This document shows positions 1 to 64,000 of a stretch of DNA of 64,000 bases, one piece after another. Position 1 is the first letter of the stretch. The number at the start of each line of letters is the position of its first letter. Source of the stretch: Clostridia bacterium (GTDB lineage: Bacteria > Bacillota > Clostridia > Oscillospirales > Acutalibacteraceae); the NCBI GenBank assembly GCA_017461235.1, contig JAFTYU010000013.1:1-64000 (forward strand), in the 5' to 3' direction. The notes below the pieces were generated by a model that was given only the letters and a program-made list of their open reading frames with translations, was not told the origin of the DNA and searched no databases. The translations under genes were made by a program, and so were the position numbers.

Positions 1-115
1 GTTTTACAGTTTTAATAAAATCTTTTAATTCTTGGATTTCATCACCAGTAAGTGTATCTGTATCCTTGAAAATATGAAACGATTTACGTTTGAAAATTTG
101 CTTATAATAATCCAT
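1..115 (-). CDS. Nitroreductase-like protein, N-terminal 38 residues (cut by window edge)
   Basis: An open frame starts with ATG at 115 on the minus strand and runs off the left edge of the window. The start MDYYKQIFKRKSFHIFKDTD resembles the opening of nitroreductase-family flavoproteins, which usually begin with a short helix followed by a K/R-R-S motif. A CGGAGAG ribosome binding site lies about 8 bases upstream, and a good promoter sits at 151-180. Only the N-terminus is visible, so the FMN-binding residues cannot be checked. The family call rests on the opening motif alone and is tentative; that this is a real gene is well supported by its promoter, ribosome binding site and open frame. 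Confidence 0.55.
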   Translation of the reverse strand, partial: MDYYKQIFKRKSFHIFKDTDTLTGDEIQELKDFIKTVK

Positions 116-150
116 ACATACTCTCCGTCAAATTCTTATTTGTACAGATA

Positions 151-180
151 ATTATACCACCCATACAAAGAGAAGTGCAA
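151..180 (-). promoter_or_regulatory. Sigma-A-type promoter of the nitroreductase-like gene
   Basis: On the minus strand TTGCAC (175-180) and TATAAT (151-156) are separated by 18 bases. They lie about 36 bases upstream of the ATG at 115. Confidence 0.6.
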
Positions 181-225
181 TAGTTTTTAGTGCTGCTGCA
201 GGTTGTCATAGGTGGTGATTTTTAT

Positions 226-283
226 ACTCCGTACACTTTTACCCGTACTCCGTACACCTTTACCCGTACTCCGTACACTATTA
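226..283. repeat. 21-bp short tandem repeat, about 2.8 copies
   Basis: The unit ACTCCGTACACYTTTACCCGT occurs at 226-246 and 247-267, and a partial third copy runs to about 283. No coding frame is convincing here. The stretch 181-344 between the nitroreductase promoter and the next terminator otherwise holds nothing I can name. Confidence 0.8.
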
Positions 284-344
284 CAGCTATGGTTACAGCA
301 CCAAAAATAAAAAAAGCACTTGTTTTGAGAATGCTTTTGGGCAT

Positions 345-383
345 AAAAAAGACCGAAACCCCCATATCTCAAGGGATTTCGGT
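345..383 (-). terminator. Rho-independent terminator
   Basis: On the minus strand ACCGAAATCCC and GGGGTTTCGGT can pair around a short loop, followed by six T (345-350 on the plus strand read as A). It lies after the displaced tRNA-Pro 3' tail (408-429). It is probably the original terminator of the tRNA-Pro gene before the 150-bp insertion. Confidence 0.65.
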
Positions 384-407
384 TGTATTACCTAAGGTGT
401 ACTTAGG

Positions 408-557
408 TGGTCGAGATGACGGGATTTGATGGGCTCTGCCCATCATTCGCTACGCGAACACCCGATTATATTCGCCTTCGGCGAGGGGGTTCAAATCCCT
501 GTTTGTTCCACAAATTAAAAAATAAAGATGTGTACGATTCGTACACACCTTCATTTT
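408..557. mobile_element. 150-bp miniature element inserted in the 3' end of tRNA-Pro
   Basis: Bases 408-429 are an exact 22-bp copy of the tRNA-Pro 3' end (558-579: CCA tail, acceptor 3' strand and T-arm up to the T-loop). Between the two copies lie three small palindromes: GATGGGC-TCT-GCCCATC (428-444), TTCGC-TAC-GCGAA (446-458) and TCGCC-TTC-GGCGA (472-484). These are followed by an inverted copy of the T-arm (TTCAAATCCC, 490-499) and a terminator hairpin (516-557) next to the intact tRNA. The same palindromes in the same order, with the same 22-bp tail logic, occur beside the tmRNA at 63501-63648. There is no coding capacity. Short ORFs that read through this stretch are artefacts of tRNA-like sequence. 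The mobile-element call is inference from the direct repeats and the second copy. Confidence 0.6.
516..557 (-). terminator. Terminator directly behind tRNA-Pro
   Basis: On the minus strand TGTGTACG and CGTACACA pair across the loop AAT (529-547), followed by a T-rich run (516-527). It begins one base past the CCA end of the tRNA and lies inside the 150-bp inserted unit. Confidence 0.75.
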
Positions 558-634
<77 letters not shown>

Positions 635-685
635 ATATTATTAAATTTTGCTGTTTTCGAAAACTTTTTTGACTTTACGTTCAAA

Positions 686-833
686 CGAACGTAGCGCTCT
701 TCCTGTTGCAATATAGTCGTTTCGCTCGTTATTCACTTCGCGATACTCCTTATTGCGCCACTCCTTTTTTCTCGCTTCATCCGCCACCGGCGGCGCTCGA
801 AAACGTCCCCAAATTGAGCCACATCTCGATATT
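686..833 (-). pseudogene. Split, truncated tRNA-Pro copy
   Basis: Bases 809-833 are identical to 615-639, the 5' end and D-arm of tRNA-Pro plus five upstream bases. Bases 686-700 are identical to 599-613, the anticodon-side segment. In the intact gene these segments are only one base apart; here 108 bp (701-808) lie between them, and the 3' half beyond the anticodon stem is missing. The inserted stretch contains the palindrome CCGCC-GGT-GGCGG (780s) and no reading frame of note. Since it lies between the apparent promoter (874-902) and the intact gene, it would be transcribed as leader RNA and then removed when the tRNA is processed. Confidence 0.7.
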
Positions 834-873
834 GATATTGGTTTTTATGGTCTTGGAAATTGACGCACAAAGA

Positions 874-902
874 ATTATACTCTATCGTCGGAATAAAATC
901 AA
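874..902 (-). promoter_or_regulatory. Promoter of the tRNA-Pro locus
   Basis: On the minus strand TTGATT (897-902) and TATAAT (874-879) are separated by 17 bases. No other good promoter was seen between here and the intact tRNA at 634. Confidence 0.55.
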
Positions 903-942
903 GTGTTTTTTTAAATAATGCTTCAATTGAATGTATTCATTT

Positions 943-986
943 GAAAAGCAACAGGCAGTCCGGGTGATCCCTTTCCTGCCTGTTAC
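943..986 (-). terminator. Terminator of the feo operon
   Basis: AACAGGCAG (950-958) and CTGCCTGTT (976-984) form a perfect 9-bp stem, with a further GGG/CCC pairing inside. On the minus strand it is followed by CTTTTC. It lies 15 bases past the stop codon of the small Cys-rich gene. Confidence 0.6.
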
Positions 987-1000
987 TTTGAAGTTTTATG

Positions 1001-1171
1001 TTATTTGGTGTTTTTATTACTGCAACTGCCGTTGCAATTGCCTGAACATTGTTTCGAGTAGGGGCAACCTATACATTTTTCGCCGCGTTTTCTTGCTTTG
1101 TAAATGTAAAGGATTGCGGCTACTAATATCACTGCCAGGAGAACAATGATAATTATTTCTTCAATACCCAT
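1001..1171 (-). CDS. FeoB-associated Cys-rich membrane protein (56 aa)
   Basis: This small gene starts with ATG at 1171 on the minus strand, 22 bases after feoB ends, behind an AAAGGAG ribosome binding site. The product has one N-terminal membrane helix (residues about 4-23, IEEIIIIVLLAVILVAAILY), a basic stretch KARKRGEK, and a cysteine cluster C-x2-C-x5-C-x3-C-x3-C near the C-terminus (KCIGCPYSKQCSGNCNGSC). This is the layout of the FeoB-associated Cys-rich membrane protein family, commonly found next to feoB in Firmicutes. Its exact role is not settled; it is thought to assist ferrous iron passage through FeoB or to stabilise the complex. The terminator at 943-986 marks it as the last gene of the operon. 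Confidence 0.9.
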   Translation of the reverse strand: MGIEEIIIIVLLAVILVAAILYIYKARKRGEKCIGCPYSKQCSGNCNGSCSNKNTK

Positions 1172-1193
1172 AGGTTAGCTCCTTTCGTTTTTA

Positions 1194-3314
1194 TTATTTT
1201 ACTGAAACCTTCTCTTTTTTAAGAGTGTATTCTTTCTTTAATTTAACGTTTGAATTGATTATAAGAGCGGTTACTACACCCGCAAATACAATTACAACAG
1301 CCAGACCTGCGATAGCTCCGATTATATTAAGTGTAGCAGGTGCTGTGATAAGTGTACCGATAGTGTAAACAAGGTAACCTACCGTGTAGCCTACACCAAG
1401 CTGTAAGCCGATGCCTGCAGCGAGCCATTTTTTGCTCTTCATTTCTGCATTCATAGCACCGATAGCAGCGAAACAAGGGGGAGTGTAAAGATTGAACATA
1501 AGGTATGCTAAAGCGGCAGCTTTTGATATAGCCATTACGCCTGCAACCTCTGTGCCTGCGCCTTCCATAAGAGCGAGTTCTTCAGTATCGATTAAGTTTT
1601 CAAGTCCTACGAAGCATACTGCGAGTGTACCAACAACGTTTTCTTTAGCAATAAAGCCCGTAACTGCTGCTGCGGCAAGCTCCCAACTGAGTACGCCCAC
1701 AACGGGGAATAAAATGTATGCGAAGGGACCTGCGATTGATGCAAGAATTGATGTGTCTGCAGATTCTGCAACCTGGAATTTCCAGTTGAATGTCTGCATA
1801 ATCTGAACTGCAGTGTTGCAAAGAAGGATGATTGTTGCAGCTTTTACTATGTATGACCATCCGCGTGAGCACATGGATTTGAATGCACCGAGTAATGAAG
1901 GTACTTTATACTCGGGGAGTTCTATTATGAAGAAGGATTTTCTTGATTTGTAGCCCGCTACTTTGTTAACAAGAAGCGCACCAAGGAAAATGAGAACGAT
2001 ACCTGAAAGGTACATAACTGTACTTACCCAACCTGCATCATCAAAGAATGCACCTGCAAAAAGAGCGATAACAGGAATTTTTGCACCGCAAGGCATAAAG
2101 GGTGAAAGCATAGCAGTTGCTCTGCGTTCGCGTTCATTACGGATTGTACGGCTTGCCATAATACCTGGAACTGCGCAACCAACTGTAATAACAAAGGGGA
2201 TTACGGATTTACCTGAAAGACCAACCTTTTTGAAAATGGGGTCAAGAACAACGGCAACACGAGCCATATAACCGCAATCTTCAAGAAGTGCAATAAGGAA
2301 ATACATTACCATAACAAGGGGAAGGAAGCCTACAACGGCGCCTACACCGCCGATTATACCGTCAACCACAATGGCGTAAAGAAGGTCGTTGGTAATAAAG
2401 GAACCAACCCAACCCTGGAATACTTCAATCCAGGAAACAAGACCGGGTAAAAGTGCGGCACCTTCTTCGGATACAAAGTGGGAGGCATACCAAGCATTTG
2501 AACCTAACCAACCGGCAAGACCGCCATCAGCTATATTGCCGATTTCAAGACCTTCGGCAATGGGTGTACCCACCCATACCTGTGAAATCTGGAAAACAAG
2601 GAACATAACGACTGCAAAAATCGGGATACCTAACCACTTGTTTGTGATAACGGCATCAATTTTATCACCGATGTTTTTGTCTTTTGTTAAAACTTTTCTT
2701 GTTTCAACTGACTTAACAATTTTATTTACAAACTCAAAACGTTTGCGGTCAGCTTCTGTAACGGCGGCTTTGTTTGTTAAATCAACATCGCCTTGTGTAT
2801 AAGGTGCATTTTGCTCTTTGCCGGCACGTTCAACTGCAACTTTAACAACCTCACTCAAACCGTCGGCAGAGGTTGATACAGTTTCTACAACAGGACAACC
2901 GAGTTTATCTGCTAAAAGCTTTGTATTGATAACGGTTTCTTTCTTTTTGTTGATGTCACTCTTATTAAGAGCAACAACTACCGGTACACCGAGCTCAAGA
3001 AGCTGTGTTGTAAAGAAAAGGCTACGGCTTAAGTTTGTGGCATCCACGATGTTGATGATTACGTCGGGATTTTCTTTTCTTACGTAAGAGCTTGTAATGC
3101 TTTCTTCACTTGTGAAAGGGGACATTGAATACGCACCGGGAAGGTCAACGGCTATTAAATGCTCGCTACCGTTTGTGTATGCCTTCTTTATGGGGCGTTC
3201 CTTTTTGTCAACTGTTACACCTGCCCAGTTGCCGACTTTTTCGTTACTGCCGGTAAGAGCATTGTACATAGTGGTTTTGCCGGAGTTGGGGTTACCGGCT
3301 AATGCAATTCTCAT
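1194..3314 (-). CDS. feoB: Ferrous iron transport protein B
   Basis: FeoB is the membrane permease that brings Fe2+ into the cell, gated by a cytosolic G-protein domain. The 706-residue product starts with the G1 motif GNPNSGKTTMYN (residues 7-18), has a G3 motif DLPGAYS near residue 58 and a G4 motif NKSD near residue 117. It then has a helical GDI-like segment and two Gate-type membrane blocks with many hydrophobic helices from about residue 225 to the end. The length is close to the usual 650-770. ATG at 3314 follows AGGAGGAG. It is the second gene of feoA-feoB-Cys-rich protein. A GTTAGC-N4-GCTAAC operator lies in the feoA-feoB gap, so iron control may act inside the operon as well as at its promoter. 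Confidence 0.97.
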   Translation of the reverse strand: MRIALAGNPNSGKTTMYNALTGSNEKVGNWAGVTVDKKERPIKKAYTNGSEHLIAVDLPGAYSMSPFTSEESITSSYVRKENPDVIINIVDATNLSRSLFFTTQLLELGVPVVVALNKSDINKKKETVINTKLLADKLGCPVVETVSTSADGLSEVVKVAVERAGKEQNAPYTQGDVDLTNKAAVTEADRKRFEFVNKIVKSVETRKVLTKDKNIGDKIDAVITNKWLGIPIFAVVMFLVFQISQVWVGTPIAEGLEIGNIADGGLAGWLGSNAWYASHFVSEEGAALLPGLVSWIEVFQGWVGSFITNDLLYAIVVDGIIGGVGAVVGFLPLVMVMYFLIALLEDCGYMARVAVVLDPIFKKVGLSGKSVIPFVITVGCAVPGIMASRTIRNERERRATAMLSPFMPCGAKIPVIALFAGAFFDDAGWVSTVMYLSGIVLIFLGALLVNKVAGYKSRKSFFIIELPEYKVPSLLGAFKSMCSRGWSYIVKAATIILLCNTAVQIMQTFNWKFQVAESADTSILASIAGPFAYILFPVVGVLSWELAAAAVTGFIAKENVVGTLAVCFVGLENLIDTEELALMEGAGTEVAGVMAISKAAALAYLMFNLYTPPCFAAIGAMNAEMKSKKWLAAGIGLQLGVGYTVGYLVYTIGTLITAPATLNIIGAIAGLAVVIVFAGVVTALIINSNVKLKKEYTLKKEKVSVK

Positions 3315-3349
3315 AATAGACTCCTCCTGTTGTTGGTGCGTTTCATTTG

Positions 3350-3365
3350 GTTAGCGGCGGCTAAC
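3350..3365. promoter_or_regulatory. Iron-operator-like palindrome A (feoA-feoB gap)
   Basis: GTTAGCGGCGGCTAAC is a perfect 6-4-6 inverted repeat of the same type as sites at 3629-3644 and 3664-3679. It resembles half-sites of DtxR/IdeR-family metal regulators (TTAG...CTAA). Confidence 0.65.
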
Positions 3366-3397
3366 TCGAAGGTTAAAAAACAATCGGCAGAATGTTT

Positions 3398-3610
3398 TTA
3401 TATAATAATTGCATCTGCCAACTGATTGTCGATATTGTACCTTCCGTCCTTTATTGAAACAACGCAACCACCCTTGAGATGTGAAACAACCGTGATGGTC
3501 TCGCCGCTGTAACAACCTAAAGAAAACAGAAAAGCATCCAGCTCTTCGTCATCTGTATCGATTTCGCGGATGACGTACTCTGTACCTTCGACAGCCTCTC
3601 GTAATGTCAT
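3398..3610 (-). CDS. feoA: Ferrous iron transport protein A
   Basis: FeoA is a small cytosolic SH3-like protein that works with FeoB in ferrous iron uptake. The 70-residue product has the usual features: an acidic region DTDDEELDAFLFSLGCYSGE with the Gly-Cys turn, then VVSHLKGGCVVSIKDGRYNIDNQLADAIII, in which the last strand N-x-x-LADAI is typical of the family. The ATG at 3610 is preceded by a weak GGTGA binding site. The gene opens the feo operon directly behind the promoter at 3688-3716 and two operator palindromes. The gap to feoB is 83 bases and contains a third operator copy. Confidence 0.93.
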   Translation of the reverse strand: MTLREAVEGTEYVIREIDTDDEELDAFLFSLGCYSGETITVVSHLKGGCVVSIKDGRYNIDNQLADAIII

Positions 3611-3628
3611 AAAAAATCACCGTTTCTG

Positions 3629-3644
3629 ATTAGCGTAGGCTAAC
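3629..3644. promoter_or_regulatory. Iron-operator-like palindrome B (feoA leader)
   Basis: ATTAGCGTAGGCTAAC matches operator A and C with one mismatch in the outer position. It lies in the 5' leader of feoA, 19 bases upstream of the start codon. Confidence 0.65.
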
Positions 3645-3663
3645 TGTATGTGTTTAAAATGCG

Positions 3664-3679
3664 GTTAGCAATGACTAAC
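3664..3679. promoter_or_regulatory. Iron-operator-like palindrome C (at the feo start site)
   Basis: GTTAGCAATGACTAAC, extended to CGGTTAG...CTAACCG (3662-3681), lies directly downstream of the feo -10 box, covering the expected transcription start. A repressor bound here would block initiation. Confidence 0.75.
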
Positions 3680-3687
3680 CGTACTTT

Positions 3688-3716
3688 ATTATACTTGTGT
3701 ATCAATGGTTTGTCAA
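3688..3716 (-). promoter_or_regulatory. Consensus promoter of the feo operon
   Basis: On the minus strand TTGACA (3711-3716) and TATAAT (3688-3693) are both perfect consensus boxes with a 17-base spacer. The predicted start near 3681 falls at the edge of operator C. A promoter this strong would need a repressor. Confidence 0.9.
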
Positions 3717-3817
3717 CACTTTTTGGAAAAAATTTGTATATTTATTTTTTTATAATAAAAAATAATTGCATTTTTCGGGGGATAGGTTAAAATAGGGATA
3801 GAAAGAAGGCGTTTGTT

Positions 3818-5446
3818 ATGATAACTAAAGAAGAATGGAAAAATATCAGGGGCTCATCACCCGAGCCGGATCAGATTATGCTGTCAATTAAAGGTGACGC
3901 TTCTCGCAGTATGACTGTAAGATGGCGTACGGATACTACAGTTGAATCCGGTTATGCACTTTATAGGGAAAAGGGTGCCTGTGACTGGCAAAAAGCCGAT
4001 GCTGAAAAACATTATTTTGAAACCGATATGGATGAGAGTAATTTCTTTTTTGCGGATATGACGGGACTTTTGCCGGGTAAAGAATACGAATATACATGCG
4101 GAAATGATGAAAAGCGCAGTGATGTTTATTCATTTAAAACTGCAGGTGAGAATACGACGAAATTTTCATTCCTGTGTATTTCCGATGTTCAGGCAGGTGA
4201 CGCTGAGCCACCGGCAGATTATTCTGTTTTGAACGAGGTTCTTAAAAAGGTTTTTGAAGAACACCCGGAGTGCGATTTTATTCTTACAGCAGGGGATAAC
4301 ACCAACTGCGGTCAGACTGATATTCAATGGACGGGTCTTTTTGAAGGCCTTAAAGGCATAATTGAAAATAAACCGATTATGTTCTGTATGGGTAATCACG
4401 ATGATATGGGCTTCAGCAGTTATTTCACAAAAGAAGATAAATATTATTCGGAATATGCTACATATTTTACCAACCAGCTTTGGGGCAGTTACGCTCATAA
4501 TGGTCCTGAAGAAAGACCCATTGCTAACCATGCATTTGATTACGGCAACGCGCACTTCTGTTGCGCGGGCACAAGCGGTTACGAAGAAATGAACGAATGG
4601 CTCATACATAGCGCGGAAAGCAGTGATAAAACATGGAAATTTGCCGTGCATCATTTCCCTGTTAATTACGCCGGACCCCAGATTGAGTGCGATGACACGT
4701 ATCCTTCATTGCGTGACGGTATGGATAAGTTCGATTTCGTTCTTTCGGGCCATGAGCATAGTTTTGCGCGTTCGTATCCGCGCAGGGGCGAAGGCTTGTA
4801 CGATAAGCCGTCACAGGGTACCGTTCACTATAATCTCGGTTCAGGTCACAGAAATCCCCCGGGAACAAGGGTTGTTCCTAAAGTGTGGAACGCGAAAACA
4901 TACTGCCACGAAGAAATTCTTTCAATGTTTTCAATAGTTGATATTGACGGCGATAAATGCACCCTGACTGCGTACGTTGAAGACGGACGCATTGTGGATA
5001 AATGCATCGTAGACAAAGGCAATGATGTTATATTCCCTTATGACCCTGCGCCTGTTTACGACAGAACAAGGTTAAAATTCAAGGGTTATGATCTCGGACT
5101 CTGTATGGCTAAGACGATGCCTGAAAAGGTTGATGGTGTATGGTATATGCCTATAGGAAAACTGATCAGCTTCCTTGATGGTGATATTGAACGTGCCCCG
5201 GGTAAAATACGCATAGGTATATATAACAGAACAGCCGAATTTACGGAAAATTCAACAACGGTAGTTACTGACAGCGGCGAATATGAGATGGAAGCACCTT
5301 GCTTAAGACTTAAAGAAGGTCAGCTTTTTGCCCCTGTTGAAGGCTTCTGCAAAAATCTTCGCATGCAACCCTATTATTACGAGCACAACAATTTTATTGA
5401 TATAGCATCTGAAACGGAAGAAATTCCCATGAGCATCCAACCGTAA
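3818..5446 (+). CDS. Metallophosphoesterase, purple acid phosphatase-like
   Basis: The 542-residue product has an N-terminal fibronectin-like domain (residues about 15-100, including MTVRWRTDTTVESGYALYRE) of the kind that precedes the catalytic domain in purple acid phosphatases. The calcineurin-type metal ligands follow in order: SDVQAGD near residue 125, GDNTN near 158, GNHD near 191, HHF near 280 and GHEHSFAR near 313. The last 130 residues form a separate domain with a repeat-like beta pattern. No signal peptide is visible, so it is probably cytoplasmic. It is followed after 11 bases by a TIM-barrel isomerase-like gene, suggesting co-transcription. The substrate is unknown; phosphate monoesters of sugars are plausible from context. 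The start ATG at 3818 follows GAAAGAAGG. Confidence 0.85.
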   Translation: MITKEEWKNIRGSSPEPDQIMLSIKGDASRSMTVRWRTDTTVESGYALYREKGACDWQKADAEKHYFETDMDESNFFFADMTGLLPGKEYEYTCGNDEKRSDVYSFKTAGENTTKFSFLCISDVQAGDAEPPADYSVLNEVLKKVFEEHPECDFILTAGDNTNCGQTDIQWTGLFEGLKGIIENKPIMFCMGNHDDMGFSSYFTKEDKYYSEYATYFTNQLWGSYAHNGPEERPIANHAFDYGNAHFCCAGTSGYEEMNEWLIHSAESSDKTWKFAVHHFPVNYAGPQIECDDTYPSLRDGMDKFDFVLSGHEHSFARSYPRRGEGLYDKPSQGTVHYNLGSGHRNPPGTRVVPKVWNAKTYCHEEILSMFSIVDIDGDKCTLTAYVEDGRIVDKCIVDKGNDVIFPYDPAPVYDRTRLKFKGYDLGLCMAKTMPEKVDGVWYMPIGKLISFLDGDIERAPGKIRIGIYNRTAEFTENSTTVVTDSGEYEMEAPCLRLKEGQLFAPVEGFCKNLRMQPYYYEHNNFIDIASETEEIPMSIQP

Positions 5447-5457
5447 AGGAGAATGTT

Positions 5458-6321
5458 ATGAAAGAACAAAAATTGTGTTTGTCTCTTAACGGAACATTCG
5501 GTATTCCGGATACTGAACAGGTTCGCCTTCTGAAAAGGACGGGCTTCGAAGCCTTTACGGGTTGTTGGTGTGTAGGTAAGGATGACAGAGTCCGTGATTG
5601 CGCCAAAGTCGGTAAAGAAGAAGGTATGATATTTCAGTCCTTTCATGCTCCGTGGAGTTACACGGCGGATATGTGGGATGAAAACGAAAGAGAAGATGCT
5701 GCGCAAGGCGTAAAAGACCTTAAACACTTTATTGATTTGTGCTCGGAGCTTGAAATACCAATAATGATTTCCCACGTTTTTGTGGGCTTCGACAAGGTTT
5801 GTGTACCATCTGATTTCGGTATTGAAAATTACGGTGCAGTTATTGAACACGCTAAAAAATCAGGGGTTAAAATCGCTTTTGAAAACACGGAGGGTGAGCA
5901 GGGACTTGATGCACTTCTGACTGCCTTCCGTTCAGAAGATTGCGTAGGCTTCTGTTGGGATTCCGGACACGAGATGTGTTACAACGATTCAAAGGACCTT
6001 TTGGCGCTCTACGGTGACAAGCTTATTGCTACACATATTAACGACAATCTGGGAGTCAGGGATTTTAATGGTGTATGTACATGGAAAGATGATTTACACC
6101 TTTTGCCCTTCGATGGTATCGGTGATTGGGAATACAATGCTCAACGCATTGTAAAAACAGGCTTTAAGGATATTCTTACATTTGAGCTTAATAATAAATC
6201 AAAACCCGACAGACACGAAAACGACAAGTATTTTAAAATGCCTATAGAAGAATACGTCGCTGAGGCATATGTCAGGGCTTGTCGGTTTGCATCAATGATT
6301 AAAAAAATCCGTAATGCTTAA
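5458..6321 (+). CDS. Sugar phosphate isomerase/epimerase-like TIM-barrel protein
   Basis: The 287-residue product looks like the xylose isomerase-like/AP-endonuclease-2 TIM-barrel family, which binds one or two divalent metals and isomerises sugars or related compounds. Family-type positions are the glutamate in IAFENTEGEQG (about residue 143), the DSGHEMC segment (about 167), the HINDNLG segment (about 194) and the late glutamate in LTFELNN (about 243). The gene starts at ATG 5458 behind AAAGGAG and sits 11 bases after the phosphatase gene, so the two probably form an operon. The terminator hairpin at 6302-6338 begins inside the last six codons, including the stop. The exact substrate cannot be read from sequence. 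Confidence 0.85.
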   Translation: MKEQKLCLSLNGTFGIPDTEQVRLLKRTGFEAFTGCWCVGKDDRVRDCAKVGKEEGMIFQSFHAPWSYTADMWDENEREDAAQGVKDLKHFIDLCSELEIPIMISHVFVGFDKVCVPSDFGIENYGAVIEHAKKSGVKIAFENTEGEQGLDALLTAFRSEDCVGFCWDSGHEMCYNDSKDLLALYGDKLIATHINDNLGVRDFNGVCTWKDDLHLLPFDGIGDWEYNAQRIVKTGFKDILTFELNNKSKPDRHENDKYFKMPIEEYVAEAYVRACRFASMIKKIRNA

Positions 6322-6338
6322 GGGCATTACGGATTTTT
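6302..6338. terminator. Bidirectional terminator between convergent genes
   Basis: AATCCGTAATGC and GCATTACGGATT form a perfect 12-bp stem with A-tract on one side and T-tract on the other. It serves the isomerase-like gene on the plus strand, overlapping its last codons, and the GH28 gene on the minus strand. Confidence 0.92.
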
Positions 6339-6343
6339 TACGG

Positions 6344-7663
6344 TTAATTTGAGAATCTTATGAGTTCAAGATTTTCTGTCTTTTCGGCATCAATGGCGAA
6401 GCTGTATTCATCACAGGTGTTTTCCCATTTAACTGCCGATTTTTCGATAGTTACGTTTTTAGCGTACCTTATATAGAAGCCTGCATTTTTGATTTTTTCT
6501 ACACCGTATTGCAGACAGGGGCGTAAATCATAAAGTCCGCTTTCCCATTTGGTGAACTTGTTCATTGTAACGCTGACATTTTCAAAGGTTATGTCTTCAA
6601 TGATATTATCTTCATTGCCGTGGATGAGCACACCGTTTTCACCTTTACAGGTAATGTTTCTGAAGCTGATGTTTTTGATTTTGCCCGATTTGGTGTTTTC
6701 GTCGCGGTTGAAGGTTGTTATAACAATCGGTTCAGCAGTACCCCACCAGTCGGGGCAGAAACGGCGTGTTTCTATTATGCAGTTTGAGTACGAGACGTTT
6801 TCCACATTACCGCCATCGCGTATCTGGATTGAAAGACCGCGGTTGCTTCTTGAAATAATGCAATTGTCAACAATTACGTTCCTGAAATCGCCTACACCTT
6901 CTGTGCCTATTTTTATGGCAGCAGAAGTGGAGATAAGTGTGCAGTTGCTTATAATAATGTTTTCGCAAGGGCCGTATTCGCTGTTACCCTTTGATGTTTT
7001 GAGACAAATACAGTCGTCGGCACATTCTATGTGACAACCCAGTATTCTCACGTTGCTGCAGTGGTCGGGGTCAATACCGTCGGAGTTGGCAACGTCAAGG
7101 TCATTGAGAATACGTATCTGTGATATAAGAACGTCATCGCAGCCTGCAGGGTGTAACGTCCAGAAGGGGGCATCCACAATGGTTACGTCTTTGAAACTTA
7201 TGTTGTTGCTCTTTTCTATGTATATAACGGTGGGTCTCGGGTAGAAATTGCCTGTGACGTAGTATCTGTCTTTTCGTTCCACAAATGAGTGACCGTTAGC
7301 ATCAATAGTACCTTCACCTGTGATTGAGCAACCGTCTGCTTCAAAGCCATAAATAAAAACAAAAGAAGGCTTACCTGTTACAGGATTGCCGATTAAAGCC
7401 GTTTTCGGGTCATTTATCATATTGCAGGGACGTATATAACCGTCAATATTGTCGGTGGCTTTCAGGCGTGAGCCTTTTTGAAGATGAAGCTCAACATTCT
7501 TTTTTATTTGTACGGAATCGGAAAAATATGTTTTACCTGATGTTAATACAACCGTACCGCCGCCATTTTCGTATGCTTTATCGATAGCGGCTTGTATTGC
7601 CAGACAGTCATTTGTTTTGCCGTCGGCAACAGCGCCGAAGCTCTCGGGATAGAAATACAACAT
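6344..7663 (-). CDS. Glycoside hydrolase family 28 (polygalacturonase-like)
   Basis: GH28 enzymes hydrolyse galacturonan backbones of pectin by an inverting mechanism in a right-handed beta-helix. The 439-residue product opens with a pectate-lyase-3-like segment (FGAVADGKTNDCLAIQAAID). It carries the NSDGIDPDHCSNV motif near residue 195 and ECADDCICLKTSKG near residue 215, equivalent to the catalytic Asp residues of the family. Regular beta-helix repeats follow (ISNCTLI, VDNCIIS, YSNCIIE). No signal peptide is seen, so it probably acts on oligogalacturonides inside the cell. An in-frame ATG exists at 7690, but ATG 7663 is preferred because AAAGGTGA lies just upstream. Its tail-to-tail neighbours, a phosphatase and an isomerase-like gene, fit sugar acid use. 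Confidence 0.88.
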   Translation of the reverse strand: MLYFYPESFGAVADGKTNDCLAIQAAIDKAYENGGGTVVLTSGKTYFSDSVQIKKNVELHLQKGSRLKATDNIDGYIRPCNMINDPKTALIGNPVTGKPSFVFIYGFEADGCSITGEGTIDANGHSFVERKDRYYVTGNFYPRPTVIYIEKSNNISFKDVTIVDAPFWTLHPAGCDDVLISQIRILNDLDVANSDGIDPDHCSNVRILGCHIECADDCICLKTSKGNSEYGPCENIIISNCTLISTSAAIKIGTEGVGDFRNVIVDNCIISRSNRGLSIQIRDGGNVENVSYSNCIIETRRFCPDWWGTAEPIVITTFNRDENTKSGKIKNISFRNITCKGENGVLIHGNEDNIIEDITFENVSVTMNKFTKWESGLYDLRPCLQYGVEKIKNAGFYIRYAKNVTIEKSAVKWENTCDEYSFAIDAEKTENLELIRFSN

Positions 7664-7712
7664 AAAATCACCTTTTAAAAAAACAGGCAACGTATTTGTG
7701 CCTGTTTTTGTA

Positions 7713-8249
7713 TTATTTTATATAAAACTCTGCCTTTGAAAAGTCGAGCTTCTTCAGGTCGTTGACAGATAATTCGATATATGCGATTTTTTCAGTATCT
7801 GCAAGGAATGGTGGCATATTATCATCAAGGGGATCATATTGAAGCAAGGTGACTTTGTCGCCTGATTCAACAAGAAGCCTTGTTCCGTCTTCGCTTTCAT
7901 CAGTTTCAAAAAAATCTATTGAGTATTCTGCATCCGTGTCGCCCAAAAAGTCAAAACCTGCGTTGAAATCATCAATAAGAGTATCCGGCTCTGCGTTGCA
8001 ATATCGGATATTGGGAATGAATCCGCCGTCTTCAAAGGTCAGAAAGATATAAATGAAACCTTTTTGCGCAAGCAAGCCGCTTTTATCAAATTTTTTGAAT
8101 TCCGATAGTTTTAATTGGCAAAAGAAGAAGTCTTCATCTTTGACTGTGCCGTCGGAAAGCCATTCCTCGGGCATTGTGGGTGCACCGAAAAATTTGCTTG
8201 TGCCGGGATCGTATTCGCCATGTGCTTTTTCAACTGTAATTCCTATCAT
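7713..8249 (-). CDS. DUF1963 (YwqG-like) protein
   Basis: The 178-residue product begins MIGITVEKAHGEYDPGTSKFFG and continues GAPTMPEEWL, followed by a beta-rich acidic sequence with FFCQLKLSEFKKFDKSGLLAQKGFIYIFL. This is the pattern of the DUF1963/YwqG family, in which cold small proteins of unknown function start with a conserved GG/FG-P-x-P-x2-W segment. The ATG overlaps the stop codon of the upstream VanY-type gene by one base (TGATG), so translation is probably coupled. No catalytic motif is evident. The function is unknown. Confidence 0.7.
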   Translation of the reverse strand: MIGITVEKAHGEYDPGTSKFFGAPTMPEEWLSDGTVKDEDFFFCQLKLSEFKKFDKSGLLAQKGFIYIFLTFEDGGFIPNIRYCNAEPDTLIDDFNAGFDFLGDTDAEYSIDFFETDESEDGTRLLVESGDKVTLLQYDPLDDNMPPFLADTEKIAYIELSVNDLKKLDFSKAEFYIK

Positions 8250-9151
8250 CAGGCAACCCCCAAATATTCTTCAAGAACTAAACCGCTGTCTTTCAATTCT
8301 TTAGCAGCTTCAACACCTACATAGCGCCAATGCCAGGGCTCGTAGATAACCTTCGTTATATCCTGTTTATCTTCAGGATAGCGCATAATAAAACCGTAAT
8401 CCGCCGCGTTTTCCTGTAGCCATTTGAATTCGGCGGTATCTTCAAACCATTCGTCAACACACACGATATCCATAGCGTAGCCAAGGTTATGTTCAGAGCT
8501 TCCGGGCGGCATTATTATAGTGGCGGCTTTTACTTTTGCTTCTTCGTAAGAATAGCCCTGGCCCTGATAGAATTCAATTTTTCTGTTATAATTTCGCTCC
8601 TGTGTTTCATAAGAGCGGTAACCCGAGCAGGGGGTAAGGGTTACACCGTCTTTAAGTGCCGCATTATACATTTCTTCATAATGCTCAGCAACCTTCCTGT
8701 CGAGTCTTTCACCGCTGCCGCAGACATACACAAGGTCGGGAGAATACGTGTCGGGAATACGATACCCTGAGTTAACAAGGGTAAGGTGCCAGTTTTCTTC
8801 ATCAATTGTGATGATTGTGGGATTCTCGATAGTTCCGGGCTGCGCGGTATTATGTGTAACGGGCGGTTGAGTTTCCGTAACGGAAACGGGTTCCGTGGTT
8901 TTTTCTACAGGCTTAACGCTGTTATTGTTCTGTGTAGCATCAACGGGCTTTGCGCTTGGTACAGTATCTCCGCCTGCAGCAGAAGTCTGTGCGGCAATAA
9001 GTTTTTTATTGTTGCTGTGTACGGCGACGCAGACTATACTGACAAAAACAGTAATGAGAGCAAGTACCACACAAAGAAATTTAGCGGCATTGGATTCGCG
9101 CGCTTTTAAGCTTTTTTTATCAGGTGAAGTGTTTTTATTCATCTCAATCAT
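8249..9151 (-). CDS. D-alanyl-D-alanine carboxypeptidase, VanY type
   Basis: The 300-residue product has an N-terminal cytoplasmic stretch, one membrane helix (residues about 24-47), a Thr/Pro-rich linker (VEKTTEPVSVTETQPPVTHN), and a C-terminal M15B peptidase domain. Zinc-site motifs are present: CSGYRSYETQ near residue 177, SSEHNLGYAMDI near 220 (His and Asp ligands) and EPWHWRYVG near 274 (general base Glu and third His ligand). Such enzymes trim the terminal D-Ala from cell-wall stem peptides outside the membrane. No van resistance ligase genes are nearby, so a wall-remodelling role is more likely than glycopeptide resistance. ATG 9151 follows AGAGG. A DUF1963 gene overlaps its stop codon. 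Confidence 0.9.
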   Translation of the reverse strand: MIEMNKNTSPDKKSLKARESNAAKFLCVVLALITVFVSIVCVAVHSNNKKLIAAQTSAAGGDTVPSAKPVDATQNNNSVKPVEKTTEPVSVTETQPPVTHNTAQPGTIENPTIITIDEENWHLTLVNSGYRIPDTYSPDLVYVCGSGERLDRKVAEHYEEMYNAALKDGVTLTPCSGYRSYETQERNYNRKIEFYQGQGYSYEEAKVKAATIIMPPGSSEHNLGYAMDIVCVDEWFEDTAEFKWLQENAADYGFIMRYPEDKQDITKVIYEPWHWRYVGVEAAKELKDSGLVLEEYLGVA

Positions 9152-9306
9152 GATGCAGACCTCTTTTCATACTAAATTATATTTCATACACATATAAAAG
9201 TCAATCGTTTAATAACAACAAAAAAGGTTTTGTTGGTTGTTAAACACAAATAGTGTAATCGTAATTTGTGCTTTTTGCACAAAGATAAAAAAATCTTGAA
9301 AATGTC

Positions 9307-9335
9307 TGTTGTTAAGGAGTTTTTTATGGTATAAT
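9307..9335 (+). promoter_or_regulatory. Probable promoter of the lipoprotein pair
   Basis: TATAAT at 9330-9335 has a weak -35 (TGTTGT, 9307-9312) at 17 bases. It lies 74 bases before the lipoprotein start. The rest of the 257-base divergent gap 9152-9408 shows nothing distinct. Confidence 0.45.
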
Positions 9336-9408
9336 CACATGGTGAATAAATAAAGTAAAGTCGGTATTTATCGACATTTGCTACAATATTGAAAGGGGTA
9401 AAACCTTT

Positions 9409-10308
9409 ATGAAACGTATTTTTACAGTATTGATGGCTATTTTGCTTGTTAGTGCAATGCTTTTATCGCTTGCAGCCTGTGGCTCCGATAAAGGTGATGC
9501 ATCTGAAAAAGATGCTACAGAAACCACTGAGTTTATTACTGACGCGGCTGAATACACCGAGAGTGCAACACCCGTTAATAAAACAAGCGCCGATGTTCTT
9601 GAATATTTTAACACACTTGTTAATGGTGTGAAAACCGGCAAACCTGCCATCTCCTACAACTATGAGATTAATGTTCCCGACGACATCAAGGTAACTAAAA
9701 AGGGTGCGGAGGAAGCTGAAGAGATTGACGAATCACTTACTTCTATAAATGATGCCGCTAAAGGTATCAAGGATTTGTTCCTTAAAAACATTAAGAATAC
9801 TTCCGGTGAGGTTGCTTTCGGTAACGACAACACAGAAGTTCTTCTTGTTAAGGGTGAGCCCTGGGCATCAAGCCTTACGGTTGATGATATTGACTACGCA
9901 ACAATCAAGGAAGTAGGCGAATATTATCACATCACAATTGCTTTTGGCGATATTGCAGAAGATGAAGATGCCGATATTCTTGCAAAGGCCTTCGACCTTC
10001 GTGATAAAGAAGACGTACTTGCATCTGAAGAAATCGCAAAAACAAGCGAATATCTTAAGCTCAACGACTATACTGTTTCATACAGCGGTTGCAGAATTAC
10101 TGCAAGAGTTAACAGATATACTGACGAGATTGAAAATATCAATTACTATAAAGCGGCTCTCGTTACTGCTGATATGACAGGTGCAGGCCCTCTTGAATCA
10201 TACGGTGACGTTAGTGTTATCTTTAAGCTTGAAGATATTGCAGATTACAATATGACATGGACAACAGAATATCCCACAAGTCCCCTTGAAACATCAACAG
10301 TGGCTTGA
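9409..10308 (+). CDS. Lipoprotein of unknown function (299 aa)
   Basis: The product starts with a lipoprotein signal peptide, MKRIFTVLMAILLVSAMLLS, ending in the lipobox L-A-A-C (Cys about residue 24), followed by an acidic Ser/Thr-rich linker. The mature part alternates charged and hydrophobic residues and shows no motif I recognise. Regions such as GCRITARVNRYTDEIENINYYKAALV suggest a beta-rich fold. It would be anchored to the outer face of the membrane. ATG 9409 follows AAAGGGG. A second lipoprotein gene begins 23 bases downstream, so both are probably one operon, closed by the terminator at 11052-11091. I do not recognise the family. Confidence 0.85.
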   Translation: MKRIFTVLMAILLVSAMLLSLAACGSDKGDASEKDATETTEFITDAAEYTESATPVNKTSADVLEYFNTLVNGVKTGKPAISYNYEINVPDDIKVTKKGAEEAEEIDESLTSINDAAKGIKDLFLKNIKNTSGEVAFGNDNTEVLLVKGEPWASSLTVDDIDYATIKEVGEYYHITIAFGDIAEDEDADILAKAFDLRDKEDVLASEEIAKTSEYLKLNDYTVSYSGCRITARVNRYTDEIENINYYKAALVTADMTGAGPLESYGDVSVIFKLEDIADYNMTWTTEYPTSPLETSTVA

Positions 10309-10331
10309 AATTACACGGAGGTGTCTTTCTT

Positions 10332-11042
10332 TTGAGTAAGAAAATAATAGCCGTTCTTCTGGTTGCTACCGTTGTTTTTATGTGTGCATTTGCAGCATGC
10401 GGTAAGAACGAAGAGAATGACGGCGTTTATGTAAAAAACGAAGAGCTTAATTTTGTAACCGATGAAAGCGGTAATAAAGTTCTCGATTATGACGGTAGAT
10501 TGATTGTTTATGCTACCGATAAAGACGGCGAGAAGGTTACAAACTCAAAGGGTGAGTATGAAACTCTCGCTCAGGAGTTCCAGCCTATTGAAGATGACGG
10601 CGTTGTTGAAGATCTCGGTTTTATGTTTGAGATTCCCGAAGGATGGAAATCAACCGATACTTTTGGCGTGTTCGAAAATGAGAAAGCCAAACAGAGAGTT
10701 GAAATATCAATTATCCCCCAGACATATGACGATTATTACAAAAGTAATAAAGAGTTTTATGAGCAGCTAAAAAAACAGGTAGGCGATGACACCACCTGGA
10801 GCGAAGAGCTTGATTTTGGTAAGGATTTTGAAAACATCTGCCGTTTTACTGCTAAAACAGAAGAAGGCATAGCGGTTATGTATTTCTTTGAAAATTCTAC
10901 TAACCTTTACAAGGTTCTTTTCAGTGCTGAAGATGCATCAACTGCTGTTGCAGACAGTGAAACAATCCTTGAAGCTATGTCATTCAAGCCTTACGCATAT
11001 TACACAGACATTACATCCAAATCAACAACTCAGGCAAAATAA
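10332..11042 (+). CDS. Second lipoprotein of unknown function (236 aa, TTG start)
   Basis: The TTG at 10332 is chosen as start because GGAGGTG lies 8 bases upstream and gives a compact lipoprotein signal, MSKKIIAVLLVATVVFMCAF followed by A-A-C-G. An earlier in-frame TTG at 10305 would overlap the preceding gene and has no binding site. The mature part begins with a charged linker. It then has a domain around residues 100-215 containing GFMFEIPEGWKSTDTFGVFE and later YFFENSTNLYKVLFSAED, which resembles the PsbP/DUF1795-like folds that open with F-x-I-P-x-G-W. No catalytic residue is evident. It probably sits on the cell surface with the neighbouring lipoprotein. Confidence 0.8.
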   Translation: MSKKIIAVLLVATVVFMCAFAACGKNEENDGVYVKNEELNFVTDESGNKVLDYDGRLIVYATDKDGEKVTNSKGEYETLAQEFQPIEDDGVVEDLGFMFEIPEGWKSTDTFGVFENEKAKQRVEISIIPQTYDDYYKSNKEFYEQLKKQVGDDTTWSEELDFGKDFENICRFTAKTEEGIAVMYFFENSTNLYKVLFSAEDASTAVADSETILEAMSFKPYAYYTDITSKSTTQAK

Positions 11043-11051
11043 GACAAAGAT

Positions 11052-11091
11052 AAGGGACTGTAAAAAACGAAAGTTTTTTACAGTCCCTTTT
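11052..11091 (+). terminator. Strong terminator of the lipoprotein operon
   Basis: AAGGGACTGTAAAAAAC and GTTTTTTACAGTCCCTT form a 17-bp stem around the loop GAAA, followed by TTTT. A near copy of this hairpin ends the FAD oxidoreductase gene at 62289-62336. Confidence 0.93.
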
Positions 11092-11352
11092 GTCAGGGGA
11101 TGGGAAAAACTGATGCAAAACGGACAAACTGAGCAAAAACAAGGAATATGAATTGTTTTTGTTTACCCGAAGGAGTACAAAGCTACGTCGAGTGGCAAGA
11201 TTTGTTCGTATCATAAAGCTTAATTTTCTTAATAAATTGTGTTTCTTTAATTGTTTAAGGGATTCTTACAGGTATCAGTCCTGTAGGAATCCCTTGATTT
11301 ATATTGTTTTATATGGTATGTGCTTTTTTACATCCCCGATTTTTTTATAGGG
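11092..11352. other. Intergenic stretch with a long hairpin, no gene
   Basis: No convincing coding frame lies here. A 16-base arm AAGGGATTCTTACAGG (11257-11272) pairs with CCTGTAGGAATCCCTT (11280-11295) with one mismatch. It lies 58 bases beyond the coaX stop codon on the minus strand, but the tail is not clearly T-rich on either strand, so it is only a possible terminator. Confidence 0.5.
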
Positions 11353-12117
11353 TTATATGTTTTTGTTATAAATAATCATAAGACCTTTTAAAAGAAGCTC
11401 GTCGTCGATGATAATGCTCTTTTTGCATAATGGAATTATGGTGCTTGCGAGTCCGCCTGTGGCGATTACCGTGCACTGATTCCCAATCTCTTCTTCAATC
11501 TTTTCTATAAGTCCGTCGATTGCACAGGCATTTGCATAAATTACACCGCTTTTCATAGAGTCAACCGTGTTGGTTCCGACAACTTTTTTAGGAACTTCAT
11601 ACGCAATACGCGGGAGCTGTGAAGTTCTTGCTGCCAATGCTTCCGCGGAAACGGAAACACCTGTCATAATTATACCGCCGGTATAGTTTTTATTTTTATC
11701 TATAACAGACATTGTTGTGGCAGTACCCATATCTATGATGATCTGCGGTACAGGATAATTGTTTATTCCTGCTACAGCATCAACTACCAGGTCACTGCCT
11801 AATTGAGCGGGGTTATCTATGGTTATGCTTAAACCGGTTTTTATTCCGGGTCCTACTACAAGAACATCAACGCCTGCGTATTTTTCCACAGCTCGTTTAA
11901 AGGTATTGGTGACAGAAGGAACAACTGAAGAGATGATTGCACCCCTGAGCATTGTCGGGTTTACATCGTGCATATGCATTGGCATCTGTACCGATGAAGC
12001 GTATTCAAGGTCCGTGGCGGTTTTGTTAGTTGAAATTCTTTCGGTGAAAAGTATTTTGTTATCGGAAAAACAACCGACAACGATGTTTGTGTTGCCTATA
12101 TCTACTGCCAGAATCAT
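11353..12117 (-). CDS. coaX: Type III pantothenate kinase
   Basis: CoaX phosphorylates pantothenate, the first committed step to coenzyme A, and needs a monovalent cation. The 254-residue product has the ASKHA-fold phosphate-1 motif at its start (MILAVDIGNTNIVVGCF), the segment GPGIKTGLSI near residue 90, DLVVDAVAG near 108, the D-M-G-T-A-T motif near 129 and a C-terminal ATGGLA motif near 215. The length is typical. Its ATG overlaps the end of the upstream ECF S-component gene by four bases (ATGA). That operon, together with divergent coaBC, suggests that the transporter brings in pantothenate. Confidence 0.96.
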   Translation of the reverse strand: MILAVDIGNTNIVVGCFSDNKILFTERISTNKTATDLEYASSVQMPMHMHDVNPTMLRGAIISSVVPSVTNTFKRAVEKYAGVDVLVVGPGIKTGLSITIDNPAQLGSDLVVDAVAGINNYPVPQIIIDMGTATTMSVIDKNKNYTGGIIMTGVSVSAEALAARTSQLPRIAYEVPKKVVGTNTVDSMKSGVIYANACAIDGLIEKIEEEIGNQCTVIATGGLASTIIPLCKKSIIIDDELLLKGLMIIYNKNI

Positions 12118-12752
12118 TTTGCTTTTCCCCCTGATTTTTGTATTCGTTGAGGAACAACCTTTGCTTTGTAAAGGGCGGCACCTATACCGCCTGTGAGCAA
12201 TGTGGCAGAAATAATTTCAAAAACTGCGTTGATTCCTACGAATGAGCAGATGAAAACAATAATATTCTGACCCCCGACCATATCCTTTATATAATCGGTG
12301 TTTCCGAAAAGGAGTATAAGGGTTGTCATAAAAAGCGCAGTATTTAAAAAGGCCGTGGCAAAACCCGTAACCGCGCAGGATACGGCGTTGTTAGTAAGTT
12401 TTTTCATACCTTTGAATATGAAACCTGCAAGAAGCCCTTCTAACACTCTGGGGAAGAAGCGTTGTACGAAAGTGAGAAGGGGGCTTATATCAAATAAAAT
12501 TACGCCCATTGCGCTCGTGCCGCCTATGCCCAGACATTGCAGAAAGCTTGTTATACCGAAAACAGCACCCACAAAGGCTCCGCCTGAAGGTCCTAATGTT
12601 GCGGCGGCTAAAGCCACCGGGATAACATTAAACGTGATTGCCAAAGGACCGATGTTCAGGTACCCTAAAGGAGTGTAGGACATCACAATAAGAAGTGCCG
12701 AAAACAACGCAAGTAAAACAAGTCGTTTGATTTTTTCTTTTGAATTTTTCAC
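12114..12752 (-). CDS. panT: ECF transporter S component, probably for pantothenate
   Basis: The 212-residue product is a small membrane protein with about six hydrophobic helices. It has an N-terminal KRLVLLALFSALLIVMSYTP segment of the S-component type, which contacts the shared EcfT subunit through small residues, and the loop GPLAITFNVIPVALAAA near residue 33. S components bind a vitamin and rely on a shared EcfA/A'/T energising module, which is not in this window. The GTG start at 12752 follows AAGGAGG. The four-base overlap with coaX and the divergent coaBC are the main reason to assign pantothenate; the sequence alone would only give a vitamin S component. Confidence 0.82.
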   Translation of the reverse strand: MKNSKEKIKRLVLLALFSALLIVMSYTPLGYLNIGPLAITFNVIPVALAAATLGPSGGAFVGAVFGITSFLQCLGIGGTSAMGVILFDISPLLTFVQRFFPRVLEGLLAGFIFKGMKKLTNNAVSCAVTGFATAFLNTALFMTTLILLFGNTDYIKDMVGGQNIIVFICSFVGINAVFEIISATLLTGGIGAALYKAKVVPQRIQKSGGKAK

Positions 12753-13008
12753 AGAGATTCCTCCTTGTTACTGTTCCCCTAAGGGATACAATACATACGA
12801 AAGATAATTTCTTGATAAATTTGTCAGACTTCCGAAAAATGCCTGCATGAAAAAATTGTTTTTTGCAATAATTTACGGCGGAAATCACCTTTCAAGCGGA
12901 TTATATCACAGTTTTTTTTGAAAATCTATATAAATTGCAAAGTTTTTGTGTTATACTACAAGCGCAGAGACGGTCTGCTTTACAAAACCATTGTTACGGA
13001 GGCTTATT

Positions 13009-14196
13009 ATGCTTAAAGGTAAAACGGTTGTTCTTGCGGTTACGGGCAGTATTGCAGCTTACAAAATTGCCAACCTTGCCAGAATGTTAAAGAAGCTCAA
13101 TTGCAATGTTCACGTTCTTATGACACAGAACGCAACTAATTTTATAAATCCCATTACTTTTGAAAGCCTTATTTCAAACAAGTGTCTTGTGGATACATTT
13201 GACAGGAATTTTCAGTATAGTGTTGAACACGTGGCAATAGCCAAACAGGCTGACGTGGTTCTTGTTGCACCTGCATCAGCTAATGTTATAGGGAAAATAG
13301 CAAATGGTATTGCGGATGATATGCTCACTACGACGGTTATGGCTTGCCCGTGCAAAAAAATTGTATCTCCTGCAATGAATCACAATATGATAAATAATCC
13401 TATTGTTCAGGATAATATAGAAAAGCTGAAGCGATTCGGTTATGAAATAATCGATGCGCAAACAGGTATGCTTGCAAACGGCGATGTGGGCGATGGCCGT
13501 ATGCCCGATGAAAGCATATTGCTGCAATACATTCTCAAAGAAATTGCTTTCCCTAAGGATTTAGAAGGGAAAAAGGTTCTTGTTACCGCAGGTGCCACGA
13601 GAGAGTCTATTGACCCGGTAAGGTTTATTACCAATCACTCCAGCGGGAAAATGGGGATTGCCCTCGCTAAAGCCGCGATGCTCAGGGGTGCTGATGTAAC
13701 ACTCGTTAAGGCTCATACAGATGTTGATGTGCCGTTGTTTATAAAAACAGTTGACGTTGTTTCGGCGGAAGATATGTTTAACGCTGTCTGTGCATATTGT
13801 GATGATGCTGATATTATAATAAAAGCTGCTGCCGTGGCTGATTATACGCCTGTTACAGTTGCTGACAATAAAATAAAGAAAACTGACGGGGATATGAAAA
13901 TTGAACTGAAACGTACAAAGGATATCCTTAAATATTTAGGCGATAATAAGCGTGACGGTCAGATAATTTGCGGTTTTTCAATGGAAACTGAGAATGTAAC
14001 CGAAAATTCAAAAAAGAAGCTTGAAAACAAAAATTGCGATATGATATGTGCAAATTCGCTGAGAAGAGAAGGTTCAGGTTTCGGCGGAGATACGAATATA
14101 GTTACGGTTATTACAAAAGACAGTGTGAAAGAGCTCGAGTTGATGTCGAAGGACGAGGTTGCCCATAAAATTATTGATACAATTAAAAGTTTGTAA
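13009..14196 (+). CDS. coaBC: Bifunctional phosphopantothenoylcysteine decarboxylase/synthetase
   Basis: CoaBC joins cysteine to 4'-phosphopantothenate (CoaB) and decarboxylates the product to phosphopantetheine (CoaC). The 395-residue product has the FMN-binding CoaC half: VTGSIAAYKIANLARML near residue 10, VEHVAIAKQADVVLVAPASAN with the active-site His near 66, and PAMNHNM near 123. The CoaB half starts near residue 185 with VLVTAGATRESIDPVRFITN, then SSGKMG. At residue 157 the usual ACGD motif reads ANGD, so the cysteine that normally completes CoaC catalysis is an asparagine. ATG 13009 follows GGAGG; an upstream in-frame ATG at 12946 has no binding site. A terminator follows at 14200. Confidence 0.95.
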   Translation: MLKGKTVVLAVTGSIAAYKIANLARMLKKLNCNVHVLMTQNATNFINPITFESLISNKCLVDTFDRNFQYSVEHVAIAKQADVVLVAPASANVIGKIANGIADDMLTTTVMACPCKKIVSPAMNHNMINNPIVQDNIEKLKRFGYEIIDAQTGMLANGDVGDGRMPDESILLQYILKEIAFPKDLEGKKVLVTAGATRESIDPVRFITNHSSGKMGIALAKAAMLRGADVTLVKAHTDVDVPLFIKTVDVVSAEDMFNAVCAYCDDADIIIKAAAVADYTPVTVADNKIKKTDGDMKIELKRTKDILKYLGDNKRDGQIICGFSMETENVTENSKKKLENKNCDMICANSLRREGSGFGGDTNIVTVITKDSVKELELMSKDEVAHKIIDTIKSL

Positions 14197-14199
14197 AAC

Positions 14200-14230
14200 A
14201 ACGAGCCGTGTTTTGCGGCTCGTTTATTTT
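14200..14230 (+). terminator. Terminator of coaBC
   Basis: AACGAGCCG and CGGCTCGTT pair perfectly over 9 bp, followed by TATTTT. It starts four bases past the coaBC stop codon. Confidence 0.88.
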
Positions 14231-14271
14231 ACCAAAAAATCCATTTTTTTATATTTTGTGGCATAAAACTC

Positions 14272-14300
14272 TTTAAAAGACTGTATTTGTATGATATAAT
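14272..14300 (+). promoter_or_regulatory. Promoter of mscL-murT-gatD
   Basis: TATAAT (14295-14300) has TTTAAA (14272-14277) 17 bases upstream. It lies 36 bases before the mscL start. Confidence 0.6.
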
Positions 14301-14335
14301 CGTTGGGTAAAATTTATTTAAGGAGATGTTTTCTT

Positions 14336-14803
14336 ATGAAAAAGTTTTTCGGAGAATTCAAAGATTTTATCGCTAAAGGTAACGTAATTGACCTTGCAGT
14401 CGGCGTTATTATAGGCGGTGCTTTCTCAGGTATCGTTACAAGCCTTGTAAACGACATTGTTACACCCCTTATCACACTTATTACAGGCAGACTTGCTTTT
14501 GCTGATATGTTTATCGTTCTTACAAAAGACGTTGCAGAAGTTCCTGCAACATTGGCAGCTGCTCAGGAAGCAGGTCTTTCAACACTTAACTATGGTCTTT
14601 TCATTCAGGGCGTAATAAACTTCCTTATTACTGCTTTTGTTATTTTCCTTATGGTTAAAGCAATCAACAAGGTAAGAACTCTTGGTGCCAAGAAGGAAGA
14701 AGCAGTTGAAGAAGCACCTACAACAAAGGTTTGCCCCTTCTGCAAGAGTGAAATTGCCGTTGACGCAACACGTTGCGCTCATTGTACATCGGAGGTTGAA
14801 TAA
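14336..14803 (+). CDS. mscL: Large-conductance mechanosensitive channel with C-terminal zinc ribbon
   Basis: MscL opens under membrane tension and releases solutes on osmotic downshock. The 155-residue product has the canonical start MKKFFGEFKDFIAKGNVIDL, the pore helix AVGVIIGGAFSGIVTSLVNDIV, the periplasmic loop and a second helix (GLFIQGVINFLITAFVIFLMV). After the usual cytoplasmic end it adds a zinc ribbon, C-PFC-KSEIAVDATRC-AHC (C-x2-C...C-x2-C), residues about 132-150. This extension is seen in a number of Firmicutes MscL proteins. ATG 14336 is chosen because AAGGAG lies 10 bases upstream; an in-frame start at 14303 has no such site. murT begins five bases after its stop. Confidence 0.95.
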   Translation: MKKFFGEFKDFIAKGNVIDLAVGVIIGGAFSGIVTSLVNDIVTPLITLITGRLAFADMFIVLTKDVAEVPATLAAAQEAGLSTLNYGLFIQGVINFLITAFVIFLMVKAINKVRTLGAKKEEAVEEAPTTKVCPFCKSEIAVDATRCAHCTSEVE

Positions 14804-14808
14804 ATCTT

Positions 14809-16197
14809 ATGGGTCGCATAAGATATTTTATTGCGCTCTGGGCATCAAAAACTGTTTACGTATTGCTCAGACTTTTAAAACGCAATGCAACAATGTATCC
14901 CGGGTATATTGCTTTAAAAATATGCCCCGATTATCTTGCAAGGACAAAAAAATCACCCAATGTGTTGTGTGTTACGGGTACTAACGGTAAAACCACCACA
15001 ACAAATATGGTAGCGGATATTTTGTCCCAAAGCGGTATGCGAGTTGTTTCGAATCGTTACGGCTCCAACATCAATACAGGCGTTGCAACTGCGCTTACAC
15101 ACAGTGTCAATATTTTCGGAAAACCGAAAATTGACGCACTTGTTCTCGAGGTTGATGAGAGATTTTCAAGACTTATTCTGCCTTTTATAAAACCCGACTA
15201 TCTCGTTGTAACAAACCTTTTCAGGGATTCTATTAAAAGAAATGCACATCCCGAGTATATTTTCAGTATTCTTGACACATACGTGCCGAAGAGCACAAAG
15301 CTTATACTCAATGCGGATTGCTTGCAATCATCACAGCTGCTCAAAGACAATAACCGCGTATATTTCGGTATAGATAAACTTGATACTGATGTTACGGAAT
15401 GTGTAAACCTTATCAATGACTTTTCGATTTGTCCCGATTGTGATGAGAAATTGCAGTACAACTATCTTCGTTATCACCATATCGGTAATGCGTATTGTCC
15501 TAAGTGCGGTTTTAAGTCTTACGAGGCAAATTACAGACTTACAAGCATTGACTACGATAATAAAACTATTACGGTTAACCATTCAAGCGTAGAAACTGTT
15601 TATCCTATGGTCAACAGAGCACTTTATAACATTTATAATGAACTTGCAGCCATTACTCTTATGTCTGAGTTTGGTGTTGATCTTGAAAAAGTCAAGGACT
15701 ATATGAACAAAATCAGCGTTACCCAAACAAGATATAAGGAGGATAAAGCCGGTAAAACCGAGATAGTCAGAACAATGGCGAAGGGACAGAACTCTGTTTC
15801 CTGTTCAAGAACACTTGATTTTGTCGGTCACGAAGACGGGGACAGAACAGTATTCATAATGATTGATGATTTATTCGAGCGCCGTGATTCATCGGAGTTT
15901 GTGGGCTGGATTTATGATGCTGACTGTGAGTTCCTTAATACTGACGGCATCAAGCAGATAGTTCTTGCGGGTCCCCGTTGTTTTGATTATAAGTTGAGAC
16001 TTCTTATTGCAGGTGTTCCCGAGGAACGCATACTTTGCGAAGAAGATGAGTTCAAGGCTGTTGACATAATGGACAAGGATATTGATAAGCTTTATCTTCT
16101 TCATGATACGTCAACGTATGACCTTGCCTGTAAGGTGGAGGCAAAAATTATTTCGGTATTTACCGAAGTGTACAATTCAAAAGGCGGTGAACAATAA
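14809..16197 (+). CDS. murT: MurT-like lipid II isoglutaminyl synthase subunit
   Basis: MurT is the Mur-ligase-like subunit that, with GatD, amidates the D-glutamate of lipid II. The 462-residue product carries the P-loop VTGTNGKTTTTNM near residue 56, the EVDERFSR segment near 113, and a Cys4 zinc ribbon inserted in the middle domain (C-PDC...C-PKC, residues about 206-228), a MurT hallmark. The C-terminal domain has the DDLFERRDSSEFVGWIYDAD region near 354, which contains the catalytic Asp seen in studied MurT proteins. The ATG is five bases past mscL, and the stop overlaps the gatD start. The ligase half looks intact, unlike its partner. Confidence 0.92.
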   Translation: MGRIRYFIALWASKTVYVLLRLLKRNATMYPGYIALKICPDYLARTKKSPNVLCVTGTNGKTTTTNMVADILSQSGMRVVSNRYGSNINTGVATALTHSVNIFGKPKIDALVLEVDERFSRLILPFIKPDYLVVTNLFRDSIKRNAHPEYIFSILDTYVPKSTKLILNADCLQSSQLLKDNNRVYFGIDKLDTDVTECVNLINDFSICPDCDEKLQYNYLRYHHIGNAYCPKCGFKSYEANYRLTSIDYDNKTITVNHSSVETVYPMVNRALYNIYNELAAITLMSEFGVDLEKVKDYMNKISVTQTRYKEDKAGKTEIVRTMAKGQNSVSCSRTLDFVGHEDGDRTVFIMIDDLFERRDSSEFVGWIYDADCEFLNTDGIKQIVLAGPRCFDYKLRLLIAGVPEERILCEEDEFKAVDIMDKDIDKLYLLHDTSTYDLACKVEAKIISVFTEVYNSKGGEQ

Positions 16198-16907
16198 TGA
16201 AAATTGAGGTTTTATATCCTGAGATTTGTTGTTTGTTCGGCGACAAAGCAAATATGCGCTATTTTGAAATGTGTCTTCCCGAGGCTGAATTCATTAAAAC
16301 TCCCGTGAGCGAGATGCCTAAATTCCTGACAGAAGATGTGGACATGGTATATTTCGGTTCCTGTAGTGAGTCTAATCAGGAAAGAATTATTTCCAGACTC
16401 AAGGGTCACGAAGAAAGAATCAGGGAGCTTATTGATAAAGGTGTTATATTCCTTATGACGGGTAATACCTTTGAAATTATGGGTGAATTTATCAAAAAGC
16501 CCGATGGCGAAAAAATTGAGGCGTTAGGTATTTTTGACTTTTATGCTGAGCGCACCATTCCCAAAAGATACAATTCTCTTTTTCTCGGTAAATTCGGCGA
16601 TATGGAGATTGTCGGCTACACAAGCCGTTTTTCCCACTGTTATAATATAAGGGAAGATGATAATTTCCTTTCAGTTACAAAAGGTTACGGCTCGACAGTA
16701 GATGCGAAGACCGAAGGTATTCACAGGAATAATCTTTTCGGAACATATCTTTTAGGACCTTTTCTTATTCAAAATCCCCAATTTACCGCGTTTCTTATGA
16801 AAAAGCTCGGGGTGGAAAATCCTGAACCGGCTTTCAGTAAGGATATTATGAAGGCTTACGAAGTAAGGCTTGAAGAATTTAAAAAAGATATAGTTTTTGC
16901 AGAATAA
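16197..16907 (+). CDS. gatD: GatD-like class I glutamine amidotransferase, catalytic residues missing
   Basis: GatD normally hydrolyses glutamine and passes ammonia to MurT. The 236-residue product aligns along its length with the family: VLYPEICCLFGDKANMRYF at the start, KGYGSTVDAKTEG and NNLFGTYLLGPFLIQNP near the end. The nucleophile elbow, normally I-C-G-G-Y-Q, reads T-G-N-T-F-E, placing Gly89 at the cysteine. The G-T-Y-L-H-G-P motif reads G-T-Y-L-L-G-P, placing Leu186 at the histidine. The GGGQD oxyanion segment reads GSCSES (54-59). The frame is open and the start overlaps murT by one base (TAATG), so the gene is maintained rather than broken. It may be a structural or ammonia-using partner of MurT. 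Confidence 0.88.
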   Translation: MKIEVLYPEICCLFGDKANMRYFEMCLPEAEFIKTPVSEMPKFLTEDVDMVYFGSCSESNQERIISRLKGHEERIRELIDKGVIFLMTGNTFEIMGEFIKKPDGEKIEALGIFDFYAERTIPKRYNSLFLGKFGDMEIVGYTSRFSHCYNIREDDNFLSVTKGYGSTVDAKTEGIHRNNLFGTYLLGPFLIQNPQFTAFLMKKLGVENPEPAFSKDIMKAYEVRLEEFKKDIVFAE

Positions 16908-16912
16908 ATATG

Positions 16913-16949
16913 ACGGCTACCGTGAGAAATGGTAGCCGTTGTTGTTTTA
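16913..16949 (+). terminator. Terminator of the mscL-murT-gatD operon
   Basis: ACGGCTACC and GGTAGCCGT pair over 9 bp, followed by TGTTGTTTT. It begins six bases after the gatD stop. Confidence 0.8.
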
Positions 16950-17011
16950 TACGAATAAAAAATCTTTTTATTGTGCAAAAATACAGTTTTTTTGAATTGA
17001 AATAATTTTTG

Positions 17012-17040
17012 TTGACTTGGGTAGACAGAAAGTTTAAAAT
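17012..17040 (+). promoter_or_regulatory. Promoter of the FN3 protein gene
   Basis: TTGACT (17012-17017) and TAAAAT (17035-17040) are separated by 17 bases, 40 bases upstream of the ATG. Confidence 0.65.
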
Positions 17041-17080
17041 ATAATTGTCTAACACATTAGTTGTGAAAGGAGAATTTATT

Positions 17081-18883
17081 ATGAAGACAACAAAAAGAGT
17101 TTTATCAATAGCACTTGTGGTAGTAATGCTTTTCAGCATAGTAGGTGTGACAGCATCTGCCGCAAGCACAAGATGGGGGTATATGCTTCCCACTAATGAT
17201 AAATATACCAAACAGGCTTCTACCGTTTCATTGTACGGTAGATACGATTACATCAATTTTGCTATTGATTGTACTTCTGATAATACATATTATTTTTATG
17301 AGATTTTTTCAGATTCAAAATATACTAAATTAGTAGCATATGATGCAGCAATTTGCGATACGGGTTATTACGAAATGTCTGCACTTGTTGATCTTAAGAA
17401 TTTTAAAACAGGCACATATTACGGCGTGTGTTATGCAGCGAAGATATATTCTGACGGTACTTATTCACTTGATGAGAATTCACTTGTTTCATTTAAAATA
17501 AAAGTAAACAGAACTACAGCATTTAATAAACAGATGCCTGTTGTTAAATCTGCAACCGCTTCTGTGAACGGTCCTGTTGTTAAATGGAATAAGCTCAGCG
17601 GTGCAACTAAATATATAGTTTATCGCAGACCTGTAACAAGTACAAAATGGACTAAGCTTGCAACAACTACTTCAACGAGCTATACAGATAAGAGTCTTGT
17701 TGCAAAGAGCGGTTCATATATCTACACAGTTAAAGCGGTAAATAAGAATAACGTTTCAAGCCGATATCTTTACGGTGGTGTGGGAATAGCTTTTGTCGGT
17801 GCGCCTAAAATCAGTTCGGTAAAAGTTTCAGGTAATGACTGTACGGTCAGCTGGAGTAAAATCAGCGGTGTAAAAACGTATTACGTTTACAGAAAAGTTG
17901 AAGGCGGAAGCTGGAGCAAAATAGGTACTGTTACCAACGGTGCCGTAAGCTTTGTTGATAAAAAAGCAAAAACCTCGGGAACAAAATATGTTTACACAGT
18001 AAAAGCAGCGAGAGCTTTCGATGGCGTTACCGTTGCAGGTAAATACAATGCAGGTAAATCCGTTGTTTACGTAGCTGCGCCTAAGGTTACTTCCATTGCC
18101 ACAAGCTCTGATAACGCTACAATTGTTAAATGGGGCGCTATTAAAAATGCAACATATACTGTTTACAGAAAGGTTGACGGCGGTAGCTGGACTGTTCTTG
18201 CCAAAGGCTATAAAGGTACATCATTCACAGATAAAACTGCTAAAAATGACGGAACAAATTATGTTTATACAGTAAGAGCAACACAGAAGACATCCTACGG
18301 CAACGTTCAGGGTCACTATGTTGCGGGTAATGCTTTCACATTCACAACAATGCCTGAAAATATTGTTGCAACAAGCACCGAAGCAGGGGTTAAACTTAAT
18401 TGGGATTCCGTTGCAAGCGCAAAGAGTTACACTGTTTACAGCAAGAATATTGACGGAACAGGTTCCTGGGTGAATTTAGGCACAACAGATACAAATGAAT
18501 TTGTTGATGTCGCTTCAGGCGTTGAAGGTGCAAGAATTTATACAGTACGTTCCGAAGGCGATACCGTAAGGGGTAGTTTCTCAAGCAAGGGTATTGAATA
18601 TTTCAATGCTGCTGCACCTGTTCTTACAATAGCCGGTGATAACGGAAATTACACGATTTCCTGGGATGCGGTTATTGGTGCGGATTCTTACGCCGTGTAT
18701 AAAAAGGTTGAAGGCGGCGAGTGGACACTCGTAACCACGACCACAGAGCTTTCTTTTGCAGATACACTCACTGAAGAAGGCGTTTACAGTTATTCTGTGA
18801 AAGCACTCAGAGGCGAGACAAACGGCGTGTTCAATGATACAGGCTATAGTGTAACATACAGTGTTGCCCCTATTGAACAGTAA
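17081..18883 (+). CDS. Secreted protein with five fibronectin type III-like domains
   Basis: The 600-residue product has a Sec signal peptide (MKTTKRVLSIALVVVMLFSI, then VGVTASAAS). An N-terminal domain of about 130 residues follows, then five repeats of about 85-95 residues with the pattern W-x-x-(I/L/V)-x-G-A-x-x-Y-x-V-Y-R-K-(V/P)-x-G-x-x-W, for example KWGAIKNATYTVYRKVDGG. These are FN3-like beta-sandwich modules common in clostridial surface proteins. No catalytic domain, LPXTG motif or S-layer repeat is seen, so how it stays on the surface is unclear. ATG 17081 follows AAAGGAG; an in-frame start at 17045 is not supported. A BlaI-type regulator gene follows 56 bases downstream. Confidence 0.85.
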   Translation: MKTTKRVLSIALVVVMLFSIVGVTASAASTRWGYMLPTNDKYTKQASTVSLYGRYDYINFAIDCTSDNTYYFYEIFSDSKYTKLVAYDAAICDTGYYEMSALVDLKNFKTGTYYGVCYAAKIYSDGTYSLDENSLVSFKIKVNRTTAFNKQMPVVKSATASVNGPVVKWNKLSGATKYIVYRRPVTSTKWTKLATTTSTSYTDKSLVAKSGSYIYTVKAVNKNNVSSRYLYGGVGIAFVGAPKISSVKVSGNDCTVSWSKISGVKTYYVYRKVEGGSWSKIGTVTNGAVSFVDKKAKTSGTKYVYTVKAARAFDGVTVAGKYNAGKSVVYVAAPKVTSIATSSDNATIVKWGAIKNATYTVYRKVDGGSWTVLAKGYKGTSFTDKTAKNDGTNYVYTVRATQKTSYGNVQGHYVAGNAFTFTTMPENIVATSTEAGVKLNWDSVASAKSYTVYSKNIDGTGSWVNLGTTDTNEFVDVASGVEGARIYTVRSEGDTVRGSFSSKGIEYFNAAAPVLTIAGDNGNYTISWDAVIGADSYAVYKKVEGGEWTLVTTTTELSFADTLTEEGVYSYSVKALRGETNGVFNDTGYSVTYSVAPIEQ

Positions 18884-18939
18884 TGATAATAAAAGGGGCG
18901 GTCTTTGCCGCCTCTTTGATTTTTATAGGAGGAAGTTTT

Positions 18940-19290
18940 ATGGGAGCACCTAAAGTGTTTGAGAGTGAATACAGATTTTGTCTTATAGTATGGGAAAATG
19001 AGCCTGAAACCTGCGCCAATCTTGCTAAAATAAGTAAGGAACGTCTGGGTTGGTCGAGAACAACCACATATACGGTTGTTGCCCGTCTTTGTGAACGCGG
19101 CATTCTAAAAAAAGAGGGTTCCGTTGTCAGTGCTTTGTATTCTAAAGAGGATATTCAGATTTCAGAAATGGACGAACTTATTGACAAGAAATTCGAGGGT
19201 TCTGTTCCGGCTTTCGTTGCCGCTTTTGCAAAGAGCAAAAAAATTTCTGATAAAGACCGTGAAGAAATTATGGCATTACTTGGAGAATAA
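18940..19290 (+). CDS. BlaI/MecI/CopY-family transcriptional repressor
   Basis: The 116-residue product has the winged-helix DNA-binding domain of the family: SEYRFCLIVWENEPETCANL at the start and RLGWSRTTTYTVVARLCERG as recognition helix and wing region (residues about 32-51). A short C-terminal dimer part follows. Such repressors are cleaved or displaced when a partner BlaR1-type membrane protease senses a signal. The partner gene starts three bases downstream, forming the usual pair. ATG 18940 is preferred because GGAGG lies 9 bases upstream; an in-frame start at 18883 lacks a site. There is no beta-lactamase gene nearby, so the target promoter is not evident. Confidence 0.92.
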   Translation: MGAPKVFESEYRFCLIVWENEPETCANLAKISKERLGWSRTTTYTVVARLCERGILKKEGSVVSALYSKEDIQISEMDELIDKKFEGSVPAFVAAFAKSKKISDKDREEIMALLGE

Positions 19291-19292
19291 CA

Positions 19293-20597
19293 ATGTTAGA
19301 AAATATTCTTAAAACCGTGCTTGATATGTCCTTGTCGGCATCGTTTCTCATAGTGGCGGTACTTATAGCGCGCGTGTTGTTGCGCAAATCCTCAAAACTT
19401 TTCAGAAAAGCTTTGTGGGCGTTGGTTGCCGTAAGACTGGTTGTGCCTTTTTCTTTTGAGAGTGCGTTGAGTCTTGTTCCGCATCATTCTGAATACGTGA
19501 ATGTCAGTACGGAATTTTCTGCGGATGTAACTACTGCAGTAACTAATTCAGGCTTTGACCGGAGTAACGCATTGCTTTTTGTCTGGTTGGGAGTGTTTGC
19601 GTTCCTTGTGGTTTATGCAATTATCAGTTTTTTGAAACTGAAGCTCAGAATAAGTGATGCGGTTTTGCTCGACGGTAATGTTTTTCAGAGTGAAAAGGTT
19701 AAATCACCCTTTGTGTTCGGGATTTTGAAACCTAAAATTTACGTTTCCTATGACATTAAAGGTGAAAATCTTGATTATGTTCTCAAACACGAGAGAACAC
19801 ACATAAAGTATTTTGATCATATTACAAAGATTATCGGTTTTGCTATTCTTTGTGTTCATTGGTTTAACCCACTTGTATGGGTTTCCTACGTTCTTTTCTG
19901 TAAAGACGTGGAACTTGCTTGCGACGAAGTTGTTGTTAAAGATATGACAGCAGAAAAACGCAAGGGTTATGCTCTGGCACTTTGTAATATAGGCATAAAT
20001 AAAGCCGGAATTTCAGTTTGTCCGGTGGCCTTCGGTGAGATGAGTATAAAGGAAAGAGTGAAATCCGCTATCTCTTACAAAAGAATCGGCAAAATAGCCT
20101 TTGCTTTATCAGTTGTTCTTTGCATTACGGTTGCAGTTTGTTTTATGACAAGTCCTGAGAGCAATGTGGTAGAAAAAACAAAAAAACCTGTTGAAGAAAT
20201 TTCAGTAGAAGAAACAACAGAACCCCAAACAGAAACCGTTACTGAAAAGGTAAGTGATCCGACAACTGAGCCTGTAACAGAGATAATTACAACTGAGTCG
20301 ACGGAGTCTCCTGTTCAGACATATAATGAAGATGTTTCTTACGAAAACGGAAGTCTTGATGACCCGGAAGTTAAGGAAAGAATGAAGAAAGAACAGGAAG
20401 AAACTATGTTGCGTATTCAACGGATGCATACCCAACAGTTAGAAGAGGCTGCACGTGAACGGGAATTAGCTGAAATGCAGGAAAAATATAATAACAAAAA
20501 TGATGATTATAAGGGGACAGTATCGGCATTTAATTACAGAGAGCCATCCGGACCAACCGGTGGTGTTCCTTATCCATCAGTTCCGTCGTTATTTTAA
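19293..20597 (+). CDS. BlaR1-like M56-family membrane metallopeptidase
   Basis: The 434-residue product has an N-terminal set of membrane helices (residues about 8-30, 37-55 and 87-110) and a cytosolic M56 peptidase domain with HERTH (HExxH zinc motif, about residue 166) followed by ELACDEVVVKD near residue 209, the third ligand region. Another membrane helix (about 266-286) leads to an extracytoplasmic tail. In place of the penicillin-binding sensor of true BlaR1 there is a low-complexity tail rich in Glu/Thr/Val (TTEPQTETVTEKV) and a charged coiled-coil-like stretch (KERMKKEQEETMLRIQRM). The signal sensed is therefore unknown and unlikely to be a beta-lactam. It probably controls the BlaI-type repressor three bases upstream. 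Confidence 0.88.
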   Translation: MLENILKTVLDMSLSASFLIVAVLIARVLLRKSSKLFRKALWALVAVRLVVPFSFESALSLVPHHSEYVNVSTEFSADVTTAVTNSGFDRSNALLFVWLGVFAFLVVYAIISFLKLKLRISDAVLLDGNVFQSEKVKSPFVFGILKPKIYVSYDIKGENLDYVLKHERTHIKYFDHITKIIGFAILCVHWFNPLVWVSYVLFCKDVELACDEVVVKDMTAEKRKGYALALCNIGINKAGISVCPVAFGEMSIKERVKSAISYKRIGKIAFALSVVLCITVAVCFMTSPESNVVEKTKKPVEEISVEETTEPQTETVTEKVSDPTTEPVTEIITTESTESPVQTYNEDVSYENGSLDDPEVKERMKKEQEETMLRIQRMHTQQLEEAARERELAEMQEKYNNKNDDYKGTVSAFNYREPSGPTGGVPYPSVPSLF

Positions 20598-20602
20598 AAA
20601 AT

Positions 20603-20635
20603 AAGACCCATCACTCCGATGGGTCTTTGTCTTTT
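20603..20635. terminator. Bidirectional terminator between convergent genes
   Basis: AAGACCCATC and GATGGGTCTT pair over 10 bp. T-rich tails are present on both strands, serving the BlaR1-like gene and the zinc-ribbon membrane protein gene. Confidence 0.9.
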
Positions 20636-20637
20636 GT

Positions 20638-21363
20638 TTAGTTTTCAGCTTGTTGGAGCCGTTGTTTTTTGAATCCCATATTTACCACTGTATTCAAAAT
20701 AACATTAAGTGCGAAAAGTGCTATACCTACAAACAGACCGAATTGAACAGAGCCGTTTATAAATGCGGCGCTTGTTGCCCCTATCTGTGAAACAGAAACA
20801 GAGAAAAGCACGCCTGAAACTGCAAAACACAAAGTTGAAAGGATGCAAAGAACAATGTTCGCTCCGGCTTTAAGTGACGGTGCCTTCAGGAGCACGAAGA
20901 CGAAGTTGAGTACCCCGAAAACAATTGCAAGATAAATAAGGAGTATTGAAAAAATCAGCATTGCAACGGGTGAGCCGAGAGTTTCTGCGGATATAAGTCC
21001 GAGAAGCGAACCCCAGTTAACGCTTAATAAAGTGTTCATCGAAAAATCAAGCAAAGTAAAATCAGATGCGGACTCATTGATGAAGGGGAGATTCATAGTG
21101 TAATTTGCCAAAGGTAAAATAAGGGTCACAAGTGGCAAGAATGTGCAGATGAAACGCACAATTCTTAACGGGTTACCGAAAACGGCACTCTTAAAATTGC
21201 CTGTGAATTTTCTGAACTTTACCCAGGATATTTCGGCTTTTGCGGCATCAGCATCAAGAGTTGCTTCCCAATCATAATTGGGAATATTAACACCGCAATA
21301 CGGACACTCGGCTTTTATGTTCCAGAAGTTCAATATACCGTGACATTTGGGGCAAAGAGCCAT
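20638..21363 (-). CDS. Membrane protein with N-terminal zinc ribbon, unknown function
   Basis: The 241-residue product starts with a zinc ribbon (C-PKC at residues 4-7 and C-PYC at 20-23), followed by a short soluble part and at least four hydrophobic helices (about 72-95, 133-160, 170-195 and 210-235). The phrases FICTFLPLVTLILPLANYTMNLPF and GLLIYLAIVFGVLNFVFVLLK-like segments mark membrane passages. No enzyme motif is seen. It stands alone between a convergent terminator and the homoserine dehydrogenase gene on the same strand, 31 bases downstream of that gene, and may be transcribed with it. I do not recognise the family. Confidence 0.75.
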   Translation of the reverse strand: MALCPKCHGILNFWNIKAECPYCGVNIPNYDWEATLDADAAKAEISWVKFRKFTGNFKSAVFGNPLRIVRFICTFLPLVTLILPLANYTMNLPFINESASDFTLLDFSMNTLLSVNWGSLLGLISAETLGSPVAMLIFSILLIYLAIVFGVLNFVFVLLKAPSLKAGANIVLCILSTLCFAVSGVLFSVSVSQIGATSAAFINGSVQFGLFVGIALFALNVILNTVVNMGFKKQRLQQAEN

Positions 21364-21394
21364 ATGGCTTCAGTCCTTTCAATAAGTTGGATTC

Positions 21395-22630
21395 TTAATA
21401 GTCAAGCACACGAAGAACGGATTTTACATTTATCGGCAGTTTTTCGATAGCTACACGAGCTTCTTTTTCACGCATTACAGGAATAACAAAAGCGATTTCG
21501 GTTTTAGGCTCGTCTTCTCTGTGGAGAATAACAGGATTCTCAAAAGCCTTATTAACTGCGTTGTATGCTGCGATATAATCGTCTGTTTCAGCACGTACAT
21601 ACAAAGATGAGCTCTGCAATAAAGAATCAATAACATAATTATCTTCTGCAGGACCCCAACCGAAAGCCTTTCTTTTTGCTGTGTGTTTAGCACAGTCAAT
21701 AACGTCGGCAACTACTGCACTTGCAGTGGGTAATTTGCCTGCGCCTCTGCCGTAGAAGACAACATCACCTATAGCGTCACCGCGCACAAGAATAGCGTTG
21801 AAAACATCGTCAACGGATGCGAGCTGTGAGTGATTCTGAATAAGACAAGGTCCGACAGTTATGCTGATTTTGCCGTTGTCGTTAAGCTTTGCACGGCCGA
21901 TAAGTTTAATAACGCCGCCCCAATTTTTGGCGTAAGCAACGTCTTCGGAAGTGATTTCCGTAATACCTACAGTTTCAACGGCATCAGGATAAACATGTTT
22001 GCCGAAGCAAAGAGATGCGAGTATGCAGATTTTACGTGCAGCATCGTGACCGTGAATATCCGCAGAAGGATCGCGCTCTGCATATCCGTTGTCCTGAGCA
22101 AGCTTGAGAGCGTCATTAAAGTCCATACCATCTTCAATCATCTTTGTGAGAATGAAGTTTGTTGTGCCGTTAAGAATACCTGCAATTTCGCCGATTTCGT
22201 TAGCGGCAAGGCATTGGCTGATAGGTCTTATAATGGGAATACCGCCGCCTACACTTGCTTCAAAAAGGAAGTTAACATTGTTTTCTTTAGCCAATTCAAG
22301 CAATTCATAGCCATGTGCGGCAACGAGTTCTTTGTTGGATGAAACAACGCTCTTGCCTGCTTTGAGACAGGAAGATACATATTCGTAAGCAGGCTTTGTA
22401 CCGCCCATACATTCAACTACAATACCTACGGATGCATCGTTGAGAATATCGTTGAAATCGGTTGTGAAATAACGACCTAATTCGTGACCTGAAAAGTCAC
22501 GGATATCAAGTATGTATTTAATATCAAGCGAATTGTGACCGCTTTTTGCCACAATACTTTTCTGGTTTTTTAATATAAGTTCCGCAACACCTGAACCGAT
22601 GGTGCCGAAACCCATGATAGCAATTTGCAT
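21395..22630 (-). CDS. hom: Homoserine dehydrogenase
   Basis: Homoserine dehydrogenase reduces aspartate semialdehyde to homoserine, leading to threonine and methionine. The 411-residue product has a Rossmann start MQIAIMGFGTIGSGVAELIL, the NSS-type segment SSNKELVAAHGYEL near residue 103, and the catalytic block GGGIPIIRPISQCLAANEIGEIAGILNGTTNFIL near residue 128. The C-terminal ACT-type domain (about 330-411) probably gives feedback control by threonine. ATG 22630 is chosen because the Rossmann strand starts directly there; an in-frame start at 22699 would add 23 unrelated residues. A GGGGGT site lies upstream. No other threonine or methionine gene is nearby. Confidence 0.95.
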   Translation of the reverse strand: MQIAIMGFGTIGSGVAELILKNQKSIVAKSGHNSLDIKYILDIRDFSGHELGRYFTTDFNDILNDASVGIVVECMGGTKPAYEYVSSCLKAGKSVVSSNKELVAAHGYELLELAKENNVNFLFEASVGGGIPIIRPISQCLAANEIGEIAGILNGTTNFILTKMIEDGMDFNDALKLAQDNGYAERDPSADIHGHDAARKICILASLCFGKHVYPDAVETVGITEITSEDVAYAKNWGGVIKLIGRAKLNDNGKISITVGPCLIQNHSQLASVDDVFNAILVRGDAIGDVVFYGRGAGKLPTASAVVADVIDCAKHTAKRKAFGWGPAEDNYVIDSLLQSSSLYVRAETDDYIAAYNAVNKAFENPVILHREDEPKTEIAFVIPVMREKEARVAIEKLPINVKSVLRVLDY

Positions 22631-22834
22631 ACGCTTACCCCCGATGGTGATTTGTGTACAAAAACACAATTTTAGTATATACAAACTGTATTCTAACATA
22701 AATTTTTACGATAATAAAGAGAAAAGTTGATTTTTTATAAAGAAATTTTTAAAAAATTACTAATTTTGGCATATTTCAATTGTAATATTGTTTTTTTTAG
22801 TTTAAAATATATCCGTACAAGGAGGCGCTTGAAG

Positions 22835-23983
22835 ATGGATAATGCAATCGAGAAAAGAAAATCCTTTATAATTAATTTTGTTTACCTTGCGATTTTTGTC
22901 GGCATGTATTACTTTTTAATAAAATTTGCCATGGGGTATATTTTTCCCTTTGTTTTTGCGGCAGTTCTTTCAATTTTTTTGCAGCCTGTTATAAGATGGC
23001 TCACAAAAAAACTGCACGTGAAAACCCACAGCCTTATATCAACAATTCTGGTGTTGCTGCTGGTTATAGGTGTAGTAGGTGTTTTTGCCTGTGCGGGTTA
23101 TATTCTTTACACCGAACTCAAAGATTTTTTTAATTATCTTTCAACTAAAATTTCATCGGTTGATGATGTCGTTATGATAGTTGAAAGCACTGCTATGAAT
23201 CTTGTGAGTAAGTTACCTTCAGGTATAGGGACAACAGCAGGTGAGTACGTAACAGATTTTTTTGCAAATCTTTCAAATAAAAGCTCAACTTTTGATATGA
23301 GTACACTTTCAGCTCCGTTAAGCGGTGCCTGGAGTGTGGTTAAAGGAATACCGTCATTTATATTGAGTGCCGTAGTTACGGTTATATCCTGTGTGTTTAT
23401 GACTGCAGAATATGACAGGGTCAGGGATATGATTCTCGGAATGTGTTCGGATGAGCGTGGCAAGAAAATTATTGAAGCAAAACGCACCGTAACAAAAGGA
23501 ATAGGTAAACTTATCAAAGCTTATGCCACGTTGATGCTCATAACCTTCAGTGAAGTTTTTCTGGGTCTTAATCTTATGAAGCTTCTGGGCGTTTACCAAG
23601 GCGGTTACATAGCAATTATCGCTTTTGTAACGTGTATAGTTGATATAATACCCGTTCTGGGCACGGGTACCATACTTATTCCGTGGGCAGTATATAATTT
23701 CATTACTGCGGACTTCGGTCTTGCTATAGGTCTTCTTCTTTTGTATGCGGTTATAACAGTAATAAGACAGGTTATTGAACCTAAGCTTGTTGCAAATCAG
23801 GTCGGTTTGCCTTCCATAGTGACAATTATGGCTATGTTCCTTGGCGGCAGAGTGCTGGGACCCTTAGGTATTCTGATACTTCCGCTGACGGTTATAGTGT
23901 TGAAGCTTATGTACGATGAAGGAATTATAGGCAATAAAAAAACAATAAATAAGATTGAAAAATCAGGTAAAAAGAAAAAATAA
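22835..23983 (+). CDS. AI-2E family permease
   Basis: The 382-residue membrane protein belongs to the AI-2E (TqsA/YtvI-like) family. It has two N-terminal helices (residues about 13-55), a variable extracytoplasmic loop, and a conserved helix block from about residue 195 with GIPSFILSAVVTVISCVFMTAEYDR and later DIIPVLGTGTILIPWAVYNFI, the family signature (G-P-L-G-I-L near the end). Members include autoinducer-2 exporters and sporulation-linked YtvI; the substrate here is unknown. ATG 22835 follows AAGGAGG. The region upstream (22631-22834) is AT-rich. A CpsB-like phosphatase gene starts 20 bases downstream. Confidence 0.88.
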   Translation: MDNAIEKRKSFIINFVYLAIFVGMYYFLIKFAMGYIFPFVFAAVLSIFLQPVIRWLTKKLHVKTHSLISTILVLLLVIGVVGVFACAGYILYTELKDFFNYLSTKISSVDDVVMIVESTAMNLVSKLPSGIGTTAGEYVTDFFANLSNKSSTFDMSTLSAPLSGAWSVVKGIPSFILSAVVTVISCVFMTAEYDRVRDMILGMCSDERGKKIIEAKRTVTKGIGKLIKAYATLMLITFSEVFLGLNLMKLLGVYQGGYIAIIAFVTCIVDIIPVLGTGTILIPWAVYNFITADFGLAIGLLLLYAVITVIRQVIEPKLVANQVGLPSIVTIMAMFLGGRVLGPLGILILPLTVIVLKLMYDEGIIGNKKTINKIEKSGKKKK

Positions 23984-24003
23984 GTTTTAAGGAGAAATAC
24001 GTA

Positions 24004-24768
24004 ATGTTCGGCAATATTACTGACATTCATTCACATACATTATGGGATATTGATGACGGCGCAGAAGATTTCAACGAATCAGTTGAGATGTGTATGCGTG
24101 CAGAAGATGCTGGTACAAAAACACTTTTTCTGACACCCCATTTAATGTATTGGGAACAGGCGGAAGATCTTTACGATGAAAGAGAAGAAAAAACCGATGC
24201 CCTGTGTGAATGTCTGGAGGATAATGATTCAAATATAACTCTCGTAAAAGGCTTTGAGATTCTCTGTGATGATGAAATTTTTGATATCAGATTTTTCAAG
24301 CCCTACACTTTGAATAATTCGCGATACATTCTCATTGAATTTAATTTTTTCAAAACGACTCTTGCAGATGTTGTTTCGTGGTGTGATTATTTATCGTCTT
24401 TCGGGCTGGTACCGATTATTGCTCATCCGGAACGATACGGATTTGTTATGGATAATCCGTCATGTGTGGAACAACTCTCCGAAAAAGGCGTTTTGTTTCA
24501 GATAAATGCAGGTTCACCTACGGGGATGTTTGGAGAAGGTGAGGCATACGTTGCCTGTGAAATGCTTAATTGCGGGTATGTGGATTTTATAGGTTCCGAT
24601 GCTCACGATTTGCGTGTGAGAAATACGGATATTTTATCCTGTGTTGAAATGTATCCTGATGGTTTGAATCTTGATTTGTTAAAAAAAGCTGCTTGCGAAA
24701 ACCCTGAATATATTCTTAAGGACGGGTTGTACGTACCACAAAGATTAGATCATATTGCCGAAATGTGA
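24004..24768 (+). CDS. CpsB/CapC (YwqE)-family manganese-dependent phosphotyrosine phosphatase
   Basis: The 254-residue product has the PHP-fold metal motifs of the family: DIHSHTLWDIDDGAEDFNES at residues 6-25, TPHLM near 44, the Glu in KGFEILCDDE near 81, HPERY near 140 and SDAHD near 199. Such enzymes dephosphorylate tyrosine kinases that control capsule or exopolysaccharide chain length. No BY-kinase or capsule genes lie in the window, so the partner is unknown. ATG 24004 follows AAGGAG and lies 20 bases after the AI-2E permease gene, suggesting one transcript. Confidence 0.9.
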   Translation: MFGNITDIHSHTLWDIDDGAEDFNESVEMCMRAEDAGTKTLFLTPHLMYWEQAEDLYDEREEKTDALCECLEDNDSNITLVKGFEILCDDEIFDIRFFKPYTLNNSRYILIEFNFFKTTLADVVSWCDYLSSFGLVPIIAHPERYGFVMDNPSCVEQLSEKGVLFQINAGSPTGMFGEGEAYVACEMLNCGYVDFIGSDAHDLRVRNTDILSCVEMYPDGLNLDLLKKAACENPEYILKDGLYVPQRLDHIAEM

Positions 24769-24861
24769 AAAAAATTATAAAATAATTCTTTTTTGGAAAA
24801 AAGAATTGGATACTATATGCTATTATAAACTTGAATAATAGGATGAAAGGAGGATAAATCG

Positions 24862-25089
24862 ATGTTAGATTCTATTTGGCAGCTTCTTGCAAACTACGGC
24901 CTTGATACAAAGGAAATTGCAGACGCAATCCACTCTCTTGTTGAGCCCGTTGTTGATGCTGACGGTAATGTTACAGGTTACGAAGGAACACTTGCAGCTA
25001 TCGTTGACTTCCCGCTTATCGGTAGTGTTCTTAAGGGCTTTGCTGACTTTGCTCCCTCAATCGCAGAGGCAACTGACACAGTAGCTTAA
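24862..25089 (+). CDS. Small acidic protein of unknown function (75 aa)
   Basis: A short frame with an excellent AAAGGAGG site 8 bases before ATG 24862 and an AT-rich promoter-like region upstream (TATGCTATTATAA near 24817). The product is acidic and amphipathic: MLDSIWQLLANYGLDTKEIA, a D-A-D-G-N-V-T-G turn near residue 41, then IVDFPLIGSVLKGFADFAPS. There are no cysteines and no signal peptide. Codon use resembles the highly expressed ribosomal genes next door. A weak terminator-like hairpin follows at 25148. I do not recognise it. Confidence 0.65.
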   Translation: MLDSIWQLLANYGLDTKEIADAIHSLVEPVVDADGNVTGYEGTLAAIVDFPLIGSVLKGFADFAPSIAEATDTVA

Positions 25090-25147
25090 GTTAGAGCTAC
25101 ATACACTTAATAAGAAGTGTGAATTATTGCAATAGTTTTCACAAGGG

Positions 25148-25178
25148 GAGTGCGGGTAACCGCACTCTCTTACTTTAA
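25148..25178 (+). terminator. Possible terminator after the 75-aa gene
   Basis: GAGTGCGG and CCGCACTC pair perfectly around GTAA. The tail TCTTACTTT is only moderately T-rich, so strength is uncertain. Confidence 0.5.
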
Positions 25179-25233
25179 AAATAACAGGTTTTCTATATAC
25201 CTTTTATATATATGTACTTACGGAGGTGTTGTT

Positions 25234-25938
25234 TTGAGTAACACAAATAACGAAAAAAGCACAAACAATAAGCTGGGTGCAGCTATAATCATTCTGGGCA
25301 TAGCCTTGCTTGTTGGTGTTATAGTTCTGGTTGTTGCCCTTGTCAGTGTTTTCAAGGGAACGTCAACAGGTGACGATACAACTCTCTATACGTTGACTTC
25401 TGCTATGAGCAATCATTACGGGACAACCGAAGACAATACCGGCAGTTATTTCAGTAGCGATATTGTTACCGATAATGCAGTTGGTAACAATCAACCTTCC
25501 GTAAATCAACAGGGAAATAATCAGGACGGTACGGTATCCACAACCCGGAATGAAGCTGTTGCTTATTATGAGCAGTTTTCAAAGAATGGAGAGAATATAC
25601 TTTCGGATAATCATGAAAACAAATATATAAAACTCGTTTCTTCAAGCTATGGAGTGGATTCTGAATTCCTTGTTGCGATATACAGCGAACCTGATACCGG
25701 CAATAACTTCGTTCTTGAGTTTGACGGAACACGTGATTCTGAAGGGAATGTTGTTAAAAGTCCCGATACGTTGTCAAAAGTCTATCTTGTAGATGCTCAG
25801 AAAAATATAAGTATGGCAACAAAAACGGGTGCCGGAAACCAAGGTGTATCTTACGCAGAAGGTCTTTTCTGTTTCAATATGGTAAAAACAATTGTTATGG
25901 AGCAATATCCTGATTATTTTACCGGAATCGAAGCGTAA
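25234..25938 (+). CDS. Membrane-anchored extracellular protein of unknown function (234 aa, TTG start)
   Basis: TTG at 25234 is chosen as start because CGGAGGTG lies 7 bases upstream; an in-frame start at 25150 has no site and would read through the hairpin. The product has a short polar N-terminus, one membrane helix (residues about 14-41, LGAAIIILGIALLVGVIVLV), a Ser/Thr/Asn/Gln-rich linker to about residue 105, and a C-terminal domain with KYIKLVSSSYGVDSEFLVAIYS and NFVLEFDGTRDSEGNV. No cysteine pairs or catalytic motif stand out. The domain probably sits outside the cell. The gene is the last before the ribosomal cluster; a terminator overlapping the rpsJ promoter lies about 100 bases downstream. 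Confidence 0.8.
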   Translation: MSNTNNEKSTNNKLGAAIIILGIALLVGVIVLVVALVSVFKGTSTGDDTTLYTLTSAMSNHYGTTEDNTGSYFSSDIVTDNAVGNNQPSVNQQGNNQDGTVSTTRNEAVAYYEQFSKNGENILSDNHENKYIKLVSSSYGVDSEFLVAIYSEPDTGNNFVLEFDGTRDSEGNVVKSPDTLSKVYLVDAQKNISMATKTGAGNQGVSYAEGLFCFNMVKTIVMEQYPDYFTGIEA

Positions 25939-26012
25939 AAAACGAAAGAAAAGGATTGTAACAATCTAACAAAAAAATTTATAAAATTTCTCAAAAAAAT
26001 ACAAAAAAACTC

Positions 26013-26041
26013 TTGCAATCTTTAAATGGTTGTGATATTAT
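26013..26041 (+). promoter_or_regulatory. Promoter of the S10-spc-alpha ribosomal cluster
   Basis: TTGCAA (26013-26018) and TATTAT (26036-26041) are separated by 17 bases. The expected start is near 26048, giving a leader of about 296 bases before rpsJ. Confidence 0.8.
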
Positions 26042-26076
26042 GATAGGGCGCGCGAAGGGCGTGTCCCTATCTTTTT
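26042..26076 (+). terminator. Terminator overlapping the rpsJ transcription start
   Basis: GATAGGG (26042-26048) pairs with CCCTATC (26065-26071), with further inner pairs, followed by five T. Transcripts coming from the upstream gene contain the full stem. Transcripts starting near 26048 from the rpsJ promoter lack most of the left arm and should escape. Confidence 0.6.
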
Positions 26077-26343
26077 ATGCCCTGACGCGAGCAGATATGC
26101 GTTGATGCGGGAGGTGGCTGCCCACTGAGGCAGGGAATTTCCGCGGAGTATGTCCGATTTAAAACCGGGCGATTAAATACCGATAGCAAACCGTCTGCCG
26201 TCCTTAACTCCGGCTTCGGTGTTGTTTCGGAGCGTGAGTATATCCCGGAATTGACATTCCGGTTTTTAAACGGAAGGGGCGATAAGCCCGGGGCAGTTGA
26301 AGAAACTTGCGCAGCCCGCCAAAATTATTAGGAGGCGTTAAAA
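26048..26343 (+). promoter_or_regulatory. Structured 5' leader of the S10 operon
   Basis: This 296-base stretch has no open frame, is more GC-rich than its surroundings and holds several possible stems: CCCTG/CAGGG enclosing ACGC/GCGT, CTCCG/CGGAG, a perfect hairpin with T-tract (26245-26267), and GGGC-GATAA-GCCC near 26277. Ribosomal protein leaders in bacteria often bind one product of the operon to stop excess synthesis (the Escherichia coli S10 leader binds L4). The sequence here does not match a leader class I can name. An autogenous control role is inference. Confidence 0.6.
26245..26267 (+). terminator. Attenuator-like hairpin inside the rpsJ leader
   Basis: CCGGAAT (26245-26251) and ATTCCGG (26256-26262) pair perfectly around TGAC and are followed by TTTTT. 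It sits 76 bases before the rpsJ start codon, so it would act as a regulated terminator. Confidence 0.65.
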
Positions 26344-26655
26344 ATGGCAGTTAAGGAAAAAATCAGAATCAGACTCAAGGGTTACGATCACAACCTCGTT
26401 GACAAAGCAGCAGAAAAGATCGTTGAAACAGCAAAGCGTACAGGCGCTCAGGTTTCAGGTCCTATCCCGCTCCCCACTGAAAAAGAGGTTATCACCGTGC
26501 TTCGCGCAGTTCACAAGTATAAAGATTCTCGTGAACAGTTTGAACAGCACACACACAAGAGACTCATTGACATTCTCAGACCCTCAAACAAAACTGTTGA
26601 GGCTCTCACAGGTCTTGAGCTTCCCGCCGGTGTTGATTTTGAGATTAAGCTTTAA
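26344..26655 (+). CDS. rpsJ: Ribosomal protein S10 (NusE)
   Basis: S10 is a protein of the small subunit head and also the antitermination factor NusE. The 103-residue product is full length, with [20 protein letters not shown] at the start, [16 protein letters not shown] in the long loop that reaches into the ribosome, and [18 protein letters not shown] near the end. It is the first gene of the cluster, behind the 296-base leader and a TTAGGAGG binding site. The 95 bases between it and rplC hold two small hairpins (ACCTA/TAGGT and TTGAG/CTCAA), which could be a control or processing site. Confidence 0.98.
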
Positions 26656-26750
26656 TCCGATATAAAGCTTAATTTTGAATATACCTATTATATATAGGTG
26701 CAGGTCATGTTGAGGTAACTCAACCAATAATCTGACAGGAGGAAAACAAA
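26656..26750 (+). promoter_or_regulatory. rpsJ-rplC spacer with two hairpins
   Basis: ACCTA...TAGGT near 26690 and TTGAG-GTAA-CTCAA near 26711 can pair. The spacer is much longer than most gaps in this cluster. Function is not known. Confidence 0.35.
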
Positions 26751-27383
26751 ATGAAAAAAGGTCTTATCGGAAAAAAGATCGGCATGACTCAGATCTTCGA
26801 CGAAAAGGGTAATATGATTCCCGTAACAGTAATCGAAGCTGGTCCTTGCGCAGTTGTTCAGAAAAAGACAACTGAAAACGACGGCTATGAAGCCGTACAG
26901 CTTGGTTTCGGCGACAAGAAAGTCGGCAGAGTGAACAAACCTGAAGCAGGTCACTTCAAGAAGGCTGATGTTGCCCCCAAAAAGGTACTCAAAGAGTTCA
27001 GACTCGCTGATACCTCATCCGTAAACGTTGGTGATATTCTTAAAGCAGATATCTTTGCAGCAGGCGATATCGTTGACGTTGTAGGCAAAAGCAAAGGTAA
27101 AGGTACAGCTGGTGTTATCAAGCGCTGGAACTTCGGCAGACTCAGAGAGTCACACGGTACTGGTCCTGTTGCAAGACACGGCGGTTCTTTAGGTGTTATC
27201 GACCCTGCTCGTATCTTCAAGGGTAAGAAAATGGCAGGTCATCTCGGTAGCGAACGTGTTACTGTACAGAACCTCAGCGTAGTCAAAGTTGACAGCGAAA
27301 ACAATCTTATCGCTATCAAAGGTTCCATTCCCGGACCCAAAGGCGGCATCGTTGTAATTGCTGACAGCGTTAAGAAAGCGTAA
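26751..27383 (+). CDS. rplC: Ribosomal protein L3
   Basis: L3 is an early-assembling large-subunit protein whose central loop reaches the peptidyl transferase centre. The 210-residue product begins [20 protein letters not shown], a family signature, and contains the core loop [26 protein letters not shown] near residue 120 followed by [10 protein letters not shown]. Length is normal. ATG 26751 follows CAGGAGG. It is separated from rplD by 16 bases. Confidence 0.98.
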
Positions 27384-27399
27384 GGAAGGAGTGTAACAG

Positions 27400-28023
27400 A
27401 TGAGTAAATTATCAGTACTTGATATGGCAGGCAAAAAGGTATCAGACATCGAGCTTAACGATTCTATTTTCAGCATCGAGCCCAATATGTCAGCTATGCA
27501 CCTTGTTGTTGTCGGCTATTTAGCAAATCAGCGTCAGGGCACTCAGTCCACAAAAACCCGTTCCGAGGTTAGCGGCGGCGGTAAAAAACCGTGGCGTCAG
27601 AAGGGAACAGGTCGTGCAAGACAGGGTTCAACTCGTTCACCCCAGTGGTATCACGGCGGTATCGCTCTTGGTCCCAAGCCTCGCACATACGGCATCTCAA
27701 TCAACAAGAAAGTAAGAAGACTTGCTATGAAATCTGCTCTTTCTTCAAAGGTTGCTGCCGAAGAAATGATTGTTCTTGATTCTATCAAGCTTGATGCAAT
27801 CAAAACAAAAGAGATGGCAAATATGTTTGCTGCTCTTGAAGCAAACAAAAAGGTTCTTGTTGTACTTCCCGAAAACAACGAAGTAATTTACAAGAGCATC
27901 CGCAATATCGAGGGTGCTAAGGTTTCAACTGTAAATACCCTCAACGTTTACGACATTCTTAACTGCGATAAAATCGTTGTTCTTAAGGATGCAGTTACAA
28001 AAATCGAGGAGGTATATGCATAA
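27400..28023 (+). CDS. rplD: Ribosomal protein L4
   Basis: L4 binds 23S rRNA and, in some bacteria, its own operon leader to repress synthesis. The 207-residue product has the extended loop TRSEVSGGGKKPWRQKGTGR (near residue 50) and ARQGSTRSPQWYHGG that lines the exit tunnel. If the rpsJ leader hairpin is an attenuator, L4 is the first candidate ligand by analogy with Escherichia coli. Its stop overlaps the rplW start by one base (TAATG). Confidence 0.98.
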   Translation: MSKLSVLDMAGKKVSDIELNDSIFSIEPNMSAMHLVVVGYLANQRQGTQSTKTRSEVSGGGKKPWRQKGTGRARQGSTRSPQWYHGGIALGPKPRTYGISINKKVRRLAMKSALSSKVAAEEMIVLDSIKLDAIKTKEMANMFAALEANKKVLVVLPENNEVIYKSIRNIEGAKVSTVNTLNVYDILNCDKIVVLKDAVTKIEEVYA

Positions 28024-28316
28024 TGAAACTTGCACAGGACATTATCATTAAGCCTATCATCACAGAAGCTTCTATGATGGGTGTTGTTTCCAAAAAATAT
28101 ACCTTTAAGGTTGCTAACGACGCTAACAAAATTGAAATTGCTAAAGCAGTTGAAGAGCTTTTCGGCGTTAAGGTAGCAAAAGTTAACACAGTAACTGTTA
28201 ACGGCAAATTAAGAAGATACAGTAGATTTGAAGGCTATACAGCTTCATGGAAAAAAGCTATTGTAACTCTTACAGAAGATTCAAAGACAATTGAGTTCTT
28301 TGATGGCATGATGTAA
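28023..28316 (+). CDS. rplW: Ribosomal protein L23
   Basis: L23 sits at the tunnel exit and forms the docking site for SRP and trigger factor. The 97-residue product has the usual start DIIIKPIITEASMMGVVSKK and the VKVAKVNTVTVNGKLRRYSR segment. It is translationally coupled to rplD. The following 84-base gap before rplB is unusually long for this cluster and can fold (TATACC/GGTATA and GGAG/CTCC). Confidence 0.97.
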   Translation: MKLAQDIIIKPIITEASMMGVVSKKYTFKVANDANKIEIAKAVEELFGVKVAKVNTVTVNGKLRRYSRFEGYTASWKKAIVTLTEDSKTIEFFDGMM

Positions 28317-28400
28317 TCTGAAACTTAAATAACTTATACCCCACTTGGTATAGTATGGAGTTGACATTCTCCGCAAAACCATTATAGGAGTGTGAATAAA
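28317..28400 (+). promoter_or_regulatory. rplW-rplB spacer with hairpins
   Basis: TATACC-CCACTT-GGTATA and ATGGAG...CTCC...CCAT can pair. Most spacers in this cluster are under 30 bases, so this one may hold an RNA processing or control site. No function can be assigned. Confidence 0.35.
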
Positions 28401-29234
28401 ATGTCTATTAAAGTTTTCAAGCCGACCACAAACGCAAGACGTGGTATGTCGGTTACAGATTACTCCGAACTTTCAAAGGTTGCTCCCGAAAAGAGCCTCT
28501 TAAAACCTCTTAACAAAAATTCAGGCCGTAACAGCTACGGTAGAATTACTGTTCGCCATCGTGGCGGCGGAAACCGCAGAAAGTACAGAGTAATCGACTT
28601 CAAGAGAACAAAGTTCGATATTGAAGCAACAGTAAAAACTCTCGAATACGATCCCAACCGTTCAGCTCACATCGCTCTTGTTGAGTACACAGACGGCGAG
28701 AAAGCATATATCCTTGCTCCCGTTGGTCTCAAAGTCGGCGATAAGGTTGTAGCAGGTCCTTCAGCTGATATTAAACCCGGTAATGCATTACCTCTTGTTA
28801 ATATCCCTGTTGGTACTTTCGTTCATAACGTTGAACTTTATCCCGGTAAGGGTGGTCAGCTTGCAAGAGCAGCCGGTAATGCTGCTCAGCTTATGGCTAA
28901 AGAAGGCGCTTATGCACTTCTCAGACTTCCCTCAGGTGAGCTTCGTAACGTGCCCGTAAATTGTATGGCAACTGTTGGTCAGGTTGGTAACCTTGATCAC
29001 GAGAACGTTAAAATCGGTAAAGCAGGACGTACACGTCATATGGGTATCAGACCTACAGTACGAGGTTCAGTTATGAACCCCAATGACCACCCCCACGGTG
29101 GTGGTGAAGGTAAATCACCCATCGGTCGTCCCGGCCCCGTTACCCCTTGGGGTAAACCCGCTCTCGGTTATAAGACAAGAGCCAAGAAGAATCGCTCCGA
29201 TAAGCTTATCGTGAAGCGTCGTAACGGCAAATAA
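28401..29234 (+). CDS. rplB: Ribosomal protein L2
   Basis: L2 is a universal protein needed for subunit joining and peptidyl transfer. The 277-residue product has [20 protein letters not shown] near residue 37, the RNA-binding core, and the C-terminal [20 protein letters not shown] with the essential histidine. ATG 28401 is chosen over an in-frame start nine bases upstream because GGAGTG lies at the right distance. Confidence 0.98.
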
Positions 29235-29255
29235 GCCGGAAAGGAGCAGTATTTA

Positions 29256-29537
29256 CTGAGCAGAAGCATTAAAAAAGGACCTTATGTGCAGCCTAAGCTG
29301 CTCGAAAGAGTTCAGAAAATGAATGACAACGGCGAAAAAATCGTTCTTAAAACATGGAGCAGAAGCTCAACAATCTTCCCTGATTTTGTTGGTCACACTT
29401 TTGCAGTTCATGATGGTCGTAAACATGTTCCTGTTTATGTAACAGAAGATATGGTTGGCCATAAGCTCGGTGAATTCGCTCCCACAAGAACCTTCAAAGG
29501 TCATGCGGGATCAAAAACTTCAAATAACGGTAAATAA
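29256..29537 (+). CDS. rpsS: Ribosomal protein S19, apparent CTG start
   Basis: S19 lies in the head of the small subunit and contacts the A-site finger. The conserved N-terminus [10 protein letters not shown] is encoded from 29259, but no ATG, GTG or TTG precedes it in frame. The codon at the expected start position is CTG (29256), nine bases after the GGAG of AAAGGAGCAG. The first conventional start, GTG at 29286, would remove ten conserved residues and has no binding site. The rest ([36 protein letters not shown]) is normal for the family, giving 93 residues. The CTG start is inferred from conservation and spacing. Confidence 0.93.
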
Positions 29538-29561
29538 TAGGTCGAAAGGAGTGTGTTAATA

Positions 29562-29894
29562 ATGGAGGCAACAGCAAAAGCTACTTATTTAAGAATAGCT
29601 CCCCGTAAGGTTCAGATAGTTCTTGACCTTATTCGCAACAAGCCTGCAGACGAAGCAATGGCAATTCTCAAGCACACACCGAAGGCCGCTTGTGAGCCGC
29701 GTGAGAAGCTTCTTAAATCCGCTATCGCAAATGCGGAAAACAAAAATATGGACGTAAGTTCACTTTACGTTGCAAAGTGCTGGGTTTGCCAGGGTCCCAC
29801 TCTCAAGAGAATCAGACCCCGCGCAAGAGGCAGCGCTAACAGAATTAACAAAAAGACATCACATATCACCCTTGTACTCAAGGATGCAGAATAA
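29562..29894 (+). CDS. rplV: Ribosomal protein L22
   Basis: L22 has a globular part on the ribosome surface and a beta-hairpin that lines the exit tunnel. The 110-residue product shows [20 protein letters not shown] at the start and the hairpin [20 protein letters not shown], followed by [11 protein letters not shown] 29562 is preferred to an upstream GTG because GGAG lies 11 bases before it. rpsC begins 18 bases downstream. Confidence 0.97.
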
Positions 29895-29912
29895 GCGAGA
29901 GGAGGAAATATA

Positions 29913-30584
29913 ATGGGCCAGAAAATCAATCCTACCGGATTAAGAATAGGCGTTATCAAAGACTGGGAATCTCGCTGGTTTGCTAAGAAGGGTGAGTTCG
30001 GTGATATCCTTGTTGAGGATAACAAAATCCGTGAATTCCTTCTTGAACTCCTTGCTCCGGCAGGCGTTCCGAAGGTTGAGATTGAGCGTGATCCCAAGAG
30101 AATCCGCATCAACATTTTCTGTGCAAAACCCGGTATCGTAATCGGCCGTGGCGGTGCAGAAATCGAAAAACTTAAAGAAACAGTTAAGAAAATGCTTGGC
30201 GGCGATAAAGATGTTTTCATCAATATCACTGAAATCAAGCAGCCCGATCTCAACGCTCAGCTCGTTGCAGAAAGCATCGCAGCTCAGCTTGAAAAACGTG
30301 TGTCCTTCCGCCGTGCTCTTAAGCAGTCAATCGGCAGAACAATGAAGGCAGGCGCTAAGGGTATAAAAGCTCAGGTTTCCGGCAGACTCGGCGGTGCTGA
30401 AATTGCTCGTACAGAGCAGTATCACGAAGGTACTATTCCGCTTCAGACAATCCGTGCTGACATCGACTATGGTTTTGCAGAAGCAAAAACAACATACGGT
30501 CGTATCGGCGTTAAGATCTGGATCTACAAAGGCGAAGTTCTTCACGAGTCCCGTAAAACCAAAAGGGAAGGAGGAGCCAAGTAA
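29913..30584 (+). CDS. rpsC: Ribosomal protein S3
   Basis: S3 helps form the mRNA entry channel and has helicase activity there. The 223-residue product has [20 protein letters not shown] at the start, a KH domain with the [11 protein letters not shown] motif near residue 78, and the C-terminal [32 protein letters not shown] block. Its stop codon overlaps the rplP start (TAATG), so translation is coupled. Confidence 0.98.
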
Positions 30585-31012
30585 TGTTATTACCTAAAAG
30601 AGTTAAATACCGTAGAGTACAGAGAGGCCGTCTTAAAGGCGTTGCTCACAGAGGTAACAAAGTAAATTACGGTGATTTCGGTCTTCAGGCTCTCGAACCC
30701 GCATGGATCACTTCAAACCAGATTGAAGCAGCCCGTATTGCTATGACAAGATACATCAAACGTGGCGGTAAAGTTTGGATTAAAATCTTCCCTGATAAGC
30801 CGATTACAGAAAAACCGGCTGAAACTCGAATGGGTTCAGGTAAAGGTTCCCCCGAGTATTGGGTAGCTGTCGTAAAACCGGGCAGAGTTATGTTCGAAAT
30901 CGGCGGTGTTGACGAGGCTCTTGCTCGCGAGGCTATGCGTCTTGCAGCAAACAAGCTTCCTATTAAATGCAAGTTTATTGTTAAGGCAGAACAGGATGGT
31001 GAGGCAGAATGA
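30584..31012 (+). CDS. rplP: Ribosomal protein L16
   Basis: L16 organises the A-site of the large subunit. The 142-residue product begins [20 protein letters not shown] and has the [20 protein letters not shown] and [20 protein letters not shown] signatures. It overlaps rpmC by four bases (ATGA). Confidence 0.98.
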
Positions 31013-31212
31013 AAGCAAGTGAATTAAGAAAACTCTCTCAGGCGGAGTTGGATGCTAAGCTCCTTGAACTGAAGAAAGAACTCTTTAACCTCCGCTTCCA
31101 GCAAGCCATCAATCAGCTTGATAACCCAATGAGAATAAGTGCCGTAAAAAAAGATATCGCAAGAGTTATGACAGTAATCCGCGATATGCAGCTTAACGGC
31201 AAGAATTCTTAA
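31009..31212 (+). CDS. rpmC: Ribosomal protein L29
   Basis: L29 is a small helical protein near the tunnel exit next to L23. The 67-residue product has the family pattern [20 protein letters not shown] followed by [19 protein letters not shown] and a third helix with [14 protein letters not shown]. It overlaps rplP by four bases and is followed by rpsQ after 17. Confidence 0.97.
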
Positions 31213-31229
31213 TGACGGAGGGCAATTAA

Positions 31230-31487
31230 ATGAGTGATAGAAATTTAAGAAAAACTCGTGTCGGTATCGTTACAAGCGATAAAATGGATAAGACTGTTGT
31301 CGTTTCCATTAAGGACAGAGTAAAGCATCCGCTTTATGGAAAGATTGTCAACCACACACTTAAGGTAAAAGCTCATGACGAGACTAACCAGTGTGGTATC
31401 GGCGACCGTGTAATGATTATGGAAACACGTCCCTTATCAAAAGATAAAAGATGGCGTGTATGTGAAATAATTGAAAAGGCTAAATAA
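31230..31487 (+). CDS. rpsQ: Ribosomal protein S17
   Basis: S17 is an OB-fold protein that binds 16S rRNA early in assembly. The 85-residue product has [20 protein letters not shown] at the start, the [18 protein letters not shown] segment and [20 protein letters not shown] near the end. ATG 31230 follows a GGAGGGC site. Confidence 0.97.
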
Positions 31488-31513
31488 TTAGCCGCTAAAA
31501 GGAGGCACACACT

Positions 31514-31882
31514 GTGATACAGCAGCAGAGTTACCTCAAGGTAGCCGATAACACGGGCGCAAAAGAAATTATGTGCATCCGCGTTTTAGGCGGTACCGGT
31601 AAGAGGTATGCCAACATAGGTGATGTTATCGTGGCTTCTGTCAAGAAAGCAGCACCCGGTGGCGTTGTAAAAAAAGGTGACGTTGTAAAGGCTGTTATCG
31701 TTCGTTCAAAGAGCGGTGTTCGTCGTGAAGACGGTACTTACATCCGTTTCGACGAAAATGCAGCAGTTATAATTAAAGAAGATAAGAACCCGAAGGGTAC
31801 CCGTATTTTCGGACCCGTTGCAAGAGAACTTCGTGAGAAGGAATATCTCAAGATTCTCTCTCTTGCTCCGGAAGTACTTTAA
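31514..31882 (+). CDS. rplN: Ribosomal protein L14 (GTG start)
   Basis: L14 forms an intersubunit bridge and is the binding site of the silencing factor RsfS. The 122-residue product has [20 protein letters not shown] at the start and [20 protein letters not shown] plus [20 protein letters not shown] in the core. The start codon is GTG at 31514, with AAAGGAGG 10 bases upstream. The N-terminus matches family length exactly, so the GTG is secure. Confidence 0.97.
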
Positions 31883-31897
31883 TGGGAGGTACGACTA

Positions 31898-32218
31898 ATG
31901 AGTAAAGTTCATGTCAAAACAGGCGACGAGGTCATCGTTATTCAGGGCAAGGACCGCGGCAAAAAAGGCAAGGTACTTCAGGTATCTCCATCAGAAGGCA
32001 AGGTTATTGTTGAAGGCGTAAACATCGTTTCCAAACACGTTAAACCCCGCAAAATGGGCGAAGCAGGCGGCATCATCAAAGCTGAAAGCGCTCTTTATGC
32101 GGATAAAGTTCAGCTTATTTGCCCCAAATGCGGCCAGGCTACAAGAGTAGGTCACATTATTGAAGATGGCAAAAAGTTCAGAGTTTGCAAGAAAGCTTCT
32201 TGCGGCGCTAAGTTTTAA
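31898..32218 (+). CDS. rplX: Ribosomal protein L24
   Basis: L24 is an assembly initiator of the large subunit with a KOW motif ([18 protein letters not shown], residues 12-29). The 106-residue product also has a C-terminal four-cysteine zinc ribbon (C-PKC near 78 and C-KKASC near 100), found in many Firmicutes L24 proteins. It lies 15 bases after rplN and 17 before rplE. Confidence 0.97.
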
Positions 32219-32235
32219 TTAAGGAGGGTCTAAAA

Positions 32236-32778
32236 ATGTCAGCAAGACTTAAAGAATATTACAACTCTGACGTAGCCCCTCAGCTTATGAAAAAATTCGG
32301 CTACAAGAGTGTTATGCAGATTCCCAAGCTTGATAAAATCGTTGTTAGCGTTACAACAGGTGAGATTAAAGATAACTCCAAGATTCTTGACGCTATCATT
32401 AAAGATCTCAAGCAGATCACCGGTCAGACACCCGTAGTTTGTAAAGCAAAGAAATCAGTTGCTAACTTCAAACTTCGTGAAGGTATGGACATCGGTGCTA
32501 AGGTTACTCTCCGTGGTGACCGTATGTATGAATTCCTTGATAGATTCTTCAATCTCGCTCTCCCCAGAGTTAGAGACTTCAGAGGTATCAATCCCAACTC
32601 ATTCGATGGCAGAGGTAACTACTCCATCGGTATCAAGGAACAGCTTATTTTCCCTGAAATTGAGTACGATAAAATCGATAAGGTTCGCGGTATGGATATT
32701 AACTTTATCACAACCGCTAACACAGACGAAGAAGGCCGCGAATTGCTTTCACTTCTCGGCGCTCCGTTTGCTAAGTAA
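32236..32778 (+). CDS. rplE: Ribosomal protein L5
   Basis: L5 binds 5S rRNA and makes contacts to the small subunit. The 180-residue product has [20 protein letters not shown] near residue 22, [20 protein letters not shown] in the middle, and the [15 protein letters not shown] signature near 115. The length is typical. An AAGGAGG site precedes ATG 32236. Confidence 0.98.
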
Positions 32779-32789
32779 GGAGGGTCATC

Positions 32790-32975
32790 GTGGCTAAGAC
32801 ATCTATGAAAGTTAAGCAGGCGAGACCTGCTAAGTATTCCACAAGACAGTACAACAGATGCAAAATCTGTGGTAGACCGCACGCTTATCTTCGTAAATAC
32901 GGTGTTTGCCGTATTTGCTTCAGGGAACTCGCTCACGCAGGCCAGATTCCCGGTGTTAAGAAGGCTAGCTGGTAA
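32790..32975 (+). CDS. rpsN: Ribosomal protein S14, zinc form (GTG start)
   Basis: S14 is a small-subunit head protein. This 61-residue version is the short zinc-binding type with C-KIC and C-RIC (C-x2-C...C-x2-C, residues 24-43), typical of Gram-positive main ribosomal operons; the longer zinc-free paralog is not in the window. It starts with GTG 32790 behind AAGGAGG and reads [20 protein letters not shown]. Confidence 0.97.
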
Positions 32976-33003
32976 GAGCAATTGATAAAGGAGGAAACAC
33001 GGC

Positions 33004-33402
33004 ATGCAGATTACTGATTCAATTGCTGATATGCTTACAAGAATCCGTAATGCTAATTCAGCAAAGCACGACACAGTGCAGGTTCCCGCATCTAACATCA
33101 AGAAATCAATTGCTCAGATTCTTGTAGATGAGGGTTATATTAAGAGTTTTAAAGTAATCGAAGACGGCAAACAGGGCGTTATTGAGATTGCTCTCAAATA
33201 CGGTCCCAACAAGTCTCAGGTTATTACAGGACTCCGCAGAGTTTCCAAACCCGGACTCCGCATTTATTCAAACTGTGAGGATATGCCTAAGGTTCAGAAT
33301 GGCCTCGGTATCGTAATCCTCTCAACATCAAAGGGTATTATGACAGATAAGGACGCTCGCAAAGCTAACGTAGGCGGCGAAGTTCTTGCATACATTTGGT
33401 AA
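33004..33402 (+). CDS. rpsH: Ribosomal protein S8
   Basis: S8 binds the central domain of 16S rRNA and, in Escherichia coli, represses the spc operon through L5 mRNA. The 132-residue product has [20 protein letters not shown] at the start and the C-terminal [20 protein letters not shown] signature. An AAAGGAGG site lies 11 bases before ATG 33004. Confidence 0.98.
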
Positions 33403-33416
33403 GGAGGTACAGTATT

Positions 33417-33962
33417 ATGTCACGTATAGGCAGAATGCCCATTGCCGTTCCGGCAGGCGTTGATGTCAAGATCGACGGCAATATTGTTACCGTTAAGGGC
33501 CCCAAAGGCACACTTACCAGAACAGTTAATGAAAATATCACTGTCGCTCTTGATAACGGCGTGATCACAGTATCACGTCCTAACGATCAGAAAGAAAACC
33601 GTTCACTTCACGGTCTTAACCGTACTCTTATCGCTAATATGATAACAGGCGTAAGTGAAGGTTTCAAAAAGGAACTTGAAATCAACGGTATCGGTTACCG
33701 TGCTGCAAAGCAGGGTAAAGACCTTGTTCTTAACATCGGTTATTCACACAACGTTGTAGTTCCTGAAGTTGAAGGCATTTCAATTGAAGTTCCTTCTCCC
33801 AACAAAATTATTATTTCCGGTCCTGATAAGCAAAAGGTTGGTCAGTTTGCTGCTGAAGTCAGGGGTCACAGACCTCCGGAGCCTTACAAGGGTAAAGGCA
33901 TCAAGTATGTTGATGAAGTTATCCGTCGCAAGGAAGGCAAGGCCGGTAAGGGCGGTAAATAA
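33417..33962 (+). CDS. rplF: Ribosomal protein L6
   Basis: L6 lies near the sarcin-ricin loop and factor-binding site. The 181-residue product starts [20 protein letters not shown], has two similar domains, and ends with the signature [20 protein letters not shown] followed by [17 protein letters not shown] 33417 is used because AAGGAGG lies 9 bases upstream; an earlier in-frame start at 33396 overlaps rpsH. Confidence 0.98.
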
Positions 33963-33993
33963 TCCCTGAATTCAAATAAGAGGTGAAGAAATA

Positions 33994-34353
33994 ATGGTAC
34001 AAAGACCGAACACTAATAAAGCAAGGGTTCAGCGTCATAAAAGAGTACGTGGTAAAATCAGCGGTACAGCTGCTTGCCCCCGTCTCGATGTATTCCGTTC
34101 TCTTCAGCATATCTATGCTCAGTTGATTGACGATGAAAACGGTGTAACACTCGTTTCAGCTTCAACTGTTGAAAAGGACTTCAAGGATTACGGCGGAAAC
34201 AAGGACGCAGCCTTTAAGGTAGGCAAGTTATTAGCAGAGCGTGCAGCGGCAAAAGACATCAAAGATGTAGTTTTCGACCGCGGCGGTTACATTTATCACG
34301 GCCGTGTACAGAGCTTGGCCGAAGGCGCCCGTGAGGGCGGCCTCAACTTCTAA
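33994..34353 (+). CDS. rplR: Ribosomal protein L18
   Basis: L18 binds 5S rRNA with L5. The 119-residue product has [20 protein letters not shown] near residue 16 and the end [20 protein letters not shown], both characteristic. ATG 33994 follows an AGAGGTG site. rpsE begins 17 bases later. Confidence 0.97.
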
Positions 34354-34370
34354 GAAAGGGAGGAATTACT

Positions 34371-34877
34371 TTGGCTAAATTCGATGCAGCTCGCAAAGAC
34401 TCTGAACTTCAGGAAAGAGTCGTAGCTATTAACCGTGTATCTAAAACAGTTAAGGGTGGTAGAATTATGAAGTTCTCCGCACTTGTTGTTGTAGGTGACG
34501 GCGAAGGCACAGTAGGTTTTGGCTTAGGCAAGTCAAACGAAGTTCCCGATGCTATCCGTAAAGGTATCGAGGACGCAAAGAAAAATCTCGTCAAGGTTGC
34601 TCTTAAAGGAACAACTATTCCTCACGAGATTATCGGTAAATTCGGCGCAGGCGTAGTACTTCTCAAGCCTGCAGCACCCGGTACCGGCGTTATCGCAGGT
34701 GGCCCCGTTCGTGCTGTTGTTGAGACAGTTGGTATTAAGGACATTCGTGCTAAAGCACTTCGTTCTAACAACCCCTGCAACGTAGTAAGAGCTACTATGG
34801 ACGGACTTATGAAGCTCCGCAATGTTGAAGAAGTTGCTAACATTCGCGGCAAATCCGTTAAGCATTTTAAAGACTAA
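34371..34877 (+). CDS. rpsE: Ribosomal protein S5 (TTG start)
   Basis: S5 works in translational fidelity and lines the mRNA entry. The 168-residue product has [20 protein letters not shown] near residue 14, [20 protein letters not shown] and the C-terminal [20 protein letters not shown]. The start codon is TTG 34371 with AAAGGGAGG upstream; the N-terminus [17 protein letters not shown] matches the usual family start. Confidence 0.97.
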
Positions 34878-34891
34878 GGAGGGTGGTTTAA

Positions 34892-35071
34892 ATGGCTAAC
34901 ATTAAAGTTAAGCTCGTAAAGAGCCTTATCGGTTCAAAAAAGGACCAGATTGCCACCGCCTATGCGTTAGGTCTCCACAAAATCGGTGATGTTTCAGTAC
35001 AGCCCGATAATGCGGCTACCAAAGGCAAAATTAAAAAAATCGCTCATCTTATTGAGGCTATTGAAGAATAA
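34892..35071 (+). CDS. rpmD: Ribosomal protein L30 (59 aa)
   Basis: L30 is a small large-subunit protein. The frame from ATG 34892, behind AAGGAGGG, encodes [20 protein letters not shown], then [20 protein letters not shown] and [19 protein letters not shown]. That is the normal 59-60-residue family length, with the GLHKI-G segment conserved. It occupies the standard place between rpsE and rplO. Confidence 0.97.
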
Positions 35072-35088
35072 GCAAGGAGGTGCAATAT

Positions 35089-35532
35089 ATGAAGCTTCAC
35101 GAGCTTTCACCCGCAGCTGGCTCCAAAAAGGAAGTTAAGCGTATCGGTAGAGGTCCCGGTTCAGGCCAGGGCAAAACAGCCGGTAAGGGTCACAAAGGCC
35201 AGAAGGCACGTGCCGGTCGCGGTATGCAGATCGGTTTTGAAGGCGGCCAGATGCCTTTACAAAGACGCCTTCCCAAAAGAGGTTTTGTTAATATTTTCGG
35301 CAAGGAGTTTGCTATTGTAAACGTAGCATCCCTTGAAGAGAGATTTGAGGATGGTGCAGTTATCGATATCGATGCACTTAAATCTGCAGGTCTCGTAAAT
35401 AAAACACTTGACGGTGTTAAAGTACTTGCTCATGGTGATATTACCAAGAAGTTCACTGTTAAGGTTAATGCTTATTCTGATGCAGCTAAGGCAAAAATTG
35501 AGGCTGCCGGAGGAAAGGCAGAGGTGATTTGA
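35089..35532 (+). CDS. rplO: Ribosomal protein L15
   Basis: L15 is a late-assembling large-subunit protein. The 147-residue product has [20 protein letters not shown], the glycine-rich [20 protein letters not shown] extension that threads into rRNA, and [20 protein letters not shown] 35089 is used rather than an in-frame start at 35080 because AAGGAGG lies 9 bases upstream. The stop is one base before the secY start. Confidence 0.97.
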
Positions 35533-35533
35533 A

Positions 35534-36880
35534 GTGTTTCAGACTTTGGCTAATGCATGGAAAATCCCCGATTTAAGAAAAAAGATTCTTTTTACAGCAT
35601 TTATCGTAGTTCTTTTCAGAATCGGCGCGAACATTCCTGCACCGTTCGTTAGTATTGGTGAAGGCGGTCTTCTCGCTGCTACTGAAGGAACAACCTTTCT
35701 CAACTACTTGAGCATGATGACCGGTGATGCTTTCAGTTACGGTACAATTTTTGCTCTTTCAATCACACCGTATATCAACAGCTCGATTATCATCCAGCTT
35801 CTTACGGTTGCGATTCCTGCCCTTGAAAGACTTTCAAAAGAAGGCGAAGAAGGCAGAAAGAAAATTGCAAAAATCACTCGTTACGTAACACTTGCTCTTG
35901 GTCTTCTTCAGAGCGTTGCTTATTTCATCTATCTCCACACAAAGGAATATCTCCTTTACACAGGTGATGAAATCTTCCCTCAGGTATTCCAGGGAATCGT
36001 TGTTATACTCGTGCTCACAGCAGGTACTACACTTGTTATGTGGCTCGGTGAACAGATTAACAGCAAGGGTATCGGTAATGGTATCTCAATCATTCTTTTT
36101 GCAGGTATCATTTCCAGAATTCCTACAGAAATGACTATGCTCTTCGGTACATCCGATGAAGCTCCCGGTTATTTCACAAGAGGTCCTGTTTATGCAGTTC
36201 TCTCAGTTCTTGTTGTTATCTTCTATCTCCTTATGATTGCTTATATCGTATGGATGGATAATGCTGAACGCAGAATCCCCGTTCAGTATGCAAAAAGAGT
36301 TGTAGGCCGTAAGATGTACGGTGGACAGAGTACACAGATTCCGATTAAGGTTAATATGAGCGGTGTTATGCCCGTTATCTTTGCAAGCTCTATCCTTTCT
36401 CTTCCCCCTACAATTGAACTCTTCTTATCAGGCAAGATTGATGATGACAGTATCTGGGCTAAGTTCTTCGATTTATTCGATGTTGCAAATCCCTTCTACT
36501 GCGTAATCTACTTCTTACTCATAATCTTCTTTGCATACTTCTATGCAGCTATTCAGTATAACCCCGTTGAAATGGCTAACAACATCCGTAGCAACAGTGG
36601 TACAATCCCCGGTATTCGTCCCGGTAAGCCTACTGCTATGTACATCCAGAAGATTATTTCAAGAATTATTCTTCTCGGCGCATTGCTTCTCAGTGTTGTT
36701 GCATTGTTCCCCAACTTGTTCTCATTGATTACAAGCCTCGTTCTTAAGAACGCTGAAGGCGGAATGAACATTTCACTCGGTGGTACATCAATCATCATTA
36801 TGGTTGGTGTTGCTCTCGAAACTGTAAAACAGCTTGAAAGCCAGATGATGCTCCGTCATTACAAAGGCTTCCTTGATTGA
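35534..36880 (+). CDS. secY: Preprotein translocase subunit SecY (GTG start)
   Basis: SecY is the channel of the general secretion translocon. The 448-residue product has ten membrane helices. The plug and pore region begin near residue 55 (FLNYLSMMTGDAFSYGTIFA), the signature GITPYINSSI-like segment reads LSITPYINSSIIIQLL, and the cytoplasmic loops have ERRIPVQYAKRVVGRKMYGG and PGIRPGKPTAMYIQKI. The GTG start 35534 lies one base after rplO, sharing its GAGGTG site. It provides the export route for the many secreted proteins in this window. Confidence 0.98.
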   Translation: MFQTLANAWKIPDLRKKILFTAFIVVLFRIGANIPAPFVSIGEGGLLAATEGTTFLNYLSMMTGDAFSYGTIFALSITPYINSSIIIQLLTVAIPALERLSKEGEEGRKKIAKITRYVTLALGLLQSVAYFIYLHTKEYLLYTGDEIFPQVFQGIVVILVLTAGTTLVMWLGEQINSKGIGNGISIILFAGIISRIPTEMTMLFGTSDEAPGYFTRGPVYAVLSVLVVIFYLLMIAYIVWMDNAERRIPVQYAKRVVGRKMYGGQSTQIPIKVNMSGVMPVIFASSILSLPPTIELFLSGKIDDDSIWAKFFDLFDVANPFYCVIYFLLIIFFAYFYAAIQYNPVEMANNIRSNSGTIPGIRPGKPTAMYIQKIISRIILLGALLLSVVALFPNLFSLITSLVLKNAEGGMNISLGGTSIIIMVGVALETVKQLESQMMLRHYKGFLD

Positions 36881-36897
36881 TTCAGGAGGAACCGATT

Positions 36898-37530
36898 ATG
36901 AAACTTATATTTCTCGGTGCTCCCGGTGCAGGTAAAGGCACACAGGCAGAGATAATTGCTGCAGAACTTAAGATACCCACAATTTCTACAGGAAATATCA
37001 TCCGTGAAGCACTTGCTAACGGTACAGAGATGGGTCTTAAGGCAAAATCGTTTATTGAAGCCGGTAAACTTGTTCCTGATGATGTCGTAATCGGCATCAT
37101 CAAGGATAGGTTGGCTGCCGATGATTGTGCAGGCGGATTTATCCTCGATGGTTTTCCCCGTACAATTCCCCAGGCAGAGGCTCTTGATAATATGGGCGTT
37201 ATTATTGACAAGGTTGTTGATATTGACGTTCCGGATGAAAACATTGTAAACAGGATGTCAGGCAGACGCGTTTGCAAAGCTTGCGGTTCTTCTTATCACA
37301 TTGAAAATAAGAAACCTAAAGTTGAAGGTGTTTGCGATGCTTGCGGCGGTGAGCTTCAGATTCGTAAAGATGACGCTCCCGAAACAGTACTTGACAGACT
37401 CAATGTTTATCACGAACAGACCGAACCTTTAAAGGATTACTACGCAAAATGCGGTAAACTCCGCAGCGTAGAAGGTACAGCTCCCATTAAGGAGATTACC
37501 GCATCAATCCTTAAGGTATTGGAGGATTAA
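36898..37530 (+). CDS. adk: Adenylate kinase with zinc lid
   Basis: Adenylate kinase balances AMP, ADP and ATP. The 210-residue product has the P-loop GAPGAGKGTQ (residues 7-16), the AMP-binding STGNIIREALANG, and the core LDGFPRTIPQAEAL near residue 84. Its LID carries four cysteines (C-KAC and C-DAC, near residues 127 and 148), the zinc-binding form common in Gram-positives. ATG 36898 follows CAGGAGG; an in-frame start at 36877 lies inside secY. map begins two bases after its stop. Confidence 0.98.
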   Translation: MKLIFLGAPGAGKGTQAEIIAAELKIPTISTGNIIREALANGTEMGLKAKSFIEAGKLVPDDVVIGIIKDRLAADDCAGGFILDGFPRTIPQAEALDNMGVIIDKVVDIDVPDENIVNRMSGRRVCKACGSSYHIENKKPKVEGVCDACGGELQIRKDDAPETVLDRLNVYHEQTEPLKDYYAKCGKLRSVEGTAPIKEITASILKVLED

Positions 37531-37532
37531 GC

Positions 37533-38282
37533 ATGATTGTGCTTAAGAGCGAGAAAGAAATCAGGCAAATGCTTGAAGCTTGCAGGATTTCAGCAGAAGC
37601 ACTTAAAGTAGCAGGCGCGGCGGTTGAACCGGGTGTTTCAACCTGGGAAATTGATCGTATAGCCCGTAAATATATTGAGAGCAAAGGTGCTAAACCTACT
37701 TTTCTCGGTTATAACGGCTTTCCTGCTGCTGCATGCATTTCCATAAATGACGAGGTTATTCATGGTATTCCCGACAAATCACACATTATAAGAGCAGGCG
37801 ACATAGTAAGTATCGACCTCGGAGCCTGTATCAACGGTTTTACCGGTGATAATGCCGCCACTTTCGCATGCGGAGATATATCTGCAGAAGCGAAGCGGCT
37901 GATAGAAACTACCGAAGAGAGCCTTTATATAGGCATCAAAAAGGCAGTTCCCGGCGGCAGACTCGGTGATGTTGGTAACGCGATTCAGACTTATTGTGAG
38001 GACCGCGGTTACGGAGTTGTAAGAGAATACACAGGTCACGGCGTAGGAGCCGCACTTCATGAAGACCCGGCGGTACCTAATTACGGAACTCCCGGTAGAG
38101 GTGTACGTTTGGTGCCGGGCATGACAATTGCCATTGAACCCATGATTAACGAGGGTAAGGCATCTGTTAAAACATTGTCCAACGGCTGGACGGTAAAGAC
38201 AACCGACGGCAAGTTGTCCGCACACTTTGAGCATACAATTGCTATAACGAGCAGCGGACCGTTAATTATGACAAAGATTTAA
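37533..38282 (+). CDS. map: Methionine aminopeptidase, type I
   Basis: It removes the N-terminal methionine from new proteins. The 249-residue product carries the metal-site residues of the family: H in [10 protein letters not shown] (about residue 76), D in [19 protein letters not shown] (about 93 and 104), H in [20 protein letters not shown] (about 168), E in IAIEPM (about 201) and E near HFEHTIAIT (about 232). It lies directly after adk, and its ATG is two bases past the adk stop. Confidence 0.98.
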
Positions 38283-38323
38283 TAAACAGACTAATAACAA
38301 AATTAATCAGGGAGGTTTTTGTT

Positions 38324-38542
38324 ATGTCAAAAGACGATATGATCGAGGTTGAAGGTACTGTTGTTGAAGCGTTACCTAACACAACTTTTCAGGTTGAACT
38401 TGAAAATGGTCATAAAATTTTAGCCCACATTTCCGGAAAACTGAGAATGAACTACATTCGTATTCTTCCGGGAGATAAGGTTACAGTGGAAATGTCACCC
38501 TATGACCTTACACGTGGACGTATAACATGGCGTTCGAAATAA
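38324..38542 (+). CDS. infA: Translation initiation factor IF-1
   Basis: IF-1 is a 72-residue OB-fold protein that occupies the A-site during initiation. The sequence [40 protein letters not shown] and [20 protein letters not shown] matches the family throughout. ATG 38324 follows GGGAGG. Confidence 0.98.
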
Positions 38543-38577
38543 TAAAAGGCAAAAGCTGAATTTTAGGAGGTATTCTA

Positions 38578-38691
38578 ATGAAAGTCAGACCTTCTGTCAA
38601 GAAAATTTGCGAAAAGTGCAAAGTAATTAAACGTAAGGGAAAAATCATGGTTATCTGTGAGAATCCCAAGCACAAACAGCGTCAGGGCTAA
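38578..38691 (+). CDS. rpmJ: Ribosomal protein L36, zinc form (37 aa)
   Basis: The frame from ATG 38578, behind TAGGAGG, encodes [20 protein letters not shown] followed by [17 protein letters not shown]. Three cysteines and a histidine (C-x2-C...C-x4-H) mark the zinc-binding form of L36. It occupies the usual place between infA and rpsM. Confidence 0.98.
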
Positions 38692-38730
38692 GCCCCTACG
38701 CAAACCATTATTTGGAGGTGCAACTGACAA

Positions 38731-39099
38731 ATGGCGCGTATTTCAGGTGTTGATTTACCCAGAGATAAAAGAGTCGAAGTTGGTCTTACCTATATTTTCG
38801 GTATAGGTCCCAAGACAGCTAATGACATTATCGCTGCTACAGGCATTGATCCCGACACAAGAGTTAAGGATCTTACAGAAGATGATGTAGCAAAATTACG
38901 TGAGTATATTGATCACAACGTAAAGGTCGAAGGTGACCTTCGTCGTGAAACAGCTTTCGATATCAAAAGACTTGTAGAAATTGGTTGCTATCGTGGCGTT
39001 CGCCACAGAAAAGGCCTTCCTGTAAGAGGTCAGCGTTCAAAAACAAACGCTCGTACTCGTAAAGGTCCTAAGAAAACAATAGCTAACAAGAAGAAATAA
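38731..39099 (+). CDS. rpsM: Ribosomal protein S13
   Basis: S13 lies in the head and contacts the P-site tRNA and L5. The 122-residue product has [20 protein letters not shown] at the start, a helix-hairpin-helix [14 protein letters not shown], and the basic tail [23 protein letters not shown] 38731 follows TTGGAGG. Confidence 0.98.
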
Positions 39100-39117
39100 G
39101 TCGAAGGAGGTATTAGA

Positions 39118-39522
39118 ATGGCTACAAAAGCTACCGGCAAAAAAGTCGGAACACGCAAGCGTCGTGAGCGTAAAAATATTGAACGCGGTGCGGCTCATAT
39201 CCAATCCACCTTCAATAACACGATAGTTACAATTACCGATACTCAGGGTAATGCAGTATCATGGGCAAGTGCAGGCGAAATGGGCTTCAGAGGTTCTCGT
39301 AAGTCTACTCCCTTTGCTGCTCAGACAGCTGCTGAAACTGCAGCAAAAGTTGCTATTGAGCATGGTATGAAAACTGTTGAAGTTTATGTTAAAGGCCCCG
39401 GTTCAGGAAGAGAAGCTGCTATCAGAGCATTGCAGGTTGCAGGTCTTGATGTTACTCTCATCAAAGACGTAACACCTATTCCTCACAACGGCTGCCGTCC
39501 GCCCAAGAGAAGGCGTGTATAA
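39118..39522 (+). CDS. rpsK: Ribosomal protein S11
   Basis: S11 forms part of the platform near the E-site and Shine-Dalgarno helix. The 134-residue product has the core [20 protein letters not shown] near residue 28, [18 protein letters not shown], and the C-terminal signature [14 protein letters not shown]. It follows rpsM after 18 bases. Confidence 0.98.
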
Positions 39523-39543
39523 CATAATAGGAGGAAACGAATT

Positions 39544-40170
39544 ATGGCAAGATATACCGGTGCGGTATGTAAGCTTTGCCGCCGTGAGGGCCAGAAGCTC
39601 TTTTTAAAGGGTGGCAGATGCTATACCAATAAATGTGCTATAGAGCGTCGTTCTTACGCACCCGGCCAGCATGGTCAGGGACGCAAGAAAATTTCCGGCT
39701 ACGGAATGCAGCTTCGTGAGAAGCAGAAAGCAAGACGTTACTACGGCGTACTTGAAGGACAGTTCCACAAATATTTCCTTATGGCTGAAAAAATGCAGGG
39801 CCAGGCAGGTGAAAACCTTCTTCGCATCTGTGAAAGCCGTTTGGACAATATTGTCTATCTTCTCGGTTGGGCAGATTCCCGCGCAGAAGGCAGACAGCTC
39901 GTTACACACGGTCACTTCTGTGTTAACGGCAAGAAAGTCGATATCCCGTCTTACCTTTGCAAGGCAGGCGATGTAATCTCTATCAAAGAGAAATCGGCTC
40001 AGACTGACGCTATTAAGAACATTATCGAAGCTAACGGAAGCCGTCCTGTTCCCGCTTGGCTTGATATCAATCGTGAAGCAAATTCAGCTAAGGTTGTTAA
40101 CCTTCCTGAAAGAGATCAGATTGAAGCTCCTGTTGCAGAGCATCTTATCGTCGAGTTCTATTCAAAATAA
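39544..40170 (+). CDS. rpsD: Ribosomal protein S4, zinc form
   Basis: S4 starts small-subunit assembly. The 208-residue product has the N-terminal cysteine set [18 protein letters not shown]...C (residues 9-31), an S4 RNA-binding domain with [20 protein letters not shown] near residue 98 and [20 protein letters not shown]. As in other Clostridia it lies between rpsK and rpoA. The 80-base gap to rpoA holds small hairpins (CTTG/CAAG, CAGTT/AACTG) and no clear promoter. Confidence 0.98.
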
Positions 40171-40250
40171 TGCTCTTTAGCCTCATGCTTGTGTTGACAA
40201 GCAAAACAAAAAATTGCAGTTAAACTGTAAAATTTTAAGGAGGGTTTGGT

Positions 40251-41201
40251 ATGATTGGTATTGAGAAACCCGAAGTAAAGTTTATCGGTTCGGCAGAAGA
40301 TTCAGCATATGGCTCATTTGTTGTTGAGCCTCTTGAAAGAGGTTTTGGTACAACACTTGGAAACAGCCTTCGCAGAGTTCTTCTTTCATCCCTTCCCGGT
40401 TACGCGATTACATCTGTCAAAATTGACAATGTTCTTCACGAATTCTCAACGATCCCGAACGTAAAAGAGGATGTTACCGAGATTGTTCTTAACCTTAAGG
40501 GCGTTATTCTCAAAATACACGGAGACGATCCGAAGATAATGTATATCGAGGCAAACGGCTCCGGTGAAATCACAGCGGGTGACATCAAAGCTGATTCAGA
40601 GGTTGAAATTCTTAACCCTGACCATCACATTGCAACTCTTGATGCAGATGCACATGTTGTAATGGAACTTACAGCTGACAAGGGTAGAGGTTATGTTTCT
40701 TCAGACAGGAACAAACAGCTTCTTGATCCTGCAATCGGCGTAATAGCTATTGACTCAATCTATACACCCGTGTTAAAAGTGAACTACACAGTTGATAATA
40801 CTCGTGTAGGACAGATTACCGACTACGACAAGCTCACAATCGATGTTACAACAGATGGTACAATTTCCGCAAAGGATGCTGTTTCATTTGCTGCAAAGAT
40901 TCTTACTGAGCATCTTAATCTCTTCGTTGAGCTTTCTGATGAAGTTTCTAACACAGAGATTATGGTTGACAAGGATGATACAGAAAACGGTAAAGTTCTT
41001 GAAACAACAATTGAAGAACTTGACCTTTCCGTTCGTTCATTCAACTGTCTCAAGAGAGCCGGTATCAACACTGTTGAAGATTTGATTAACAAAACTGAAG
41101 AGGATATGATGAAGGTCAGAAACCTTGGCAGAAAATCTCTTGAAGAGGTTGTTGCTAAGCTCGCTTCACTTGGTCTTTCTCTTCGCGATGAGGACGAATA
41201 A
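40251..41201 (+). CDS. rpoA: RNA polymerase alpha subunit
   Basis: Alpha scaffolds RNA polymerase and its C-terminal domain contacts UP elements and activators. The 316-residue product has the N-terminal dimerisation core ([20 protein letters not shown], residues about 25-44, and [20 protein letters not shown]), a linker near 225-245, and the C-terminal domain with [20 protein letters not shown] and [23 protein letters not shown] 40251 follows AAGGAGGG. Confidence 0.98.
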
Positions 41202-41231
41202 GTCCGTACTTTCGGCAAAGGAGTGATTTAG

Positions 41232-41573
41232 ATGCCCGGAACCAGAAAACTCGGCAGAGCGAGCGATCACCGCGATGCTATGCTTCGCAATATGGTTACA
41301 TCTTTACTTGAAAACGGTAAAATGACAACCACAGTCACAAGAGCGAAGGAAGTTCGCGCTATGGCTGAAAAGATGATCACCCTCGCAAAAGTCGACAGTC
41401 TCCACAATAAGAGACAGGCTTTGGCATATATTACTAAGGAAGATGTCGTTAAGAAACTTTTTGACGAGATCGCTCCCAAGTATAAAGAAGTAAACGGCGG
41501 TTACTGCCGTATAATCAAGACTGAAGCTCGCCGCGGTGACGCAGCAGAGATGTGCATTCTTGAATTAGTTTAA
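41232..41573 (+). CDS. rplQ: Ribosomal protein L17
   Basis: L17 is a large-subunit protein near the tunnel exit. The 113-residue product has [20 protein letters not shown] near residue 8, [20 protein letters not shown] and the end [20 protein letters not shown]. It closes the alpha operon and is followed at once by a strong terminator. In many Firmicutes the ecfA1-ecfA2-ecfT genes come next; here a repeat island follows. Confidence 0.98.
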
Positions 41574-41580
41574 TTAAAGC

Positions 41581-41620
41581 AAAAGTGCCTGACCCACGGG
41601 TCAGGCACTTTTAATTTTTA
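41581..41620 (+). terminator. Terminator of the ribosomal cluster
   Basis: AAAAGTGCCTGACC and GGTCAGGCACTTTT form a perfect 14-bp stem around CACG, followed by AATTTTT. Confidence 0.95.
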
Positions 41621-42034
41621 ATTCGTAATGCGTAATTAAAGGGGCACTTCGTGTCGATTATAAATAAAGTTGCAAGTTGGAAGTGGCAAGTGGCAAGTTT
41701 CGGGGCTACGCCTATTATAGATAAAGTTGTTGTAATGCGAGGCCTTATCATTCCATTTTGCGTAGCAAAAAGGGAGGGGGACCGCCATTTGTTAATTTTA
41801 TTCTTTGATTTGTTTTCAAACGCGTGAGATATTTGATTTTAATATTTAGTTCAGCGGAGCGGTGGTGGGTAGTTCTCTTACGGTTTTCCTTCAGTAAAAG
41901 TTATGTGAAGAGATATACCTTCGGTGCGATATGTTACCACGCGATATTTACGATGTATGCGATATATTTTGCTAACGCAAAATGTGATGGGCAAAGCCGA
42001 TTATATTGCTGTCGCGATACCTCAGTTTTATTTG
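41621..42034. repeat. Non-coding mosaic of short repeats and palindromes
   Basis: No credible gene lies here. Visible pieces are a direct repeat GAAGTGGCAAGTGGCAAGTT near 41680, a TTTTGC-GTAG-CAAAA hairpin near 41756, and palindromic modules with GCGATAT and TTTTGCTAACGCAAAA near 41938-41983. The patchwork look suggests several small repeat families that have landed next to each other. Confidence 0.55.
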
Positions 42035-42490
42035 ACGGTATGCATAGATGCGTACCCTACGGTGGTATAGGTTTCAACGGTTGATGTATAACCTATCTAC
42101 ACATCCAACCGTAGGGACGGATTAATCTGTCCCGAAGAAGAACCGACCTGAATCAAACGGTATGCATAGATGCGTACCCTACGGTGGTATTGGTTTCAAC
42201 GGTTGATGTATAACCTATCTACACATCCAACCGTAGGGGACGGATTAATCTGTCCCGAAGAAGAACCGACCTGAATCAAACGGTACGCATAGATGCGTAC
42301 CCTACGGTGGTATTGGTTTCAACGGTTGATGTATAACATATCTACACATCCAACCGTAGGTACGGATTAATCTGTCCCGAAGAAGAATCGACCTGAATCA
42401 AACGGTACGCATAGATGCGTACCCTACGGTGATATCAATATAAATTAAAAATCATATCGTAGGGGACGGATCTATCCGTCCCGTAAAAAA
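42035..42490. repeat. 122-bp tandem repeat, three full copies and one partial
   Basis: Copies start at 42035, 42157, 42280 and 42402 (spacing 122, 123, 122). Each unit begins with the palindrome GGTACGCATAGATGCGTACC (first two copies with one T), followed by CCTACGG, and ends with CCGTAGGG and a second palindrome GGGACGGAT-TA-ATCTGTCCC. The last copy is short, skips the middle and ends in a perfect version of the second palindrome (42463-42482). Related palindromes occur at 51215 and 51295. There is no coding frame across all copies. It does not resemble a CRISPR array because the whole 122-bp unit repeats without variable spacers. Confidence 0.85.
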
Positions 42491-42548
42491 TATAATAAAT
42501 GTACGCGAAGCCTATATAAATAACAACGTAGTTCCAAAATTTTGTATT

Positions 42549-42578
42549 AAAAAAGGTCAGGCTTTGCCTGACCTTTTT
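42549..42578. terminator. Terminator of murC (bidirectional)
   Basis: AAAAAGGTCAGGC and GCCTGACCTTTTT form a perfect 13-bp stem. It lies four bases past the murC stop codon on the minus strand. Confidence 0.92.
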
Positions 42579-42581
42579 AGT

Positions 42582-43949
42582 TTATTCTTTATCTAAAACA
42601 ATCTTCGCAATCTTATAAACATCACCGCAACCGAGAGTGAGAACCAAGTCGCCTTCGCAGATATTTTCTTTAAGATAATCTGCTACCTTTTGGAAGGTGT
42701 CGAACCAAACACTGCCGGGGATTTCATCCGCAAGGTCTTGTGTTGTTATACCATAGGTGTTAATTTCTCTTGACCCCATAATTTCGGTAAGGACAACCCT
42801 GTCGGCAATTGAAAGAGCCTTTGCAAAAGCATCAAGATGAAGTTTTGTTCTGCTGAAAGTAAAGGGTTGGAACACAGCCCAAACGCGGTTATAATTCATT
42901 TTCATTGCGGCAGATAACGTAACTTCAAGCTCTGCGGGATGATGTGCGTAATCGTCAACAATATCTGCACCGTTGTAATTGCCTAAGTATTCAAAACGTC
43001 TGCCTGCACCTTTAAAGGTAGCAACACTGTTTCGGCATTGTTCAAATGTTGCACCGCAGTACATTGCGGTACAAATAGCCGCTAAGGCGTTGAGAACATT
43101 ATGTTCACCGGGTACGCTCAACTCGACTCTGCCGAGTTTTTCGTCCTTATGGTAAACATCAAAACAGGGGAAAGCGCCGTCTTTCCAGTCAATGTCTTTT
43201 GCGATATAGTCACAAGCATCGGTTTTGCCAAAGGATATCATAGCCTTTCCTTCAACGCCTGCAATACTGTCAATGGTATTTTTATCGTCACCGTTATAGA
43301 TAACAGCTTTTGTGGACATATCTGCGAATTTCCTGAAGGATGCTTCAAGATTTTCGAGAGTTTTGAAATATTCCATATGGTCACGGTCAACGTTAAGAAT
43401 AACGCTGACATCGGGACTCAAATCAAGGAAAGTGTCTTTGTATTCGCATGCCTCGCAAACAAGAATATCGCTTTTGCCGACTCTGCCGTTAGTGCCTGTA
43501 AGGGGCAATTTACCACCGATTACCGCAGAAGGGTCAAAGCCGTTGTCAATAAGGATATGGGTTAGCATTGATGTAACTGTTGTTTTACCGTGAGTACCGC
43601 AGACACCTATGCAGTTTGGATATTCTCTTGTGAAATAGCCGAAAAGCTTACTTCTTTCAAAGGTGGGTATGCCTTTTTCTTTAGCGGCAACAAGCTCGGG
43701 ATTATCGGGTAACAATGCGGCGGTGTAAACAACCATATCTGCACCGTCAACGTTTTCTGCCTTCTGACCCATGGTGACAGGTATTCCTAAAGCGCGGATT
43801 CTTTTTAATGTGTCAGATTCGTTGTTGTCGGAGCCTGTAAGATTGTGACCCTGTGAATGAAGAATTTCCGCAAGGGGACACATACCGCTTCCGCCGATAC
43901 CTATAAAATGTATTCGTTTTGCAGTTTTTATAACTTGCTCTATATTCAT
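42582..43949 (-). CDS. murC: UDP-N-acetylmuramate-L-alanine ligase
   Basis: MurC adds the first amino acid, L-alanine, to UDP-MurNAc in peptidoglycan synthesis. The 455-residue product has IHFIGIGGSGMCPLAEILHS at the start (UDP binding), the P-loop GVCGTHGKTTVTSML near residue 115, the EACEYKDTFLDLSPDVSVIL segment near 173 and DDYAHHPAELEVTL near 336. ATG 43949 follows GAAAGGA. It stands alone between its terminator and queT. murA lies 3 kb away on the same strand. Confidence 0.97.
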   Translation of the reverse strand: MNIEQVIKTAKRIHFIGIGGSGMCPLAEILHSQGHNLTGSDNNESDTLKRIRALGIPVTMGQKAENVDGADMVVYTAALLPDNPELVAAKEKGIPTFERSKLFGYFTREYPNCIGVCGTHGKTTVTSMLTHILIDNGFDPSAVIGGKLPLTGTNGRVGKSDILVCEACEYKDTFLDLSPDVSVILNVDRDHMEYFKTLENLEASFRKFADMSTKAVIYNGDDKNTIDSIAGVEGKAMISFGKTDACDYIAKDIDWKDGAFPCFDVYHKDEKLGRVELSVPGEHNVLNALAAICTAMYCGATFEQCRNSVATFKGAGRRFEYLGNYNGADIVDDYAHHPAELEVTLSAAMKMNYNRVWAVFQPFTFSRTKLHLDAFAKALSIADRVVLTEIMGSREINTYGITTQDLADEIPGSVWFDTFQKVADYLKENICEGDLVLTLGCGDVYKIAKIVLDKE

Positions 43950-44033
43950 GAAACGAGTCCTTTCATAATATCAATTATCTGTAAAAATTATACTCCAAAA
44001 AATCTCAAAAATAAACCCCTGAATTATATTTAT

Positions 44034-44522
44034 TTATATCCGTTCAAAAACTCGTGTTTTTTCCAGAGATTTTCTTAACGCCGTGCCAATGATTCCGCAG
44101 GAAATCACTTCGCCTATGCAAACGGTTAAAAGGATAAACCAATATGTGTCTGATACTCCGTAAACGAAAATTAAAACCGGCGGCACAATAATCGTGTTGG
44201 CAATAATCGGGGGCAGAACGGCAAGTACTTTGTGTTTTCGTAAAAGATAGGTAAATACAGCACCCAGAAGTGTTGCAATACTGCCGAAAATAACATCCCA
44301 TAAGGCGCAGCCTGTGAGAATGTTTGATATCAGACATCCGATAAATAAACCGGGAATTGCGGCAGATGTGAACACAGGAAGAATCGTAAGTGCTTCTGAA
44401 AATCTCACCTGAATTACGCCGCTTGACAGTCCCATAGCGGACGCAAGGTATGTAAGTACCACATACAACGCCGCTACAATGGCACCTACGGCAAAGTTAA
44501 CCAACTTTTTTCTGCTTTTCAT
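44034..44522 (-). CDS. queT: ECF transporter S component QueT (queuosine precursor)
   Basis: The 162-residue membrane protein has the QueT-family block GVIQVRFSEALTILPVFTSA followed by AIPGLFIGCLISNILTGCAL (residues about 35-74), plus three further hydrophobic helices. QueT proteins are substrate-binding units of ECF transporters and are thought to import queuosine precursors such as preQ1. The energising EcfA/A'/T module is not in this window. ATG 44522 is preferred to an in-frame start at 44570 because ATGGAGTGA lies just upstream. The upstream 120 bases can form a stem-loop leader that might be a preQ1 riboswitch. Confidence 0.88.
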   Translation of the reverse strand: MKSRKKLVNFAVGAIVAALYVVLTYLASAMGLSSGVIQVRFSEALTILPVFTSAAIPGLFIGCLISNILTGCALWDVIFGSIATLLGAVFTYLLRKHKVLAVLPPIIANTIIVPPVLIFVYGVSDTYWFILLTVCIGEVISCGIIGTALRKSLEKTRVFERI

Positions 44523-44640
44523 TTTTATCACTCCATAGTTTTGATTTGAACCGCGTAACAAAGACTCCACGGCTCTGTGAGGATGGTCTCGAACTCACAT
44601 TTTATATAAAAATCTTTCTGCACTTTCGTGCAAAAAGACA
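44523..44640 (-). promoter_or_regulatory. Structured leader of queT, possible riboswitch
   Basis: On the minus strand TGTGAG and CTCACA (44576-44599) form a perfect 6-bp stem around a 12-base loop TTCGAGACCATC. It is followed by GAGCCG, which can pair with CGGTTC (about 44552) close to the GGAG of the binding site. A second hairpin GCAC-GAAA-GTGC lies at about 44625. queT genes are often controlled by preQ1 riboswitches. I cannot match this leader securely to class I, II or III, so the assignment is a hypothesis. Confidence 0.3.
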
Positions 44641-44651
44641 TTCATATTTTC

Positions 44652-44680
44652 TTGAAAAAAAGGGGTTTGTGTTATATTAT
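44652..44680 (+). promoter_or_regulatory. Promoter of the ThuA-like gene
   Basis: TTGAAA (44652-44657) and TATTAT (44675-44680) are separated by 17 bases, 39 bases before the ATG at 44719. Confidence 0.6.
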
Positions 44681-44718
44681 TATACTATAAAACTTAATCT
44701 ATTGAAAGGATGTAGATT

Positions 44719-45453
44719 ATGATAAATGTAACAATCTGGAACGAAGGCAGGCACGAAAAAGAAAGCGAATCCGTCGCAAAGGTTTATCCCAACGGCATAC
44801 ATAATTGTATAGCGGATTTTTTAAAGACGGATGAAGAGCTTTTTGTAAGAACTGCTACACTTGATGACCCTGATAACGGACTTCCTGAAGATGTTCTTGA
44901 GAGTACCGACGTGCTTTTATGGTGGGGTCACATGGCACACGAATGCGTACCCGATGAGCTTGTTGAAAAAATCCACAACAGGGTTATGCGTGGTATGGGC
45001 TTTATTGCTTTGCACTCCGCTCATTTTTCAAAGCCTTTTATAAAGCTTATGGGCACAACTTGCTCCCTGAAATGGCGTGACGGAGATCGCGAGAGAATGT
45101 GGTGTATTAATCCGTCGCATCCAATAGCAAAGGGTATTCCCGAAAGCTTTGATATCCCTGTTGAAGAGATGTACGGCGAGAGATTCGATATACCTGCACC
45201 CGATGAATCAGTATTTCTTGCATGGTTCAAGGGCGGCGAAGTTTTCCGTGCGGGTAACTGTTGGTATAAAGGTCTTGGTAAGGTGTTTTATTTCCAACCC
45301 GGACATGAAGAAAATCCCACATACTACATACCGGAAGTTCAGAGGATTATAAACAATGCAGTTCATTGGGCGGCACCGGTTAAGGTAGTTGATGAAATTA
45401 TTTGTCCGTGGGTTGAGTCGCCCGAAGAGAACTATGATGGTCCTAATAAATAA
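44719..45453 (+). CDS. ThuA-like (trehalose utilisation domain) protein
   Basis: The 244-residue product belongs to the ThuA family, which has a class I glutamine-amidotransferase-like fold and is linked to sugar metabolism without a settled reaction. Typical stretches are TIWNEGRHEKESESVAKVYP at the start, STDVLLWWGHMAHECVPDEL near 71, MGFIALHSAHFSKPFIKLMG near 100 and GKVFYFQPGHEENPTYYIPE near 202. The start lies behind GAAAGGATG. An SGNH hydrolase gene follows after 48 bases on the same strand, so both may take part in use of a plant or host glycan. Confidence 0.9.
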   Translation: MINVTIWNEGRHEKESESVAKVYPNGIHNCIADFLKTDEELFVRTATLDDPDNGLPEDVLESTDVLLWWGHMAHECVPDELVEKIHNRVMRGMGFIALHSAHFSKPFIKLMGTTCSLKWRDGDRERMWCINPSHPIAKGIPESFDIPVEEMYGERFDIPAPDESVFLAWFKGGEVFRAGNCWYKGLGKVFYFQPGHEENPTYYIPEVQRIINNAVHWAAPVKVVDEIICPWVESPEENYDGPNK

Positions 45454-45501
45454 TTATACCACCAAAAAAGACTATTATCAATAAGAAAACAGGTGAATAC
45501 T

Positions 45502-46116
45502 ATGATTAAATTTTTGTTTCAGGGGGATTCAATAACCGATGCGGAGCGTCGTCGTGATAATGACGATAATTATGGCTACGGTTATCCCAATCTTTTTGCG
45601 GCAGAGGTTCTTAAAAACAGACCCTATGAATTTGAATTTATAAATTGCGGTATCAGTGGCGACAGAATTGTTGACGTTTACGCGAGAATTAAAATGGATA
45701 TTATTAATCTTAAGCCTGACTATATGTCATTGCTTATAGGTGTTAATGACGTGTGGCACGAACTTAACGAAGAAAACGGTGTCGCCGCTCCCAAATTTGA
45801 AAAAATATATGATATGCTTATTTCGGAAATACTTGAAGCACTTCCCGATATTAAAATAATGATTCTTGAGCCTTTTGTGCTTAAGGGTTGCGGTACGGAA
45901 AGATACTATGATGTTTTCCGTGAAGAATTAAAAAAACATGCTGAAGCTGCAAAAAGAATTTCTGAAAAATATAACCTTAAATTTGTGCCGTTACAGGCGA
46001 AATTTGACGAAGCCGCCAAGGGTGGCAACGACACATACTGGCTTGTAGATGGTGTTCATCCTACTGCCGCCGGACATTGCCTTATTAAGGATGAAATGAT
46101 AAAAGCATTTGAATAA
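45502..46116 (+). CDS. SGNH/GDSL-family hydrolase
   Basis: The 204-residue product has all four blocks of SGNH esterases: GDSITD with the nucleophile Ser near residue 10 (block I), the Gly in CGISGDRIVDVYARI near 55 (block II), GVNDVWHE near 82 (block III, Asn) and DGVHPTAAGH near 187 (block V, Asp and His). No signal peptide is present. Such enzymes often remove acetyl groups from sugars or act as lysophospholipases. ATG 45502 is preferred to an in-frame GTG at 45493, which sits inside the AGGTGA binding site. The terminator at 46121 closes the transcript. Confidence 0.92.
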   Translation: MIKFLFQGDSITDAERRRDNDDNYGYGYPNLFAAEVLKNRPYEFEFINCGISGDRIVDVYARIKMDIINLKPDYMSLLIGVNDVWHELNEENGVAAPKFEKIYDMLISEILEALPDIKIMILEPFVLKGCGTERYYDVFREELKKHAEAAKRISEKYNLKFVPLQAKFDEAAKGGNDTYWLVDGVHPTAAGHCLIKDEMIKAFE

Positions 46117-46120
46117 AATT

Positions 46121-46155
46121 ATGGTCTGTAACTGATTGTTACAGACCATTTTTTA
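46121..46155. terminator. Bidirectional terminator between SGNH hydrolase and WalJ-like genes
   Basis: ATGGTCTGTAAC and GTTACAGACCAT form a perfect 12-bp stem around TGATT, followed by TTTTTT on the plus strand. The minus-strand gene ends within its T-tract. Confidence 0.92.
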
Positions 46156-46947
46156 TATGGTTATTATTCCGTCGTGGTTTTCGGGCTCCGCCACCTTTAA
46201 AATATAATCGCGATTTTCCAAAGCACCTATATCGAGCAAGGTTTGTGTAGCGGTATTATAGGCTAATTCAGGGGTGTTGTTTTCGCGACTTAAGTGGGCG
46301 AGTACCACGTGAGTAGTGCCTTTATTTACAAGTGCCGTAAGCGTATCGGCACAGGCATCGTTCGAGAGATGGCCGATATTTGAAAGAATACGCTTTTGCA
46401 ATGTATAGGGATATGGACCGCTGCGAAGCATTGCAACATCGTGATTGGATTCAATATATACAAGCTTGCATCCTGTTATAGTCTGCAATAATTCGGGTGA
46501 AACGTAACCTGTATCCGTAGCAACTGCTGCTTTTGTTACGCCGTCACAGCCTGTAACAACGTAACCCCTGCCATCGGCACAGTCGTGGGAAGTGCGGAAG
46601 GGCTTTATATTAAGTCCCGCGAGAGCTATATCCTTATCGGATATACTTATATCAATATGCTTGGTGTTTAACGTACCCTTATTTTTTAACGCTAAAATCG
46701 TGCCTGACGAGGCGTAAACGGGGATGTTGTGCCTTGCGGCAAAAACATTAAGACCGTTAACGTGGTCTGTGTGTTCGTGGGTAAGGAAAATTCCTTTAAT
46801 GCAACTGATGTCAATACCATTGTTTTTCAGCATTAATTCGGTTTGTTTGGCACTTCTGCCTACATCCACTAAAATACCGCCTTCGCGGTCACCTATGTAA
46901 ACAGAATTGCCGCTGCTTGAAGAAAACAGCGGACAAAATCTAATCAT
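46153..46947 (-). CDS. WalJ/YycJ-like metallo-beta-lactamase-fold hydrolase
   Basis: The 264-residue product has the MBL metal motif THEHTDHVNG near residue 54 and later the His of FRTSHDCADGRGYVV near 118, the Asp of VATDTGYVS near 141 and the final His of VLAHLSRENN near 224. The start RFCPLFSSSSGNSVYIGDRE is typical of YycJ/WalJ, which is linked to the WalRK system and to DNA repair in Bacillus. No walK or walR gene is in the window. It lies seven bases after murA on the same strand, a pairing that suggests co-transcription. Confidence 0.88.
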   Translation of the reverse strand: MIRFCPLFSSSSGNSVYIGDREGGILVDVGRSAKQTELMLKNNGIDISCIKGIFLTHEHTDHVNGLNVFAARHNIPVYASSGTILALKNKGTLNTKHIDISISDKDIALAGLNIKPFRTSHDCADGRGYVVTGCDGVTKAAVATDTGYVSPELLQTITGCKLVYIESNHDVAMLRSGPYPYTLQKRILSNIGHLSNDACADTLTALVNKGTTHVVLAHLSRENNTPELAYNTATQTLLDIGALENRDYILKVAEPENHDGIITI

Positions 46948-46953
46948 ATAAAA

Positions 46954-48222
46954 TTATTCCTCTTCAAATTTTACTCTGGCAATATCGGCGCCTACACCTG
47001 TTAATTTTTCAATAAGATTTTCATAACCGCGGTCGATAAGCTTGATATTACCGACAGTTGTTTCGCCGTCTGCCATAAGGCCTGCAATAACCATTGCGGC
47101 ACCTGCTCTTAAATCGTCGGCTTCAACGGGGGCACCATTGAGAGTTTCAACACCTGTAATAAGAGCGGTATCACCGTTTACGATGATGTTTGCGCCCATA
47201 CGTCTTAACTGGTCAATATATTTGAAACGGTTGTCCCACACGTCTTCAACAACGGTGCTTGTACCGTTGCAGGTGCAAAGAAGTGTAGCAAATTGGGGCT
47301 GCATATCTGTGGGGAAACCGGGATGAGGACTTGTCTTGACACGGCAAGCCTTGCAACGTCTACCTTCAGAGATGATACGTACACTTTCGTCACCTTCGAT
47401 GACCGTAACACCGCAGTCCTCAATTTTATTGGTTATGGACTCAAGGTGTTTGGGTATAACGTTGTTAATTGTAACATCACCGCCAGTTGCAGCGGCAGCA
47501 ACCATATATGTGCCTGCTTCAATCTGATCGGGAATTATGGAGTAAGTACAACCGTGCATATTTTCAACGCCACGTATTTTAATAACTTCTGTACCTGCAC
47601 CACGCACATCAGCACCCATAGAGTTAAGGAAGTTGGCAAGGTCAACAATATGGGGTTCTCTTGCGGCATTTTCGATAACTGTAAGTCCTTTTGCCTTGAC
47701 AGCCGCAAGCATAACATTCATTGTAGCACCAACGGAAACAACGTCAAGATATATTGATGAGCCGTAAAGCTCCTGTGCCTGGGCACAGACAACGGCTTTT
47801 TCGGTGTTGACAGTTGCACCTAAAGCCTCAAAGCCTTTTATGTGCTGGTCGATGGGGCGAAGACCGAAATAGCAACCACCCGGCAGAGCAACACAAGCAG
47901 ATTTGAATTCACTTAAAAGAACACCTAAAAGATAATAGGATGCTCTGAGTTTGCGAGTCATTTCATCGGGAATGGGGCGGGGTTCAATATTTTTCGAATT
48001 AATTAATAAAACGCCTTTTTCAGGCATAGTAACCTCGGCACCGAGATATTTAAGTATTTTAATCATTGTTGAAACGTCGCTTATGTCAGGAACGTTTTCA
48101 ACGCGACATTCTTCCCTTGCGAAAAGTGCCGCAGGGATTATGGCAAGAGCGGCATTTTTGGCACCGCTGATATTTATTTCACCGTTCAGCTTGTTTCCGC
48201 CGTGAATAACAAATTTTTCCAC
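46954..48222 (-). CDS. murA: UDP-N-acetylglucosamine 1-carboxyvinyltransferase (GTG start)
   Basis: MurA transfers enolpyruvate to UDP-GlcNAc, the first committed step of peptidoglycan synthesis and the target of fosfomycin. The 422-residue product has GGNKLNGEINISGAKNAALA at the start and LPGGCYFGLRPIDQHIKGFE with the active-site Cys near residue 118, the fosfomycin-sensitive type. The C-terminal half contains SPHPGFPTDMQPQFATLLC and DDLRAGAAMVIAGL. GTG 48222 is chosen because GGAG lies 8 bases upstream; an in-frame GTG at 48231 overlaps that site. The 218-base region behind it (48232-48449) holds no gene. Confidence 0.96.
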   Translation of the reverse strand: MEKFVIHGGNKLNGEINISGAKNAALAIIPAALFAREECRVENVPDISDVSTMIKILKYLGAEVTMPEKGVLLINSKNIEPRPIPDEMTRKLRASYYLLGVLLSEFKSACVALPGGCYFGLRPIDQHIKGFEALGATVNTEKAVVCAQAQELYGSSIYLDVVSVGATMNVMLAAVKAKGLTVIENAAREPHIVDLANFLNSMGADVRGAGTEVIKIRGVENMHGCTYSIIPDQIEAGTYMVAAAATGGDVTINNVIPKHLESITNKIEDCGVTVIEGDESVRIISEGRRCKACRVKTSPHPGFPTDMQPQFATLLCTCNGTSTVVEDVWDNRFKYIDQLRRMGANIIVNGDTALITGVETLNGAPVEADDLRAGAAMVIAGLMADGETTVGNIKLIDRGYENLIEKLTGVGADIARVKFEEE

Positions 48223-48397
48223 AAACTGCACTCCTTTAAACCAAACTTATAGAAAACCGAACAAATCGGCACAAATATCAAACATAATATTTCACATTAG
48301 ATAGTATATCACTTTTATAAACAAAAAGGAAGTGTTATTTAAAATAAAGGGGAAAACAAATTGATATAAAAAAACGGCAATATTTTGTGTATTGCTA

Positions 48398-48443
48398 ACA
48401 AAAGAGACAGAGACATACTTCCTTTTCAGAAGATATGTCTCTG
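48398..48443 (-). terminator. Terminator of the SH3/C39 gene
   Basis: CAGAGACATA and TATGTCTCTG (48408-48443) form a perfect 10-bp stem; on the minus strand it is followed by TCTCTTTTG. Confidence 0.8.
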
Positions 48444-48449
48444 CTTTTG

Positions 48450-49430
48450 TCAGTTGGCGTACATCATTTTATAAAAATTGGGGTAATCGTTCAGAAATTG
48501 TGATAACGTTGTTCGCGAATTTGAGCCGGGGTCATTGATATAAAAAGAAGCTGTTGTCAGCGTATTGGTTGCCTTTACACCTGTTATAACAACGTAGTGC
48601 TGGCTTCCGTTTGACTTTTTGGCACCGAGTATAACGGGCTTGCCGGCTTGTAAAGAGTCGTAAATCTTTTTAAGATATCCGCTTGAAGAAGTGATAATTG
48701 TATAATTTGACGGCCAATAAACCGCACCGCCTGACGTGTAACTGAGCTTTTTTGCCATCTGATGGGGATAGATGGTTGTACCGGTACGATAACTTTCGGT
48801 CATGGCAAGTGCTGTTGTGGCACAACCGATTTTTCCTATCGTCTGCCCTGATGAGCCGAGTGTAACATTCGCCCAACGGGAGTCCGTTTGTTTGAAGCTC
48901 GGCACGTTAAGTTTTTTAGCTTTATAAGTGGCGGAAGCACTTGTTGAGCTTTTTGCAAGGTAATCAGAATGAACGTAACCGGTTTGGTTGCCGTTATAGA
49001 CAATTCTTGAAAAATCACCCGTGGTGGAAAGAACTGTTACGTAAGAACCGCTTGAAATATATGCCTTGACTGAATGGGCTGTTGATGCACCGCTTCGTAC
49101 CCTTAGTCTGCCTGATGTGGTTTTAACCGTTCTGATATTTGTTGAAACACTTGTGATATAGTCCTGATGGCAGTAGCCGTATCCGCTGCTTGAATACTGC
49201 ACGTACCAATAATTTCCGCTCTTTTGATAAAGAGTAACGTATGAATTTTTGCTTAACTGTTTTTTTATTGTTGCGGTAGAAGAAGGGGAGGAGCGTACGT
49301 TAAGCTTGGTTGAAGCGGTAGTAACCCTGCCTGCGCCGTTAGGCTTTGATGCGGCGTTTCCCTTGGGAACAAATGCAAACAAGGAAAAACAAATGGCGAA
49401 AGCCACCGCAATATTTATGATTTTTCTCAA
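48450..49430 (-). CDS. Secreted protein with two SH3 domains and a C39-type cysteine peptidase domain (TTG start)
   Basis: The 326-residue product has a signal peptide (residues 1-28, ending near AASKPNG), then two bacterial SH3 domains (about 40-95 and 105-160, with TTKLNVRSSPSS and SGRLRVRSGAST). The C-terminal peptidase_C39-like domain carries KIGCATTALAM (Cys near 222), QHYVVITGV (His near 279) and INDPGS (Asp near 298). SH3 domains bind peptidoglycan, so the enzyme probably acts at the wall. TTG 49430 is chosen because GAGGTG lies 6 bases upstream and it gives a normal signal peptide; upstream in-frame codons lack a site. Confidence 0.88.
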   Translation of the reverse strand: MRKIINIAVAFAICFSLFAFVPKGNAASKPNGAGRVTTASTKLNVRSSPSSTATIKKQLSKNSYVTLYQKSGNYWYVQYSSSGYGYCHQDYITSVSTNIRTVKTTSGRLRVRSGASTAHSVKAYISSGSYVTVLSTTGDFSRIVYNGNQTGYVHSDYLAKSSTSASATYKAKKLNVPSFKQTDSRWANVTLGSSGQTIGKIGCATTALAMTESYRTGTTIYPHQMAKKLSYTSGGAVYWPSNYTIITSSSGYLKKIYDSLQAGKPVILGAKKSNGSQHYVVITGVKATNTLTTASFYINDPGSNSRTTLSQFLNDYPNFYKMMYAN

Positions 49431-49682
49431 AAAATTCACCTCGTATGAAAGATTGTCATTTACGGCCGGCATAAGTAATGACTGCGTAAATCTTACCATA
49501 CGGGGAGTGAAATTTCATTGCATAAATATTGGAAGTCAATTCATTTTGACAGGTGAATACTATTGTGCTACCATAAATTCGGTGTTAAGAAAGAATTTTT
49601 TTGAGAAATTTTAAATTTTTATGTCAAAAAATGCAAGTTCTGACACTATATAACAGAAAGTACTTCTGAAAGGGGTGTGCAG

Positions 49683-50210
49683 GTGAGTAAAAAACAAATA
49701 GCGAGCCAAAAACTCGAACGCGATTACAATCTGTATTTTGGTAACCTGCAACGCTTCTGTATGGTGAAACTGAAAAATAAGGAACAAGCAGACGATTGTG
49801 TTCAGGAAAGCTTTTACATACTGTACCAACATTATATGAAAGACGAGGATATTAAAAATGTAGCCGGTTTTTTATATAAAGTAGCCGATAATTTAATAAA
49901 AGCTCAATGGCGGGAAAATCAAAAGGCAGAAAACATAGTTCAGATAGACGCTATATCCGATACAATACCTGCAAAGGCGGATGAATACAGCGATTTAGAT
50001 TACGATTCCTTAGCCGAAAAGCTGCTGCGGACTTTAAGCGAAAGCGAAAAAGAGCTATATAAACTAAAGTATATTGAAAATAAATCCCTGGACGAAATTT
50101 CACGGGAACTGAATATGACCTATCAGGCGGTAGCCAAGCGACTGTCACGACTACGGCAAAAGGTGAAGGAACTTATAACAGACCATTTTGAAGGAGATGA
50201 CGACTTTTGA
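49683..50210 (+). CDS. ECF-like sigma-70 family factor (GTG start)
   Basis: The 175-residue product has a region 2 (LYFGNLQRFCMVKLKNKEQADDCVQ, then FLYKVADNLIKAQWR) and a region 4 (LSESEKELYKLKYIENKSLD, then EISRELNMTYQAVAKRLSRL), the two-domain plan of extracytoplasmic function sigma factors. GTG 49683 is chosen because AAAGGGGTG lies six bases upstream. The downstream gene overlaps it by four bases (TTGA) and encodes a membrane protein with an extracellular domain, which fits an anti-sigma factor. The next genes are two BspA-like surface proteins, possible targets. Confidence 0.9.
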   Translation: MSKKQIASQKLERDYNLYFGNLQRFCMVKLKNKEQADDCVQESFYILYQHYMKDEDIKNVAGFLYKVADNLIKAQWRENQKAENIVQIDAISDTIPAKADEYSDLDYDSLAEKLLRTLSESEKELYKLKYIENKSLDEISRELNMTYQAVAKRLSRLRQKVKELITDHFEGDDDF

Positions 50211-51187
50211 AAGCTTCATTAAAGCAAAACTTCATTACCAATGAAAATTTAAATGATGATATTTTCTACAACTCCTTAGCAGAAGAATTAAATAATATAA
50301 TTGAAGAAGAATTAAGCAAAAATTATGAAGATATAAATGCAGAGCTTATTGACGATTGTTGTCTCGCTCTGAACGAAATATATGAGTTACAGAACGCTGA
50401 GTTCAAAAATTCCGAAAAAATAATAAATATAAACACAATAATCAAAAAACACAACCTTCAGAACAGAAAAAAATTTGTCGTTGCGGCGGCTTGTGCAGCT
50501 ATTGCAGCCTTTACGGTAGGAACAACCATATTTACCCTCGGTAACAAAACGGTGGTCTTTGAAAGTGAACTTATAAAATCAGCGGTAGGAAAATTTGAAG
50601 ATATTTTTAACCAAAAGGAGCCTGCTACTACAGAGCCAACTACGGCAGAAACCACGACTGTTTTAACCACTGAGCAAATTACCCAACAAACAACAAATCC
50701 AACTACAACTGAAGTTGTATTGGAAATAAGAAATATCACTCTTATTGCACCACCCGGGTTCTACAGTACCTTTACTTCACGGGATGAGATAAATCTCAAT
50801 AATTTCTATATCTCTGTTAATTACGCAAACGGTGAAAAAGAGGTAGTACCAATTTCAGCGGGTAGCTACGAAATATGTAAACCTCAGGCGGACGGAACTA
50901 CCGAAATAAAGGTTTATTATAAAGGCTTTACAATCTCGTATTATGTAACGGTTATACCCGAGGAAAAGTTGAATCCCGTTATAGTTACATCTATTTACGG
51001 AGCTTTTGAGAAAACATACACCGTAGATGATATGAGAGTTTTCGCTGTATTGAGCGACGGAAGCGAAAAGGAAATTCAGAAGAGCGATTGTACAATAACC
51101 ACCGAGGAATTCTCGGACGGTGACGAAACGGGCGTTATTGTAACTGTAGAATATGAAAATTGCAGTTTTCAGTTTTTGAGTGAGTAG
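50207..51187 (+). CDS. Probable membrane anti-sigma factor with Ig-like ectodomain (TTG start)
   Basis: The 326-residue product is translationally coupled to the sigma factor (TTGA overlap). The cytosolic part (residues 1-85) is acidic and helical, followed by one membrane helix (about 87-111, KFVVAAACAAIAAFTVGTTI). A Thr-rich linker (about 135-170, TTEPTTAETTTVLTTEQITQ) leads to an extracellular region of about 150 residues with two bacterial Ig-like units (YEICKPQADGTTEIKVYYKG; VFAVLSDGSEKEIQKSDCTI). It lacks a zinc-binding HxxxCxxC motif, so it is not a ZAS-type factor. The role as anti-sigma is inferred from coupling and topology. Confidence 0.78.
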   Translation: MKASLKQNFITNENLNDDIFYNSLAEELNNIIEEELSKNYEDINAELIDDCCLALNEIYELQNAEFKNSEKIININTIIKKHNLQNRKKFVVAAACAAIAAFTVGTTIFTLGNKTVVFESELIKSAVGKFEDIFNQKEPATTEPTTAETTTVLTTEQITQQTTNPTTTEVVLEIRNITLIAPPGFYSTFTSRDEINLNNFYISVNYANGEKEVVPISAGSYEICKPQADGTTEIKVYYKGFTISYYVTVIPEEKLNPVIVTSIYGAFEKTYTVDDMRVFAVLSDGSEKEIQKSDCTITTEEFSDGDETGVIVTVEYENCSFQFLSE

Positions 51188-51330
51188 ATTGGCGGCTATT
51201 ATTAACCATCGTAAGGGTCGGATCTATCCGACCCGTGAGTAAGGAAAGACAGTCTTTCTGAACAATAAACTCAAAAGATGTAGGGATCTCTCGCGGTACG
51301 CATAGATGCGTACCTTACGGCAGTAGTCGG
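51188..51330. repeat. Repeat island upstream of the LRR genes
   Basis: Three palindromes stand here: GGGTCGGATCTATCCGACCC (51215-51234), GAAAGAC-A-GTCTTTC (51244-51258) and GGTACGCATAGATGCGTACC (51295-51314). The first and third belong to the same families as the two palindromes of the 122-bp repeat at 42035-42490, here in opposite order. Confidence 0.75.
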
Positions 51331-51362
51331 ATATATTAAAATAAATACAAGGAGATAATGGT

Positions 51363-54300
51363 ATGAAAAATATATTCAAAAAATCCGTATCAATATTTTT
51401 AACGGTGATGATGCTGTTATCAATAGCGCCAACGAGTGTCATAACCTACGTTAGTGCGGCGGATGCAATAACGTGGAATTTTGACGGCGAGAATCTGGTT
51501 GTAAACGGTTCGGGTGAATTATCATCCACATATACCGCAACCGAAGAATGGAAAAATATGCAGGATAAATGCGTGAATGTAACCATCGAGGGTGATGTTA
51601 CAATTATTGGTGATAATGCATTCAAGGATTTTACCGCCATAAAAAAGGTTGACGTTATAAGCCAGATAACAAAGGTCGGTGAATATGCTTTTTCAGGTTG
51701 TACCGCACTGGTGGAAATTACCTTACCGGATTCTGTTACGGTAATTGACAGTTATGCTTTTTCGGGTTGTACAGCGTTAAAAGAATTTAGATTTCCGCAG
51801 AAATTAGTCAAGATTAATAAGTGGGCTTTCAAAGATTGTAATTGCTTTGATAACAAAGCGCTGGTTTTACCTGATACCCTGCAAAAGTTATCTTTAGGGG
51901 CTTTTTATGGTGCAGATATAACAAGCCTTACTGCGCCCTTTGTCGGTGTCGGTCCTATTGATTGGGAGGACTCGGGCGGAAAGGGCAGTGCTTCGGTCGG
52001 ATATATGTTTGGCAACACCACATTTGCTAAATCATATCCTTGCCGTGATGGTGTTTATGGCGGATATTATTACATTCCTGTTTCCTTGAAGGAAGTTACA
52101 ATAACCAAATTTATTTATGACCATAATTTTGAAAATGCTAAATATATTGAAAAAGTGACCGTCAAATCAACTGTAGAAGCAGAATGTTTGCCCACATCTT
52201 TTGCAAAGAATTGTAATGCACTCAAAGAATTAGTGATTGAAAATACTGATAATATAACCATGATTGGCAGCTCCGCCTTAGATTGTTGCTATGCTTTGGA
52301 GAGTTTTACCATTCCCCAGAATGTTACAGAAATCGGTTCAAGAGCCTTTGCTCTTTGCAGATTTAAAAGCATAGAAATTCCCGGCAAGGTTGAAACAATC
52401 GGCGCATACGCATTTTTTAAATGTGATAGTATTAAAAGCGTAGTAATTCCTGATAGTGTTACGTCAATAGGTGACTACGCCTTTTGTGGTTGTACAAATC
52501 TTAAAGACGTAAAATTCCCGAGTAAATTTTATTCAATTGGTGAAGGTGCTTTCGATGAAACTCAATACACAGGTACAGAGGCTGATTTTGTTATTACCGA
52601 AGACGGTGAACTTACAAAATACAGGGGAAACGATACTGAAGTAGTAGTGCCTGATAGTGTTACACGAATCGGTACGGTGTTTTCAGGAAACAAGGATATA
52701 ACAAAGATAGTTCTTCCCAATGGTTTGTTGTATCTTGAAGAAGATGCTTTTAAGGGTTGCTCGGCTCTTACTGAGATTAAGCTACCAGATAACTTGGAAT
52801 ATATTTCAGAAAACTCATTTAATGGTTGCTCAAGTCTTACAGGAATTAATCTCCCTGATGGTTTGTCATATATTCCGGAAAATGCATTTTATGGTTGTTC
52901 AAGTCTTGATGAGATTATTATTCCCGATTCAGTTCTTGAAATCAGAACCAATGCATTTAACGGTTGCTGTAAAATTAAAGAACTTGTAGTTCCCGATACT
53001 GTTGAAACAATTCAGAGCAGAGCATTTGCCGGTATGTGTGGCTTGGAAAAGCTTACCGTTCCCTTTGTAGGCAAAAATCGTGATGTTGAAACCGATACAT
53101 ACGAGGCAATTATCGGTTATTGGTTTGATTTTGATACTACTTATCGTGAAGGGGCTTGTCATCATAGTACCCTTGAAAGTGTAACACAGGAATATGATCA
53201 TGCTACAAGTCCTTATGATTATAGCAGCTTCAGAAAAACATATAAACCCCGCAATTTTAAAGACTTAACGGTAACAAGCGGTGTTCTCAGGTCTTATGCA
53301 CTTGATGATTTCGGGCTTGAAATACTCAGTGTTGGCGAAAACGTTGAACTTATCGAGGAATATGCAGCATACAACTTGGGACTTACGGAATTGCATTTGC
53401 ACGAGGACGCAAAATTCACCGAAATTCCTGATAACACCTTTAACAAGAACAGTATTACAAGTGTTACTATTCCAAAAAATGTAAAAAGAATAGGGGGGGC
53501 ATTCAGTAATAATCAATTAACTGAAATTAATCTGAACGAGGGACTTGAGGTTATTGGTGACTATGCCTTCCAGGCTGCAAAAATCACTTCAATAGACCTG
53601 CCCGACAGCTTGGTTGAGATTGGGTTCCATTCCTTCTTTTGCTGTGCGAGACTTGAATATATTGAGTTCCCCAAGAATTTAAAAGAGATACACGGAGGTG
53701 CTTTCTGGAGGGCAGGACTTAAGGAGATTGTTTTCTCTGAAAGTATAACATATATCCAAGGTGCCGCATTCCATAGATGTCCCGTGAAAAAGATTGTAAT
53801 ACCCGAAAGCCTCTCGAACATAACCGAAGAAATATTCAAGGAATGCGAGGAGCTTGAGATAGTCGTAATCGGCGGAAAGGTTGAGGAAATCGGTTCCGTA
53901 GCTTTCGCTAACTGCACTTCTTTAGAAACAGTTGTTATTCCTGACAGCGTTACTTCCATAAGTGAAGATGCATTTATGGATTCTAACGAGGATATGGTTA
54001 TTTACTGTAACGAGGGTTCATACGCCGAGGAATACGCAGTAAAAAATAACATTAAATATACAACACTCGTTCTCGATTCCGTTCCTAACCAGACCTATAC
54101 AGGTAAAGAAATTAAACCCGAGGTCAAAGCAAAAGCCAACAACAGACCCCTGACTTTAAATACCGAGTATAAGCTAAGCTACAGTGATAATATCAATGTG
54201 GGTGTTGCAGGTATTACTGCAAGGGGACTGGGCGATTTTAAGCACCTTGTTGCTAAGGGTAAATTCAATATTTTAGCCTGTCAGTTGAAAAACATTGATG

Positions 54301-54773
54301 TAAAGTACGAAGACTTTACATACTATTCACCCAACGGTATCAAGATTGATTTAGTCCTTTATTTGGGTAACGATTTACTTACCGAGGGCGAGGACTACGA
54401 GATAATCGGTCTTGATAAGATAACGAGCGTAGGTACTTACAATATCGCGGTTAAGGGTAAAAATAATTTAAGCGGAACTAAAAATCTTACTCTTGATGTT
54501 TTACCGCGTAGTATTACCGAAACTAAGGTATCTTCAAAGGATGGTATTAAGGTAACTGATTCCCAATATACACTCGTTGATGGTGTTGATTACAGGGTTG
54601 AAAAACGCACCAACCAAAGTGGAGCTTTGGAAACCTATGTAGTTGGTGTGGGTAATTATACCGACGAAAAGCGTGTAAGCTCCACGGGTGACTCCTTTGA
54701 AACAAATATCTTATACAGAATACTTGCCCTTTTTGAAAAAATCTTTGAGGCTATACGCAATATTTTTAAATAA
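51363..54773 (+). CDS. BspA-like leucine-rich repeat surface protein 1 (1136 aa)
   Basis: The product has a signal peptide (residues 1-33), a conserved N-terminal unit (AITWNFDGENLVVNGSGELS), and about 25 treponema/BspA-type LRRs of 22-24 residues with the pattern AFxGCxxLxxIxIPDSVxxI. Two domains with a YTGKEIKPEVKAKANNRPLT motif begin near residue 910. A C-terminal hydrophobic-amphipathic tail follows (NILYRILALFEKIFEAIRNI, last 23 residues). Proteins of this kind bind host or bacterial surfaces. ATG 51363 follows AAGGAGATAATGGT, a leader repeated exactly before the next gene. Compared with that paralog it has two extra repeat units near 52741-52920. Confidence 0.9.
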   Translation: MKNIFKKSVSIFLTVMMLLSIAPTSVITYVSAADAITWNFDGENLVVNGSGELSSTYTATEEWKNMQDKCVNVTIEGDVTIIGDNAFKDFTAIKKVDVISQITKVGEYAFSGCTALVEITLPDSVTVIDSYAFSGCTALKEFRFPQKLVKINKWAFKDCNCFDNKALVLPDTLQKLSLGAFYGADITSLTAPFVGVGPIDWEDSGGKGSASVGYMFGNTTFAKSYPCRDGVYGGYYYIPVSLKEVTITKFIYDHNFENAKYIEKVTVKSTVEAECLPTSFAKNCNALKELVIENTDNITMIGSSALDCCYALESFTIPQNVTEIGSRAFALCRFKSIEIPGKVETIGAYAFFKCDSIKSVVIPDSVTSIGDYAFCGCTNLKDVKFPSKFYSIGEGAFDETQYTGTEADFVITEDGELTKYRGNDTEVVVPDSVTRIGTVFSGNKDITKIVLPNGLLYLEEDAFKGCSALTEIKLPDNLEYISENSFNGCSSLTGINLPDGLSYIPENAFYGCSSLDEIIIPDSVLEIRTNAFNGCCKIKELVVPDTVETIQSRAFAGMCGLEKLTVPFVGKNRDVETDTYEAIIGYWFDFDTTYREGACHHSTLESVTQEYDHATSPYDYSSFRKTYKPRNFKDLTVTSGVLRSYALDDFGLEILSVGENVELIEEYAAYNLGLTELHLHEDAKFTEIPDNTFNKNSITSVTIPKNVKRIGGAFSNNQLTEINLNEGLEVIGDYAFQAAKITSIDLPDSLVEIGFHSFFCCARLEYIEFPKNLKEIHGGAFWRAGLKEIVFSESITYIQGAAFHRCPVKKIVIPESLSNITEEIFKECEELEIVVIGGKVEEIGSVAFANCTSLETVVIPDSVTSISEDAFMDSNEDMVIYCNEGSYAEEYAVKNNIKYTTLVLDSVPNQTYTGKEIKPEVKAKANNRPLTLNTEYKLSYSDNINVGVAGITARGLGDFKHLVAKGKFNILACQLKNIDVKYEDFTYYSPNGIKIDLVLYLGNDLLTEGEDYEIIGLDKITSVGTYNIAVKGKNNLSGTKNLTLDVLPRSITETKVSSKDGIKVTDSQYTLVDGVDYRVEKRTNQSGALETYVVGVGNYTDEKRVSSTGDSFETNILYRILALFEKIFEAIRNIFK

Positions 54774-54807
54774 GCTTTACCAAAAATAAATGCAAGGAGA
54801 TAATGGT

Positions 54808-57800
54808 ATGGAAAATTCATTTAAAAAATCCTTATCAATATTCTTAACGGTGTTGATGCTCTTATCAATAGCACCAACAAGTGTCATAACCTACGTAAGT
54901 GCTGCAGACGCAATAACGTGGAGTTTTGATGGTGAGAATCTGATTGTAAGCGGTTCGGGTGAATTATCATCCACATATACCTCAACTGAAGAATGGAAAA
55001 ATATGCAGGATAAATGCGTAAATGTTCTTGTTGAAGGCGATGTTACCATAATCGGTAAAAACGCATTTAAAGATTTTACCGCTATAAAAAAGCTTGAGGT
55101 TACAAGTCCCTTGATAACCGTGGATGAATACGCTTTTTACGGCTGTACTGCACTTGAGAAAATAACCTTACCCGATACACTTCTGACTATTGAACAGTAT
55201 GCTTTCGCTGAGTGTTCATCAGTTAAAAGTTTTGAATTTCCGCAGAAGTTAAGAGAAATCAACGCGTGGGCATTCAAGAATTTTACCTGTTTTGACGGTA
55301 AACCCCTTGTTTTACCTGACTCCTTGAAAAAAGTATCTATCGGTGCATTCCACGGTGCGGATATTACAAGCCTTACAGCACCCTTGGTTGGTTACGGAGA
55401 CTTTGGTAATATGGAGGATTCAAAAGGTAGTTACAATATCGGTACTATGTTCGGTACTGAGGAGTTTCCTAATACTTACAAGTGCGGTTATAGGGGGGAT
55501 ATATACAGTGAAATATATTATATTCCAAATTCACTTAAAGAGGTTATTATAACCAAGGAACTTTATTGGGAAAACTTCCAGAATACAAAAATGATTGAAA
55601 AAATCACCATAAAGGAAACCGTTGAAACTACCGGAATACCCTCGAAATTTGTAATGAATGCACAAGGACTCAAGGAACTTGTTATTGAGGATGCGGATAA
55701 AATTAAAAGCATAGGCAGCTCGGCATTTGAGGGTTGCTGTGCTTTGCAGAATTTCACAATTCCCAAAAACGTTACAAACATCTATTCCAGAGCTTTTGCT
55801 ATGTGTGTTTTCGACAATATAGAGCTCCCCGAGACGGTAGAATTGATAGGTAGCTATGCATTTTTAAACTGTGTTAATATTACAAAAATTGTGCTTCCCG
55901 ATAGTGTCAGCAAAATAGAGAATTATGCATTCAAGGGTTGTGTTAATCTTAAGGATGTAAAATTACCGAGTACGTATTATTGGATGGGAACGGGTGTGTT
56001 TGACGGTACTCAATACACGGGAACAGGTGATGATTTTATTATTACCGATGATGGTGCACTTGTACAGTATATGGGCGATGATACTGAGGTTATAGTACCC
56101 GAAGGTGTTACACGAATCGGTACGGCTTTTTCGGGAAGAAAGGATATAACAAAGATAGTTCTTCCCGACGGTCTATTGTATATTTCAAAAAATGCATTTA
56201 AGGATTGTTCGGGTCTTACGGAGATTATAATTCCCGACACCGTTCTCGAAATTGAATACAGAGCTTTTGACGGTTGCTCGAATATCAAAGAGCTTGTCAT
56301 CCCCGACAGCGTAGTTAAAATTCATAATGAAGCATTTGCGGGTTTGTGTAAATTAGAAAAAATGACAGTGCCGTTCATTGGTGAAAGCCGTGATGTTCAA
56401 GGTGATACTAAAGAAGCTCTCATCGGTTATTGGTTCAGTAGGAATAGGTCCTATGAAAATCATAAATGTACCACCAATTGCGATTCCCACGGATACGGCT
56501 TTAAAGAAGTTAAACAGGGTTATAGCGACGGTTGGAAAGACTATTATTACCGTACTGCATGTAAACCATGCGCATTTGTTGAATTAACCGTAACCGATTC
56601 GGTTATCAGAGCCAATTCACTTAATGGGTTTGAATTAAAATCCTTAACCCTTGGCGAAAACGTTAAGGGGTTGGAAAAATATGCCGCAGATAAATCAGGA
56701 ATTGAAGAATTACATATAGACGAAAATATAAAAATTACCGAAATTCCAGATTATGCGTTTGGTAACAGCAATCTTACAAGCGTAACAATTCCAAGCAGTA
56801 TTAAAAAAATAGGTAAGGCATTTGTATGCAATAATTTTACAAAAAATAAACTCAGTCAAATTAATCTTAGTGAAGGTCTTGAGATTATCGATGGCTCTTT
56901 TGCCGGTGCTAAGATTACCTCAATAGACTTACCCGATAGCCTTATAGAAATCGGGAGAGAGTCCTTCTATAATTGCGGTGTGCTTGAGCGCGTTGTCTTT
57001 CCCAAAAACTTAACAACCATAGGTTGGGATGCCTTCTGGGCTTGTTTCTCACTTGAAGAAGTAGTTCTGAGCGAAAGTATTACGACTATTTACGGTGGTG
57101 CATTCTGTTGGTGTCCGATTAAAAAGGTTGTTGTTCCTGAAAGCCTTGTAAGCATTGTTGAAAACACCTTCAGCGATTGCGATAAACTTGAAATTGTAGT
57201 AATCGGTGGTAAGGTTGAGAAAATCGGAACGGAAGCCTTTAAGAACTGTGGCTCATTGGATACTGTTGTTATCCCTGACAGCGTTACCGCAATAAGTGAC
57301 GATGCCTTTAAAAACGCCAATGAGGATATGGTTATTTACTGTAACGAAGGTTCTTATGCCGAGGAATACGCAATTCAGAACAATATTAAATATACAACCC
57401 TTGTTCTTGACTCAGTTCCTAATCAGACCTATACGGGGAAAGCCATTGAACCCCAAGTTAAAGCCAAAGCCAATAACCGACCCCTGACTTTAAACACTGA
57501 GTATAAGCTTAGCTATAGTGATAATATCAACGCGGGTGTTGCGAATATTGTTGCAAGGGGACTGGGTGATTTCAAACACCTTGTTGCTAAGGGTAAGTTC
57601 AATATTTTAGCCCGTCAGTTAAAGAGTGTTACGGTTAATTACAACGATTTTGCATACTATTCACCCAACGGCATTGAACCTGAAATATCACTTTATATCG
57701 GTGAAGATTTGCTTTGTGAAGGTGTGGATTATGAGATAATCGGTCTTGATAAGATAACGGGCGTAGGTACTTACAATATCGCGGTTAAGGGGACGGGGAA

Positions 57801-58107
57801 CATAAGTGGAACCCACAATTTTACTTTAGATGTTTTACCGCGCAGCATTACTGAAACACGGGTTATTACAATCGGCGGTTTTAAAGTGACTGACTCCAAA
57901 TATACTTTAGTTGAAGGTACTGATTACAGGCTCGAAACGCGTACAAGCGATAAGGGAAAAACGGAAGAATATATTGTCGGTATGGGTAATTATACTGATG
58001 AAAAGCGGATAAGCACGTCCGATAAGTCTTCAGATAATAACATTTTCGTGAAGTTGCTGGCTTTGCTCGAAAAACTGTTTTCTTCCATATTCGGTGTCTT
58101 TAAATGA
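54808..58107 (+). CDS. BspA-like leucine-rich repeat surface protein 2 (1099 aa)
   Basis: This is a tandem paralog of the preceding gene, 34 bases downstream and similar along the whole length: the same signal peptide type, the same AITWSFDGENLIVSGSGELS unit, BspA-type LRRs, two YTGKAIEPQVKAKANNRPLT-type domains, and an amphipathic C-terminal tail (NIFVKLLALLEKLFSSIFGV). Its central non-LRR insert (near residues 525-575, YGFKEVKQGYSDGWKDYYYR) differs from that of paralog 1. ATG 54808 is chosen because AAGGAGATAATGGT precedes it, as in paralog 1; an in-frame ATG at 54790 lies inside that leader. A terminator follows. Confidence 0.9.
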   Translation: MENSFKKSLSIFLTVLMLLSIAPTSVITYVSAADAITWSFDGENLIVSGSGELSSTYTSTEEWKNMQDKCVNVLVEGDVTIIGKNAFKDFTAIKKLEVTSPLITVDEYAFYGCTALEKITLPDTLLTIEQYAFAECSSVKSFEFPQKLREINAWAFKNFTCFDGKPLVLPDSLKKVSIGAFHGADITSLTAPLVGYGDFGNMEDSKGSYNIGTMFGTEEFPNTYKCGYRGDIYSEIYYIPNSLKEVIITKELYWENFQNTKMIEKITIKETVETTGIPSKFVMNAQGLKELVIEDADKIKSIGSSAFEGCCALQNFTIPKNVTNIYSRAFAMCVFDNIELPETVELIGSYAFLNCVNITKIVLPDSVSKIENYAFKGCVNLKDVKLPSTYYWMGTGVFDGTQYTGTGDDFIITDDGALVQYMGDDTEVIVPEGVTRIGTAFSGRKDITKIVLPDGLLYISKNAFKDCSGLTEIIIPDTVLEIEYRAFDGCSNIKELVIPDSVVKIHNEAFAGLCKLEKMTVPFIGESRDVQGDTKEALIGYWFSRNRSYENHKCTTNCDSHGYGFKEVKQGYSDGWKDYYYRTACKPCAFVELTVTDSVIRANSLNGFELKSLTLGENVKGLEKYAADKSGIEELHIDENIKITEIPDYAFGNSNLTSVTIPSSIKKIGKAFVCNNFTKNKLSQINLSEGLEIIDGSFAGAKITSIDLPDSLIEIGRESFYNCGVLERVVFPKNLTTIGWDAFWACFSLEEVVLSESITTIYGGAFCWCPIKKVVVPESLVSIVENTFSDCDKLEIVVIGGKVEKIGTEAFKNCGSLDTVVIPDSVTAISDDAFKNANEDMVIYCNEGSYAEEYAIQNNIKYTTLVLDSVPNQTYTGKAIEPQVKAKANNRPLTLNTEYKLSYSDNINAGVANIVARGLGDFKHLVAKGKFNILARQLKSVTVNYNDFAYYSPNGIEPEISLYIGEDLLCEGVDYEIIGLDKITGVGTYNIAVKGTGNISGTHNFTLDVLPRSITETRVITIGGFKVTDSKYTLVEGTDYRLETRTSDKGKTEEYIVGMGNYTDEKRISTSDKSSDNNIFVKLLALLEKLFSSIFGVFK

Positions 58108-58121
58108 AGTTAAGTTAATTG

Positions 58122-58160
58122 AAAAACCTACACTTTCCGTTCAGAGAGTGTAGGTTTTTT
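58122..58160. terminator. Bidirectional terminator between LRR gene 2 and dusB
   Basis: AAAAACCTACACT and AGTGTAGGTTTTT form a perfect 13-bp stem with T-tracts on both strands. The dusB gene ends inside its tail. Confidence 0.92.
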
Positions 58161-59124
58161 ATCTGTTTTGTTCGATTAGCTCAAGAGCTATTTGTTGCAG
58201 TTCTTCAATTGAACTTATCAAGCCTATTCTTGCACGATAATTGGCGGCACCGTGAAGTCCCTTTGTGTACCAGGCGGCATGTTTTCTGGCTTCTCTGATA
58301 CCTACCCGTTCGCCTTTGTATTCGCATATTTTTTCGATGTGCCTGAGCATTACAAGCATTTTTTGAGTAACGGGGGGGTCAGGTAAAATCGCTTCGTTGT
58401 TAAGATAGGCGTTGATTTCAGCAAATACCCATGGTCTGCCTAATGCACCTCTGCCCACCATTAACATATCACAGCCTGTATCTTCAAGCATTTTGGCGGC
58501 ACTCTTACCGTCGGTGATATCGCCGTTTCCTATAACTGGTATGCTTACTGCTTCCTTTACAAGTCGGATTATATTGGTGTTAACAGGCGGTGCGTACATC
58601 TGGACTTTGGTTCTGCCGTGTACGGTTATGGCGGCGGCTCCTGCTTGCTCACAACGCTTGGCAAGCTCTACCGCATTAATTGTTGCTTCGTCCCATCCCG
58701 AACGCATTTTTACCGTTACGGGGACTGTGGAAACCTTAACCACCGCTTTCACAATCTGAGCCGCTGAAACGGGATTTTTCATAAGCAATGCGCCACCACC
58801 GGATGATGCAACTTTAGGTGCCGGACATCCCATATTTATGTCGATAAAATCGGGAGAGTATTCCAATGCTTTTTCAGCAGCTTTCGCCATTGTTTCGGGA
58901 CAGTTTCCGAAAATCTGCGAACCGGAAGGTCGCTCTGAATCGGATATAGCCAAAAGTTCGGCACTCTTTCTGTCGCCGAGACTGATGCCTTTTGCGCTTG
59001 CCATTTCACCAACTGTGTACGCGGCGCCGTAACTGCGGCAAAGTTCTCTGAAAGCACGGTCAGCAACACCTGCCATAGGGGCAAGCGCAGCTTTGTCTGT
59101 TATGAGTAAATTGCCGATTTTCAT
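58159..59124 (-). CDS. dusB: tRNA-dihydrouridine synthase (DusB type)
   Basis: Dus enzymes reduce uridines in the tRNA D-loop using FMN and NADPH. The 321-residue product has the start LAPMAGVADRAFRELCRSYG, the motif INMGCPAPKVASSGGGALLM near residue 96 with the catalytic Cys, KMRSGWDEATINAVELAKRC near 140, TVHGRTKVQMYAPPVNTNII near 168 and the FMN-phosphate loop GNGDITDGKSAAKMLE near 197. It is a single gene on the minus strand. A CGGGAG site precedes ATG 59124. The 270 bases upstream to 59396 are AT-rich and contain no gene. Confidence 0.95.
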   Translation of the reverse strand: MKIGNLLITDKAALAPMAGVADRAFRELCRSYGAAYTVGEMASAKGISLGDRKSAELLAISDSERPSGSQIFGNCPETMAKAAEKALEYSPDFIDINMGCPAPKVASSGGGALLMKNPVSAAQIVKAVVKVSTVPVTVKMRSGWDEATINAVELAKRCEQAGAAAITVHGRTKVQMYAPPVNTNIIRLVKEAVSIPVIGNGDITDGKSAAKMLEDTGCDMLMVGRGALGRPWVFAEINAYLNNEAILPDPPVTQKMLVMLRHIEKICEYKGERVGIREARKHAAWYTKGLHGAANYRARIGLISSIEELQQIALELIEQNR

Positions 59125-59396
59125 TTTTCATACTCCCGTGAATGATTTCTTCGTTCAATAAAGAATACCACGATTCGGCTGACAATTCAAGTATAATAAA
59201 TATATGAGTTTAAATAAATATTTAAAGATAAAAACACATCTCTATTATAAAATGTTGGCAATTTATTGTGATAAATCAGTAAGTTTAACAGTTTTTTTGC
59301 CTTATGTTTGTTAAAAGTGATAATATGAATTTCTTGACAAATGTGTTATAATTCAATCGTAAAGGTTTATACTTTTTTTATTTGGAGGAATCACTT

Positions 59397-60854
59397 ATGA
59401 AGAAAAGCTTCAAAAAGTCTGTTGCTGTGCTTTTAGCAACATTAATGCTCCTTTCGGTTGTGGGCATTTTTGCTGTTGCAGCATCATACACACTTACTTT
59501 TGCTGCAGGTAACCACGGTAAAGAAAAAGATGTTACTTTTAAAATTACCGGTGAAAAAGGTGAGTACATCACCCTTCCCGGCGTAACATACACACGTGAC
59601 GGTTATGTTCAGATCGGTTGGACTACATCTAAATCCAGTAGCGGTAGCACAACATCATCAACATATATCGGTGATGTGGGCGAGCTCTACAAAATTGACA
59701 GAAACAGAAGTCTTTATCCTTATTGGAAGGTTCTGTCTTATAATGTTACATTTGCTCCCGGTGCTGACGGTGTCGGCGTTGCTCAGACTGATGAAGTTGA
59801 CTTTGGTAAAACAACAAACTTCCCCGGCGCTATTTTCACTCGTGACGGTTATATCCAGATCGGTTGGGCCTCAACGGAAGGTGGCGAGAAGGAGTATAAC
59901 GTAACAGGTAAGACACCCAAGATTGAGGGCGATACAACATATTACCCTGTATGGGAAAAATGTGATTACTCTGTTGAAACAAATATTTCAAGCATCAACT
60001 TCGGTAATGTCTGCGTTGGCTACAGCGCACCCGCTGCTGAGTCCTTTGTTATCACAAACGTAGGTAATATGAATCTTGTGTATACATTACCTTCAACCCC
60101 CAATTACGATATTACCGTAACAAGTGGTTCTCTTAACCTTGCTAAAGGCCAATCGGTTACAATTACTGTTAAACCTTTGAATGGTCTTGTTAGCGGAGAT
60201 TATTCAGCAAACCTTGTATTTGATTGCAATTATGATGTTTCTGATTTAGCTGTAGCAACAACTTTCGTAGTTAATGAACACAGCTTTGACAGATATGAAT
60301 CAAACAATGACGCAACTTATGAAGCTGACGGTACAAAGAAAGCTGTTTGCAGTAATGGTTGCGGCGTAGAAGATATTGTTATTGATATCGGCAGTATGAA
60401 GGTTTATTCTGCAGATAACAATACAGTTGACGGTCTTCTCAGCGAGTACATTTACCACAAAACAATCCGTGTAACTGCATACGGTAGCGGTACAGATAAT
60501 ATTCAGGCAGACGGCTCAATTGCTGTTGGCACAAAGAGATTCCGTCCTGTTTCCTGGTATGTTAACGATGAATTCAACGGTGAATTCCAGGGTGACAACT
60601 ACGATATCAACTTTGTTCATACTTCCTTCGGTGATTACACTCTTAAGATTAAGTATGTTGAAGAAGAGTTTGTTTGCGTAAACGAAGAAGATGGTACCTG
60701 TGAGTGGGTTGCTACAGGTGAAGAAGATGAAAAAGCTTTCGACTACTACGTTGGTCCTTCTGCAAAAGAAGAACAGGAAGTTGTAAGACCCAATATGATT
60801 CTTAGCATTATCTTCGGTCTTTTCTCAAAGCTTTTTGAACTTCTCTTTGGTTAA
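59397..60854 (+). CDS. Secreted InlB-repeat protein with amphipathic C-terminal tail (485 aa)
   Basis: The product has a signal peptide (MKKSFKKSVAVLLATLMLLS, then VVGIFAVAAS). Two InlB/Listeria-Bacteroides-type repeats follow (YTLTFAAGNHGKEKDVTF to about residue 115, and YNVTFAPGADGVG to about 185, each with TRDGYVQIGW). A beta-sandwich domain (SINFGNVCVGYSAPAAESFV, about 200-290) and a region with WYVNDEFNGEFQGDNYDI follow. The last 20 residues, NMILSIIFGLFSKLFELLFG, resemble the tails of the two LRR proteins. ATG 59397 follows TTGGAGG; an in-frame start at 59382 has no site. A terminator follows at 60871. The function is probably surface binding or wall architecture. Confidence 0.85.
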   Translation: MKKSFKKSVAVLLATLMLLSVVGIFAVAASYTLTFAAGNHGKEKDVTFKITGEKGEYITLPGVTYTRDGYVQIGWTTSKSSSGSTTSSTYIGDVGELYKIDRNRSLYPYWKVLSYNVTFAPGADGVGVAQTDEVDFGKTTNFPGAIFTRDGYIQIGWASTEGGEKEYNVTGKTPKIEGDTTYYPVWEKCDYSVETNISSINFGNVCVGYSAPAAESFVITNVGNMNLVYTLPSTPNYDITVTSGSLNLAKGQSVTITVKPLNGLVSGDYSANLVFDCNYDVSDLAVATTFVVNEHSFDRYESNNDATYEADGTKKAVCSNGCGVEDIVIDIGSMKVYSADNNTVDGLLSEYIYHKTIRVTAYGSGTDNIQADGSIAVGTKRFRPVSWYVNDEFNGEFQGDNYDINFVHTSFGDYTLKIKYVEEEFVCVNEEDGTCEWVATGEEDEKAFDYYVGPSAKEEQEVVRPNMILSIIFGLFSKLFELLFG

Positions 60855-60870
60855 TTAAATAATAATTTAT

Positions 60871-60904
60871 AGAGCAGACGATGTTACATCGTCTGCTTTT
60901 TTTA
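60871..60904 (+). terminator. Terminator of the InlB-repeat gene
   Basis: AGCAGACGATGT and ACATCGTCTGCT form a perfect 12-bp stem around one T, followed by seven T. Confidence 0.92.
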
Positions 60905-60906
60905 TG

Positions 60907-60934
60907 TTGAAACAAGTAATATTTGTGGTATAAT
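60907..60934 (+). promoter_or_regulatory. Promoter of the FAD oxidoreductase gene
   Basis: TTGAAA (60907-60912) and TATAAT (60929-60934) are separated by 16 bases, 30 bases before ATG 60965. Confidence 0.65.
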
Positions 60935-60964
60935 TTATATCAGTAAATAACAGTAGGTGATATT

Positions 60965-62284
60965 ATGTCAACTAAAATAGTAGTTGCAGGTGGCGGACAC
61001 GGCGGTATTGCTGCTGCGGCACTTATGGCGAAAGCAGGACTGGATGTAACTGTATATGAGAAAAACAGTGCAAATAATATGGGGTATGACTGGACAGATA
61101 TTTTTGCTCCTGATGCATTGGAATGTATCGGTTTGGATATGCCCGATGATGATTTATTTGAATATAAGACAGATATGACCTTTTATTCAACCAATGAGAA
61201 AACACCTATATATCAGGATGTACCCATTGATGAACGCGAAATAAAAATGGAGCGTAGTGATATATATAAGGTCATTATAGACCATGCAGTTTCCTGTGGT
61301 GTAAAATTTGAGTATAACTACATTGTTGAAGGGCCTATTACAGAAGGTACACGTGTAGTTGGTATAAAAACCGATAAGGGCGATGTTTATGCTGATCTTG
61401 TTATTGATGCCTGTGGTTGTGAGTCTGCTGTAAGAAGAAACCTTCCGAAAAATTGGCGAGTGCAGAAATCACCGCGACAGAATGAAAAATTCTATGTTTA
61501 CAGGGCTTTTTATAATAAGGTTGATGGTTTTACGGCAGATGACAAATACAAAGTCTGCCTTTTGCCTGAAGGAAAGACCGGTATAGGCTGGGTTGCATCA
61601 GAAGATGAATATACGGATTTACTTATCGGGAGATTTATTCCCTTTGACCTGAAAGAAGCTCAACGTACCGCTGATGTTTTCAGAAAAAATAACCCCACTT
61701 TGGGTACAGAAATTGTTCGTGGCGGTCAATTTGTGCAGATTCCCGTTCGTCAGCCTTTATCAATTATGGTTTGTGACGGTTACGCAGCAATAGGTGACAG
61801 TGCGTTTATGACTGTTCCGATTATCGGCTCCGGTATTGCCAACTCGTTTAAAGCGGCAAAAATTCTTGCAGAAACTGTTATCGGGGATACTGCCCATGAA
61901 TATTCGGCTAAGACATTGTGGGATTATCAGTATAGGTTCTATAAAGAACTGGGTGCAGGTCTTGCACCTTTGGCAGTGGTCAAATTGCTCTTGACTCAGC
62001 TTACTCCTGAACAGTTGGATTACATTTTTGATAACGGAATTCTTACATCTAAAGAAATGACAATTACCGCAAAAAGTACGGGGCTATGGGACTTTTTCCA
62101 TTTATCACCGGATTTGCCAAAGCGCGGTTTGGCGGCAATTAAGGACAAAGAATTGGTAAAAGAACTGCTGTGGGTAGTTAAGAAAATTGCATTGGTTGTA
62201 ACAACTTGTGCAAGAATTCCGAAAAAATATGACAGAGCCGCCGTTCTCGGTTGGGCTTGGAAATACGATCAGATTTTCAGATAA
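60965..62284 (+). CDS. FAD-dependent oxidoreductase, geranylgeranyl-reductase/lycopene-cyclase-like
   Basis: The 439-residue product has an N-terminal Rossmann FAD motif IVVAGGGHGGIAAAALMAKA (G-x-G-x2-G, residues 5-24), the segment VYADLVIDACGCESAVRRNL near 143 and the second FAD-binding block GYAAIGDSAFMTVPIIGSGI near 273. This is the plan of the geranylgeranyl reductase/FixC-like and halogenase-like flavoprotein group. The C-terminal region has a helical stretch with SPDLPKRGLAAIKDKELVKE. No partner gene indicates a substrate; reduction of a prenyl or other lipid double bond is one possibility. AGGTGA lies before ATG 60965. A strong terminator follows. Confidence 0.85.
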   Translation: MSTKIVVAGGGHGGIAAAALMAKAGLDVTVYEKNSANNMGYDWTDIFAPDALECIGLDMPDDDLFEYKTDMTFYSTNEKTPIYQDVPIDEREIKMERSDIYKVIIDHAVSCGVKFEYNYIVEGPITEGTRVVGIKTDKGDVYADLVIDACGCESAVRRNLPKNWRVQKSPRQNEKFYVYRAFYNKVDGFTADDKYKVCLLPEGKTGIGWVASEDEYTDLLIGRFIPFDLKEAQRTADVFRKNNPTLGTEIVRGGQFVQIPVRQPLSIMVCDGYAAIGDSAFMTVPIIGSGIANSFKAAKILAETVIGDTAHEYSAKTLWDYQYRFYKELGAGLAPLAVVKLLLTQLTPEQLDYIFDNGILTSKEMTITAKSTGLWDFFHLSPDLPKRGLAAIKDKELVKELLWVVKKIALVVTTCARIPKKYDRAAVLGWAWKYDQIFR

Positions 62285-62288
62285 TAAA

Positions 62289-62336
62289 TAAAGGACTGTA
62301 AAAAACAAAAGTTTCGTTTTTTACAGTCCTTTTATA
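62289..62336. terminator. Bidirectional terminator between FAD oxidoreductase and YbaK-like genes
   Basis: AAAGGACTGTAAAAAAC and GTTTTTTACAGTCCTTT form a 17-bp stem with T-tracts on both strands. The stem is almost the same as the one at 11052-11091, 51 kb away. Confidence 0.92.
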
Positions 62337-62339
62337 CTT

Positions 62340-62810
62340 TTATTCGGGAAGCTTGCAAACATCAATCCATTGAGTAATATTTGAATATTGTTCTAATTCA
62401 TCGGGCGTTAATTCAATGGCGCTGTTACTGCTTCCGCAAGCAGGAAAGACAGTTTCAAATCTTTTTAAGGATTCGTCAAGATAAACATCAACACCTTCAT
62501 TGATGGCAAAGGGACAAACACCACCAACCCCGTGACCTATTTTTTCGGTGACTTCATCAAAAGATAACATTTTGGCTTTTGCACCGAAAAATGATTTGTA
62601 TTTTTTATTGTCAATCTTTGCATCACCTGCGGTGACAATAAGAATGGGGGAGTTGTTAACGGAAAAGGACAATGTTTTGGCGATTCTGCATCCTTCGGTA
62701 TTGAGTGCCCTTGCCGCAAGCTCAACAGTAGCACTTGACACAGGGAATTCCATTACCTTATCTTCCATATTGAATTGTTTGAAATATTCTTTAACTTTTT
62801 CAATTGACAT
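62340..62810 (-). CDS. YbaK/EbsC-family aminoacyl-tRNA deacylase
   Basis: Members of this family hydrolyse mischarged tRNAs such as Cys-tRNA-Pro or Ala-tRNA-Pro in trans. The 156-residue product has the family pattern VEKVKEYFKQFNMEDKVMEF-like start, then RIAKTLSFSVNNSPILIVTA, GDAKIDNKKYKSFFGAKAKM with the conserved Lys pair, and VGGVCPFAINEGVDVYLDES with the G-G-V-x-P-F loop. ATG 62810 is preferred because GGGGTG lies nine bases upstream; an in-frame start at 62900 has no site. The window also holds a tRNA-Pro, but at the other end, so the link is not operonic. Confidence 0.9.
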   Translation of the reverse strand: MSIEKVKEYFKQFNMEDKVMEFPVSSATVELAARALNTEGCRIAKTLSFSVNNSPILIVTAGDAKIDNKKYKSFFGAKAKMLSFDEVTEKIGHGVGGVCPFAINEGVDVYLDESLKRFETVFPACGSSNSAIELTPDELEQYSNITQWIDVCKLPE

Positions 62811-62925
62811 ACCAAACACCCCGAAGTTGATTGTTGGATATATGATACCACATCGGCAAAAGGAGTGCAATATAAAAAGTCGTAAGAGAATACTTTGCAA
62901 AAAGATACCAGTATTACCGGTTGCT

Positions 62926-63305
62926 TTATTTTGTGTTTTGTTTTGCGGTATTTATAGAGGCAATTAAAATACGGCGAATTGTACCGCATTGATTATACAA
63001 CTCAGTGGCAGTTTCTCTGTTAAGAATTTCGGATTTTACAAATAATTCAATCCAATATTCTGTTTTATAACATTCTTTTAATGCAATCTGTAATTTAGAA
63101 ACAAAGTCAGCTTTTCGTGAGCATAGTTTGCTTCACGAATATTTGCGCCTATAGATGTCGCACTTCGCTCTAACTGATTAACAAGAGAGTAATGTCCTTT
63201 TATTGTTTCGCACAATTTAATGATTTTTAGTGCAAAATCAGTTGAAAGTTCCCTGAGTTTAGATTCAGCTATAAATTTACCATCTCTGTCAAAGAATCTG
63301 ATAAC
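62926..63305 (-). pseudogene. Frameshifted four-helix-bundle (S23/IVS-type) gene
   Basis: On the minus strand a frame opens near 63305 with FFDRDGKFIAESKLRELSTD and continues FALKIIKLCETIKGHYSLVN then QLERSATSIGANIREANYAH. The reading then shifts near 63113: the next frame continues KADFVSKLQIALKECYKTEY then WIELFVKSEILNRETATELY and ends at TAA 62926. Together this is the small four-helix-bundle family first found in 23S rRNA intervening sequences. A stop codon lies just upstream of the conserved start with no start codon between, so the gene has lost its start as well as its frame. It lies between ybaK and a palindrome island. Confidence 0.8.
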
Positions 63306-63326
63306 ATAAAATTATAAATAGTCAAA

Positions 63327-63463
63327 GTGAAATATTGCTACGCAATATGAAATAATCCTGCGGATTGTGAAATAAAATTTGCCCACATTCGCGTAAGCGA
63401 ATATTTCACATTTACGAAGCAAATATTTCACAACGAAGTTATTTCACTTGCCCGAATGGGCAA
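63327..63463. repeat. Composite palindrome island (GTGAAATA/TATTTCAC)
   Basis: Three direct (R)TGAAATA motifs (63327, 63347, 63367) are followed by three inverted TATTTCAC motifs (63402, 63424, 63440). Between and behind them lie small stem-loops: ATATTGC-TAC-GCAATAT, AATCC-TGC-GGATT, ATTCGC-GTAA-GCGAAT and TTGCCC-GAAT-GGGCAA. No coding frame is present. The layout is that of a bacterial interspersed palindromic repeat. Confidence 0.7.
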
Positions 63464-63471
63464 TTTTCGTT

Positions 63472-63499
63472 GAAAAAAGCACCCTAACGGGTGTTTTTT
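63472..63499. terminator. Terminator beyond the displaced tmRNA tail
   Basis: GCACCC-TAAC-GGGTGT with A/T tracts on both sides (AAAAAA, TTTTTT). On the minus strand it follows the displaced tmRNA 3' tail (63501-63522) by one base, so it is probably the original ssrA terminator. Confidence 0.75.
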
Positions 63500-63500
63500 C

Positions 63501-63648
63501 TGGTGGAGATGATGGGGGTCGATGGGCTCTGCCCATCGTTCGCTTTGCGAACACCCGATTGTGTTCGGCTTCGCCGAGTGGGGTTCGACTCCTACATACA
63601 TAATCTTAACAAAAAATGATAGTCCAACCTAAAGCTGAACTATCATTT
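63501..63648. mobile_element. 148-bp miniature element inserted in the 3' end of tmRNA
   Basis: Bases 63501-63522 copy the tmRNA 3' end (63649-63670; CCA, acceptor strand and T-arm) with one mismatch. Three palindromes follow in the same order as at 428-484: GATGGGC-TCT-GCCCATC (63521-63537), TTCGC-TTT-GCGAA (63539-63551) and TCGGC-TTC-GCCGA (63565-63577). Then come an inverted T-arm (TTCGACTCC, 63584-63592) and a terminator hairpin next to the intact tmRNA. The size differs by only two bases from the tRNA-Pro copy. There is no coding capacity. The best reading is a second insertion of the same tiny element type. Confidence 0.6.
63611..63648 (-). terminator. Terminator directly behind tmRNA
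   Basis: AATGATAGT and ACTATCATT pair over 9 bp with one further pair, followed on the minus strand by six T. It starts one base past the CCA end and lies inside the 148-bp inserted unit. Confidence 0.8.
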
Positions 63649-64000
63649 TGGTGGAGATGATGGGAGTCGAACCCATGTCCGAAAATCTATTCCCGAAACT
63701 TTCTACGAGCGTAGTTTATCTTTTGAAATTCCCTTGGATGAACGCCGATAAACAGGCTTTTATCTTCGGTAGCCCTTTAGACCGTGACAAAGTACAAGGC
63801 TCTCCTTTGTTCACGTGCACCGCTAAATGACGCTCTTATCCGGGTCGCGGTATTCCCGGTAAGAACGGCAGCTGACTTAAGCAGCTGCTAAAACTGTTTT
63901 ATTATTGTCAGTTATTTTTAAAATTGCGATTTTTAAAGCGGTACCGCACCTCTGCTCGCTTATAACGGTTCAAAATCCCCGTCGAAATCCTTTCATCCCC
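63649..64000 (-). ncRNA. ssrA: Transfer-messenger RNA (tmRNA)
   Basis: tmRNA rescues stalled ribosomes and tags the incomplete protein for degradation. On the minus strand the 5' end GGGGATGAAAGGATTTCGAC (from 64000) is the standard start, and the 3' end GACTCCCATCATCTCCACCA (to 63649) has an encoded CCA. GGGGATG pairs with CATCTCC to form the acceptor stem with one G-U pair. The tag frame appears to begin at GCA (63937) and reads AILKITDNNKTVLAAA, then TAA. The end LAAA is a usual type of degradation signal. The gene is complete at 352 bases, its first base being the last base of the window. Its 3' flank carries the 148-bp element. Confidence 0.95.

Follow-up and report, generated by a model that had tools for sequence, protein, structure and literature searches.

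The window analysed here is the whole 64,000-nucleotide stretch at the start of contig JAFTYU010000013.1 from Clostridia bacterium (assembly GCA_017461235.1). At its right end, a tmRNA gene is followed, downstream in the gene's own sense, by a 148-bp unit (window 63501-63648), and the locus reads in the order gene, terminator, inverted host T-arm, three-hairpin core, host T-loop-to-CCA copy and terminator:

63649-64000, minus strand: host gene, tmRNA with the tag DNNKTVLAAA (ARAGORN; RF00023, 176.7 bits)
63594-63648, minus strand: 55-bp spacer with a terminator-like hairpin and T6 (by eye from the sequence)
63581-63592, minus strand: inverted copy of the tmRNA T-arm (GGAGTCGAACCC), 55 bp past the gene, 1 mismatch in 13
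63565-63577, minus strand: core hairpin H1 (TCGGCGAAGCCGA)
63538-63552, minus strand: core hairpin H2 (GTTCGCAAAGCGAAC)
63521-63537, minus strand: core hairpin H3 (GATGGGCAGAGCCCATC)
63501-63522, minus strand: copy of the tmRNA 3' end from T-loop to CCA, 1 mismatch in 22
63474-63500, minus strand: second terminator, listed by the terminator scan

The 22-base copy of the tmRNA tail that had been predicted 148 bp from the real one, with one mismatch, was confirmed (63501-63522 against 63649-63670), and the three palindromes, the inverted T-arm and the second terminator were all found in the predicted order. A search of the window for the tmRNA tail with up to 3 mismatches returned just these 2 places; 100 dinucleotide shuffles returned no match. 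The first terminator, in the spacer, is absent from the terminator-scan list and is a long hairpin with T6 read by eye. As the copied part begins in the T-loop, 22 nt from the tmRNA 3' end, the inverted T-arm and the tail copy form a closing stem enclosing the three hairpins.

A second host lies at the other end of the window:

558-634, minus strand: tRNA-Pro(cgg) (ARAGORN)
487-499, minus strand: inverted copy of the tRNA-Pro T-arm, 58 bp past the gene, 0 mismatches in 13
430-486, minus strand: three-hairpin core
408-429, minus strand: tRNA-Pro tail copy from T-loop to CCA, 0 mismatches in 19

Over query positions 12-103, this unit (408-499) and the tmRNA unit are 84% identical in alignment. 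The two genes do carry the same kind of element, as had been proposed, with the same parts. Upstream of tRNA-Pro(cgg) there is also a 5'-side counterpart (window 686-828, minus strand), in which another structured core is flanked by tRNA-Pro copies, nt 1-20 at 809-828 and nt 22-36 at 686-700. The same 5'-side arrangement recurs at tRNA-Pro(cgg) of another genome (locus L046, genome G015), while in genome G008 Pro(tgg) is preceded by three tandem copies of nt 1-19 with a period of 168 (L261), and one such copy stands before Leu(cag) at locus L055.

When the tmRNA unit was used as a BLAST query against its own genome (G000), 15 further matches were found, giving 16 places in total. A scan that did not depend on the core was then applied, in which an own tail copy was defined as 19 nt with at most 3 mismatches within 600 bp downstream of the gene. 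Such a copy was found behind 14 of the 31 tRNA and tmRNA genes examined in this genome (a 31st tRNA match without a locus was left out), and in 13 of the 14 carriers an inverted T-arm follows the gene at a distance of 51-65 bp. The fourteenth, Pro(tgg), has a different core type and its inverted match overlaps the tail copy itself. Other tRNA genes therefore show the arrangement, with related cores, contrary to the refuting condition set in the original prediction, which confirmed that the element family is real and larger than the original prediction stated. Within the same genus, own tail copies were found at 14 of 41 genes in G008, 12 of them with both signals (tail and inverted arm), and at only 1 of 35 genes in G010, where both signals were seen at none. 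In two genomes of other genera, both signals were found at 0 of 34 (G028) and 0 of 37 genes (G056), and the one own-tail match, seen in G028, comes from an adjacent Ser tRNA. No tail copy was detected within 600 bp upstream of any gene scanned in G000, G008 and G010, and no unit follows the genes that have another tRNA within 90 bp behind them (0 of 6 in G000, 0 of 8 in G008).

A model of the common core (R1) was built from 12 copies of the window's own genome; 99.0% of its cells are paired, and 31 cells were changed on both sides compared with 8.4 after shuffling. R1 matched 17 of the 21 other genomes of the genus (18 with the own genome), with up to 26 core matches per genome (G008), and 0 of 58 genomes outside the genus (27 of the same family and 31 of the same order) under strict filters that may lose weak matches. 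The database records with cores are uncultured Oscillospiraceae or Clostridia of the series SIG and RGIG, many of which are, judging by the record titles, gut samples of water deer, sheep, goat, cattle, yak or buffalo. Other cores occur in the same layout, including a second type at Leu and Arg, a longer type at Glu and Tyr, and further types at Gln(ctg), Pro(tgg) and Asn. Read by eye, the Asn unit has a direct copy that begins in the anticodon arm, and this arm is also what its inverted part repeats. Behind one tRNA-Asn, itself behind a 5S gene (L250, G008), a second core begins after a copy that starts at the anticodon stem, and at two loci (L134 and L139) a 23-25 nt anticodon-arm copy lies 28 bp before tRNA-Ser(gga), near the presumed promoter. 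An origin of the cores from an RNA family was rejected, as Rfam searches with E up to 5 at seven loci gave no family for them. A viral origin was also rejected, with 0 exact matches in IMG/VR to a single exact core pattern.

The fetched loci contain 137 core hits, with a same-strand host within 70 bp in 75, at 71-700 bp in 26, and no host in 36; five weak R1 hits (G020:C21, G002:C17, G002:C10, G016:C74 and G015:C265) were left out of these loci. Host matching was determined for the 75 hits with a host at most 70 bp upstream, of which 74 were usable and one was cut by a contig end. The tail agreed with that of its own host at 19 of 19 positions in 59 of the 74 units and at 18 or more in 68, compared with an average of 11.1 for the tails of other hosts, and the own host was the top-ranked match in 69. 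This bears out the prediction that each element carries the tail of its own host gene. The inverted T-arm agreed at 12 or 13 of 13 positions in 71 of the 74 units, compared with 9.6 for other hosts; the inverted ends of the units thus vary with the host. The six tail exceptions include three cut cores without a tail (L177, L185 and L189), a false hit (L096), a gene cut by a contig end that leaves nothing to compare (L171), and L119, at Arg(acg) of G006, where the tail copy differs from the host at 3 of 19 positions. Among the copies that reach the tail, 70 of 102 begin at -22 or -21, in agreement with the proposal that the target is the tRNA arm rather than one fixed sequence.

A hairpin with a T-run was found in the spacer of 58 of the 75 units (shuffled mean 3.35) and after the unit in 47 of 61. 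In the window's own genome the tail copies lie at offsets of 125-139 plus 19 nt with the common core and 164-169 with the longer cores. At Lys and Ser(gct), a direct repeat of the host tail together with its flank, 70-85 bp long, was seen by eye. For the units without a called tRNA, 15 of the 36 were listed; 11 of these are preceded by a partial host 3' end or by another unit, and a better reading of them is that they end islands integrated in a tRNA, or are tandem or contig-end copies. The remaining 4 of the 15 listed (L114:3481, L182, L014 and L187) have neither.

Units are gained and lost as exact pieces. Arrays grow by steps of about 150 bp, and several arrays in G008 end in an inverted T-arm and a cut core without a tail. 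At Thr(cgt), G002 has a unit beside a cargo gene, at its near end, that G018 lacks; to the right of this unit 196 of 201 aligned columns are identical, and the G002 contig ends within the host tail and so lacks the tRNA proper. The gained unit shares its spacer with the unit that stands at the opposite end of the adjoining cargo, and it may therefore be a local copy, not a new arrival. The tmRNA gene of G017 is an empty site, in which the sequence after the gene corresponds to that beyond the second tail of G000 and G013 (130 of 154 and 136 of 152 positions identical, respectively, compared with 87 of 176 and 88 of 169 on the other side), and a relative of the second terminator lies directly 3' of the tmRNA. 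Insertion, the term used in the original prediction, is seen here as the exact presence or absence of a unit and not as active hopping.

Where hosts of the same name differ between genomes, the tail copy agreed with its own host in 494 comparisons, with the other host in 6 and with neither in 4, these counts being ordered pairs in which Met mixes two tRNAs and events are not independent. The same comparison for the inverted arm, counted in the same way, gave 277, 40 and 41, so the arm is less strict than the tail. The inverted arm of the G000 tmRNA unit agrees with the gene where the tail copy has mutated, and at one Leu(tag) site in G001 the tail followed the gene and the inverted arm did not, which indicates that the two parts are matched to the gene separately.

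The nearest neighbour of a core, among 62 units, belonged to the same host gene at a fraction of 0.306 (0.067 shuffled) and to the same genome at 0.054 (0.083 shuffled). Cores thus group with their host gene rather than with their genome, so most units appear to be old and passed on vertically, and movement between hosts is suggested solely by the cores that hosts share. A burst within a genome was unsupported by these nearest neighbours. Pairing in the closing stem, H1 and H3 is nearly all Watson-Crick, with G-T no more frequent than A-C. In these stems there were 9 G-T and 8 A-C among 1768 cells (94 distinct rows from the best 103 hits), compared with 127 G-T and 10 A-C among 1284 cells in the acceptor and T-stems of the hosts at fixed offsets (107 genes). 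H2 is the exception, having 40 G-T and 3 A-C cells, with 36 of the G-T at the outermost pair. Taken together, the gain and loss of exact pieces, the tails that follow their hosts and the lack of a G-T excess in most stems suggest that upkeep of the units looks to be at the DNA level. A minicircle, considered from the period of 147-151 bp, was dropped because units with longer cores are 183-188 bp.

tRNA genes are targets of phages, integrative and conjugative elements (ICEs) and islands, which cross over in the T-loop or anticodon loop and leave a tail copy at their far end. The units resemble these elements in having a boundary in the T-loop or anticodon loop and a tail copy at the far end, but they are 148 bp and gene-free, with a host-specific tail and an inverted arm at many tRNAs. 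Miniature inverted-repeat transposable elements (MITEs), REP/REPIN-type palindromic repeats and Rickettsia palindromic elements are, like the units, short non-coding dispersed hairpin repeats without an enzyme of their own; however, they have fixed ends and are not known to copy a host-gene tail. With integron cassettes and their attC sites the units share a folded hairpin site, tandem units and defence cargo nearby, but no integron integrase is linked to them and their ends copy a tRNA arm.

The closest likeness is to the tRNA-linked repeats (TLRs) of E. coli. Egan and Landy were the first to describe them, in 1978. There are 22 of them at ten loci in tRNA or rRNA operons; a locus has one to five, placed immediately after the gene, and the last 18-19 bp of each are identical to the 3' end of the gene that precedes it (PMC8144298). 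They include the 178-bp repeats of tyrT (RtT RNA, RF00391) and the repeats rrA, rrB and rrF; at rrnB, copies are 150 bp apart and the repeat lies between the terminators T1 and T2 after the 5S gene (PMC8144298). The same paper, from 2021, describes TLRs as thus far without a known function (PMC8144298). In Salmonella, rtT RNA is listed as a 175-bp variable-number repeat (PMC2658671), which agrees with tandem gain and loss. The statement in the original prediction that no described element behaves in this way was therefore mistaken, since the TLRs, as this paper describes them and as read in the K-12 sequence, have the same defining layout (PMC8144298).

Using the last 18 nt of each annotated gene, 13 own-tail copies were found behind 48 genes examined in K-12, in 11 stretches. 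The 5S genes rrfB and rrfF each have one copy behind them (18 of 18 bases, with starts 168 bp apart by sliding start), and at rrfD the best-matching repeat turned out to be the following 5S gene. Common core motifs were seen by eye in the Arg, Lys and Tyr units. An inverted T-arm was present at 12 of 13 positions behind lysV and lysQ, and tyrV (3 copies) and argV have closing arms of 10 and 8 nt, longer than those of any other host. The host-matched inverted arm is clear in only 6 of the 13 K-12 copies; the other 7 are short and fit other hosts equally or better, the arm of another host tying in 5 of 13 and winning in 4 of 13. A 10-nt inverted-arm test was passed by 4 of the 13 copies (chance 0.06 each) and was replaced by these two other measures.

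The clostridial units agree with TLRs in their position behind a stable-RNA gene, the 18-19 nt identical to the host tail at their 3' end, and a spacing of about 150-178 bp, near 150 bp between terminators as in rrn. Tandem copies (tyrV), a similar hairpin core on different hosts (arg and lys), the inverted T-arm (lysV and lysQ) and the long closing arm (tyrV and argV) are also shared. They therefore show the layout by which TLRs are defined, though the RtT core is not shared: the RF00391 model matched 0 of 22 genomes, with E. coli the sole match among 14 controls. Unlike the E. coli TLRs, the clostridial units have an unrelated core and a near-universal inverted T-arm, include a tmRNA host, occur at nearly half of the tRNA and tmRNA genes of the window's own genome and mostly lie past a terminator. 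New relative to E. coli are the clostridial genus, the tmRNA host, one core on many hosts and the near-universal inverted T-arm, together with the concerted evolution and the defence genes between units. No published description of clostridial TLRs was found in literature searches that did not name TLRs.

Genes lie between units at three loci. At Leu(gag) (L341, 802-5726; G000 C26), an AIPR gene, a type II restriction endonuclease and methyltransferase (REase_II and MTase_II) and AbiD lie between two unit copies as a 5.8-kb cargo whose right end falls exactly at the TTCAAG of the T-loop. At Leu(taa) (L346, 2367-4902; G008 C15), DitA and DitB lie within 9.8 kb between two units, with a TnpV gene near the right end of the interval, and at Thr(cgt) the cargo is a 1.3-kb DUF4241 gene. 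No integrase was seen in these three cargos, including among the ORFs of the Leu(gag) cargo. As tRNA genes are ordinary hot spots for island integration, the defence cargo between units is a lead only. Next to some units, two serine recombinases and no tyrosine recombinase were found. One is a full gene with Resolvase, Recombinase and zinc-ribbon domains and a relaxase gene nearby (L344, 4140-5609; G006 C47), and the other is an open frame with a zinc-ribbon domain near a contig end, a serine-recombinase fragment (L345, 10542-11297; G000 C7). In both, the last codons run through a host-tail remnant and a displaced unit follows directly, the one at G006 C47 having a tmRNA-type tail. The two recombinases resemble integrases of islands aimed at these same tails, and not enzymes that make the units.

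We consider it probable, though well short of certain, that the units are tRNA-linked repeats, a genus-wide family of the TLR type which is gained by duplication and kept in step with its hosts by DNA-level correction. The unit consists of a non-coding hairpin core, with the inverted host T-arm on its left and the T-loop-to-CCA copy on its right, about 56 bp behind the gene. The layout, host matching, tandem arrays, exact presence or absence of one unit and match to the E. coli TLR layout are observed. Gain could occur by a duplication at the T-loop in which about 78 bp of the host tail and its flank are repeated around a core taken from another unit, after which unequal exchange between tail copies could change the number of units. 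The tail may be kept in step by conversion between direct tail copies, and the inverted arms and hairpins by hairpin or template-switch correction. The unit would then be largely selfish or neutral DNA, located beyond the terminator where it is harmless to the tRNA, and any RNA product could be a by-product of terminator read-through. Counting against this explanation are the grouping of cores by host gene and not by genome, the possibly local origin of the unit gained at Thr(cgt), the near absence of tail copies in G010 (1 of 35), the G-T excess in H2, the 3 of 19 differences at L119 and the weak inverted arms in K-12 (clear in 6 of 13, another host better in 4 of 13). The loops and single-stranded parts of the cores are conserved, which drift plus palindrome correction leaves unexplained.

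This conservation is one point in favour of a functional small RNA, in which a read-through transcript would be cut like a tRNA 3' end to give a CCA-ended regulatory RNA. The K-12 annotation of rttR ends at the tail-copy end, and the E. coli transcripts of rrA, rrB and rrF, made by read-through, interact with Hfq and CsrA (PMC8144298), so that, by analogy, an RNA role for the clostridial units is possible. Four units gave RNA fold z-scores of -3.3 to -5.5; the DNA folds of three units were significant too (-3.1 to -5.2), and folding therefore does not decide between RNA and DNA. The closing stem, H1 and H3 are without the G-U excess typical of host tRNA stems, a hairpin and T-run stand between gene and unit in 58 of 75, and core types vary among hosts and have no Rfam family at the seven loci. 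A starvation phenotype once ascribed to the tyrT unit has been retracted (PMC8144298). On balance, a small-RNA function is a doubtful reading of the units. Still less can be said for att- or attC-like recombination sites, used by a recombinase at tRNA loops and gathering cargo like an integron without an integrase, which we regard as unlikely. The sharp start of the copies in the T-loop, the units whose copy begins at the anticodon arm (Asn) or covers the 5' part as far as the D-loop, the cargo without a visible integrase (type II restriction-modification with AbiD, DitA with DitB, and DUF4241) and the two displaced units directly after serine-recombinase genes would all fit such sites. However, both recombinases look like island integrases, one of them within an element with a relaxase, the cargo may stem from decayed islands at ordinary integration hot spots, and a site-specific recombinase alone cannot supply a host-matched tail and inverted arm.

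A form of hairpin-DNA recombination at the T, anticodon and D loops, in which a folded single strand, closed by a host-copying arm, would insert behind nearly any tRNA or tmRNA gene, refit its ends to the new host and carry defence genes between units, is in our estimate rather improbable. It is highly improbable that the extra T-arm is a decoy, a harmless target for phage and island integrases that shields the gene; a whole inverted T-arm does adjoin the gene, and displaced half-tRNAs and islands do occur at unit loci, but the island ends examined (L011, L120, L122, L013 and L164) lie in the direct tail and not in the inverted arm. Units at contig ends in several metagenome assemblies (L002 and L016), as tandem copies would give, could raise the suspicion of an assembly or chance artefact, but the chance of this is negligible, with cores in 18 genomes of the genus, cores in records of two series (SIG and RGIG) and 0 chance matches.

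On the preferred reading of the units as TLR-type repeats, elements of a gut bacterium resemble the little-understood TLRs of E. coli, with one core spread over many hosts and each copy in step with its host. Although the E. coli TLRs were discovered nearly fifty years ago, a distant genus now offers a comparative system. As this genus has up to 26 core matches per genome, several cores, empty and filled sites, and ends specific to each host, the origin, spread and upkeep of such repeats become testable, and the rarity of G-U in most stems argues for an answer at the DNA level. A caution also follows, that a tail copy downstream of a tRNA gene need not be the scar of an integrated phage.

Two structured RNA families were also matched in the window. 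Directly beyond the tmRNA unit there are two facing Gut-1 RNA matches (RF01706; 52 and 57 bits) at 63304-63378 on the plus strand and 63398-63472 on the minus strand, and related palindromes occur after the tmRNA both in the empty site of G017 and in the filled site of G013, and also after the Gln(ttg) unit. An S10-Clostridia ribosomal protein leader (RF03136) lies at 26094-26172.
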